From IMG/VR virus record IMGVR_UViG_3300047463_000012, positions 1-35,447 of that record: 35,447 bases of DNA; one strand, given 5' to 3'. The notes under the pieces are model-generated. The model was not told the DNA's origin and made no database searches. It worked only from the letters and a program-made list of their open reading frames with translations. Source of the stretch: a virus. This document shows, piece after piece, positions 1-35,447 of the stretch; positions within the stretch are counted from its first letter, which is position 1, and each line of letters opens with the position of its first letter. The translations under genes and the position numbers were made by a program.

Positions 1-1
1 A

Positions 2-2062
2 CAGATTGAATATGCAGTTACGCACCAAGCCGATACCCCCGAGCCGTTGTGGAGGGGTGTGCTATCAATTGCAAATTTGTGTGAGGACAGGGAAAAAGCA
101 ATCCACATTGTCTCTCAAGGGCATCCGAAATATGACCCCAATGAAACCGACCGCAAGGCACGGCTAACCAAAGGGCCGTATACCTGTGAAGTATTCAAGA
201 AAAATAACCCTGACCTGTGCGCCAACTGCCCACACAACGGCAAGATCAAGTCCCCGATTGTTTTAGGACAGGATATTGCCCGCGCTGAAGAGCCTAAGCC
301 CGTAGAAGAAAGCGGAGAGGAAACACCCCAACCCGTGCTATCACCTCTCCCATGGCCGTATTTCAGGGGTAAGAATGGTGGGATTTATATCGAAGCGGCG
401 GGTGAAGGTGAGAAACCGGAAGTAGTTTATGAGCATGACTTGACCCTTGTTAAACGTATGATTGACCCTACTCTGGGGGAATGCGCTTGGTTGCGTCGTA
501 CGCTACCGAGGGACGGCATCAAAGAGTTCTCCATGCCTATGTCGGCCATGACATCGAAAGAGGAGATGCGTAAAGCACTACCTACCAACGGTATTTTGGG
601 TTCGGCAAAACAACTGGAGAAAATAACCAACTACCTGATACGGGTAGCAAAGGAAATGCAACTGGAGAAAAAGGCTGAACAAATGAGAGTACAATTTGGA
701 TGGACAGAAGAGAATAACAAGATAATCGTAGGAGACCGTGAGATCAGTGTTTCGGGTATCTCGTATAGCCCACCGTCTTCCACAACGAAATCCGAAGCCC
801 ACAAGATGATAGCTGTAGGGTCGTTTAGCAAATGGAAAGACATATTCAATACCTACGCCATGCCGGGTTTTGAAACACACGCATTTACCACGTTGACGGC
901 ATTTGGCGCACCCCTGATGAAGTTCTTGAATATCAAGGGCTGTGCAATCAATCTGATCAATAACAACTCCGGCACGGGCAAATCAACCGTCCTGCACATG
1001 ATGAATAGCGTGATCGGCCACCCTGAAGACCTATGCTTGCAGTGGAAGGATACTTATCACACAATTATCTACAAGCTCGGCATCATGAATAACTTTGCAG
1101 TCGGCATTGACGAAGTAACCAAGATGAACGCAGAGGTTCTATCTGATCTGCTATATAGCGTAACACAAGGCCGTGGCAAAGACCGCATGAAGGCATCGAC
1201 AAACGAGATGAGGCTTAACCATACCAAGTGGGCATTGCCGATTGTCACCACGTCAAACAGCAGCGTCAGGGATAAGATTGCCTCCCTCAAATCTACCTAC
1301 GACGGCGAGATGATGCGGCTTATGGAGTTTCGGATTGACCTGACCGACAACATCCCCAAAGAAAAAGCAGCAGAAATCTTCGGTGCCTTGTATGAAAACT
1401 ACGGTCACGCCGCCGACATCTACTGTAGCTATCTTGTGCAAAACAGGGATAAGTGCATTGAGCTAGTCCGCAAAGTGCAGTACAAATTGGACAAGGATAT
1501 TGGCTTTCAGTCACGGGAGCGGTTCTGGTCGGCACAGGCAGCTTGTAACATAGCTGGCGGGTTGATTGCTCAAAGTCTCGGCCTACACGACTACGACATG
1601 CAGAAGGTCTATCAGTGGGCTGTAGAGGAACTGACTGGTATGCGCAACAATAATGTGGCTCCGGTCGTGTCTCCGGCTGTTGTGATTGGCGAGTTTATCA
1701 ACCTGCACATGATGAATACGCTGGTGGTTAATGGCAATATGGACTCCCGCACCAACCTGCACTCCATGCCTATTATGGAACCGAGGGGGCCGTTGATCTG
1801 CCGCTTTGAGCCGGATACCAACCTGCTATTCGTAGGGGCTAAAAGCTTTAAGGAATACTGCTCTAAACAGCAGATAACGTATGACGATTTGCTCCGTCAG
1901 ATGGCTGAAGAGGGGTTATTTCGTGGCACAATCCGCAAGCGTATGACTAAGGGTTCTAAGATGGTCGGCGCTCCAGTCCACGCCCTGATGATCGACTGCT
2001 CGAAAGGCGGCTTTGTAACCGTCGAAGATTATATTGCCAAGCAGGAACCGGCAACCGTATAA
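2..2062 (+). CDS. Phage primase-helicase, C-terminal part (5' partial), DUF927/SF3-like ATPase
   Basis: The frame is open to the left edge (codons in frame from base 2), so the N-terminal primase portion lies outside the window; the TTG at 47 is unlikely to be the true start. Counting from the codon at 47, residues 1-75 hold a conserved primase-type segment with a Cys cluster (C47, C58, C61) followed by GKIKSPIVLG. Residues 280-420 form a P-loop ATPase with Walker A SGTGKST (about 308-314) and Walker B AVGIDE (about 351-356), as in DUF927/D5-like helicases. The expected role is priming and unwinding of phage DNA. It is the only plus-strand gene seen and ends at a rho-independent terminator, so it probably closes an early replication operon. 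The helicase call is firm; the exact primase subfamily is inferred. Confidence 0.85.
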   Translation, partial: QIEYAVTHQADTPEPLWRGVLSIANLCEDREKAIHIVSQGHPKYDPNETDRKARLTKGPYTCEVFKKNNPDLCANCPHNGKIKSPIVLGQDIARAEEPKPVEESGEETPQPVLSPLPWPYFRGKNGGIYIEAAGEGEKPEVVYEHDLTLVKRMIDPTLGECAWLRRTLPRDGIKEFSMPMSAMTSKEEMRKALPTNGILGSAKQLEKITNYLIRVAKEMQLEKKAEQMRVQFGWTEENNKIIVGDREISVSGISYSPPSSTTKSEAHKMIAVGSFSKWKDIFNTYAMPGFETHAFTTLTAFGAPLMKFLNIKGCAINLINNNSGTGKSTVLHMMNSVIGHPEDLCLQWKDTYHTIIYKLGIMNNFAVGIDEVTKMNAEVLSDLLYSVTQGRGKDRMKASTNEMRLNHTKWALPIVTTSNSSVRDKIASLKSTYDGEMMRLMEFRIDLTDNIPKEKAAEIFGALYENYGHAADIYCSYLVQNRDKCIELVRKVQYKLDKDIGFQSRERFWSAQAACNIAGGLIAQSLGLHDYDMQKVYQWAVEELTGMRNNNVAPVVSPAVVIGEFINLHMMNTLVVNGNMDSRTNLHSMPIMEPRGPLICRFEPDTNLLFVGAKSFKEYCSKQQITYDDLLRQMAEEGLFRGTIRKRMTKGSKMVGAPVHALMIDCSKGGFVTVEDYIAKQEPATV

Positions 2063-2070
2063 TTCATCTC

Positions 2071-2086
2071 AGCGAATTTCTTCGCT
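2071..2086 (-). other. Small hairpin with GNRA loop at the 3' end of the late transcript
   Basis: AGCGAA and TTCGCT form a 6-bp perfect stem. On the minus strand the loop is GAAA, a stable GNRA tetraloop. It lies about 50 nt beyond the stop codon of the last late gene. No T tract follows, so it could be a 3' stabilising or processing element rather than a terminator. This is inferred from sequence only. Confidence 0.35.
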
Positions 2087-2104
2087 ACTCCTCCTGTGGT
2101 ATTC

Positions 2105-2132
2105 ACCCCCGCGCAATGCGGGGGTTTTTTTA
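2105..2132 (+). terminator. Rho-independent terminator of the replication operon
   Basis: An 8-bp GC-rich stem (2105-2112 with 2118-2125, five consecutive C:G pairs) has a 5-nt loop and is followed by seven Ts (2125-2131). It lies 42 nt after the primase-helicase stop codon. Read on the minus strand it has no T tract, so it acts mainly for plus-strand transcription and keeps it from entering the convergent late genes. Confidence 0.85.
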
Positions 2133-2133
2133 T

Positions 2134-5100
2134 TTAGTCCCTATCCATTAAGTACGGACGGTATCTCTTACTTACTACGAGGCCGCGATCAGCTATATCA
2201 GCATCGGTCATTTTACGTTTAACTGATTGGTTCAGTGTTTGATTTGTAATTGGATTCATGGGGTATTTGTCGTTAAACTTATCAATCTCATCCCTGATAC
2301 TGTCTTCCTTGTCAAAATCTTCATCCATTACAGCGCGGTCGTACAAGTCGATAAGATGTTTGCGTTCCTGCTCAACTTCAACCTCAATACCTTTACGGGC
2401 AATATTATCTCTGGTTTGCAACGCAATTTCTTGGGGGGTATAGCCGAGCATCTGCGCAGCTATATTACCGATATTAACTTCATCTTTTTCAAACACTTGT
2501 TTACCTGACGGTGTTTTTACACCCTCACTGAAATACCTACGAGCAACAGCTAAATTGCGGATACCTGCGGGAGCAAGAGCTTCAAAAGTCCTTTCGTAAT
2601 CGCCCCTATTCCAGTAATCCCATGCTTTACCCACATTCATAGCCATGCCCGCAGAAGGGCCAAGTAGTTCAATCATATATTGCTGCAATTCCGACGAAGC
2701 TTGAGGGGATTGTTTAATTGCAATATCGCGGAAGAACAGATCGTTCAATGACAGGCTGGAATGCAAGTCGGCGCGTGTAGCCCAACTTGCGGGGCCGTAA
2801 GTAACTATATCGGCAATGGCTTTGCTATTGAAAGTCTGTTTCAACCATTCATGGAACCACAGGTCTTTATTTTTCCGTAACAGTTTATCTTCGTCGTCGT
2901 CATCAAGGTGCCCAAACATAGCGGCCATCTCAATTGCAGCCGACACAAGCCACGGCATACCAGCAACACCAGCAAAAGTACCAACCATACCTAACATACC
3001 GGTGAGGCGAATCTTGGCGGCTTTAGCCATAGCACGTGCGGTATCGCGTTCCTCCGGGGTGAGATTTTTATCAAACTGTAGGGCATAGTAATTTGCAATT
3101 ATGTCGTAAGCGCTTTTACCCATATAAAACATCATTTCAATTGGGAAACGCTTAAACTGCATAATAACTTTAAGCCCCTTATGCTGCATAAATCCGGGGG
3201 CGTTAGCTTTACCGTAGTTCCCCAAGGCACGTATAGATATATCCCATGCTTTCTGAATTGCTTCTTCATGGGTATCGCCTTCACCCCTTGCTAATTTATA
3301 CGACGACATAGCAGTAGTTTCACGGGATACTTTTTCCATTGAATGAAACAGTCCAGCCGACATTTGATTGGCGAACGATAAAACCTTCCCACCAATTCCC
3401 GATTTCCTTTTTGCTATAGCATCCGACGTATTACGCAACCCCGGCATAAAATCCATAGACAGAGTAGAGTCAAAAGCATTCATAAACTCAAGCTGTTCGT
3501 ATGCACGGCGCAGGTCAAAAGCATTTTTTTGATCATCTGGGACTTTGTCACGCAAGTTAGCCAACACCTTAAACAAATCCATGTTGTCCCGGTCGTATAT
3601 GGACAGTTCTTCTTTCTGGTGTTGTTTTACAGCTTTGCGTACAATTTCTTCCGCTTCAGCAAATATGTTCTCAAATTTGGGAACAACCCTATCGTACGTT
3701 GGAAATGTAACCGCTCCATTATTCCAACTAATACCAGACTTAGTAATTGAACCGATGGTTCTAGTTAGTTCAGAAGTTATTTTTGTATTACTAGATTTAG
3801 TAAACTGCGCGGACATTTCCGGCAGTGCAATTGTAGGCACACTCAATAGCTGGTTCAATGCCGATTTCGGTGCCGATAGATAGTAATAAAAACTAATGTT
3901 TGTAACACCATTTACCAGTCTGGCAAAAGGGTCGTTGGGGTCTTCGGGACGAAGCATGTTGTCTATGCGGTTCCGCAACGACTCTATAACAATAGCCAGT
4001 TGATTTTGGTTAGGCATTCCCTTTATGGCTTCTCTGGCCGAATCAACCGCGTTCAACGCCGCCGTTGAATATTTCATACGTGCCAACTGCCGTGATGAGT
4101 GGTATGTAAAGTTAGCAAAATTCCTATATGCGTCAGGGCTGTAACCCGCCGTACCTTTACGCGGCAAGAAGTGTTTGCGCAATGACATCTCTGGCAGCAG
4201 TTCCAAATACGCCGAGTAGATGTCTTTCATAAGTTCAGCACGATCACCCTTGATGTCGGCTTCGTCTACGAGCTTGATAACTTCCTTGATAAACGTGCTA
4301 CCCTTTTGTATCGTGTCCATTACTTGGTTTATGCCGTAACCAGACTCGATATTCTCCACCCCCATTTGTTTATAGGCTTTGAGTTTCTTAGCTTGTTCAT
4401 ATGGAGTTTCCGACATATCAAAAACGTAGTCGGGGTCAGTTTTCTTACCAATACGAATCCAATACTCCCCACGACGAACTAAGGGTACATAGGGTTCAAT
4501 TTTACCCTCACGTTCAAACTGCAAACGGATGCCCGCCATAGTCCGTCTTTTTGTAGCTTCCCACGCAGCTTTGGCATTTTTGGCCGCTACCGGTGTCATT
4601 TCAGAAAAATCAGGTCTTTCACCAAAAGAGCTTTCCACACGATTTAACAGATAAGATAGAGTCAAATCTCTGCGACCGTCATAAAACTTTATGATGTCTT
4701 TATATAGTTTTTGTGCCCCATTGATCTTACCAAGTTCCGTCCATGCCTCCGCAATTACGCTATTCTTATTACGACCTTCTTGGGTAGAAGCATCAGCCTC
4801 TACTATGGTTGAAGCGTGAAGTACCTCATGCAGAAACTTTGCGCCAGATGGATTGGTTGCCAGCAAATTAGTCCACGGCACAAGAGTCTTATCACCCTCC
4901 TTCAACATTGTTTGGAAGGCACCGTCCATCATCATGATATTGTCAACCGCGTCCGATATACTACGGATTTCACCACCAAACATCTGTTTTAAGTGATGCG
5001 GAGTAGTTGTATACGCAAGAGCACGGGTAAAGGCATCTTTGCTGCTGGAATTAAATGCTGTTTTCAGCACCTCGGCTATCGGCCCGACACTGCGGGCTTT

Positions 5101-8100
5101 CAATCCTTCACTTGCGGCATAAGCTACATCCTGCCAAACGCTCGTACCCACATTAAGCCCCGCGCCGAATTTAGGCGGCACGGCATTTTTCATATGCTCG
5201 GCGTCGTCCCTAATGGTCTGCTTTACCTTCAAAACTTCCTGTTCGGTAGGCAGCACGTTACGAGGCACAGTCGGCGACACCGACAGGATTTCACTTATGA
5301 TTTTATCTATCTTGTCGTATTGATTTTTGGGCCTACCAACAAAACCAAAAGCCTTGCGTATTGCGTCAACAATCCGATCCCAAGCGCTTCTAATCATGCC
5401 TTTAGGTTTGCCCAACGGCATAGCCCGCAGTAAATCTTGGAAGTCTTCATTGCCGACAAATTCAGCAGTAAATTCTTGCAACGATTTTGCAGCGTACTTA
5501 CCTTCGTAGGTATCTTTAATCTGCGGCTCTAATGCGGTATATATAGCTTGCAGTTCTTTAGTAAGAGGATGTTTCGGGTCTTGAACTACGTGGTAGAGCG
5601 CTGCATGAGTAGCTTCGTGCAGTAATGTATGTTCATCCAGATTTTGCGGGTCAATAATTATTCTGTCGCTTTTAGGGTAATACAGTCCCGCTGCGTCTTC
5701 TTCACCCAGCAATCTTGTAGGAAGTATCTCAACCGTAGTTTTATCCAGCACATCCAAAACTTTACGCGCATATGTTCTTACAATAGGGTTTGATCCCGTA
5801 TTAGCAAGGATGGCAATTGCAACTTTGAGATTATTCTGGCGCAGGTTATCTATTACCGGGCGCGACAGTTTTATGCTGCCGACTTTACTATCCCCAGTAA
5901 GTGCATAATTATCTTTAGGTTTCTTCTTACGAGTTTGTTTTTCCGGTGCTATGTCTTTTAGTTCTGCCCTAAGTTCATTCAAGACGCGGTTTTTGTTTTC
6001 CATTGCGTCTTCAATATCAGCTATATCGTCTCCAATATCAGCTTGCTCATCTAGGGTTTTGGCAGCTTTTTGCTTGTCTTGAGCTTGTTTGAGTTGATAA
6101 TCAAACGCGGATAGTTCGTTTTCAAGCTTTTGAATTTTTCCTTTAAGCTGTGTCTCTTTATTAGTTTGTGTGCGGCTACGGATTTTTTGCAAATCTTTAC
6201 GCGCTGAATCCAATACATCAGCAGGCAAATTAAGCTTGGCAAGTTGTTTTATAGCCGTGCGACGTTCTTTACTTTTTGTAGCCGATTCGCCTGTAGAAGC
6301 GGTTATTTCTTCTGCCATGTCTACAAGATATTTGATATGGTCGAGCGCAGACGCTGGGTTATTTGCAGCAACTGCTTGTTTTATTGTATTTACCGAATCA
6401 TTTAGATAGTCAAGGTCTTCGGCCTCAGGAGCTTCGGTCTTGGGCGCTTTTTTCGGTTTTTCTTTTGGCGCTTCGGTCTTAGGCGCTTCGGTCTTAGGCG
6501 CTTCGGTCTTAGGTTCTTCTTTTGGCGGCTCTACAATAGGTTCCGCACCGAGTTCACCAAGTTTAGTTCTTAATTGTTCAACCAGTGCCGCCTGATATTC
6601 AGCAGTAGGGGCTTTGTTTCTCCGACCCGGTGTTATACCAAGATCACGCAGTGCGTCTCTTAGATCAGTTACAAACTTACGCTCACGAAGAATCTTAGAC
6701 GTGCCGCTATCGTACATCCCAACCAAAACCTGCGCTTTCTGCGCGGGAGTGCGTATACCTTCTTCTAATGCAGGACGCTCCAATTCTTTTTTGCGTATAT
6801 CAATAATTTCTTTTTGCGCAGCATTGTAGGAGTCATTTGCAGCTTTCAGCTTTTTTCTGGCTAAAATAAGTTTTGGATCGTCATAAGCTAAAGCACCTTC
6901 GGCTTTATCAAACGCTTTTTGTGCGGCATTAAGTTTTTTACTGGCGGCAAGAAAATTTTTAGTTGCTTCAAGAAATTTATCTCTTTCTTCTAATGCAGGA
7001 CGCTCGTTTCCTTCTCCCTCAACAGCCCCCGCAGCAGGCTCGACAGCAGTTCCCACTCCGGTAGCCCTAGCATCAACAGTTCCTTCTCCAGCGGGCGGCG
7101 CTGATGGTACAGACTCAGAAACGCCTTCTCCAGCAGCGGGTTGTCCAGTTGCTCCAGCAGGTGCTGGTTCGGTAACAACAGGTCTTGCAGCGACATTAGC
7201 AGCCTCCTCCTCGTTTTGTTTATCAGCGGCTCTTTGTTCCGCAATTACTTCTTTTGCTTTATTTAGGGCTTCCTCTTCTGGAATCCCACTATCCATAAAT
7301 TGTTGAGCTAATTCACGTACTTCAACATCACGTACTTCTTCGGGGGTAGCCGTCACACCCGCTTGTTTCATCTCAGCAGCAGTAGCCATATCAGCAAGGC
7401 GTGTAGCTTCTGCCTCACGAGCACGAGCAGCCAAGTCTCCAGTAGGCGCAGTCTGTTCAATCAACTGATCAAGCGCAGACTTAGGTTCAGCCACACCAGC
7501 TTTACCGCCTAAGCCACCAAGTCCCCCACCAATCCCGCCAAGCCCTATACCGCCGACTAAGCCAAGACCAGCAGCAGTGCCGACCCCTTGCATGAGTTGT
7601 CTAGTTGGGTCGGCGGCAGAAACTTCAAGGTTAGCAAATGCCTGTCCACCACCTTCCTCCAACATTTCCGGTACTGCTTCACCCAGCGCACCTTTTACAG
7701 CGCCAGTAAACAAACCAGTTTTGGGGGCTTTACCAATCAATGCTTTTTCAAGCGTGGTTCCGCCCGGCAGACGCTGCGCCAATACAGATGTAGCACCCGC
7801 TTCAAATGCAGCACGGCGACCGATAGTTAGGGCTTGTTGGTGCGCATCTTGGTCAGATAGACCTTGTTTCTTGTAGGCATCAAAGGCGTCTTTATACGCA
7901 TCTGAACCAATGTCTGTACCTTGCATTAGCGCACCGACACCGACTGCGGCACCTACACCGGTTCTAGTAGCTGCTTTTTCTACCCCCGCTTTGGCAGCGT
8001 CTGCAAATAATTTTGCATATCCAAGTTCTACGCCTTTGGCCGCATACCTTCCTGCACCAGCAGGGAGGATCATATTTGGTATTTGTTCAGCAAGAAACGT

Positions 8101-8511
8101 AGACAACAAAGCCGGATCGGTTATGGTTTCTCCGATAGCGGTACCAAATTCACTAAGCACACCTTTTTCAGCGGCTTCTTGTATTTTTTGTGCCCGAGCA
8201 GCTTCTCTGGCTTTTAGCCCTTCAGATTTTTTGGCCTCAAAATACTTTTCTACATCTTTACCAAATCCCTCTACCGGCCCGGTTTCTTGAGAAATACCGG
8301 CGAGCCTACTTAACTGCCCCGGAAACTGCGCTAGCTTACCCGCACCAGCACCCAATGCAACGAGAGGATCAGTTACAGCTTCTAAGTAATTACGTTCTTT
8401 TTGGGTTGGTGCGGGGGCTTGGTATTTATTGAACCGGCGTAGCAGTTCAGTTTGCGTAATATCGTCAGGTACCCCCGTAACAAGAGTACCATCAGGCATT
8501 CTTACATCCAT
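2134..8511 (-). CDS. Giant internal virion / DNA-ejection protein (gp16-like position) with HExxH metallopeptidase motif
   Basis: This 2125-residue protein starts with a conserved phage N-terminus (MPDGT...TGVPDDIT). A hydrophobic Gly-rich stretch lies around 310-340, a charged coiled-coil region around 510-590, TEAPK tandem repeats around 665-695, and more coiled coil to about 850. HEATH at 965-969 is followed about 50 residues later by QEFTAEF, consistent with a zinc metallopeptidase. The long C-terminal half ends with membrane-like segments near 1835-1860 and an acidic DDDDED run. As the last and largest late gene, after GNAT and 904-aa virion proteins, it sits where T7 gp16 sits; T7 gp16 is ejected and spans the envelope. 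A GGAG box 6 nt upstream supports the start. Virion ejection is inferred from size, position and composition; no lysozyme-like transglycosylase was recognised. Confidence 0.75.
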   Translation of the reverse strand: MDVRMPDGTLVTGVPDDITQTELLRRFNKYQAPAPTQKERNYLEAVTDPLVALGAGAGKLAQFPGQLSRLAGISQETGPVEGFGKDVEKYFEAKKSEGLKAREAARAQKIQEAAEKGVLSEFGTAIGETITDPALLSTFLAEQIPNMILPAGAGRYAAKGVELGYAKLFADAAKAGVEKAATRTGVGAAVGVGALMQGTDIGSDAYKDAFDAYKKQGLSDQDAHQQALTIGRRAAFEAGATSVLAQRLPGGTTLEKALIGKAPKTGLFTGAVKGALGEAVPEMLEEGGGQAFANLEVSAADPTRQLMQGVGTAAGLGLVGGIGLGGIGGGLGGLGGKAGVAEPKSALDQLIEQTAPTGDLAARAREAEATRLADMATAAEMKQAGVTATPEEVRDVEVRELAQQFMDSGIPEEEALNKAKEVIAEQRAADKQNEEEAANVAARPVVTEPAPAGATGQPAAGEGVSESVPSAPPAGEGTVDARATGVGTAVEPAAGAVEGEGNERPALEERDKFLEATKNFLAASKKLNAAQKAFDKAEGALAYDDPKLILARKKLKAANDSYNAAQKEIIDIRKKELERPALEEGIRTPAQKAQVLVGMYDSGTSKILRERKFVTDLRDALRDLGITPGRRNKAPTAEYQAALVEQLRTKLGELGAEPIVEPPKEEPKTEAPKTEAPKTEAPKEKPKKAPKTEAPEAEDLDYLNDSVNTIKQAVAANNPASALDHIKYLVDMAEEITASTGESATKSKERRTAIKQLAKLNLPADVLDSARKDLQKIRSRTQTNKETQLKGKIQKLENELSAFDYQLKQAQDKQKAAKTLDEQADIGDDIADIEDAMENKNRVLNELRAELKDIAPEKQTRKKKPKDNYALTGDSKVGSIKLSRPVIDNLRQNNLKVAIAILANTGSNPIVRTYARKVLDVLDKTTVEILPTRLLGEEDAAGLYYPKSDRIIIDPQNLDEHTLLHEATHAALYHVVQDPKHPLTKELQAIYTALEPQIKDTYEGKYAAKSLQEFTAEFVGNEDFQDLLRAMPLGKPKGMIRSAWDRIVDAIRKAFGFVGRPKNQYDKIDKIISEILSVSPTVPRNVLPTEQEVLKVKQTIRDDAEHMKNAVPPKFGAGLNVGTSVWQDVAYAASEGLKARSVGPIAEVLKTAFNSSSKDAFTRALAYTTTPHHLKQMFGGEIRSISDAVDNIMMMDGAFQTMLKEGDKTLVPWTNLLATNPSGAKFLHEVLHASTIVEADASTQEGRNKNSVIAEAWTELGKINGAQKLYKDIIKFYDGRRDLTLSYLLNRVESSFGERPDFSEMTPVAAKNAKAAWEATKRRTMAGIRLQFEREGKIEPYVPLVRRGEYWIRIGKKTDPDYVFDMSETPYEQAKKLKAYKQMGVENIESGYGINQVMDTIQKGSTFIKEVIKLVDEADIKGDRAELMKDIYSAYLELLPEMSLRKHFLPRKGTAGYSPDAYRNFANFTYHSSRQLARMKYSTAALNAVDSAREAIKGMPNQNQLAIVIESLRNRIDNMLRPEDPNDPFARLVNGVTNISFYYYLSAPKSALNQLLSVPTIALPEMSAQFTKSSNTKITSELTRTIGSITKSGISWNNGAVTFPTYDRVVPKFENIFAEAEEIVRKAVKQHQKEELSIYDRDNMDLFKVLANLRDKVPDDQKNAFDLRRAYEQLEFMNAFDSTLSMDFMPGLRNTSDAIAKRKSGIGGKVLSFANQMSAGLFHSMEKVSRETTAMSSYKLARGEGDTHEEAIQKAWDISIRALGNYGKANAPGFMQHKGLKVIMQFKRFPIEMMFYMGKSAYDIIANYYALQFDKNLTPEERDTARAMAKAAKIRLTGMLGMVGTFAGVAGMPWLVSAAIEMAAMFGHLDDDDEDKLLRKNKDLWFHEWLKQTFNSKAIADIVTYGPASWATRADLHSSLSLNDLFFRDIAIKQSPQASSELQQYMIELLGPSAGMAMNVGKAWDYWNRGDYERTFEALAPAGIRNLAVARRYFSEGVKTPSGKQVFEKDEVNIGNIAAQMLGYTPQEIALQTRDNIARKGIEVEVEQERKHLIDLYDRAVMDEDFDKEDSIRDEIDKFNDKYPMNPITNQTLNQSVKRKMTDADIADRGLVVSKRYRPYLMDRD
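6471..6515 (-). repeat. 15-bp tandem repeat encoding TEAPK units
   Basis: Three tandem 15-bp units (plus-strand CTTCGGTCTTAGGCG, the last with two changes) encode TEAPK repeats. A degenerate fourth copy lies at 6432-6446. The repeat is in frame inside the giant virion protein and forms a flexible Pro/Lys/Glu linker. Copy number could vary by slippage. Confidence 0.85.
6760..7005 (-). repeat. 21-bp perfect direct repeat pair flanking a coiled-coil segment
   Basis: Two identical 21-bp copies lie at 6760-6780 and 6985-7005, 225 bp (75 codons) apart and in frame. Each encodes ERPALEE in the giant virion protein. The Lys/Ala-rich segment between them is coiled-coil-like. The pair is a likely site for in-frame deletion or duplication of this segment. 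Confidence 0.8.
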
Positions 8512-8519
8512 GGTTACTC

Positions 8520-11234
8520 CTATTTAGGAAGCTTGGAGAAGTCTACAACATTACCCCCACCAGCGGAATCGCCTTCAACACCAAACCCATATTCCTGCAT
8601 AATATCTTTCCGCATTTGTGCTTGTTGTTGCGGCGTCCCTTTCCTAAACGCTTTATTACTATCAAGTGCCTTCACAGCCTCTACAGCCATCGCTTTCCTA
8701 GCCGCAATAGTTTGGGCGTCTGCACCGCTGGTTTTACCGGATACGGCATAGAAATTCTTATATTTATCAAGCACGGCAGCTTGTTCTTGTGGTGTTTTGG
8801 CGGCATTAAACTCTTCATACATACGTTGACCCAGATTGAACTGGCCGGATTTAATAGCCGCCTCACGCATACTTGCAATTTTAAGTTGTGTGTCACGTTC
8901 AAGTTGTGCTGTACGTTCCCTAGAAGCAGTTTGCTCTTTCGTATCCAGATGGGTAGCCATGTAATGGAACGCTTGCATTTTGTGTTGGTTTTGGGTTTCA
9001 CGTAGTTTAGAAGATTCCAACGCCCAATTTCTGGCTTCTTTAAATTTACCAGCCTCTTGCGCACGATCCGCAGCAAGCTCGGCACGTTCTGCTTTTTGGC
9101 GTTCACGTTCCGCAGCCCGCATCTCTTTGTTAATTGCAGAAATTTCCTTAGCGGCAAGGCCAAGACCTTCACCAAAGTTTTGAATAGCATAAGGCGATTT
9201 ACCCGCTGCAATTGCAAATCCACCCATAGCCAAAGCAATTAGACGATCTTTATTCCCTTCACCCCGCAACCGCTCACCTTCCGCTTTGTAAAACTCACGG
9301 ATGTCTTTGGCTTGGCTAGGCATCTTTTCGTCCAAAATTTTCATGTAGCCAGCAGCTTGTTGTTCGAGATCATCTTTTGGCTCTGCCGCTATATATTTTT
9401 TGAAGTACTCCGTGACTTCATCATTGGCTGCTGCGGCGGGCTTACTTGTAGTAGTTGTCGGCGTTGCCTGTGCTTGCGAAGCCGTAACAGATTTTTCTTT
9501 TGGCGCTGAAATAGCAGGAGCTTCACCGTAACGGCTACGCAATCTTGCACCTTCATCCCCATAATCAGTTATAGGTTTTGTAGTAGCTGTTTGTGTTGCA
9601 ACAGGTACAGCAGCGGGCAATCCAACACGCGACCACGGGTTCATAGGATCAAAAGCTTGACGCGGCGCTGAAGGGGCTTGTTGTGCAGCTTGTTGTGCGA
9701 TACGTTGACGAAGCATTTCAGAACGGTCATTAACCGCGTAAGAAGCAGGTGTATATCCGGTGACTTCAGCATTTGTTCTATAGTCGCCCTGTGCCACACG
9801 CGCCGGATCAGTAGACCACGGCTGAAGAGTCAATAAACCCGCAACGTCCTTAAGGGCCGCTTTACCCCGCTGCAAGCCTTGACCCAGCCACGACTCACCA
9901 GAAGCCACGTTGTAAGCATCAACATCCCCACCATCATCAAAAGCCACAATCCCGCCGTCAGCGGCGGTGAACATATCTTTTTTTACGGGTAAGGTGGCAA
10001 GTGCTTGTTGCGCCAGATCATCTACTACCGTACGTTGGCTCGTTTCTGCTTTGGGCTTACTAAGTTCTAATAGTGCTAATGCCGTGGGAAGTGGCACCAA
10101 ACCGTGTCTACTAGCCAGCGCTGTAGTAGGATCAACCAAATCAATACCGGGAGCGCCGGTAATCCCACCATTCAAATAATGTTCAGTATCGTCAACGGCC
10201 CCACCTTCCGCATACTTTTTAAGACCACCCGGAACTGAACCGCCTTCTTTACCGAACAAACCTGATTTACCCAGCGCACCCAGACCCAAGCCAAGACCTG
10301 CAATCTGACTGAACATGCTCGGGGTAGCTTGGTATTGTTGTGCCGTGGTAATACCCCCCGTCGGCGTTCCGTGCAGGATGTCCGACATAAAGGCAAGTTG
10401 TTGATAGGGGTAGTTCTGACGGTTCAGGAAGTCCTGATACTGATTTGTAAGTGCTTGTTGTTGAAGTGCCTGTTGTTGGGCACCGGCTTGTTGCTGTGCA
10501 GCATTAATACCCATCTGTTGGCCGTATTGCTGTTGGCCCAGTTGGCCCAGCGTTTGTGCAGCCTGACCAGCAGTTTGAAGACCCTGTAAACCAAGGTTGG
10601 CACCGAACTGTTGAGCTTGTTGTGCCGCATTAAATGCGTTCTGTGACCCCGTAGCCTGAATACCGGCAAGCGTATTCTGGAGGTTCCTTTGCGCCTCAGA
10701 CTCGACCAGACCATGCCGACTACCACCGAACGCGCCTTGTTGCGCAGCACTAGCCCCAATCCCCGGAAGTTGACGCCCGTAATCCATAATGGCTTGTTGC
10801 TTTTGCCAATCTACGACGTTTTGCATATAGGGTGACATAAAGGCTTGCGTGGCAGCGGGGCTAGTCGCCATATTCATATAATCCTGACCAGCACCCAGAC
10901 CACCCAGCCCCGCCATCCCAGCCAAACCAGTAGCCTGTCCCGTTTGCGGCGATACCTGCATATTGGCAATATTTCCGAATGCTTGTTGTTGCATTGGCGT
11001 AAAGCCAGCCAGACGGTCACCGCCGTATGTTTGATAGGGGTTTTGGTTAACATCGGTCAGTGCCTGTGCTTTACCCAGCAGTTGCTCTGAATAGGGCTGT
11101 GCCCATGCCGGAAGGTTGGTCTGTTGTACAGTTTGCGTAGTCGGTGTTTGTGGGGCTTGTTGTCCACCACCTCCGCCGCCGATATAAAGACGGAATGACG
11201 CGCCAGTAAGCAAATTAAGAAGTTTTTTAATCAT
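8520..11234 (-). CDS. Large Gln/Gly/Ala-rich internal virion protein
   Basis: This 904-residue protein has a hydrophobic start, then GGGGGGQQ and a conserved segment with LPAWAQPYSEQLLGKAQ and GDRLAGFTPMQQQAF. A long Gln/Ala-rich stretch runs to about residue 270 and includes many AQQQA runs, followed by GGAVDD/GGG linkers. The C-terminal third (about 590-880) is highly charged and helical, probably coiled coil. Such low-complexity helical proteins beside the adaptor and tail genes of podoviruses are usually internal or ejection proteins, and the position matches T7 gp14/gp15. The start overlaps the GNAT gene stop by ATGA, indicating translational coupling. The stop is followed closely by the GGAG box of the next gene. 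The specific role is inferred from position. Confidence 0.65.
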   Translation of the reverse strand: MIKKLLNLLTGASFRLYIGGGGGGQQAPQTPTTQTVQQTNLPAWAQPYSEQLLGKAQALTDVNQNPYQTYGGDRLAGFTPMQQQAFGNIANMQVSPQTGQATGLAGMAGLGGLGAGQDYMNMATSPAATQAFMSPYMQNVVDWQKQQAIMDYGRQLPGIGASAAQQGAFGGSRHGLVESEAQRNLQNTLAGIQATGSQNAFNAAQQAQQFGANLGLQGLQTAGQAAQTLGQLGQQQYGQQMGINAAQQQAGAQQQALQQQALTNQYQDFLNRQNYPYQQLAFMSDILHGTPTGGITTAQQYQATPSMFSQIAGLGLGLGALGKSGLFGKEGGSVPGGLKKYAEGGAVDDTEHYLNGGITGAPGIDLVDPTTALASRHGLVPLPTALALLELSKPKAETSQRTVVDDLAQQALATLPVKKDMFTAADGGIVAFDDGGDVDAYNVASGESWLGQGLQRGKAALKDVAGLLTLQPWSTDPARVAQGDYRTNAEVTGYTPASYAVNDRSEMLRQRIAQQAAQQAPSAPRQAFDPMNPWSRVGLPAAVPVATQTATTKPITDYGDEGARLRSRYGEAPAISAPKEKSVTASQAQATPTTTTSKPAAAANDEVTEYFKKYIAAEPKDDLEQQAAGYMKILDEKMPSQAKDIREFYKAEGERLRGEGNKDRLIALAMGGFAIAAGKSPYAIQNFGEGLGLAAKEISAINKEMRAAERERQKAERAELAADRAQEAGKFKEARNWALESSKLRETQNQHKMQAFHYMATHLDTKEQTASRERTAQLERDTQLKIASMREAAIKSGQFNLGQRMYEEFNAAKTPQEQAAVLDKYKNFYAVSGKTSGADAQTIAARKAMAVEAVKALDSNKAFRKGTPQQQAQMRKDIMQEYGFGVEGDSAGGGNVVDFSKLPK

Positions 11235-11635
11235 AGTTTAATTCCTACAATTCTGTACTTTTCAGTAAACCCGAAGTTTTGTTTAAACAGCCGCGCAACC
11301 GATTCACGCACAGCCCCTTCTAATTCCGTCGCACCCCGCGCAACAACCAGCGCTTTTAACTGCTCAAATACTTCGGGCGTTGAAATAAACTTACCGCTAA
11401 CTGACGTTACAAAAGCAACACGATCATTAGGCCGGTTAAAAAAATTAATTGTACCCGCACCTTGAAGCCCTTTATCATCTGACAAAGTAACCAGCAACCA
11501 AGTACCCTGCGTAACAAACGTCTTTATTTGATCAACCGTATAGTCGTCGCAATGCTCCACAGCTTCCGTAATAAACGGTTCAATCATGGGCCACAACCGA
11601 TTAACCCACTCCAACGGCACAGCTTCTACTTTCAT
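11231..11635 (-). CDS. GNAT-fold acetyltransferase-like virion-module protein (T7 gp13-like position)
   Basis: This 134-residue protein looks like a short GNAT domain: an N-terminal helix pair (WVNRLWPMIEPFITEAV), a strand TWLLVTLSDDKGLQGAGTI, a conserved middle strand pair (VAFVTSVSGKF) and a C-terminal strand-helix with LFKQNFGFTEKYRIVGIKL, typical of the GNAT end. T7 gp13 has a similar fold and sits just before the gp14-16 ejection genes, which matches this position. It overlaps the HNH gene upstream and the 904-aa gene downstream by 4 nt each (ATGA). Whether it still acetylates anything cannot be told; in T7 the related protein is needed for virion assembly. Confidence 0.65.
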   Translation of the reverse strand: MKVEAVPLEWVNRLWPMIEPFITEAVEHCDDYTVDQIKTFVTQGTWLLVTLSDDKGLQGAGTINFFNRPNDRVAFVTSVSGKFISTPEVFEQLKALVVARGATELEGAVRESVARLFKQNFGFTEKYRIVGIKL

Positions 11636-11649
11636 GCAGGTACAAACCT
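11632..11649 (-). repeat. Direct repeat, downstream copy at end of HNH gene
   Basis: This 18-bp sequence (minus strand AGGTTTGTACCTGCATGA) matches 15 of 18 bases of the sequence at 12177-12194. Both copies end in an ATGA stop/start overlap. The two copies exactly bound the HNH gene. Confidence 0.8.
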
Positions 11650-12180
11650 ATTATTTTTGCGCATATTTTCTTTTGCTGGTAAATATTGTAGATTTTCTAA
11701 AACATGAAGTCCTGATACAAGCCTGCCGCGTAATGGGTAAATATGATCTACATGAAATCCTTTTTGGCACTTTTTATAAAACGCTACAATTTCTGACAAG
11801 TTTGCCCATATGGGCGTTCTTTGAAACTTATCCGCAACATACTTACGTTTTAACGCATTTCTATGGCCGGGGTTTAATTTACGCCAATCACGACTGCGCA
11901 ATTTAGCTACTTCACGTTCTTTAGTTGGGTTTGCTGCATAAGCATTCCTACGTTTAGCTTTGAGTTTTTCTTTATTGCGTAAATATTTTGCTTTTACTCT
12001 TGCACGAGTTTTTTCTATATTTGCGTAATAGCGCTCTTGTTCTTTAATTTGTCTGCACTTTACGCAAGTCCCGGTTGAAGTAATACGCACACCTGAATGT
12101 CCCCGTTTACAAGGCTTATCGCTAATATAAAAAGCCTCTCCTTTTACTTGAGCGGCATAACGCGGGCCACGAGCACTCAT
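11632..12180 (-). CDS. HNH homing-type endonuclease (first of three)
   Basis: This 182-residue protein has an N-terminal zinc-binding pattern (C24, H28, C39, C42), a very basic Arg/Lys-rich helix region (50-120), and a C-terminal HNH nuclease motif VDHIYPLRG...SGLHVLENL...EN..KNN (D145, H146, H159, N163, N172). Such stand-alone HNH genes are usually mobile endonucleases that cut related phage genomes lacking the insertion. It lies between two virion genes with ATGA overlaps on both sides. The last codons (RFVPA, stop) closely copy the 3' end of the upstream gene (RFIPA, stop), which suggests a precise insertion that kept coupling intact. The HNH call is firm; mobility is inferred. Confidence 0.9.
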   Translation of the reverse strand: MSARGPRYAAQVKGEAFYISDKPCKRGHSGVRITSTGTCVKCRQIKEQERYYANIEKTRARVKAKYLRNKEKLKAKRRNAYAANPTKEREVAKLRSRDWRKLNPGHRNALKRKYVADKFQRTPIWANLSEIVAFYKKCQKGFHVDHIYPLRGRLVSGLHVLENLQYLPAKENMRKNNRFVPA

Positions 12181-12194
12181 GCTGGAATAAACCT
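12177..12194 (-). repeat. Direct repeat, upstream copy at end of the 533-aa virion gene
   Basis: This 18-bp sequence (minus strand AGGTTTATTCCAGCATGA) is the partner of 11632-11649. It encodes RFIPA-stop and provides the ATG of the HNH gene. The three differences are one silent change and two in a conservative Ile/Val codon. Confidence 0.8.
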
Positions 12195-13778
12195 TTCCGC
12201 ATCAATCTGTTTACCTTGCTTTTTTGTCCCCGTACGAGCTTTACGAACTCTATCCATCATTGCATAAAGACGTTTAGCACCAGCATCAGTTGATCCATTC
12301 CCTAACCCACTTACTACGTCGGCACTAACTACGAATTCACCCTGAGCCAGCGCAGCACGTTGAGGCTTCGGCCCTTTAATAACCGCAGGGATAGAGTCAC
12401 TCATACCGTCCCCCGGCCCTTTAAGCAGTTTGCCGCCAGCAGCATATTCACCAAGGGAAGCGATGCCGCCTTGTGCCATGCGGGTATAGTGTTGATCGTT
12501 AGGGTCGTAGCTATACTGCACGGGTTTGCTTTCTGTTGGCCCAAACAATCCTGCCTGTTGAAGCATTCCTAAAAACCCCGGCAACCCGCCATCGGCCATT
12601 TTTATGGTGCCGCCTTCTGCTGCATTCCTTGTGGGGTCGCGGGATAGTTTGGCAATCAACGCCATCAGATCGGCGTCTTGTTTTGCGCTCTCAGGGTCAA
12701 ACGTTTCTTTATAAACATCCGCATTTACGCTTCTGCTTTTCGGTATATACGCCCCTGCCGCAGCTTTAAATTCATCCCCTTGCTGAGTTATACGAGCGTC
12801 GTAGTCGGTTTTGGGAGCGGCACCGATCACCGAAGTAGGCGTCGGGTTAGCAGTGGACTGAGCATAGAAGTCCGTCTTGTCCATCACATTTTGTTGGGGA
12901 TACCCAATACCACCAGCCGGATAAGGCACTGTGCCGCCATTAGCAGCGTAATAAGTATAAGGCATTGCCGGAGCATCTTCGTATCTACGAGTCTGCGGAT
13001 TCCATGTATAGCGCGGGGCATATCCAGTTTTAGCTTGCGGCCCCGGAGCCGCCGTTGGAGTAGGTGACATCATGCCAGCAGCGCCGAGACCGGCAGCACC
13101 GAGGTACTTCCAATTGTCTTTGGCGAACTGCATTGGATCATTTTTTGCCACATCAAATCCAGCCCCTAATTTTTCCATATAAGACGGGGTTGGGGTAGGC
13201 ACAATTCCTGTACCAGATAAATTTTGAGCGTACCCCGGTTTTGGATTTCCAAATACATCCGTGCTTGAAGGCTGTGTAGATAATGAATACTCAGGAGTAG
13301 AAGGAACAAAGTCCGAAAACTCCGAGTAAGGAATATTAACAGCAGAAGATGTAGCATTTTGTACGGCTGAATCTAGCGCTGCTTGTTTAGCTGCCTCTTC
13401 TGCCGCTTTTTGTTGAAGACTTTGCGCTCCGGCTTGTTCAAAAGCCCCACCCAACCCACTCAACCCATAACCCATAAGGCCGCTCATCAGAGCTTGTTGT
13501 GGACTGGAACCACCAAGATAGCTACCCAGACCCGAACCAACAGCAGCGCCCATGGGGCCACCGATCATCCCGCCAAGGAATCCACCCCCTACCGATAAAA
13601 TCGTATCCAACAGTCCCGCCTCAGTAAGTCCCGTCGTGGGATTGGTAGTCAGGGAGCCGCCGTGGGCGCGGGCAAGAGCATGAAGACCGGCAACTTCACC
13701 TTTGGTCATGTGGACAAGTTCAGTGTCTTTGCCACGCCCTTGATTCTTAAGGTTTTCTGCGAGATGATGCAGGCTCAT
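12177..13778 (-). CDS. Virion protein with Gly-rich hydrophobic N-terminus and conserved C-terminal domain
   Basis: This 533-residue protein has a helical start, then a Gly/Ala-rich hydrophobic region (about 55-115) with repeated GGxxGG and GLGSYLGG patterns that could insert in or contact membrane. A Pro/Thr-rich low-complexity middle follows. The conserved end (about 450-530) contains KGPGDGMSDSIPAVI, LAQGEFVVSADVVSGLGNGS and AKRLYAMMDRVRKART. This C-terminal block recurs in structural proteins of environmental podoviruses. It lies between the C1q-like fibre and the GNAT/ejection genes, so it is probably a minor tail or ejection component. A GAGG box lies about 9 nt before the ATG. No enzymatic motif was seen and the exact role is unknown. 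Confidence 0.65.
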   Translation of the reverse strand: MSLHHLAENLKNQGRGKDTELVHMTKGEVAGLHALARAHGGSLTTNPTTGLTEAGLLDTILSVGGGFLGGMIGGPMGAAVGSGLGSYLGGSSPQQALMSGLMGYGLSGLGGAFEQAGAQSLQQKAAEEAAKQAALDSAVQNATSSAVNIPYSEFSDFVPSTPEYSLSTQPSSTDVFGNPKPGYAQNLSGTGIVPTPTPSYMEKLGAGFDVAKNDPMQFAKDNWKYLGAAGLGAAGMMSPTPTAAPGPQAKTGYAPRYTWNPQTRRYEDAPAMPYTYYAANGGTVPYPAGGIGYPQQNVMDKTDFYAQSTANPTPTSVIGAAPKTDYDARITQQGDEFKAAAGAYIPKSRSVNADVYKETFDPESAKQDADLMALIAKLSRDPTRNAAEGGTIKMADGGLPGFLGMLQQAGLFGPTESKPVQYSYDPNDQHYTRMAQGGIASLGEYAAGGKLLKGPGDGMSDSIPAVIKGPKPQRAALAQGEFVVSADVVSGLGNGSTDAGAKRLYAMMDRVRKARTGTKKQGKQIDAERFIPA

Positions 13779-13811
13779 ATGGGCCTCAAAAGGTAGGTTT
13801 TGTCAATAATA

Positions 13812-14687
13812 TCATGCAGGTGGAGCGGAAACAAACTGCGCCGTCAGGATGATTGCGGGGGATACTGGGTGCACCGGACTGGTTCCAGCCGGGTAAGTTG
13901 CGGTAACGGAGTTGCCTGAATCAGATGCCCATTTCAACTGAATATAGTCGTTGGCGGCAACTTCCTGAATAATGTTGTAAGCCAGAATGATTGCGCCGGG
14001 TGTTGTCCCATGCTTTGACGGAACAGCTTCAACAGATGCCGTATTGGCTATATCTGTGCCGTTTAAACGAAACCAGAACGTCACATTGTCATCTGTTGTG
14101 GTGAAATTAAGCAACTGGGCGCTGACCATGATGTTATAAAGACCCGCCGTTGCAAACACAACTTTTGACTTATCCGTGGAATCAATCGACACGCCGTTTG
14201 AATAGTCTGTCGCGTTAAATAAAATACTGCCAGCGGTAGAACTGGATGCAACGCCTTGGACTTCGGTAATGGCAGCACCGGCTGTATGCGCCACGTTGGT
14301 TGTTCCAAATACACCACGTGTAATGGTTCCGGCAAAGGTCGTAGACGTTGTTGACGTGTATTGAATGATCTCTGAATCAATCAGTATGTATCCAGACGAA
14401 GGAAACCCTGAAGTCGAAGCAACAGAAACCGGGGTTGTAGATACGTTCGTGATGTTTGCAGATAGCGTGGTTGTTCCGTCTTGATGAAACGCACCATACG
14501 GAAACCGCAAATATGCACCGCCTTGACTACTGCCAGCCAATAACTGAAACGCATTATCCAGTTCATTGAAATAGATACGCAGGACGTTGTTAAGCTGATC
14601 TATATAAAGCTGGCTGTATTCAACCGGCCCAACGGGTAAGTTAGGCGCTTTAGGCGGGATCAGCGTATTGGCAGGGATTGTGCGCAT
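13812..14687 (-). CDS. Short tail fibre / C1q-TNF-like virion protein
   Basis: This 291-residue protein has three parts. Residues 1-65 form a conserved helical attachment-like region (YSQLYIDQLNNVLRIYFNELDNAF). Residues 82-144 form a small beta module with IDSEIIQYT and TRGVFGTTNVAHTAGA, also found in the adjacent 728-aa tail protein. Residues 150-290 are predicted to form a jelly roll similar to C1q/TNF domains (GSILFNATDYSNG, TAGLYNIMVSAQL, YIQLKW). The layout suits a trimeric fibre anchored by its N-terminus and binding with its C-terminus. It starts 6 nt after the stop of the 728-aa gene. Receptor binding is inferred from fold and context. Confidence 0.65.
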   Translation of the reverse strand: MRTIPANTLIPPKAPNLPVGPVEYSQLYIDQLNNVLRIYFNELDNAFQLLAGSSQGGAYLRFPYGAFHQDGTTTLSANITNVSTTPVSVASTSGFPSSGYILIDSEIIQYTSTTSTTFAGTITRGVFGTTNVAHTAGAAITEVQGVASSSTAGSILFNATDYSNGVSIDSTDKSKVVFATAGLYNIMVSAQLLNFTTTDDNVTFWFRLNGTDIANTASVEAVPSKHGTTPGAIILAYNIIQEVAANDYIQLKWASDSGNSVTATYPAGTSPVHPVSPAIILTAQFVSAPPA

Positions 14688-14693
14688 TTAAAT

Positions 14694-16880
14694 CTACCGC
14701 CTCCCATCAGCCCTAATGTCGATACGAACCGTGCCCAACTGCCAAGCCACCCCAAGCGCGGTTGAATCGACTTTAAACGCCATCTGACGACCCCGAATCC
14801 GTGTATAGACTTGACCGGTGAATTGCTGGACATTGTAGGTGCGGGTAAGCGCATAGTTGTTACCGCTAGTCACCGCAGGTGTATCAGCAGAGCCGTATTG
14901 AGTTCCTGAGTTCTGGCGCGGGCGCACAGTCAACGTAATTTGCGGGGCCACAGAATTAGAACCATCAAACGTCACGTCAGGCAGCATCCGCCACACAAAC
15001 CCGAAATTATGACCGTCTCCAATGTCAAAGTCCGACGACTGGATATAAGCCTCAATCGGTTGCAAAGTCGGCAGTGAACCGTCGTCAACTCCATACTCGT
15101 GATACATAACCTGATTTGGTGCTTTGTAAGTCACGGCAGTGTACTGGGTATGGGTTGCGGCTGTAGTGCTGTTCGCACCACGAGTGCAGTTAATCAACGT
15201 GTTACCGTCGTTGGAATCATGGGCGGTATAGGTAATGTCTTCAGAATCAATTGTTATGGTGCCGCTTGGCGGGTAGGTATAGCCATTAAGTAGAGTCAAA
15301 GAAGTCTGGGTAGTGGTCGAAATAGCAGTTGCCAGATACGAGTTTTGAACACTGAATGCACCCATCGGATATTGACGAAGCGGCGAATCCAACCAAGAAG
15401 TACGGGTTATTGTGCCGTAATACCAGACACGCTCAAGGTGGTTGTAGATAACATATTTGTTATTAACGGTGCTATTAGCACTTGGGTAAAACCACCAGAC
15501 TTCGTTGTAACCTTCGTTTGTGCCAGCCTGAATCTGATAGGATTGATCTTGGTTGATGTCATCATAAATAAACTGGCGCAGTGAGCAAGGCAGCGTCTCA
15601 ACCCGACCCGAGTAGCTGTAGAACTTATCAACACCCATCCAGTAGGTGACGTTGTTAACCGATGCCATCGCATTAGGCGAGATGATGGAAATGTTGTCCA
15701 TCAAAAGGTTAAAGCCCCACACATAGGGAGGGCCAAGATACTGCATGGTATACAAGGCGGAATCAGTCCAGATCAGCACCTCTTGACGCGCCAGCTTTCC
15801 AGCAACAATAGTTGATCCGCCGGATAGTGTGTAATCTCCCGCCTGATTCGTGGTTGCAGGATACCAGTCGTATTCATTGCCTTGATCAGACCAACGAACC
15901 AGCAATGGGTTAAATGCCGAAGTAGCATCATTATCATACGGCGTGGCACCAAGAGCGATAACAAACCGTTGAACATCCGACGTTATGATTTGGAATGTAA
16001 CACCCGGCACTGCGGTTTGTGCGGCAGTAAGATTCGGTGCCGATGGTGCCAGAAGCGTGGTGACAAGGCTTTTTAGGGTAACGGCAGGATTAAAGGTTGA
16101 TGTAGAGCCCGGAGTAATCCAGTAATAAATAGAACTTTGGCGCGGAGCCAAAAAAAGATTCTGACCGTAGTTATCTGAAGACCACAAGCGAAGCTGCGTT
16201 CCAACCCCAACAATAGAGGCTGCGCCCCACCCCGTATTTGTGCCGCCTGCAACAACGCCACCCCAAGTACCAGCGCCCCAGCCGTTACCGGTTGTAAATG
16301 TCGCACCGCCAGCGGGGATTTGATAGGAATAAGTTACAGCAGCACCGCCACCAGTTGCCGTGGATGAAGCAGCCGTAGAACTAACAATGGTGTATGTATT
16401 GCCGTCAATAACGGTAATAACTTCAAATGAATCGTTTAGCGTTAAACCGCCAACAGCAGACGCACCTGAAAACGTAACCCAAGTACCGGCAGATAGACCG
16501 TGCCCGGACGAAGTAACAGTAACCAGCTTGGAACCGTTGGTAGTAGCAAAAGGATTGGCAGCAAGTGTTCCGGTAGAAAGAACCGGGGTTATGTCATTAT
16601 ATTGACCGCCCGATTCGATGTAATACTTCTGGTTTGTGCCAACACCATTTAAATTAGCAAAAGCCAGTGTTATCCAATTCCACATATCACGGGCAACACC
16701 TTTAAACGTGCTAGCGGCACCGGCAGAACTCAAAGCAGCCAGATTAATCCAGCCGCCAATCTTTTCCGGGAATCCAGAACGGAAACGAACTTTGTCGCAG
16801 TCGTAGTACCCCCCTTCGTTTGCATATGTAGTGGCTTCTCTATTTACGCCGGGACGGAACTGAAGTTTTTGTAGCGGCAT
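14694..16880 (-). CDS. Tail tube / packaged-DNA stabilisation protein (T7 gp12 / P22 gp10-like)
   Basis: This 728-residue protein begins with the signature of this family: FRPGVNREATTYANEGGYYD, then CDKVRFRSGFPEKIGGW. Residues about 117-188 form an FCCH-like beta insertion (VTSSGHGLSAGTWVTFSG). A beta-propeller-like body follows, with ALYTMQYLGPPYVWGF and the GVDKFYSYSGRVETLPCSLRQFI segment. A second small module (522-586) with IDSEDITYTA and TRGANSTTAATHT resembles one in the neighbouring fibre gene. Such proteins form the hub of the short podovirus tail that keeps DNA in and carries the fibres. The ATG directly follows the lysozyme stop (TAGATG), so translation is likely coupled. The family call is strong. 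Confidence 0.85.
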   Translation of the reverse strand: MPLQKLQFRPGVNREATTYANEGGYYDCDKVRFRSGFPEKIGGWINLAALSSAGAASTFKGVARDMWNWITLAFANLNGVGTNQKYYIESGGQYNDITPVLSTGTLAANPFATTNGSKLVTVTSSGHGLSAGTWVTFSGASAVGGLTLNDSFEVITVIDGNTYTIVSSTAASSTATGGGAAVTYSYQIPAGGATFTTGNGWGAGTWGGVVAGGTNTGWGAASIVGVGTQLRLWSSDNYGQNLFLAPRQSSIYYWITPGSTSTFNPAVTLKSLVTTLLAPSAPNLTAAQTAVPGVTFQIITSDVQRFVIALGATPYDNDATSAFNPLLVRWSDQGNEYDWYPATTNQAGDYTLSGGSTIVAGKLARQEVLIWTDSALYTMQYLGPPYVWGFNLLMDNISIISPNAMASVNNVTYWMGVDKFYSYSGRVETLPCSLRQFIYDDINQDQSYQIQAGTNEGYNEVWWFYPSANSTVNNKYVIYNHLERVWYYGTITRTSWLDSPLRQYPMGAFSVQNSYLATAISTTTQTSLTLLNGYTYPPSGTITIDSEDITYTAHDSNDGNTLINCTRGANSTTAATHTQYTAVTYKAPNQVMYHEYGVDDGSLPTLQPIEAYIQSSDFDIGDGHNFGFVWRMLPDVTFDGSNSVAPQITLTVRPRQNSGTQYGSADTPAVTSGNNYALTRTYNVQQFTGQVYTRIRGRQMAFKVDSTALGVAWQLGTVRIDIRADGRR

Positions 16881-17411
16881 CTAAGTCACCATTTGTTCAG
16901 CAAGTTTTTCTACTGTTTCAACGCGGTTAAGCCAGCCTTCCAAAAACTTCTTCTGATCAGGCTTGGCAGCAACGATAGCTTTATAAAAGGCTTCTTTATA
17001 AGCCGACATCTTCTTAATGGTTACTTTAGGCTCGTCCTTGATCGCCGTCAAAGCAGCCAGCGTAGCAGGGCCAATAGCCCCGTCAGCATTAACACCAGCA
17101 ACCGTTTGCAGCATCTTGGCACCACGACCTACCCCGCCATTAACGGCTAGGTCAAACACCATATAATCCACACCAGCAGGCAGAACGTCACAATGGCACA
17201 CATCCCAATACATCTTCTTATAAAAGGGTTTTACTTCAGCTTTGGTCAGCGCCTTCATTTCCCCATCTTGGATAGGGCGTTTAAGATACCCCGCCCACGC
17301 TGCTTTAGTGACTCCCAGATTAGTTTCACCACCGTGATCATGTGGGTCATTGACGTAGCCTCCTTCACTGGCAATTACATGCTCAAACGATTTTTCCCAA
17401 TTCTCAGTCAT
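16881..17411 (-). CDS. Endolysin: GH108-type muramidase
   Basis: This 176-residue protein matches the glycosyl hydrolase 108 muramidase family. The motif SEGGYVNDPHDHGGETNLGVT lies near the N-terminus, with E16 of EGGY as the predicted catalytic acid. A second conserved block is YWDVCHCDVLPAGVDYMVFD, and the C-terminal peptidoglycan-binding part has VAGVNADGAIGPATLAAL. It cleaves the glycan backbone of peptidoglycan at lysis. No signal peptide or transmembrane segment is seen, so release depends on the holin genes just upstream. AAGGAG lies 7 nt before the ATG, and the start overlaps the upstream 73-aa gene by 8 nt. Confidence 0.92.
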   Translation of the reverse strand: MTENWEKSFEHVIASEGGYVNDPHDHGGETNLGVTKAAWAGYLKRPIQDGEMKALTKAEVKPFYKKMYWDVCHCDVLPAGVDYMVFDLAVNGGVGRGAKMLQTVAGVNADGAIGPATLAALTAIKDEPKVTIKKMSAYKEAFYKAIVAAKPDQKKFLEGWLNRVETVEKLAEQMVT

Positions 17412-17625
17412 CTTTAGGCTCCTTGGCCTCGCCTACCTTAATACCCGTAATCAGCCCGATAAACCCACCCACAATAGTCTGGAAAGCAGGGCCAATCACA
17501 TCAAAAACCACCTTGTCGTCCACCGTCGGGTCGAGAATGGCATAGGCGAACATCCCGCACATTGCCGCTACCACAGCCGCCAGAGATAGTGTTGACACCC
17601 CTATACAGAAATCTTTAGTGGTCAT
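17404..17625 (-). CDS. Small two-TM membrane protein, candidate holin or antiholin
   Basis: This 73-residue protein has two predicted transmembrane helices (about 8-30, rich in Ala/Val, and 44-64, IVGGFIGLITGIKV) joined by a short acidic loop and ending in a charged tail (EAKEPKDD). Its start overlaps the 3-TM holin gene by ATGA and its end overlaps the muramidase start by 8 nt. A second membrane protein inside a lysis cassette is commonly an antiholin or a second holin, but no family-specific motif was recognised. Confidence 0.7.
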   Translation of the reverse strand: MTTKDFCIGVSTLSLAAVVAAMCGMFAYAILDPTVDDKVVFDVIGPAFQTIVGGFIGLITGIKVGEAKEPKDD

Positions 17626-18032
17626 TGTTTGCTCCGCATATCCATGATTTTCTCAAGCGTCCGGCCACCAAAATAGAACGACATGATCAACATGCCCCAC
17701 TGACCAAGCAATTCAACGTAGGTCTTGTTGGTATCCATGCCGAAGGCGCTCATCATGGCAAAGGTGAAATACCCGCTGAGAATGGCAATCAGGGTCATCG
17801 GACGGATATTCTTGGACAGCCATGAATCCGAAGCCATGTCCGCTTTGAGCCGGTCGGTCAGATTGTTCTGCTCCAACTCAAACAATTTGGTTTCATTCGC
17901 CATCTTCGCCAGTTCGCCGTCTTGAGCGAGTTTGGCAAGTTCCATCTGTGCTTTAGCTTTGGCTTCGGGGTCGGGCAAAACCTTATCAAGAATCTTACCA
18001 CCAATTTCGAGTAGTCCAGCGAGTGGGAACAT
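17622..18032 (-). CDS. Holin of the 3-TM / GTA-release type
   Basis: This 136-residue protein resembles the Holin_3TM family found in phages and gene transfer agents. It has an N-terminal amphipathic segment (PLAGLLEIGGKILDKVLPDPEAK), a charged helical middle (about 24-70), the conserved SWLSKNIRPMTLI motif leading into a TM helix (about 76-97), and a second TM segment (about 107-122) before a basic end. It would form the membrane lesion that lets the muramidase reach the wall. AGGTGA lies 5 nt before the ATG, overlapping the stop codon of the -1 frame extension of the gene upstream. Confidence 0.85.
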   Translation of the reverse strand: MFPLAGLLEIGGKILDKVLPDPEAKAKAQMELAKLAQDGELAKMANETKLFELEQNNLTDRLKADMASDSWLSKNIRPMTLIAILSGYFTFAMMSAFGMDTNKTYVELLGQWGMLIMSFYFGGRTLEKIMDMRSKQ

Positions 18033-18035
18033 AGA

Positions 18036-18200
18036 TCACCTATACAGTTCTGGGAAAGCGTGTCTGAAGAAAGAAAGAATTTCGTGCATATAAATCACCA
18101 TCACCACCGCTAAATAGACACAACCGATAAAGAGCAGGTAAATGACAACTGCGGTAAAAATAGAAAGAAAGAAGTCTTTGATTGAGTTGATGAAGTCTTC
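18036..18200 (-). CDS. -1 frame extension with transmembrane anchor
   Basis: This is a 54-codon extension read in the -1 frame from the slippery site. It begins EDFINSIKDFFLSIF and contains about 25 continuous hydrophobic residues (TAVVIYLLFIGCVYLAVVMV), then HEILSFFRHAFPELYR. The shifted protein would be 190 residues. The stop is at 18036-18038, 3 nt from the holin ATG, matching the tight packing of this operon, whereas the zero-frame stop leaves a 77-nt hole. It could be made by programmed -1 frameshifting. Alternatively, one A may be missing from the homopolymer in the assembly (A10 would fuse the frames). Confidence 0.7.
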   Translation of the reverse strand, partial: EDFINSIKDFFLSIFTAVVIYLLFIGCVYLAVVMVIYMHEILSFFRHAFPELYR

Positions 18201-18607
18201 TTTTTTTTTATCTTCGCCTGTGCCGCCCTGTTTTCCTCTTTGATTTCCCGTTGCCTTGAATCAATAATGTCTGCCCGTATTTGGCACATCCTCTTATACA
18301 TATCCAGCTTGCCTTGTATGGCAAACATATCCCGCAATTCCCGCTCGGCTATCCGCAGTTCCTCAGCCCGTAACACACAGTCCATCGCAATGCTGGTGGC
18401 TGACTTTTCCTTGTTACGGCGAGGGTCTTTACGGATTGCCTCGGCTTCTTTTGCTGCTGCTTCAACTTCACCCTGCGCGGTAAAAAACGATGACAACTCC
18501 TTACCCATCGAAGCAATATCATGCCCAACGGCAATCGCTTCTTTGATGTAGCCTATCGCGGTTTTAGCACCCGCTACGGCCAGACCTATGGATACGGGGT
18601 CGATCAT
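18110..18607 (-). CDS. Lysis-cassette coiled-coil protein, zero-frame product; -1 frameshift candidate
   Basis: This 165-residue protein starts with a weakly hydrophobic helix (MIDPVSIGLAVAGAKTAIGYIKEAIAVGHD), then a long charged coiled-coil region (about 40-133) rich in Glu/Ala/Lys. At codons 134-136 the mRNA has A9 followed by G, containing the -1 slippery heptamer A AAA AAG. The zero frame then reads a Ser/Thr/Phe-rich tail of 29 residues and stops at 18110. The -1 frame instead gives a typical TM anchor ending just before the holin gene. Podovirus proteins with a similar start (MIDPISIGLA-like) and a C-terminal TM are known to me, which favours the shifted product. The function is unknown; the position suggests lysis or membrane attachment. 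Confidence 0.75.
   Translation of the reverse strand: MIDPVSIGLAVAGAKTAIGYIKEAIAVGHDIASMGKELSSFFTAQGEVEAAAKEAEAIRKDPRRNKEKSATSIAMDCVLRAEELRIAERELRDMFAIQGKLDMYKRMCQIRADIIDSRQREIKEENRAAQAKIKKKKTSSTQSKTSFFLFLPQLSFTCSLSVVSI
18200..18206 (-). promoter_or_regulatory. Putative -1 ribosomal frameshift site A AAA AAG
   Basis: The heptamer is in the correct phase (third base of codon 134 plus codons 135 and 136) within a nine-A run at 18201-18209. A AAA AAG is the classical efficient bacterial -1 slippery sequence, as in dnaX. A weak possible AAGAAG/CTTCTT stem overlaps and follows it. No strong pseudoknot is obvious by eye. Confidence 0.6.
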
Positions 18608-19936
18608 TTAAGCGTATTCATAAACGATGCACATACCGGAACCGCCAGTGCCACCACTAACAGCTACAGAACTTACGCTTACAGCACCGCCAGCACCCGA
18701 CCCAGAATTAGCTGCGGCAGAAGCACCGGAAGCCGAACCGCTTGCATACGTTTGAGCCTTACCAGCCCCGCCAAGAGTAGTATTACCTCCAGCGCCACCA
18801 GCACTAGCCGACCCCGCTGGAGCGCCAGAACAAGTGCCCGGAGCGCCCGTAAGATTAAGATCACCACCAGAGCCAACACCACCAGCACCACCACCATAGA
18901 TACCCGCAGTAGTAGCCCCAAGCCCGCCAGCACCACCAGTGGCAGAAATAAAAGAACCAAAACTGGTAGTGCCCCCGGTTCCACCGTTTGTTCCAGAAGT
19001 AGTACCCGCAGTACCCCCCGCGCCAATAGTTACGGTTTCCGTAGCGCCAAGGCTAGAAGTCGCAATTTTTTTACGAACATACCCACCAGCACCGCCGCCC
19101 GTTGTGCCAGCAGAACTAACTCCAGAACTAAGCCCGCCAGAACCACCACCACCACCCCAACATTCCGCAATTACAAAAGAGGAAGAAGCGTTTTTTGTGT
19201 AGCTTCCCGTTGTAGTTATATATACAACATTTAAAAGTCTTCCAGCACCAGAACCGACCGCCCCAGTTACAAAAGCAGTGGTTGCCAATTTTGTGCTGTT
19301 ATCCCCAGCGGTTTGAGTAACCCCAGTTGTAGTAGAGTCTATCGTTGCCCCGTTTATAGCTGGGGACGTTAGCGTTTTATTAGTAAGTGTTTGCGTATCA
19401 GTTGTGCCTACAACAGCCCCAGTGGGTGCAGTCACCGCAGTAAATGCAGAAGTGCCGTTACCGACAACCAAACCAGTTAGAGTGGCAGCACCCGTGCCAC
19501 CAGATGCAACGGGAAGTGCCGAACCCAAGGTCAGAGAAGCAAGGTAGTTAGTCGCTACGACGATGTCGGTGCCGTTATTAACCAGAACCATTTTGGCAGC
19601 GGCAGGGACTGAAACCCCTGTTTGTCCCGAGACTTTTACCGTGATCGCACTGGACGTATTGTTGTATACGAAATAGAGCTTTTTGTTGGTGGGCACAAGA
19701 ACCGTTCCGCCACCCGTGCCGGTAAATTCAATATACATATTACGGGCCGTGCCGGTTGCGCCGTTCGGGATTGTGATGGTGTCGGTGCCGCCCGTGGCCG
19801 CATAAGTCGTATACCCCGAGATAGCCTGTTCAATCAGGGTTCCGAGGTTTGTATTGGTCGTGGTCCCCCATGTACCGGCTTGGTCGCCCGTGCCGATAAG
19901 TTCAAGAGCTAGGTTGGTTGAGTATGTGGAAGCCAT
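18608..19936 (-). CDS. Tail fibre with Gly-rich adhesin-like C-terminus
   Basis: This 442-residue protein has the common phage fibre N-terminus MASTYSTNLALELIGTGDQ with AGTWGTTTNTNLGTLIEQAI. A beta shaft carries the fibre motifs TLTNKTLTSPAI and AGDNSTKLATTAFV (about 185-225). From about residue 260 it turns into a Gly/Ser/Ala-rich domain with CWGGGGGSGG, GGGAGGYVRKK and many GGAGG blocks, ending CIVYEYA. Gly-rich tips of this kind resemble the polyglycine-helix adhesins of T-even gp38-type proteins, which bind receptors through the loops between Gly strands. The next gene upstream encodes a likely fibre assembly protein. AAGGA lies about 9 nt before the ATG. Receptor binding is inferred. Confidence 0.75.
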   Translation of the reverse strand: MASTYSTNLALELIGTGDQAGTWGTTTNTNLGTLIEQAISGYTTYAATGGTDTITIPNGATGTARNMYIEFTGTGGGTVLVPTNKKLYFVYNNTSSAITVKVSGQTGVSVPAAAKMVLVNNGTDIVVATNYLASLTLGSALPVASGGTGAATLTGLVVGNGTSAFTAVTAPTGAVVGTTDTQTLTNKTLTSPAINGATIDSTTTGVTQTAGDNSTKLATTAFVTGAVGSGAGRLLNVVYITTTGSYTKNASSSFVIAECWGGGGGSGGLSSGVSSAGTTGGGAGGYVRKKIATSSLGATETVTIGAGGTAGTTSGTNGGTGGTTSFGSFISATGGAGGLGATTAGIYGGGAGGVGSGGDLNLTGAPGTCSGAPAGSASAGGAGGNTTLGGAGKAQTYASGSASGASAAANSGSGAGGAVSVSSVAVSGGTGGSGMCIVYEYA

Positions 19937-19938
19937 GT

Positions 19939-20424
19939 TTAAACGTCCTTAGCATCGGGATTTTTGGGCCATGCAACTTGAACCGCAGATTGCAAGGTAG
20001 AGACATCAGATGCCACATCTATAGCAGCAACCGCGTTAGTGCAAGCAGTTCTGACAGCGGCACGATATGTATTCCATTCAACGGGAACAGGTATCTGTGT
20101 TTCCATAGCCTTAACTACCATCCAATCGCTTGGCAACAACATCGAGTACGCAGTTTGACGAGTCTGGCTTACCCATTGGGTTTTAAGTGCAGCCAAGTCT
20201 TTAGGTGTATTGGTATAGGTGCGGACAGCGCCGTTCAGTGTTGCCGACACCCAGTAGAAACGATCATCTTCCGGCTGATTTGAGTCCGTCACTTCCACCA
20301 GACCCAGTGCCTCTTTTTCTTGCGGAGTTGAGCAGTTCAACCAGTTGGCAGGATAGGAGGTTCCGTCAATCTCAAACGACTGACCTTCGGTGATGTATTG
20401 GTTAGATGCTTGACGATAAAACAT
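19939..20424 (-). CDS. Tail fibre assembly / chaperone-like protein
   Basis: This 161-residue protein resembles small tail-fibre-associated proteins. An N-terminal part has SFEIDGTSYPANWLN, a middle beta-rich part has RFYWVSATLNGAVRTYTNTPKDL, and a helical part has WVSQTRQTAYSMLLPSDWMVVKAME and VPVEWNTYRAAVRT. The SDW..VKA.E..PVP..W..YR pattern is typical of tail fibre assembly (DUF4376-like) proteins. It lies between two fibre genes, 2 nt before the Gly-rich fibre, so it may act as a chaperone or be a tail component. AGGAG lies 7 nt before the ATG. Confidence 0.6.
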   Translation of the reverse strand: MFYRQASNQYITEGQSFEIDGTSYPANWLNCSTPQEKEALGLVEVTDSNQPEDDRFYWVSATLNGAVRTYTNTPKDLAALKTQWVSQTRQTAYSMLLPSDWMVVKAMETQIPVPVEWNTYRAAVRTACTNAVAAIDVASDVSTLQSAVQVAWPKNPDAKDV

Positions 20425-20432
20425 ATTTGCTC

Positions 20433-22820
20433 CTAGCGAGCCAAAGAATAGTTAAAGGGGTTTTCTGCAAAGGCGGCGAATACATATGTAAGTCCCGAGG
20501 AATTTACAAGGGTGGCAGAACGGCATTTGAACCCATTGGATAGGATGTCAATATAGTCAACAACACCAATAGTTGCCTCGCTAAAGTTTTGACTGGGTTC
20601 CAAAGCATTTTGTACCGTGTTGTAAGTACTGCGAGAAGTATCAAATAAATATGAGTTTTCACCTGTAGTTGTATCAGTAAGGCGAATCAAAATACAGCGT
20701 GGTCTAAACCCACAATATACAAACGGGCCATCAGTAGAGGCGTTCCCCACATAAGACCCAAAGGCACTATATCCGGTAATTGCGGTAAAACAATAAGCCA
20801 GATACGATACAGCGGAAGTATTTACGTCCGTAGATGTGCCTATACTGAATACTGACGATGTCGGCGTTGTGCTGTTCCAATAAGTAGCGGAGGCAGATAT
20901 TGCTGCTGCGCCGTTAAGCAAAAATCTTTGTGTTGTCGGCGTTGGCAACTTATTATGCCAAACGCTAAACGGCCCGGTAGCGCCTGAGTAAGCTTTAACA
21001 ATCAACATCGACGGGGTAACACCAAGGCTATGACCAACAGTTGCATTAGCCGCAGTCCCTGTATAGGTCAGAATACTAAACCCGGATGTTGCGTTTACCT
21101 GAACTGTAGAGGTAATAGACCCGTTAGTATTTGAAGCGGTAGTTCCGGCATTACATTTCCACTGCCAACCAACATATGTTGCCGCATTAGTGTTATAAGC
21201 AGCAGTCGTGCCGACAGTAAACCCGTTTGAGTTAAAAGCAGTAACGCCACCAGCATCCGTTGTTTGCGCTGCGGTAGAACTTGTAATGAGCGCGTTAGTC
21301 ACGCCCCGCACGGAGTCTGTTATTTTATTATCTGTTGCCGCCGACCGGCTCTTTGTCCAAACCCAATCAGGCTGGAATGACGTAGAACCTACAGTATTGG
21401 TTATGCTTTGAGTAGCGCCAGTGCCGGTGTAGGTAGTCGCAGCCATGTAGCTAGCGCCATTAGCAATAGTGGGTGCGGCAAGGTTGGGGGCGCAGAGTGC
21501 GGAATAGCCTGATGGCGGGGTGTAACTAAATGGGCGCTGCCCCGTATTAATATTACTACCTATAGTTGCAGCGGTAGTGTTTGCATAAAACAAAGCAAAC
21601 ATACCACTAGCATTAACAGAAAAAGTGTTATTTGTACCTGCGCTTGGATTTCCAGTAGTACCTGTAGTAGAGTCATACCATACATTATTCTTGCCAACCC
21701 AAGCCTTACTGTTAGTAATATCTACGGCTAATTGCAAAACATCATTTGCGGCAAACGCTCCAGAACCGCCACCTAAATTAGTTCCATTAGATAAAATTGC
21801 TCCGCCACCAGAGGCATACATTACCCATTCATTCGCCTGCCCTATAGCCGCAGTTAAAGACGCTGAACTGGTCATAAAACCAAAAGCTACACCAACGCTT
21901 CCTGAAGATGCTGTATCTACAGTGGTTTCCATATAAAATTTACCACTTGCAGGGAAAGCTAATGTAGTTGTTATACGGTTGGTTCCTGTAGAACCTGACG
22001 CGTACATATTTGCGTTACCAACTGTTATTGTCCCGCTTTTATTTAAAGTATTCCATACACAATAATTCCCACTCGGCTGCGTTCCGCCTGTCTGACCTGT
22101 GCAATACGGCACATCAATCATACTGTCATACGTGACGCCGGATGTTAAAGATATATTGTTAGGCGTCCAGTTGTTAGCGTTGCCTGACGAGTCTTTGACA
22201 AGGTTGGTTGTGCTGCTGGTGTCTGTCAGCGGCAAATAGAAGCCGTTATTACCATAAGTGCCAGAGTATTTCTTAGGCACCCATACGCCAGTAGTGGAAT
22301 CGGTTTGACCAAAGCTGGAGGGGGTCAGGGCTTGACCGTCGATGAAGTTAATTTCACCTAGATAGCCGTCAAAATAGTTTGTAGTATTTGCGGCGGCAAT
22401 TTGATGTGATATTGCGGTATTAAAAATAGAAGCCGCAGTAGTTCCAGTAGCAACGGATGAGTTGTTTACATAAATAGTTTGAGCAGAACCGTTTTGTTGA
22501 TAAACAATATGATACCAAGACGAAGGATCACGAAATACTGCGGTCGATGTTGCGGCAGAAACTCCGTTTAACGTCAAGTTAATCTGATCTGAAGTATTAA
22601 AAGTAAGATACGTTGATGTGCTTGCGCCAAAGAGCCTGTAAGTTCCACCAAGACCACCACGCTTTAACCATGCGCTCCAAGTCCAAATCGTAGTACTTGT
22701 AGGCGTTCCAAACGTCCTATTCAAATAAGCAGACGCACTCGCACGAAACCGCAGCGAACGGGTTAGCTGGTAGACAGCAGCACTAGCACGAGTAAAAAAC
22801 TGATCTTTAGATGCAAACAT
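20433..22820 (-). CDS. Large tail fibre protein with LamG-like and SPRY-like beta domains
   Basis: This 795-residue protein is built of beta-sandwich domains. Residues about 20-200 form a concanavalin/LamG-like domain (TWSAWLKRG, SSWYHIVYQQNGSAQTIYVN, FDGYLGEINFIDGQALTPSSFG). The next part has the conserved NGFYLPLTDTS and DSSGNANNWTPNNIS stretch. A second sandwich follows (about 290-430: GKFYMETTVD, GVAFGFM, LQLAVDITNSKAWVG). A C-terminal domain ends with YVGNASTDGPFVYCGFRPRCIL, IDILSNGFKCR and YVFAAFAENPF. This architecture is widespread in phages from marine and freshwater samples and is thought to be receptor or glycan binding. Its stop codon lies inside the GGAG box of the next gene. The binding target is unknown. 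Confidence 0.75.
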   Translation of the reverse strand: MFASKDQFFTRASAAVYQLTRSLRFRASASAYLNRTFGTPTSTTIWTWSAWLKRGGLGGTYRLFGASTSTYLTFNTSDQINLTLNGVSAATSTAVFRDPSSWYHIVYQQNGSAQTIYVNNSSVATGTTAASIFNTAISHQIAAANTTNYFDGYLGEINFIDGQALTPSSFGQTDSTTGVWVPKKYSGTYGNNGFYLPLTDTSSTTNLVKDSSGNANNWTPNNISLTSGVTYDSMIDVPYCTGQTGGTQPSGNYCVWNTLNKSGTITVGNANMYASGSTGTNRITTTLAFPASGKFYMETTVDTASSGSVGVAFGFMTSSASLTAAIGQANEWVMYASGGGAILSNGTNLGGGSGAFAANDVLQLAVDITNSKAWVGKNNVWYDSTTGTTGNPSAGTNNTFSVNASGMFALFYANTTAATIGSNINTGQRPFSYTPPSGYSALCAPNLAAPTIANGASYMAATTYTGTGATQSITNTVGSTSFQPDWVWTKSRSAATDNKITDSVRGVTNALITSSTAAQTTDAGGVTAFNSNGFTVGTTAAYNTNAATYVGWQWKCNAGTTASNTNGSITSTVQVNATSGFSILTYTGTAANATVGHSLGVTPSMLIVKAYSGATGPFSVWHNKLPTPTTQRFLLNGAAAISASATYWNSTTPTSSVFSIGTSTDVNTSAVSYLAYCFTAITGYSAFGSYVGNASTDGPFVYCGFRPRCILIRLTDTTTGENSYLFDTSRSTYNTVQNALEPSQNFSEATIGVVDYIDILSNGFKCRSATLVNSSGLTYVFAAFAENPFNYSLAR

Positions 22821-22828
22821 ACACGCCC

Positions 22829-23332
22829 TTACGAGAAGTTCTGTATCGCAGAACCGTACCAGTTAGTGCCGTTTGAGAAGAAAGCAATAATGTCAAATCC
22901 GGTAGTAGCAGTAGTGGTAATCGTAGGGGCTGTCCCACCCGGCCATTTAACACTTGTAAACGTGGCTGTGCGCCCGCCGGTTCCGTCCTGAACTAACATC
23001 AAAATAAACGACTTACCGGCAGTTGCAGTCGGCATAGTGAATGTGCAATTACCCGTTAAAGTAACCGTCTGCACAGTGCCGTTGGTCAACGAAAGGGTTT
23101 GCGTAGTGCCGGAGTTACCGATAGCAACAACGCTTTCAAGGTAGTTCGTGACAGTCGGGTTGGACAGAGTAATATTGCTTACCCCGGTTGAAGCAAACAG
23201 CGCCGTCTGCGTTCCAGAAATGGAAACCGCCAATTGTCCCGTCGTAGGAAAGTAAATACCCGTAGTCGCATCAGAACCAACAAAAGCCGGTGCCGCTACT
23301 GAATTGTCTGTGCCGTTGACTTTAGCAGTCAT
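22829..23332 (-). CDS. Small beta-rich fibre/virion protein
   Basis: This 167-residue protein has a fibre-type N-terminus with VGSDATTGIYFPTTGQLAVSISG, then a beta-rich body containing TLTGNCTFTMPTATAGKSFIL, RTATFTSVKWPGGTAPTIT and GFDIIAFFSNGTNWYGS. The pattern "C.FTMP...GKSF.L...QDGTGGRTATF..VKWPGG..P" is a common phage appendage domain that closes many tail fibres. It may be a separate fibre tip or a baseplate decoration. AGGGG lies about 6 nt before the ATG. Function beyond structural is not known. Confidence 0.65.
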   Translation of the reverse strand: MTAKVNGTDNSVAAPAFVGSDATTGIYFPTTGQLAVSISGTQTALFASTGVSNITLSNPTVTNYLESVVAIGNSGTTQTLSLTNGTVQTVTLTGNCTFTMPTATAGKSFILMLVQDGTGGRTATFTSVKWPGGTAPTITTTATTGFDIIAFFSNGTNWYGSAIQNFS

Positions 23333-23341
23333 AATTAACCC

Positions 23342-23830
23342 CTAAACTAATACTTCCCAGATTGACCCACTGCCTACCGTGATTGAGACAGCAGCATTTA
23401 TAGTGATTGGGCCGAGAGATAGTCCGTTTGACCCGCTGTTTATAGTACCCGACTGATATGCTGTTGTCCCATTAATATGAATAGGGCCAGCGTAATTACC
23501 CCCACCTACCGTAGTTGCTGTAACCTCAGCCGGTTGAGTAACAAATACATCCTTAGTTCCGGCGGAGAAAGAAAGTAACGAGGGTTGCGTACCAGCGCTG
23601 TTTGCAAGAACCGTAGTCCGAGCTAGAGTTGTACCGGCTGATGTATACGTTCCAATCCCGACTTCCCACTCACTATTACCTTGCCCAGCAATAGTATAGT
23701 AGGTTGTGTTGCCGTTACCTATAACCGCAAAAGACTGATAGCCTGTAGCCGCACCCAACAAAGTAATAGGGCTTGTCGTTCCAGAGAACGACGCGGTTTC
23801 TTTTACACGATCTGCAACAAGTAAAGCCAT
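23342..23830 (-). CDS. Conserved phage structural protein (LVADRVKET family)
   Basis: The start chosen is the ATG at 23830, giving 162 residues; a TTG one codon upstream would also be possible. The sequence begins with the recurring phage pattern LVADRVKETASFSGTTSPITLLGA, followed by GYQSFAVIGNGNTTYYTI and EVGIGTYT. It continues with a Gly/Ser-rich beta segment ending in SITVGSGSIWEVLV. The first half is found in many marine and freshwater phage virion modules, usually near tail fibres. Its ATG overlaps the stop of the repeat-fibre gene by one base (TGATG), so translation is probably coupled. It is probably tail-associated; the precise role is unknown. Confidence 0.7.
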   Translation of the reverse strand: MALLVADRVKETASFSGTTSPITLLGAATGYQSFAVIGNGNTTYYTIAGQGNSEWEVGIGTYTSAGTTLARTTVLANSAGTQPSLLSFSAGTKDVFVTQPAEVTATTVGGGNYAGPIHINGTTAYQSGTINSGSNGLSLGPITINAAVSITVGSGSIWEVLV

Positions 23831-25044
23831 CAATTCACCGTTTTAATATTAGTCCAAACCGTTGATTCGGCGGTGTTTATTTTACTCCAACTCGGACTTT
23901 CAGTATTGTTTATAACAACCCAACCAGATGTCTGTGCATTGTTTATAGTGCCCCAAGTATTTGAATCCGCAGCATTAATTACCTGCCAATTTGCTGTTTC
24001 AGCATCATCAATGATTTCCCACAGAAACCGGCCAATGAATACTGAAGTAGCAATAACCGTTTCAGATATAGTAGATACATAAAGCAAGCCCCCAGCGACT
24101 TCATCCAGCCCTGTAGCAGATTCAACAACTCCAGAGACAAAAATAGCCGTGGTGGTTAGAGAATCAGTCCCTGTTGCACTCTCATCAACATTTCCTAAAT
24201 AAGTAATAGTGCTGGATACCGTATCTGTTCCGGTAGATGCTTCCGTAATAACGCTATTAAACGAAACTGAAGACGATACCGTATCAGAAAGCGAACCAGA
24301 TTCGTTTACGAAAGAGACAAAAATAACCCCCGCTGAAATCGTATCAGCGCCTGTCCCAGATTCATTCACCAAAACAGCAAAAATGGCCGCAGCGGACACA
24401 GCATCCGAACCAGAAGCTGATTCCGAGATAGAACCCGGAAATGTCATGTATCCAACAGTCGAGTCAGTACCGGTCGCAGATTCAACAATCGCAGTGCCAA
24501 AGTTAACCAAAGCACTATTGGAATCAGACCCCGTTCCGGAGTCACTTACCGACGCATTAAAAACAACTAACGACGATACCGCGTCAGACCCAGTACCAGT
24601 ATCGCTTATAGTAGCCGCAAAGGAAGCAAGAGCCGAGATAGAGTCTGTGCCGGTGGCAGTATCACTAAAGGAAGAAGCAAATGATGCTAAGGCGGAAGTA
24701 GAGTCTGTGCCGGTGGCAGTATCACTAAAAGCGGAAGAAAAAATAGCCGCAGCGGAGAAAGTATCAGAACCTGTAGCCGAATCACTAACGGAAGAATTAA
24801 ATACAACCAAAGAAGACAGGCTATCCGATCCAGTCCCTGTCTCGCTTACCGAAGAAACAAAAGACATGCGCGCCGATACCGTATCAAGCGCGGTTCCGGT
24901 CTCACTTACAAATGGAGTAAATATTGCTAAAGCTGATACGGAGTCCGTCCCAGTTGCTGTTTCAGAAACAGAAACCGAGTAAACATTCCCCGTTACAGAT
25001 AAAGACGCATACGGAGCATCAGCATATGTGGATATACCAAACAT
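23830..25044 (-). CDS. Repeat-built fibre protein: 20-aa repeats followed by 11-aa Trp repeats
   Basis: This 404-residue protein consists almost wholly of repeats. After a 25-residue start (MFGISTYADAPYASLSVTG) come 15 consecutive units of exactly 20 residues (26-325) with consensus [VIF]-S-[ED]-[ST]-x-T-G-[ST]-D-[ST]-x-S-[AS]-x-x-x-F-x-x-x. A degenerate sixteenth unit follows, and then five 11-residue units (342-396) of W-x-x-I-[ND]-x-A-[ED]-[ST]-x-x plus a partial one. The first set should form a regular beta fibre. The Trp set resembles short tandem W..I repeats seen at the ends of other phage proteins. Position among fibre genes supports a tail or head fibre. No catalytic motif was seen. 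Confidence 0.8.
   Translation of the reverse strand: MFGISTYADAPYASLSVTGNVYSVSVSETATGTDSVSALAIFTPFVSETGTALDTVSARMSFVSSVSETGTGSDSLSSLVVFNSSVSDSATGSDTFSAAAIFSSAFSDTATGTDSTSALASFASSFSDTATGTDSISALASFAATISDTGTGSDAVSSLVVFNASVSDSGTGSDSNSALVNFGTAIVESATGTDSTVGYMTFPGSISESASGSDAVSAAAIFAVLVNESGTGADTISAGVIFVSFVNESGSLSDTVSSSVSFNSVITEASTGTDTVSSTITYLGNVDESATGTDSLTTTAIFVSGVVESATGLDEVAGGLLYVSTISETVIATSVFIGRFLWEIIDDAETANWQVINAADSNTWGTINNAQTSGWVVINNTESPSWSKINTAESTVWTNIKTVN
23833..24021 (-). repeat. 33-bp coding repeats encoding 11-aa Trp units
   Basis: Five in-frame 33-bp units plus a partial sixth encode W-x-x-I-N-x-A-E-S-x-x. The DNA has diverged while Trp and Ile are fully kept, implying selection on the protein. 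Confidence 0.85.
24070..24969 (-). repeat. Fifteen 60-bp tandem coding repeats
   Basis: Fifteen in-frame units of exactly 60 bp encode the 20-aa repeat of the fibre gene. Most units are diverged, but two neighbouring units share a perfect 31-bp block at 24639-24669 and 24699-24729, suggesting a recent unit duplication. Confidence 0.9.
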
Positions 25045-25058
25045 CCGCCCGCCTTAAA

Positions 25059-25238
25059 CTAAGCAGCGGTCAACTGGTCTTCGTCAAACCAACGGTTATG
25101 GGCTTCACCAGCGGCGTTCGTCCAAACCAGAAGACATTGCACAGTACCGTCTTCCAGCATACGCAAAGCATCAACAGTGCCTTCCGGGACTTCAGCCTTC
25201 AGTTTGACCACATCACCCTTTTTAAATGCAGTAGCCAT
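25059..25238 (-). CDS. Small protein, YodC/DUF2158-like
   Basis: This is a short gene of 59 residues: MATAFKKGDVVKLKAEVPEG, then TVDALRMLEDGTVQCLLVW, then TNAAGEAHNRWFDEDQLTAA. The pattern F.KGDVVKLK...G..V.C.W......RWF.EDQL resembles the YodC/DUF2158 family, a small SH3-like barrel of unknown function that is common in phages. AGGAGA lies about 6 nt before the ATG. It fills the space between a virion protein and the repeat fibre, and both flanking gaps are under 15 nt. Confidence 0.8.
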   Translation of the reverse strand: MATAFKKGDVVKLKAEVPEGTVDALRMLEDGTVQCLLVWTNAAGEAHNRWFDEDQLTAA

Positions 25239-25249
25239 ATATTCTCCTA

Positions 25250-25825
25250 TTACGACAGGCTGAAGGTATAGGTAACGTTCAACGTGTCACCCGAAACAAC
25301 AGAGCGGTTACCCGGCGATGAAAAGCTGGCCTCCGAAAACAAAGTGCCAGTGCTGCCGCCTTTGGTGCTATTGCTGATCAAAAACGCACCTGCAATAGTC
25401 GAAGTAGCATTCATGCTAAACGCAGCCGGAGAAGACGAGTTGGTAATAACCGAAGGGCTGGCGGTGGTGGCGGTGCCAAACGAACAGGTCACGCGAGTCG
25501 AGTTGCTGTAACCCGTATTTTCAGTCCAACCTGTATGGGAAGCCGAAGTATCACCAGCAGCATAAGTCGGAGCGGAAGCGCCATCAACCAGACCCAGATA
25601 CCAAGTGGCAGTTGCTGCCGAGGACGAGAAATACACGGCGTTCATGTTTTGACGACCGACGTTGGTAGTCAGGTTGCTCATTTCTTCTTCCCACTTAACC
25701 TGACCGTCAGCGCCGATACATTGAATTTTATAGACGCCCTTACCAACCGACGCCTCTTGAACCCCAGAACCTTGTGCAACGGTGCAACCAACGCTGTCCG
25801 CCGCGATAGCTTGTTCTTGCAACAT
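25250..25825 (-). CDS. Beta-rich virion protein
   Basis: The start chosen is the ATG at 25825 (191 residues), which has AAGGAG 6 nt upstream; an open extension to 25933 would overlap the previous gene and lacks a ribosome site. The N-terminal part (to about 65) includes GKGVYKIQCIGADGQVKWEEEMSN. The rest is a beta sandwich with NLTTNVGRQNMNAVYF, TWYLGLVDGASAPTYAAGDT, SHTGWTE and a C-terminal SGDTLNVTYTFSLS. This domain is widespread in phage structural modules. It may share its fold with the 145-aa neighbour, which has a similar order of strands. It is probably a head or tail decoration protein. Confidence 0.7.
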   Translation of the reverse strand: MLQEQAIAADSVGCTVAQGSGVQEASVGKGVYKIQCIGADGQVKWEEEMSNLTTNVGRQNMNAVYFSSSAATATWYLGLVDGASAPTYAAGDTSASHTGWTENTGYSNSTRVTCSFGTATTASPSVITNSSSPAAFSMNATSTIAGAFLISNSTKGGSTGTLFSEASFSSPGNRSVVSGDTLNVTYTFSLS

Positions 25826-25835
25826 AATTAACTCC

Positions 25836-26273
25836 TTAAGAAATACGAACAATAGCGGTTGTGTTTGTTGCCGCTGGAAATTGCACACTAAAAGTTGTGG
25901 TAGAAACTTTGTCGCTACCAAAATCCAAAACAATCATCGCCGGATTAGACGATCCATCATATTTATAAATAAGCGCACCACGAGCAGTGATAGCACCAGA
26001 CCAAGAAACATTAGAAAAAGAATAATACGAAGTAGTACCGCTAGACCCGACTGTAGGCACTTGAGAAACTGTGAGAATCTGCCCTCCTGCGGTATATCCA
26101 GCGTTAGTAACTTCTCCACTTGTCGTATATCCTGTCGTTGTTGAGTCTAGTGTTGCTGCGTTAGTGTATAGAGCAATCTTGAATACTTGGGTCGTGCCTG
26201 TGCCTAGATTAAACGTGCCGGTATTAAGGCCGTTTTTGTAGGTGTTAGTAGCGTAGTTGCCGGTAAATGGCAT
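25836..26273 (-). CDS. Beta-rich virion protein, downstream of an HNH gene
   Basis: This 145-residue protein carries the conserved phage stretch TTQVFKIALYTNAATLDSTT, followed by GYTTSGEVTNAGYTAGGQIL. Strands follow with YYSFSNVSWSGAITARGALIY, VLDFGSDKVSTTTFSVQFPA and a C-terminal AIVRIS. This family is often found in podovirus structural clusters. Unlike almost every neighbour, no Shine-Dalgarno box is seen in the 20 nt before its ATG, where an A/T-rich stretch follows the stop of the HNH gene. It may have lost its original upstream region to that insertion and may now rely on reinitiation. Confidence 0.7.
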   Translation of the reverse strand: MPFTGNYATNTYKNGLNTGTFNLGTGTTQVFKIALYTNAATLDSTTTGYTTSGEVTNAGYTAGGQILTVSQVPTVGSSGTTSYYSFSNVSWSGAITARGALIYKYDGSSNPAMIVLDFGSDKVSTTTFSVQFPAATNTTAIVRIS

Positions 26274-26280
26274 AAAAATA

Positions 26281-26781
26281 TTATGTGCCTAGGCTATTTG
26301 ATTTTCTACGGTTTTCAGACTGCAAAATTACACGTAAGTTAAACGGAGTATGCAATCCACATACATCTTTACCGCGCAAAGGAATAATATGATCTACTTC
26401 CCACTTTTTACCAGTAACTTCAGTTCTTAGTCTAGCCAAATCATAGGCTTCAGTAATTAGCCACAACATATCCGAATCATTGGTAACCCAACCCGGAGTT
26501 GCTTTAGTTTTAGATGCATATCTGCGAGCAGTTCTAGCATTTACTTTTGCGCGGTTATGTTTAGCCCAGCGGTTACATTTTTCATTGTGCCGCTTACGGT
26601 TTGCGGCAACCCAACGGGCTGACTTCCGAATTACTAGTTCTTTATTTTCTATGTAGTATTTACCCATATAAGACACCACACAGACCTTACATATATTACG
26701 AAGCCCGTCTTTACGAGACTTATCCCGATGAAATTCGGAAACTTCTTTAGTTTCCTTACATTTTGTACATTGTTTTATCAT
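26281..26781 (-). CDS. HNH homing-type endonuclease (second of three)
   Basis: This 166-residue protein has an N-terminal zinc knuckle (C5, C8, C31, C34 in KQCTKCKETKEVSEFHRDKS and ICKVC), a basic helical linker (40-95), and a C-terminal HNH motif VDHIIPLRGKDVCGLHTPFN with a following EN..KSN (D130, H131, H144, N148, N157). It starts with an ATGA overlap on the adaptor gene and has no Shine-Dalgarno box, so translation depends on coupling. Its N-terminal zinc module differs from those of the other two HNH genes here, whereas its nuclease end closely matches the third. It is probably a mobile intergenic endonuclease. Confidence 0.9.
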   Translation of the reverse strand: MIKQCTKCKETKEVSEFHRDKSRKDGLRNICKVCVVSYMGKYYIENKELVIRKSARWVAANRKRHNEKCNRWAKHNRAKVNARTARRYASKTKATPGWVTNDSDMLWLITEAYDLARLRTEVTGKKWEVDHIIPLRGKDVCGLHTPFNLRVILQSENRRKSNSLGT

Positions 26782-27503
26782 GTTACTTTTTGACGATACT
26801 GCCCATTGCGGTATGCATCGGAGCGTTCCAAACCATCTCCCAGACGTTTTGCTTGTCCCAAGGCTTCTTGATATTTAGCATCATATCTTGCCATCATGTC
26901 GGCTTCACCCTTCAGGAACGTGCAAGCCTCAACTAAACATCCATAGAGAAGTGCAGTATCGAAATTATCTCCTAACCATGTATGCCCATCTGCTGTGGTA
27001 GTTATACTTTCAGGGAAATAATAGTAATGCAGTTCTACTCCGTAAGCACTATCGGGTGTTGGGCCAAGAATAAACGACAACTCGTTGGTAATTACAGGAG
27101 AACCCGAATCAGTCGTAGTCGGCCCAAAGATAGCGTAATACTGCGGCTGTGCAACATAAGATGCCGTCGGGAAAGACTCCCGAATGAAGTTAACATCTTT
27201 GTTAAGTAGGTAGCTGTAGTTGCCCGTGCCGTCAATAACCGCCATCGAATAAACAGATAGAAAATCAGACGGGCAAGACAGATATTTGTTGTTGGCGTAG
27301 GTGGTTCCGGTTACGTTCTTACGCAGCGACGGGAACTGGATGGTGTTGTAAATACGAAGTTCAGCCTGCTCAATAAACGTGTTGATTTGTTGAGAGCTAG
27401 TAACTGTGGCTGTGGATGTATTATCCGTGCCAGTAAAGGACGTGGACGGGAAATCGCTTTCGACGTACGCCTTGATCGTATTAAACAACGTGGTGTAGTT
27501 CAC
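26778..27503 (-). CDS. Head-tail adaptor / tail tubular protein A-like
   Basis: This 241-residue protein starts with GTG at 27503, five bases after AAGGAG. Features are a helical start (TLFNTIKAYVESDFPSTSF), FIEQAELRIYNTIQFPSLRKN, YLSCPSDFLSVYSMAV, the PQYYAIFGP strand, FILGPTPDSAYGVELHYYYF, and a helical end with ALLYGCLVEACTFLKGEADM and a YDAKYQEAL helix. This matches the phage adaptor family that forms the ring under the portal, like T7 gp11. It sits with connector genes, as expected. The C-terminal helices would contact the portal or tail hub. The family call is good; exact equivalence to T7 gp11 is inferred. Confidence 0.8.
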   Translation of the reverse strand: MNYTTLFNTIKAYVESDFPSTSFTGTDNTSTATVTSSQQINTFIEQAELRIYNTIQFPSLRKNVTGTTYANNKYLSCPSDFLSVYSMAVIDGTGNYSYLLNKDVNFIRESFPTASYVAQPQYYAIFGPTTTDSGSPVITNELSFILGPTPDSAYGVELHYYYFPESITTTADGHTWLGDNFDTALLYGCLVEACTFLKGEADMMARYDAKYQEALGQAKRLGDGLERSDAYRNGQYRQKVT

Positions 27504-27516
27504 GCCAACTCCTTAC

Positions 27517-27714
27517 CTACGCCATCGGCCCACGGCACATCTTGCCTTTGGTAGCAGCACCATACCCACGCATTTCAATACCCGACGTTTTCACGTCTTT
27601 TTCAGGATAACCATTGTTACCGGTATCATGGGTATTGGGCTTGGGCTGCGTATACTTGTTGGTCGGGTCTTTATCGCCCCAACCAAAGAACTGAAATTCA
27701 GGTTTTTGTGCCAT
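27517..27714 (-). CDS. Small conserved phage protein
   Basis: This 65-residue protein (MAQKPEFQFFGWGDKD at the start, and MRGYGAATKGKMCRGPMA at the end) is rich in Gly, Lys and Asn. The closing motif RG.GAATKG....GPMA is a conserved ending of small phage proteins encoded beside adaptor genes in environmental podoviruses. Its ATG overlaps the stop of the 54-aa gene by one base (TAATG). Function is unknown; it is too short and polar for a membrane protein. Confidence 0.75.
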   Translation of the reverse strand: MAQKPEFQFFGWGDKDPTNKYTQPKPNTHDTGNNGYPEKDVKTSGIEMRGYGAATKGKMCRGPMA

Positions 27715-27878
27715 TAGCGCCCCCGGCTTGACGATTTCTGGTTCATAGCACGAGCGACATTCCGCCCATACTTCTTCATTTCCAGCGATGTAACACCACC
27801 GCGCTTCATGCCATGCAGGCGCTTTTCATGCGCTTTGACTTCCTTATCGGCAATCTGTTTGACCTGTTTCTTGTCCAT
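27714..27878 (-). CDS. Small basic conserved phage protein
   Basis: A 54-residue gene: MDKKQVKQIADKEVKAHEKR, then LHGMKRGGVTSLEMKKYGRN, then VARAMNQKSSSRGR. The GGVTSLEMKKYGRNVARA segment is recurrent in podovirus neck regions. The AGGAGA box lies about 5 nt before the ATG and the stop overlaps the next ATG by one base. High Lys/Arg content suggests nucleic acid or acidic protein contact. Function is unknown. Confidence 0.8.
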   Translation of the reverse strand: MDKKQVKQIADKEVKAHEKRLHGMKRGGVTSLEMKKYGRNVARAMNQKSSSRGR

Positions 27879-27887
27879 TTAAATCTC

Positions 27888-28313
27888 CTAAGTTACCGCG
27901 ATTGTAACAGTTCCAATGCTAATACCCATTGCCAGATTATTGGGGGTCAATCCGGCATCATCACTACTCGCCCCACCAACGGGGGAAAAGCCCCACTGGA
28001 TTATCCGACTACCGCCTTCAGGATAACCAGATGCCAGCGGCCCCGTGCCACTTGGCTGAATTTGCAAACCACTTGTGCCTGATACGTTGTAACTCACATC
28101 GGGCCTCGGCTCTCTTACTGCCTGCGGATCATTGACCGGGTATAGACCAAGTTGCAACTGCGGGTGGTCGGGTTCCCAACACTCAGGACAGACCTTAATG
28201 CTTACATTTTTAGTCTTAATAACCAGAGTCTTAAGCTGTGTCAACTTATATCTAAAACCACACCGGTCACATTCAGCAATTGAATTCCGGGCAGAAGCAA
28301 ATCTACTCGGCAT
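27888..28313 (-). CDS. Zinc-ribbon virion-module protein
   Basis: This 141-residue protein has an N-terminal zinc ribbon (C15-x2-C18 and C42-x2-C45 in ECDRCGFRYKLTQLKTL and VCPECWEPDHPQL), then the conserved LGLYPVNDPQAVREPRPD, and a Gly/Ser/Pro-rich beta end. The same combination, CDRCGF.Y...L, CWE.DHPQL and DPQA...PRPD, is common in podovirus structural clusters. GAGGT lies before the ATG. It is likely a minor head or neck component; the role of the zinc site is unknown. Confidence 0.75.
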   Translation of the reverse strand: MPSRFASARNSIAECDRCGFRYKLTQLKTLVIKTKNVSIKVCPECWEPDHPQLQLGLYPVNDPQAVREPRPDVSYNVSGTSGLQIQPSGTGPLASGYPEGGSRIIQWGFSPVGGASSDDAGLTPNNLAMGISIGTVTIAVT

Positions 28314-28316
28314 GGC

Positions 28317-29036
28317 TTACCTCAAAAACGTCTCACGCGGTACAAACCGGACTGCCGCCTTCTCGCGGTCTTCAGTAGAAGCCCAATCCCAAGCCTCATC
28401 GTAATCCGCCTTAAGCATTGGAATACGCGCTTCAGCACCCACAATCTTTTTTGACAAATAATAAGAAAGACCAGCAACCAGCACAGGGAGGAACCGAAAC
28501 GGAATGTCCTGACCATTAACCCCATTACCCGCTTCCTGAAGCCTGCGCAGCCGCCAATAAACGAACGTATAAGTTTGGCTTGAATCCGGTGCGGGCCAGA
28601 CATGAATCTTGGGGTAGACCACGTCACCCGCAGCATTAGTCGCTCCAGACAAGCGCTGAATCCAGACCTGAATAGGCCGACCAGTAGCGTTCTTGTTGGG
28701 GATCATCGCGTAGGTAGACTCACTAATCCGCGTAATGTTGATGTCGGTTTGGTTAGAGCCAGAACCGGTGCGGATGACGTGATCAAGCAGGTCAACGGTA
28801 TCAATCGGGTAATCATAGTCAATCACCCCCGGAGACAGAGTTATAGAACCTTGCTCTATCGTCCACATATTGATACCGCGATTCGCCCACTCAAGCAGCA
28901 TGAGATTAAGACTACGTCGTGCAGTCCTCAAGTCATAGCCTGAGCGCAACTCAGCGCCACAACGCTCAAAAGCCTCTTCACAAATTGTGTTGAGGTCTAG
29001 GTTAAACGCAGTGGTATCTGTAGTTTTATATGCCAT
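28317..29036 (-). CDS. Head-tail connector / tail accessory factor-like protein
   Basis: This 239-residue protein carries a strongly conserved signature: LNTICEEAFERCGAELRSGY, DLRTARRSLNLMLLEWANRG and INMWTIEQGSITLSPGVIDY. It continues with YPIDTVDLLDHVIRTG, an ISESTYAMIPNKNATGRPIQ segment and an alpha-helical end (FRFLPVLVAGLSYYLSKKIV). Such proteins sit with adaptor genes in podoviruses and resemble P22 gp4-type tail accessory factors in layout. Its ATG overlaps the DUF5872 gene stop by one base. It probably forms the ring between portal and tail hub. The role is inferred from family context. Confidence 0.7.
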   Translation of the reverse strand: MAYKTTDTTAFNLDLNTICEEAFERCGAELRSGYDLRTARRSLNLMLLEWANRGINMWTIEQGSITLSPGVIDYDYPIDTVDLLDHVIRTGSGSNQTDINITRISESTYAMIPNKNATGRPIQVWIQRLSGATNAAGDVVYPKIHVWPAPDSSQTYTFVYWRLRRLQEAGNGVNGQDIPFRFLPVLVAGLSYYLSKKIVGAEARIPMLKADYDEAWDWASTEDREKAAVRFVPRETFLR

Positions 29037-29269
29037 TATCTAAACCTTGCGGTCTTTCTAGCGATGCCCTTCGGTTGAGCTACAAACTGTTTTCCAGCTT
29101 TCTTACCCGCCCGTTTAGCACGGGTGGTTGCTGCATATTCCGCAGAACTCAAAGACTTGATGGCGGCAGTGGGCAAGTATCTCTCACCCGTATCGGAAGA
29201 ACGCTTACCGCTTTTGGTTCTCCACTTCTGCGCTGTCCAGTCTTTCAGACTCTGCTGCGGGTTTCTCAC
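29036..29269 (-). CDS. DUF5872 protein
   Basis: The start chosen is GTG at 29269 (77 residues), which overlaps the stop of the gene upstream (GTGA) and begins just before the conserved domain; an alternative GTG at 29332 would add 21 residues. The product matches DUF5872: SLKDWTAQKWRTKSGKRSSD, TGERYLPTAAIKSLSSAEYA and KQFVAQPKGIARKTARFR. This domain occurs in phages and giant viruses and is unusually basic. Function is unknown. It may bind packaged DNA, judged only by charge and its place among head genes. Confidence 0.8.
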   Translation of the reverse strand: MRNPQQSLKDWTAQKWRTKSGKRSSDTGERYLPTAAIKSLSSAEYAATTRAKRAGKKAGKQFVAQPKGIARKTARFR

Positions 29270-29451
29270 TTGTAGCCCCCGCCTTTGGCTTTGTACGATT
29301 TTGCCAGCAACTGTGCCTTGCGGGCTGACCACTGCCCCGCCTTGGTTCCTTGCACAGCCCTAGATTTAATGGACTCAAAAAGAGACTTACGCATACCCGG
29401 TTTGGTATACACGCCAGCCTGATTCACCTTACTTTTTGCTTTCTGTGCCAT
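29266..29451 (-). CDS. Small basic virion-module protein
   Basis: This 61-residue protein reads MAQKAKSKVNQAGVYTKPGM, RKSLFESIKSRAVQGTKAGQ, then WSARKAQLLAKSYKAKGGGYK. The motif V..AG.YTKP.MRK.LF..IK and the ending GQWSARKAQ.LAK.YKAKGGGY are conserved in small phage proteins next to DUF5872 genes. It is strongly basic and probably structured around the second half. Its ATG overlaps the stop of the gene upstream (TAATG). No function is known. Confidence 0.75.
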   Translation of the reverse strand: MAQKAKSKVNQAGVYTKPGMRKSLFESIKSRAVQGTKAGQWSARKAQLLAKSYKAKGGGYK

Positions 29452-29720
29452 TATTTCCGCAGTTTACTCAGTGTTTGAGCCAGACGGGCTTGCTTGCCAA
29501 GACGCCCAGATGCACCAGCTTTTTCCTTAGCAAATGCAGCAACACTCTTACCAGCCGCTTTTGCCTTAGCCGTGAACGCGCCGGGGCGTTTGATAGCCTT
29601 CTGAATCCATCCACCCTTTTTGAACAGGCCAACAGGCTCGGCACCGTCCCGTTTTACAGTGGTGCGGCCTCTAGGCATCTTTGACGGCGCAATAGCGCCC
29701 ATACCCCGGCTGGCTCTCAT
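29451..29720 (-). CDS. Small basic virion-module protein with WIQKAIKRPGAF motif
   Basis: The start is taken at the ATG of 29720, which overlaps the upstream stop (TAATG), giving 89 residues; a longer open frame to 29780 overlaps the previous gene and is rejected. Features are MPRGRTTVKRDGAEPVGLFK, then KGGWIQKAIKRPGAFTAKAK and an Ala/Lys-rich helix to the end. The KGGWIQKAIKKPG motif is recurrent in environmental phage head-neck clusters. It is strongly basic. It could act on DNA within the capsid or as a scaffold or cargo, but this is a guess from composition. Confidence 0.75.
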   Translation of the reverse strand: MRASRGMGAIAPSKMPRGRTTVKRDGAEPVGLFKKGGWIQKAIKRPGAFTAKAKAAGKSVAAFAKEKAGASGRLGKQARLAQTLSKLRK

Positions 29721-30343
29721 TAGCACATCTTTCCGCGAGTATGACCTTTTTTCTGGATCGAATGCTCGCCATGGGCACAAACCGAACCGCCAGCAGCCAT
29801 CTTGATTACCGTGCCTTTGGTGTGACCACGCTTCTGCTCACTATGTTCGCCATGCTTCAGATGCTTGGCTTTGTAACCGCCTTCGACATCCTTCGCCATG
29901 TTGCGCGGCCCCATGGTTTCTTTAATGCTGCCGCCTTTTTTGTAGCCTTTGGCTTCAGCTTCTTCATGCTTGATCATCGACTTTGGTGCGCCTTTTTTCT
30001 TCATGAAGCTGATTTCTTTCTTCATCATTGATTTCGATTCCATTTCGCCACCTTTCTTGTATGGAGCCATGCTCATTTGGTCTTTACCAATTTCTGCTTT
30101 CGATCTCATAAATCCACCTTTCTTCATACCGGCAAACCGGCCTAGCTTAGTAAAAGGCATGTCAACTTTGCCATGCCGGGTATCTTGTTTGTTTATAAGT
30201 GCCCTACCACCACCAGCCATCTTCTTCAAACCTTCCTTCGACATGCGTTCGGCATCAGACTGCTTAATACCGGTGCGCTTGGCAATCTCAGGGTTATGTG
30301 CAGCCGCACGAAACAACCGAAGCTGTTTCTCAGTCCACGGCAT
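29720..30343 (-). CDS. Lys/Gly-rich basic protein with repeated HG...QKxGHT motifs
   Basis: This 207-residue protein begins with a conserved helical domain (MPWTEKQLRLFRAAAHNPEI, KQSDAERMSKEG). Its central region is very basic, with KKGG blocks and the conserved FMKKKGAPKSMIKHEEAEAK. The C-terminal part holds two copies of one motif, HGEHSEQKRGHTKG and HGEHSIQKKGHTRG, the second preceded by GGSVCA. A related motif ends the neighbouring 66-aa protein. The His and Cys residues might bind metal. The genes overlap by one base at both ends (TAATG). It is probably a capsid-associated or internal protein; function is unknown. Confidence 0.75.
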   Translation of the reverse strand: MPWTEKQLRLFRAAAHNPEIAKRTGIKQSDAERMSKEGLKKMAGGGRALINKQDTRHGKVDMPFTKLGRFAGMKKGGFMRSKAEIGKDQMSMAPYKKGGEMESKSMMKKEISFMKKKGAPKSMIKHEEAEAKGYKKGGSIKETMGPRNMAKDVEGGYKAKHLKHGEHSEQKRGHTKGTVIKMAAGGSVCAHGEHSIQKKGHTRGKMC

Positions 30344-30543
30344 TAGACAAACTTCCCTTTGGTTTTACCCCGTTGCTCACAACCGTGACCACGGACGGAG
30401 CCGCCTTTTGCGTATTTTTTAGGGGTATTTACCGGACGCTCCGGAGTGGGCGCACCACCACGTTTTTCTTCTTCCGCACGAATTTTTGCATCGCGCATAT
30501 CTTGAAGCCCCGACGGTACCGGTGGTTGTTTTTGCTCTGCCAT
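30343..30543 (-). CDS. Small basic protein with GHGCEQRGKTKG ending
   Basis: This 66-residue protein has a Pro/Gln/Glu-rich helical start (MAEQKQPPVPSGLQDMRDAK), a charged middle, and the conserved ending KKYAKGGSVRGHGCEQRGKT followed by KGKFV. This ending is the short form of the motif repeated in the next gene. A G-rich ribosome site (GGGGGT) precedes the ATG and overlaps the XhlA-like gene stop. Function is unknown. Confidence 0.75.
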   Translation of the reverse strand: MAEQKQPPVPSGLQDMRDAKIRAEEEKRGGAPTPERPVNTPKKYAKGGSVRGHGCEQRGKTKGKFV

Positions 30544-30545
30544 CT

Positions 30546-30785
30546 CTACCCCCTAAACCAATGCAAAATATTAGCAACCAAGCCGCCGATTGCAGCACTG
30601 GCACCGCCAACCAACATCAAAGTCTTCCAGCCGCCCTTAGCTTCAGACAGGGTGCTTTTGATTTCACCAAGACATGCTTTGATCTGCTTCATGTCTGCTA
30701 CCAACTTATCCATATCTGCTTGCAGATGTTTAATCTCGGCAGTATGTGTAGCCAGTTCGCGTTCTGTTGAGGTGTTTTTTCTCAT
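30546..30785 (-). CDS. XhlA-like coiled-coil membrane protein
   Basis: This 79-residue protein has an N-terminal coiled coil (about 7-50: ELATHTAEIKHLQADMDKLV and KQIKACLGEIKSTLSEAKGG) followed by one TM helix (about 54-74, TLMLVGGASAAIGGLVANIL) and a short basic end. This is the layout of hemolysin XhlA-type phage proteins, which associate with membranes and in some phages help lysis. It lies far from the main lysis genes, among tiny basic virion proteins, so a different membrane role is also possible. Its ribosome site is weak. Confidence 0.7.
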   Translation of the reverse strand: MRKNTSTERELATHTAEIKHLQADMDKLVADMKQIKACLGEIKSTLSEAKGGWKTLMLVGGASAAIGGLVANILHWFRG

Positions 30786-30786
30786 G

Positions 30787-31041
30787 TCAGCAGTTCCATG
30801 CCCGCAACGATTTATTAATGCGGCTGTTCGGGTCTTTGGCTGTCTTCGCTGAAGTCAGCTTCTTCTTCATACCCGTCATCCTCGCACAAAAAGAATCGCG
30901 CCGGGAGCCGCCTTCTGGTTGGGGCCGCTTCAAGCCGGGCTTTCCGGGATTGGCGCGATTGTATGAAGCCCGACCCTTCGCGTTCAGACCACCTTTCGGA
31001 TTCTTGCCTTCTGCTCTTTGCCATGCTGGTGTTTTAGCCAT
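30787..31041 (-). CDS. DUF6321 protein
   Basis: This 84-residue protein matches DUF6321 throughout: AWQRAEGKNPKGGLNAKGRA, then SYNRANPGKPGLKRP, SFCARMTGMKKKLTSAKTAK and DPNSRINKSLRAWNC. This short domain is found in phages and giant viruses, with invariant Gly-Gly-Leu, SFCARM and SRIN motifs. The two conserved Cys could bind metal. Its ATG overlaps the glycosyltransferase gene stop by one base. The function is unknown; the family assignment is strong. Confidence 0.88.
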   Translation of the reverse strand: MAKTPAWQRAEGKNPKGGLNAKGRASYNRANPGKPGLKRPQPEGGSRRDSFCARMTGMKKKLTSAKTAKDPNSRINKSLRAWNC

Positions 31042-31778
31042 TATGCGGCTTCCTTGTTGTCCTTTAACGGTTTTAACATGGGGTAGAGGATGTCTTCCCC
31101 GTAATTGCCTTCGTATTCGGTTGCACCGAGGTGGCCGATTTTGATTGTGGGGTCGATCCAGACTTCAAACCCTTCTTCGCGGGCGCGATCACACAAGAGG
31201 TAGTCTTCTCCGATGTAACCTTCTGGGGTTGACTTAAAATCAAAAAGAGAATAAAGATGCTTGTCGGCACTTGCGTCATAGTACCTCCACTCGGGATGCT
31301 TATCCCGCAGCGTCTCAAGTACCTGCCGCTGAATCATCATAAAGCCAGTACCAACCCGCTTGGCCCGCACCAGCCCCATCTTATCCATCGCAATACAACC
31401 ATTTTCATCTTGGTCGAGATTGGAGTAGTAAGTGGTTTGCTTTTTACGGGCGCAGGCAATTCCAGCCACGATATTCTTGGTCGAAGACCATGCAAGCAAC
31501 CGCGTAATATCTTCAGGATCAATGCTCATATCGGAGTCGATAAAAAGCATGTCTGTGCAGTCGGTCTCAAGGAAGTTACCAACCAGAAGATTACGAGCGC
31601 GGGAAACGACAGAACAGCCGCAAATGGTCTCAAGAGTCATCTCAATCCCATGCTGATCGGCCATCCTGCCGAACTTAATCAATGCGCCCGCCAGCTTTAC
31701 CGAAACCTTGAAATCGTATGACGGTATCGCGATAAACAGCTTACGGCCACTTAAGTCATAAGACTGCTGGTTTTGCAT
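31041..31778 (-). CDS. GT-A family glycosyltransferase
   Basis: This 245-residue protein has a GT-A fold: an N-terminal beta strand (GRKLFIAIPSYDFKVSVKLA), conserved VSRARNLLVGNFL, the metal-binding DSD (81-83) in TDMLFIDSDMSIDPEDITRL, KNIVAGIACARKK, and the C-terminal acceptor block YIGEDYLLCDRAREEGFEVW (D192 predicted base) with a His (H216) that could finish the metal site. It would transfer a sugar from a nucleotide donor. It sits within virion genes rather than metabolic ones, so targets may be capsid or tail proteins or host surface glycans. The gene starts 3 nt after the previous stop. Confidence 0.85.
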   Translation of the reverse strand: MQNQQSYDLSGRKLFIAIPSYDFKVSVKLAGALIKFGRMADQHGIEMTLETICGCSVVSRARNLLVGNFLETDCTDMLFIDSDMSIDPEDITRLLAWSSTKNIVAGIACARKKQTTYYSNLDQDENGCIAMDKMGLVRAKRVGTGFMMIQRQVLETLRDKHPEWRYYDASADKHLYSLFDFKSTPEGYIGEDYLLCDRAREEGFEVWIDPTIKIGHLGATEYEGNYGEDILYPMLKPLKDNKEAA

Positions 31779-31781
31779 AGA

Positions 31782-32081
31782 TCACGCGTAGAAGATGGTT
31801 GCCGAACCAAGGCTTGTTACAGCCCCATACGGCGAAGTCTGAACCAACAACCCCTCACCGGGCATCAGAAGATAGGTGGGTTGAGTGGCTGAAGCAACGG
31901 TATTAACCGTCACAAGCACGTTACCACTCGTCCCGCCATCTTTGATCACCAGAGAACCAGCCGTCCCAGACGGCACAATATAGATCGACTTAATACGGCA
32001 GCGAGCAATATTGCTGTTGCTCTGGGATTTAAATTGCCCATCCGCAGTAAGGGGAACACTTGCTAGAACATCAGTCTGCAT
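31782..32081 (-). CDS. Small beta-rich virion protein
   Basis: This 99-residue protein shows a beta-rich pattern (SIYIVPSGTAGSLVIKDGGT, then LVTVNTVASATQPTYLLMPG and GLLVQTSPYGAV), typical of small head decoration or stabiliser proteins in phage head clusters. A G-rich ribosome site precedes the ATG. It lies between the glycosyltransferase and the larger decoration-like protein. The exact family is unknown to me. Confidence 0.65.
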   Translation of the reverse strand: MQTDVLASVPLTADGQFKSQSNSNIARCRIKSIYIVPSGTAGSLVIKDGGTSGNVLVTVNTVASATQPTYLLMPGEGLLVQTSPYGAVTSLGSATIFYA

Positions 32082-32094
32082 AGCAGCCCCCTAC

Positions 32095-32577
32095 TTAGTT
32101 CTGGAATGCGCTGGGATACTGAGAGCCGTCCGAGTTACGCACAACGTATTCAACCGTCACAGTCGCAGTACCAGTCGTGGCAGTGGTGCCAGTGCCAGCA
32201 AAAGTCGAAGTGACAAACGCATCGGTCGAACCGATATTCACCCAAGTAGACGGAGCGGCCAAAACCAGCGTAGCACGTCCAGTCGTGATGTTTGCGCTAG
32301 TCGCAGTAACCGAAGCAACGGTAGTCGAACCAACTTTAATCGTAACGGTATTGTTGGTGCCCGCGTTAAACGCAGCAGTTACATCCAGATAAATATTCAG
32401 AATCTGTGCGCCAGCAGGCAGCACAAATTGGTTGGTAGCCGTGGTGTCGGCGTAAGTGGTGACGTTCGATTGAGTGACAACCGTGCAACCAGTGTTACGG
32501 ACATTACCAACAGTGGTGCCGGTGGTGTTTTTAACCGTGCCCAAGAGCCACGGCCCAAGATGAGTTGCAAAACCCAT
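32095..32577 (-). CDS. Head decoration-like virion protein
   Basis: This 160-residue protein begins with the recurrent phage pattern MGFATHLGPWLLGTVKNTTG, followed by a beta domain (QFVLPAGAQILNIYLDVTAA, TVTIKVGSTTVASVTATSAN and TGTATVTVEYVVRN). Such proteins are commonly found next to the major capsid gene in environmental podoviruses and are probably capsid surface or stabilising proteins. AGGAGA lies about 6 nt upstream. A 9-bp inverted repeat lies just before the ribosome site. Confidence 0.7.
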   Translation of the reverse strand: MGFATHLGPWLLGTVKNTTGTTVGNVRNTGCTVVTQSNVTTYADTTATNQFVLPAGAQILNIYLDVTAAFNAGTNNTVTIKVGSTTVASVTATSANITTGRATLVLAAPSTWVNIGSTDAFVTSTFAGTGTTATTGTATVTVEYVVRNSDGSQYPSAFQN

Positions 32578-32601
32578 AATTTTCTCCTAGTTAATGATGT
32601 G

Positions 32602-32641
32602 ATGCCGCCATCGGTTAGTCTGCTAGGCCAGTTGGCGGCAT
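32602..32641 (-). other. Inverted repeat upstream of the decoration-like gene
   Basis: Nine bases (32602-32610, ATGCCGCCA) are perfectly complementary to 32633-32641, with a 22-nt loop. There is no T tract. It lies between the HNH gene stop and the ribosome site of the next gene and could form a stable leader hairpin or a processing site. It is not a typical terminator. Confidence 0.45.
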
Positions 32642-32650
32642 AGGTGTCTT

Positions 32651-33247
32651 TTACGCCTTTTGAGGGTGGGCGTCAACAAGTTTATTGGATTTTTCTAGGT
32701 TTTCGGCTTGGGTTATTACACGAAGATTCCATGGCACATGTAAACCGCAAACATCAACCCCACGCAACGGGACAATATGATCCACTACATACCGCTCCCC
32801 AGTAGTTTTAGTCATTGTAATAGCTATCTTATAAATTTCCCTGATTTCAGCTTTTTGTTTAGATGATAGCCATGGAGGGGAAGCCATACGGTGCTTACGG
32901 CGTCTTGCTTTAGTATCTGCGCGAACCCAAACTACATTACGTTCTTTCCATGCTTTCTGATATATACGCCTGACTTCTAAGGGTTGTGTAGCCGCTCTAG
33001 CAATTACTTGTTCCCGATTGTCTTCATACCATTTATGTTTATTATTTTTTACATAATCACGTTTATTGTACTGGGAAAAATAATCAACGCGTTTTATTAC
33101 AGAGGCTTTCCACTCTATCTTCAAACACTCTACACAAGCGCCTTTTGTTTTGCGCAACGCCACATGCCCGTTTTTACAGGGTTCCCCCGTGAAGTAATGC
33201 TTTGCCCCTTGCTCCTTAGCTTCTTTACGTGTCTTTGGGTAATCCAT
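32651..33247 (-). CDS. HNH homing-type endonuclease (third of three)
   Basis: The start chosen is ATG at 33247 (198 residues) with GGAG 5 nt before it; an upstream open extension to 33322 runs into the capsid terminator and is rejected. N-terminal zinc motif GEPCKNGHVALRKTKGACVEC (C24, H28, C38, C41) resembles that of the HNH gene at 11632. The C-terminal VDHIVPLRGVDVCGLHVPWN, then LRVITQAENLEKSN (D156, H157, H170, N174, N183) resembles the one at 26281. It follows the capsid terminator, so it needs its own promoter or read-through. It is probably a mobile endonuclease. Confidence 0.9.
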   Translation of the reverse strand: MDYPKTRKEAKEQGAKHYFTGEPCKNGHVALRKTKGACVECLKIEWKASVIKRVDYFSQYNKRDYVKNNKHKWYEDNREQVIARAATQPLEVRRIYQKAWKERNVVWVRADTKARRRKHRMASPPWLSSKQKAEIREIYKIAITMTKTTGERYVVDHIVPLRGVDVCGLHVPWNLRVITQAENLEKSNKLVDAHPQKA

Positions 33248-33268
33248 GATAACTCCAAGTGACTTAGT

Positions 33269-33306
33269 TACAGGTAATATACCATGGAAAAAATAAAAAG
33301 CAACAA
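33269..33306 (-). promoter_or_regulatory. Possible extended -10 promoter for the HNH and downstream genes
   Basis: On the minus strand, TATATT at 33276-33281 is preceded by TGG (the TGn extended -10 motif). A weak -35 (TTGCTT) lies 16 nt upstream, counting to the TATATT box. It lies just past the capsid terminator and before the HNH ribosome site, where a promoter would be useful. The surrounding A/T-rich sequence makes chance matches likely. Confidence 0.4.
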
Positions 33307-33336
33307 AAATAAAAAGGGCCACCCGAAGGTGGCCCT
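33305..33336 (-). terminator. Rho-independent terminator after the major capsid gene (UUCG loop)
   Basis: On the minus strand a 9-bp GC-rich stem AGGGCCACC/GGTGGCCCT (33315-33323 and 33328-33336) closes a TTCG loop, the very stable UUCG tetraloop. A T-rich tract (TTTTTATTTTT) follows at 33305-33315. It lies 23 nt after the capsid stop codon. It should uncouple the highly expressed capsid genes from the genes further downstream. Confidence 0.92.
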
Positions 33337-33359
33337 AGTAAAGCTAACTACTTGATTTA

Positions 33360-34274
33360 TTACGACGAACCGCTAGAACCCCAGATGCCCAACGGATCGC
33401 TCCATCCGAACGAGTAACGCTCACGAGCTTTATAGCGAACGTTCCCAGTATCGAAGTCTCCATCCATTGAATTTTGCAGCGGAGTACGCTCAAAGTGCTT
33501 CATGCCGTTCGGCACGTCCGTGATCAGGAACCAGCCGTTGGTGTCCGTCAGGAAGTGGTTTACGCGGAAACCTTCCGGAATCGAACCCATCGTCTTAATC
33601 GCGTTCACGTCGTTGTCCGTCGTACCGACACGCAGTTCCGTCTCAAGGAGGCGGGTAGCCACGAACATCAGGTTCGGCGGGACAATCAGTTTACGCGGTT
33701 TGGCAGCGATCAGCAGACCACGCTCGTCCGTCCAACCAGCAATCTGAATTACCGCCGCCTCAAGGGAGGTTTCATTCAGGTCAACTTGGGTAGCCGGGGT
33801 GTTAGCGTTGGTGCCGCCCGAGACCAGCGGGTGGTTGGCATTACACAGCGAGACGCCGTCGCCACCGTTGTAGCCGCTTGACTGGAACGCGTTGTTAAGA
33901 ACCGAAGCCGCTTTGACTTGCTTCGTATACGCCATAGCACGGGCCAGAGCCTTCGTATAGCGGGACGACAGCGAATCATACAGGTTGTCCTCAATCGCCT
34001 CTTCAGTGATCGAGAAGCCCAGCGCGATGGTCTGGTGGTTGTAACGAGCAGTCCAAGTTTCTTGCGCGTTGTCATACGCAATCGCAGAACCTTCGTTTTT
34101 CACCGGAGCCGCACTGAAGCCTGACAGCTTGGTTTCTTCTTCAAAAGAACGCTCGGAACTCTCGGTTTCGTAGATTTCCTTATGTTCTTCACCATAACGA
34201 GCATACTCCATGCCAAACAATGCGTTCAGGCCGGGGAGAAGCTCTTTCAGTAGTTGCGCACGAGAAATAGCCAT
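33360..34274 (-). CDS. Major capsid protein (HK97 fold)
   Basis: This 304-residue protein resembles Mu gpT-type/HK97-fold major capsid proteins. It has an N-terminal helix (LLKELLPGLNALFGMEYARY), an acidic E-loop-like stretch (EIYETESSERSFEEE), then YNHQTIALGFSITEEAIEDN, LSSRYTKALARAMAYTKQVK, ANHPLVSGGTNAN, GLLIAAKPRKLIVPPNLMFV and VNHFLTDTNGWFLITDVPNG. The closing RYKARERYSFGWSDPLGIWG is highly characteristic. It forms the icosahedral shell. Its AGGGGA ribosome site and the UUCG terminator after its stop fit high expression. It follows the decoration-like gene with a 13-nt gap. Confidence 0.9.
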   Translation of the reverse strand: MAISRAQLLKELLPGLNALFGMEYARYGEEHKEIYETESSERSFEEETKLSGFSAAPVKNEGSAIAYDNAQETWTARYNHQTIALGFSITEEAIEDNLYDSLSSRYTKALARAMAYTKQVKAASVLNNAFQSSGYNGGDGVSLCNANHPLVSGGTNANTPATQVDLNETSLEAAVIQIAGWTDERGLLIAAKPRKLIVPPNLMFVATRLLETELRVGTTDNDVNAIKTMGSIPEGFRVNHFLTDTNGWFLITDVPNGMKHFERTPLQNSMDGDFDTGNVRYKARERYSFGWSDPLGIWGSSGSS

Positions 34275-34287
34275 GTTTTATCCCCTA

Positions 34288-34887
34288 TTAAACGCCAGTG
34301 GCGTTGTCGTATTGGTGCATACCGAAGTTCCATTTCACGATAACTTCCGTGTAGGAACCAGCCGCGTTAACGGTTTCCGGCACCACATCAATAATACGAA
34401 TCGGCAGGGCTGCGTTCGTTGCCGTAGTGGCCGAGACCGAAACCGCCGAATCACCCGTAGTAGACGAACCCGTGCCTTGGATCAGCGCGGTGTTCATGCC
34501 AACCGCAGCGCGAGTAACGCCATTCATCGTCGAACCACCAGCAGCGGTCACAGCGACTTGCATCAGGACGAGGTTATCGTCACAGACATAAGCCTGAATG
34601 TCCGGAGCAACGGTGCCAGCCGGAAAGTACTGGGCGTTGATCTTTTGATTCGTGCTGGGATTCGTGTAGGTACAGCCAAGAAAAACACCAACCGGGGTTG
34701 CCGCGCTCGTGCCGGTATCCTTCGTCAGAGTGCCCGAAGCATTCAGTTTGACGACATCGCCATAGAAAATCGACGTGCCTTCAGCACTGGTAATCGGGAT
34801 CAGACGGGTGGAGCCAGCAAAAACACGACCACCGATCAGATTGATAGGACGCAGCCCATAGGGTGCGCTAACCGTCGGATAAGCCAT
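34288..34887 (-). CDS. Capsid-associated (decoration-like) protein
   Basis: This 199-residue protein begins with SAPYGLRPINLIGGRVFAGS, a conserved start of phage proteins encoded directly before the major capsid gene. It continues with a beta-rich body (SIFYGDVVKLNASGTLTKDT, GVFLGCTYTNPSTNQKINAQ, YFPAGTVAPDIQAYVCDDNL) and a C-terminal IRIIDVVPETVN and VIVKWNFGMHQY. The head-stabiliser or decoration role is inferred from position. TAGGAG lies about 7 nt before the ATG. Confidence 0.75.
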   Translation of the reverse strand: MAYPTVSAPYGLRPINLIGGRVFAGSTRLIPITSAEGTSIFYGDVVKLNASGTLTKDTGTSAATPVGVFLGCTYTNPSTNQKINAQYFPAGTVAPDIQAYVCDDNLVLMQVAVTAAGGSTMNGVTRAAVGMNTALIQGTGSSTTGDSAVSVSATTATNAALPIRIIDVVPETVNAAGSYTEVIVKWNFGMHQYDNATGV

Positions 34888-34902
34888 ATTTAACTCCTAA
34901 AA

Positions 34903-35361
34903 TTATTTAGAACCGCGCCCAAACGACACACCGGACTTCTTCTCACTAAAGAGAGGCATCCGTTCATCGCTTTGACGCAGAAAGCTATTGTCAACTGCTT
35001 CCATTTGAGACGCCGCTTGCCGACCGTAATAGGCTTCACGTTGTTTAATCATCTCAACTGGGCATTTGCACAACAGCAGCCCACCAACCTCAATATTGTC
35101 CTTAAAGCGACTATTCGGGTCGGTATAAAGTTGCATTTCCGGATGATCTTGAGCCTTTACAGGCGTCCAACCTTCGCGGAACTTTGCGGAAGTATTCGTG
35201 GGGTCAGCTTTCCCCATAATAGCTGTCCGTATCCACCTAAAACCATATCCCGGTTCCGGTTTCGGATCGGGCAGGAGTTGGGCGGGTGTCCATTGTTGAT
35301 TGCGCTGCGTAGTTTCACGAGTGTCCACTTCACGAGCGAGACGATTTTGTACTTCGGCCAT
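34903..35361 (-). CDS. Conserved capsid-module protein
   Basis: This 152-residue protein is strongly conserved in environmental podoviruses: TREtTqR-type start, WTPAQLLPDPKPEPGYGFRW, IRTAIMGKADPTNTSAKFRE, GWTPVKAQDHPEMQLY, DNIEVGGLLLCKCPVEMIKQ and a C-terminal NSFLRQSDERMPLFSEKKSG. The recurrent neighbourhood before the capsid genes suggests a role in head assembly, but no scaffold-like coiled coil is clear. Its ATG overlaps the stop of the partial gene upstream by one base (TAATG). Confidence 0.8.
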   Translation of the reverse strand: MAEVQNRLAREVDTRETTQRNQQWTPAQLLPDPKPEPGYGFRWIRTAIMGKADPTNTSAKFREGWTPVKAQDHPEMQLYTDPNSRFKDNIEVGGLLLCKCPVEMIKQREAYYGRQAASQMEAVDNSFLRQSDERMPLFSEKKSGVSFGRGSK

Positions 35362-35447
35362 TATCTGTTCTCCAATTTCATCAGTTCTTTTGCATATGCT
35401 TCGTTAGTTAATCCGAGCTTTTTAGCCAGAGCCACTTGAGTTGTAGT
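35361..35447 (-). CDS. C-terminal end of an upstream structural protein (partial)
   Basis: Only the last 28 codons are inside the window, entering from the right edge: TTTQVALAKKLGLTNEAYAK, then ELMKLENR and a stop. The closing pattern LAKKLG...EAYAKEL.KLE is a recognisable ending of a podovirus protein encoded just before the capsid module, perhaps a scaffold or minor head protein. Its stop overlaps the next ATG by one base. The identity cannot be settled without the missing part. Confidence 0.7.
   Translation of the reverse strand, partial: TTTQVALAKKLGLTNEAYAKELMKLENR

Follow-up and report, generated by a model that had tools for sequence, protein, structure and literature searches.

An HNH endonuclease gene at a coupled junction of a phage operon probably ends in the displaced last codons of its upstream gene

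The stretch of DNA analysed here, referred to as the window, comes from a virus record and is 35,447 bases long. An HNH gene lies between a 533-aa gene and a GNAT-like gene, with the following features.

12177..13778, minus strand: upstream (host) gene, an ORF of 533 aa ending in AERFIPA-stop
12177..12194, minus strand: left repeat copy AGGTTTATTCCAGCATGA (RFIPA-stop), the present end of the upstream gene, read from the sequence
12177..12180, minus strand: ATGA overlap of the upstream gene stop and the HNH start, read from the sequence
11632..12180, minus strand: HNH/endonuclease VII-like gene, 182 aa, ending in NNRFVPA-stop, with a CxxGH...CxxC zinc-ribbon-like N-terminus
11740..11754, minus strand: nuclease-motif residues 143-147 (HVDHI), conserved in the family alignments
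11644..11649, minus strand: RF codons (AGGTTT), the native HNH protein end NNR[FY], from the orthologs in L029, L030 and L109 and the family tails
11632..11643, minus strand: VPA-stop GTACCTGCATGA, an upstream-gene-type tail ending the HNH gene, from the tail-model score and likeness to L240
11632..11635, minus strand: ATGA overlap of the HNH stop and the GNAT start, read from the sequence
11231..11635, minus strand: GNAT-fold acetyltransferase-like gene, 134 aa, which adjoins the upstream gene directly in HNH-free relatives
8520..11234, minus strand: DNA-ejection-protein-like gene, 904 aa (phrog_4287, E 9e-27), the conserved downstream flank

The upstream gene encodes a conserved C-terminal domain ending in [KR][FY]xPA, as seen in its relatives and in the tails at 99 loci. 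We label it a putative phage structural gene, although it has no Pfam or PHROG match. The GNAT fold of the downstream gene is supported by a structure model with a pLDDT of 91; the PDB entries that match it best are N-acetyltransferases (E 4e-8 downwards). The protein encoded between them matches PHROG 1035, named endonuclease VII (E 1.6e-13), and phrog_26577 (E 1.4e-11). The catalytic His/Asp motif HVDHI...N...N is kept across its family alignment, in which a Pfam HNH match (E 0.0024) was obtained for other members only and not for the protein of the window. Its structure model has a pTM of 0.41, and the HNH nucleases listed by Foldseek are not significant (best E 0.9). Relatives of this protein were found in 138 phage records. 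Two more are encoded in the window itself, at 26281-26781 and 32651-33322 (35% and 32% identical), one of which likewise starts in an ATGA overlap; neither has a tail match to its upstream gene (8/18 and 6/18).

The HNH gene is optional at a fixed site. It is present in the window, L029, L030 and L109, and absent from 91 other loci carrying the upstream gene. The HNH proteins of the window and L029 are 56% identical, whereas their adjoining genes are 22-36% identical; the corresponding values for the window and L109 are 72% and 36-50%. Between L029 and L030, HNH diverges about as much as its neighbours. The higher identity of HNH in the window and L029 agrees with the gene having spread horizontally to the same site, and both comparisons with the window give the pattern expected of a free-standing homing endonuclease. 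We infer from these sequences that the gene is a free-standing, homing-type endonuclease gene, with predicted cutting and homing activity.

The original prediction held that the HNH gene was inserted exactly at a coupled junction, and that in the ancestor an RFxPA-type end was joined by ATGA directly to the GNAT gene. HNH-free relatives support both points: in 19 loci, of which L004, L188 and L190 are the nearest, the upstream gene is joined to the GNAT gene by an exact, intact ATGA. The closest, L004, reads KFMPA-ATGA, with the ATGA being the start of a GNAT gene 92% identical to that of the window. Junctions without HNH do carry the tail, and on this count the prediction was not refuted. A near-identical HNH-free twin of the window was not found; scanning contigs for a closer relative that lacks HNH yielded a single weak locus. 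In fourteen HNH-free loci, inserts of 360-1800 nt separate the upstream gene from the GNAT gene. The 11 inserts inspected (L198, L205, L210, L216, L217, L220, L222, L249, L251, L252 and L214) contain other ORFs of very variable length, mostly Gly/Pro-rich, none of which resembles the HNH family. This variety of ORFs indicates that the junction is a variable spot in the phage group. In L007 (4579-7281), the upstream gene continues beyond its usual xPA end and encodes a protein of 900 aa ahead of the GNAT gene, an alternative fate of its end.

At the sequence level, the end of the upstream gene (AGGTTTATTCCAGCATGA) and the end of the HNH gene (AGGTTTGTACCTGCATGA) match in 15 of 18 bases, in register with both stops, and both copies finish in a 4-nt ATGA overlap with the next gene. 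This part of the original prediction was confirmed. It might be supposed that what the two copies share is a signal for translation initiation or coupling and not a duplicated tail, as both sit ahead of an ATGA start. However, most relatives end the upstream gene in [KR][FY]xPA or a near-variant irrespective of what comes next, and this protein end is kept even where the gene stops in TAA and the downstream gene has a separate start (L012, L013, L224 and others). Furthermore, the GNAT/ejection junction of the window is ATGA-coupled without the 18-bp repeat. We therefore regard a coupling signal as a very improbable explanation.

The strength of the match depends on what is counted. With the shared ATGA removed, 11 of 14 bases match (naive chance P = 4e-5). 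Among the loci fetched, 15/18 was reached by 3 of 361 distinct ATGA-coupled gene pairs, namely those of the window, L047 and L351. The third of these, L351 (5894-6745, minus strand; also L350), holds a Mom-like gene, so labelled from sequence. This gene is flanked by two others, has ATGA at either end and terminates in an exact 20-nt repeat, AAAATAGGTAATACATGAAA, copying the last codons of the upstream gene. It is a second, non-nuclease tail duplication at a coupled junction. A further candidate, L069 (GGAGAAAAAGAAATG), is rich in A, looks like a ribosome-binding site and was left uncounted. To assess the HNH family, related pairs were collapsed into clusters and compared by Fisher test, which replaced an all-pairs shuffled protein null contaminated by related loci. 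Strong C-terminal matches were found in 2 of 53 HNH pair clusters and 2 of 1454 others (p = 0.007). From these counts, tail matching looks like a real habit of the HNH family, but not a family-wide one. When upstream and HNH tails were aligned locally throughout the family, L047 was the one pair that stood out clearly (score 79, against a null maximum of 44).

Orthologs of the HNH gene show which part of the tail is its own. L029 and L030 carry HNH at the same junction, between homologs of the same two genes. Their HNH proteins end in NNRFDLP and NNRYISQ, and their upstream genes in GTLVDE and TLIDEQGR, respectively. Because NNRF and NNRY are kept despite differing upstream ends, RF belongs to the HNH family's own end. 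When RF and ATGA are both removed, 5 of 8 bases match the window's own upstream tail (P = 0.027), and this comparison alone is unconvincing. It might then be argued that the match arose by chance: a native NNRF end followed by three unconstrained residues, by coincidence VPA, ahead of an ATGA that is merely common. The L029 and L030 HNH tails match the upstream tail of the window in 13 and 14 of 18 bases without any copy, and FVP, WVP or FIP follows the conserved end elsewhere in the HNH family (L051, L075 and L094). On the strength of L029 and L030, chance was nearly accepted as the whole explanation, and was overturned by a tail model, L109 and L047.

The tail model covers the codons between RF and the stop, and sets 67 distinct upstream-gene tails from HNH-free loci against 105 HNH-family tails. 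The window HNH tail scored 10.2 bits in favour of the upstream-gene model, ranking first of 105 and well separated from the next tail (2.8 bits); true upstream tails average 10.0 bits. The match is thus strong against the whole family of upstream-gene tails, and not against the window's own upstream tail alone. The upstream-gene tail of L240 is identical to the window HNH tail in 17 of 18 bases. Of 111 distinct HNH tails, just two end in PA, those of the window and L109, and both stand behind xPA-ended genes. With the mechanism demonstrated within the same HNH family in L047 (see below), these results leave little probability for chance. The claim that the HNH end duplicates the upstream tail thus holds in part: there is an extra tail copy, but RF is native, and the duplicated part in the window, judged from sequence, is about three codons (VPA) plus the stop and not 18 bp. 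RFVPA is not a fixed HNH ending, since it occurs only in the window (L109 has RYSPA, L029 RFDLP and L030 RYISQ), and the prediction was not refuted on this count either.

L109 is the second carrier of such a tail. Its HNH, which shares ancestry with that of the window, lies at the same site in a genome that has no GNAT gene there. It ends in RYSPA-TAA-AGGATA, and the upstream gene of the HNH-free relative L269 ends in KFLPA-TAA-AGGATA. The L109 HNH thus looks as if it runs into the recipient's own gene end, although its tail taken alone is weak in the tail model (2.3 bits).

Base-by-base resolution was obtained for L047, in which a phosphoesterase-like gene (labelled from sequence motifs) is followed by an HNH that belongs to the same family but is more distant. 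L047, L133 and L272 are reports of a single contig, the only one behind this case. The HNH end, GADYLNYLRSKK, is similar to that of its upstream gene; the upstream gene ends in VESGADYLNYLRSKK and HNH in VQEGADYLNYLRSKK, with ATGA on both sides, and the HNH tail extends past the NKF that is usual in the family. The C-terminal extensions of HNH are VPA in the window and EGADYLNYLRSKK in L047. L273 is an HNH-free near-twin of L047. Their upstream genes differ at 1 position in the first 1031 nt and at 14 in the last 49, and the two loci are identical from the HNH tail on, including 400 of 400 downstream bases. This pattern identifies the HNH tail as the gene's original end, now shifted by 569 bases, and the present upstream ending as one that arrived with the insert. 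Most differing codons of the imported ending are silent, and two residues differ. Among the relatives fetched, its closest other tail matches in 37 of 49 bases, and the original ending has neighbours at 46-49 of 49. At the same junction, L276 (3770-4327) and L275 (5077-5634) hold an MT-A70-like methyltransferase ORF (labelled from sequence) that spans ATGA to ATGA without a tail copy, and the junction accepts different cassettes.

L047 bears on the direction of the exchange. In the original prediction, the upstream gene kept its original end, and a copy of that tail came in as the 3′ end of the HNH element. The window does not decide between the two directions, since both copies match the L004 tail in 14 of 18 bases by direct count; with no close HNH-free twin, original and import look alike there. 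Such a twin would have GTACCTGCATGA at its upstream end before the GNAT gene if the tail was captured, and ATTCCAGCATGA if the HNH element had brought it. The direction can be resolved only in L047, whose HNH carries the displaced original tail, and the HNH end of L109 has the stop and intergenic sequence of an HNH-free relative. Both argue against a tail brought by HNH, which we consider unlikely. By analogy with L047, the right copy in the window would be the original and the left copy, AGGTTTATTCCAGCATGA, the imported ending, and VPA-stop at the end of the HNH gene is probably the displaced original tail. Insertion and tail duplication therefore stand, probably with the direction reversed.

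We consider it likely that the upstream gene's last codons were the point of entry of the HNH gene, that an imported ending completes the upstream gene and that the split-off codons end HNH. An endonuclease gene with an alternative ending of its target gene would insert in frame into the target's last codons. This would cut the 533-aa gene, which is apparently split close to its 3′ end, off from its last few codons. The second ending borne by the insert would complete the upstream protein and terminate in the ATGA start of HNH, and the split-off xPA-TGA would become the HNH C-terminus, retaining the ATGA overlap with the GNAT gene. The enzyme is presumed to cut the uninterrupted gene end and to spread through break repair, and the altered ending may also guard against self-cutting. 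Tail capture builds on the HNH-free ancestral junction, the native NNR[FY] end, the upstream-type HNH tail in the window and the mechanism traced in L047 and L273. Against it stand L029 and L030, which lie at the same junction without a tail copy, and the shortness of the shared part, just three codons and the stop.

A comparable exchange is known from fungal mitochondrial mORFs, found in Glomus atp6, atp9, cox2 and nad3 and in Allomyces atp6 (PMC3630166). The mORFs insert near the 3′ end of the host gene and bring a foreign C-terminus with them; the native one, which they displace, matches the insert-free relative (PMC3630166). As in mORFs, an endonuclease ORF here comes with a foreign C-terminus, the native end lies downstream and the differences between the copies are largely silent (PMC3630166). 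The C-terminus duplication flanking the endonuclease ORF is clear in L047 and is indicated in the window by the tail model; in L047 the displaced copy is that of the insert-free relative and the inserted copy is foreign. In contrast, the mORF enzymes are LAGLIDADG or GIY-YIG and mitochondrial (PMC3630166), whereas those described here are HNH/endonuclease VII-like and from phages, and here translation of the displaced native end yields the C-terminus of the endonuclease, with the ATGA overlap with the next gene retained. The free-standing T4 mob and seg endonuclease genes are likewise phage-borne, optional and located between conserved genes; five of the T4 ORFs overlap the upstream gene, and mobE has overlapping stop and start with nrdA (PMC2988022). 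In the passages considered, and unlike the site predicted for HNH here, their cutting sites are hundreds or thousands of bases away, and exchange or duplication of a neighbour's tail is not described; mobE in Aeh1 and mobA in T4 split the host gene (PMC2988022). F-CphI of cyanophage S-PM2 is a homing enzyme with an endonuclease VII motif, and an intron in its target gene prevents self-cutting (PMC6083498). HNH is similarly phage-borne and of endonuclease VII type; the likeness is one of motif and family name, and unlike F-CphI, the HNH site has no intron. In the open-licence literature, we found no phage report of C-terminus exchange.

These cases may tentatively be grouped as a phage class of tail-exchange homing elements, in which an endonuclease gene comes with a 3′ end of its target gene that is altered in sequence and resists cutting. 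If this is true, such elements enter the genes of gapless operons at almost no cost and are nature's equivalent of recoded-rescue gene drives: an allele already occupied is shielded by its altered ending, and translation of the next gene is maintained by the native tail that was captured. Tail exchange would extend C-terminus exchange from fungal mitochondria to phages. For annotation, both genes at such a site may have hybrid final codons. The footprint is readable, as the last codons of the endonuclease would be the neighbour's old end, and it would indicate where uncharacterised enzymes are likely to cut. In summary, tail exchange would offer selfish endonuclease genes a route into gap-free phage operons by which no gene is broken and the next gene is still coupled.

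Follow-up and report, generated by a model that had tools for sequence, protein, structure and literature searches.

Recoding in tailed phages is known mostly from tail-chaperone and capsid genes. In bacteria, the A11 run of the type VI secretion gene tssM gives about 20% of slipped product, and both forms of the protein are needed (PMC4256274). Transcriptional slippage in Shigella spa13/spa32 yields a C-terminally extended product, with an effect on the next gene (reviewed in PMC5009743). Runs of the A9 or T9 length are slippage-prone in many bacteria (PMC1088944).

We analyzed a viral DNA of 35,447 nucleotides (IMG/VR record IMGVR_UViG_3300047463_000012, below called the window), in which such an A9 run interrupts an uncharacterised gene of a widespread environmental family heading lysis cassettes. 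Judging from its homologs, the tract is genuine: it is a site of conserved recoding by a net shift of -1, and no artifact of sequencing. The explanation that best accounts for the evidence as a whole, and that we hold to be highly probable, is that a membrane anchor encoded in the -1 frame behind the conserved A9 is reached, most likely, by polymerase slippage, ribosomal slippage probably adding to it.

One gene in two frames

The features of the locus are collected in Table 1. The zero frame ends at 18112-18110, and its ORF and the ATG of the next gene bear out the gap of 77 nt that an earlier note on this DNA had described as unfilled. The A9 tract is the sole A/T run of at least 8 in the whole 35 kb window, and the slippery heptamer that the same note had placed in it holds in coordinates and in phase. 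Read from 18200, the -1 frame encodes EDFINSIKDFFLSIFTAVVIYLLFIGCVYLAVVMVIYMHEILSFFRHAFPELYR and stops with the TGA at 18038-18036, 3 nt ahead of the holin ATG and within the AGGTGA ribosome site; the 54 codons, the transmembrane (TM) segment, and the overlap of the stop with the ribosome site are all as first reported.

Table 1. Coordinates of the recoded gene, its slip site and the adjoining lysis genes in the window
Feature	Position	Strand	Remarks
Zero-frame ORF, 165 aa	18110..18607	minus	Residues 1-136, conserved helical N-terminal domain; then 29 unconserved out-of-frame residues
A9 tract (T9 on the plus strand), slip site	18201..18209	minus	Followed by G at 18200
Heptamer A AAA AAG	18200..18206	minus	Correct X XXY YYZ phase for -1 slippage
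-1 frame tail, 54 codons and stop	18036..18200	minus	Strong TM segment VVIYLLFIGCVYLAVVMVI; kept in L001-L008
AGGTGA ribosome site overlapping the -1 stop, then ATG of the next gene (18032-18030)	18030..18041	minus	
3TM holin, next gene	17622..18032	minus	PF11351 GTA_holin_3TM, phrog_3427
73-aa membrane protein	17404..17625	minus	Weak holin match (phrog_785)
Endolysin	16881..17411	minus	Glycosyl hydrolase 108 and PG_binding_3

The fused reading matches PHROG 32327 (E=1.3e-7) with residues 1-158 of its 190; on passing from the zero frame to the fused reading, the match grows from 116 to 141 of the 152 profile positions and from 29.4 to 32.6 bits. Neither reading of the gene matches holin families, which the neighboring genes do match, and a fold search against PDB gave nothing pointing to function, a sequence search of PDB being likewise without result. 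The TM segment of the -1 frame scores about -3.6 kcal/mol on a position-independent biological hydrophobicity scale, the values of which were entered from general knowledge, and 2.95 on the Kyte-Doolittle scale. The zero-frame tail is mildly hydrophobic by Kyte-Doolittle (1.73) and scores +3.6 on the same biological scale, so that the short form is probably a non-membrane protein.

Structure models divide the gene at the same place. In the AF2 model of L009, a single-frame relative (see below), one helix spans residues 101-185 and continues through the TM segment. The last helix of the single-sequence model of the zero-frame product from the window ends at residue 136, which is the slip codon; pLDDT falls below 50 for residues 139-165, which are modelled as disordered. 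A Lys-rich segment (KIKKK) precedes the C-terminal TM segment, which by the positive-inside rule suggests that the helical domain is cytoplasmic and the anchor C-terminal. An i-spanin of the Rz-like kind, with an N-terminal TM segment or signal anchor and a periplasmic coiled coil, was considered and set aside, as the TM segment here is C-terminal and the helical part is predicted to be cytoplasmic. The likely products are a full-length tail-anchored protein and a truncated form.

Conservation of the tract and the single-frame sister family

With the N-terminal part of the protein as query, IMG/VR yielded nine close relatives. Eight of them (L001-L008, from eight contigs and eight datasets) break at the same place and at a run of exactly A9, L003 and L004 being identical over the recoded gene. 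In all eight, a similar TM tail is encoded in the -1 frame and ends in ...FP-LYR/HR where the next gene has its ribosome site. The zero-frame tail is conserved neither in sequence nor in length, the ORFs measuring 498, 501 or 543 nt. The ninth relative, L009, has one uninterrupted frame, no A run, and 63% identity over the full length; in a tree of the N-terminal part, its placements inside and outside the shifted clade are both acceptable (p-AU 0.46). A profile scan with the TM tail and three further scans found no additional members of the shifted clade, and no relative was found by tblastn of GenBank phages or in two scans of bacterial genomes.

Seven divergent sequences, which align without gaps, were used for analyses of variable sites and invariant stretches. 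Before the tract, the variable sites number 38, 20 and 117 at zero-frame codon positions 1, 2 and 3; after the tract, the same index classes hold 14, 47 and 26, the second class being the third position of the -1 frame. This passage of variability from third positions of the zero frame to those of the -1 frame is highly significant (Fisher p=3.4e-13), and the best breakpoint lies in a broad optimum around the tract. In pairs with estimable dS, dN of the tail is well below dS (e.g., 0.04/0.40 and 0.10/0.89). By these measures, purifying selection acts on the -1 tail.

Among the seven sequences, just one stretch of at least 8 nt in the gene is invariant, TAAAAAAAAAGAA; codon shuffles attained an invariant stretch of 13 nt in about 1% of trials, and the measure taken by itself is moderate evidence. 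The codon ahead of the run is ATA, GTA, CTA or TTA, with a first base that varies and a third base that is always A, and NTA makes up only a quarter of the Ile, Val and Leu codons in the window. Nine A's are retained in L003 and L004 too, there in another codon phase. Throughout 58 kb of clade loci, no A/T run other than the tract reaches 9.

One member of the clade has a composite history. The N-terminal part of L005 (gene at 3001-3572) is near that of L006 (dN 0.025, vs 0.146 to the window), and its -1 tail is 93% identical to that of the window, which places an exchange point close to the A9 tract; from these distances, L005 looks like a recombinant.

Distant relatives, at about 32-40% identity, are single-frame. 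Among 77 complete loci of this sister family, 76 encode the protein in one frame with a C-terminal TM segment, none has an A run of at least 8, and 318 kb of sister-family loci contain no A/T run of at least 9. In the fused relatives, the stop is usually found overlapping with the next ATG or a short distance from it. The sole exception, L242 (gene from 2001), breaks elsewhere and without a homopolymer, probably by an ordinary sporadic indel or assembly error. At another locus, L163, a putative membrane protein of 76 aa (3367-3597; no Pfam match) lies immediately upstream of the recoded gene and overlaps its start by 4 nt.

The earlier note had proposed that homologs be compared for a conserved slippery site or for a fused frame, and both were found: A9 in 8/8 shifted relatives, with A AAA AAG in 7/7 phase-2 sequences, and a fused gene in L009 and the sister loci. 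The slipped, anchored product is then the normal protein of the family and, on this comparative evidence, the A9 site makes conditional a membrane anchor that is normally obligatory. The same protein, encoded in one frame by close and distant relatives, serves as a natural control; in this clade, the true product will escape gene callers.

Polymerase, ribosome and other readings

Since any A9 contains an in-phase heptamer, the sequence alone does not separate polymerase from ribosome. Reading in the -1 frame is equivalent to turning A9 into A10, so that the direction of the shift fits one inserted base. At E. coli A/T runs single-base insertions predominate and deletions are rare (PMC5574713). 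We found no conserved downstream structure more stable than shuffled sequence (every z-score is within 2 of zero) and no conserved SD-like motif at the stimulatory distance of 6-17 nt upstream. That exactly A9 is kept in two codon phases, and that no stimulators are conserved, speaks at least as strongly for RNA polymerase, and we consider its slippage on the tract slightly more probable than not; it is quite possible that polymerase and ribosome slip together. A search of six records for a T7-type RNA polymerase gave no match, and neither did its control.

On the reading that we prefer, this would be a four-helix protein, the last helix of which normally continues straight into a C-terminal membrane anchor, and in this phage clade the anchor would sit in the -1 frame behind the conserved run of nine A. 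The likeliest course is that slippage of RNA polymerase on A9 lengthens a fraction of the transcripts by one A; ordinary translation of the A10 transcripts would give the full-length anchored protein, to which slippage of the ribosome at the in-phase A AAA AAG probably contributes. The unslipped message would give a truncated form with an unconserved tail of roughly 29-46 residues, its translation in the window stopping 77 nt short of the holin gene.

A possible reading, which we entertain tentatively, is that the ribosome alone makes a programmed -1 frameshift at A AAA AAG (A AAA AAA in L003 and L004), with no polymerase slippage. The heptamer is in phase in every phase-2 sequence and the G after it is invariant; some tailed-phage shifts work without stimulators (PMC5009743), and in E. 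coli few heptamers shift as readily as A AAA AAG when a stimulator is present (PMC4066793). Heptamers without stimulators, however, shift at only 2-10x a 0.055% background in E. coli (PMC4066793), and the A's upstream of the heptamer, which it does not need, are invariant, including at a synonymous third position. Of the programmed ribosomal frameshift put forward in the earlier note, the conserved recoding, the net -1 shift and the added TM anchor stand; with no conserved stimulators, the ribosome becomes only one of the mechanisms that may produce them.

It is also conceivable, albeit unlikely, that the break is a tolerated, near-neutral defect, such that slippage acts as the "savior" of a gene broken once in the clade and the short form has no function. 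The varied zero-frame tail, modelled as disordered, speaks for it. A single inserted or deleted base would nevertheless join the frames, yet the exact A9 persists in two placements although synonymous divergence is saturated, and its retention despite so easy a fix suggests that the ratio of products, or the conditionality itself, is selected.

That one A is simply missing from the assembly of a single-frame gene, which the earlier note held out as the alternative, would agree with the single-frame distant relatives and with the sporadic break in L242, but it is refuted by the finding of exactly A9 and the same break in eight independent contigs from eight IMG datasets, the L242 break moreover having no A run, and we give it hardly any credence. 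Just as improbable is independent initiation of the TM tail as a small membrane-protein gene of its own: conservation of the tail and its stop at the next ribosome site would fit, but the tail is fused in relatives, 6/8 sequences lack any ATG, GTG or TTG ahead of the TM segment in the -1 frame, and the other two have only a TTG, inside the TM region.

The lysis cassette and comparison with known systems

As the earlier note had it, the gene lies beside holin and muramidase genes, now matched to PF11351 and to a glycosyl hydrolase 108 (GH108) endolysin. The recoded gene heads the lysis cassette in the window and in several relatives, and it stays in place while the holin-like and endolysin genes downstream are exchanged (e.g., in L003 and L007): close homologs of the GH108 endolysin of the window are found in L001, L002, L005 and L006, and a T4-type lysozyme is found in L007 (by Pfam) and in L003 (by sequence similarity). 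Its place at the head of lysis cassettes makes a link of the gene to lysis plausible, and from this position the anchored protein may be a membrane-bound partner or regulator of lysis, with a possible role in lysis timing. Only ribosomes reading the slipped frame end beside the holin start, so that any coupling to the holin could hinge on slippage. We regard as doubtful, though worth stating, the proposal that A9 is a lysis timer, in which the slip rate would set the output of both the anchored protein and the translationally coupled holin, and the short form would compete with or titrate the long one. Elsewhere in the window, a protein of 2125 aa (2134-8511) has a DarB-like antirestriction match (phrog_10089) and is adjoined by a DNA ejection protein (8520-11234).

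The sequence family itself is PHROG 32327 (function not assigned), of which the relatives seen in this analysis outside the clade are single-frame, whereas this clade is split by A9. The lysis gene of MS2 is similar by analogy only, in that a reading-frame event feeds ribosomes to a lysis start; MS2 is an RNA phage, and the event there is out-of-frame termination and restart. Lambda G/GT and other tailed-phage -1 frameshifts likewise occur in dsDNA phages and shift by a net -1 close to where the first ORF ends, but serve a tail assembly chaperone; the present gene belongs to a lysis operon and has a TM tail and an A9. In Shigella spa13/spa32, as here, the end of the C-terminal extension overlaps the start of the next gene, although the gene is a bacterial secretion gene and the protein unrelated. 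A likeness may also be drawn to tssM of Citrobacter rodentium and Yersinia pseudotuberculosis, where an A run near the gene end likewise lets slippage restore a C-terminal part that is in frame in relatives, and where both forms are required (PMC4256274). The run there is A11 and not A9, and slippage restores a TssJ-binding domain and not a TM anchor, the present case being known from sequence alone. The addition made by the phage gene is that a homopolymer would be able to make an obligatory membrane anchor conditional; the site belongs to an already known kind of recoding, of which this well-conserved case is new.
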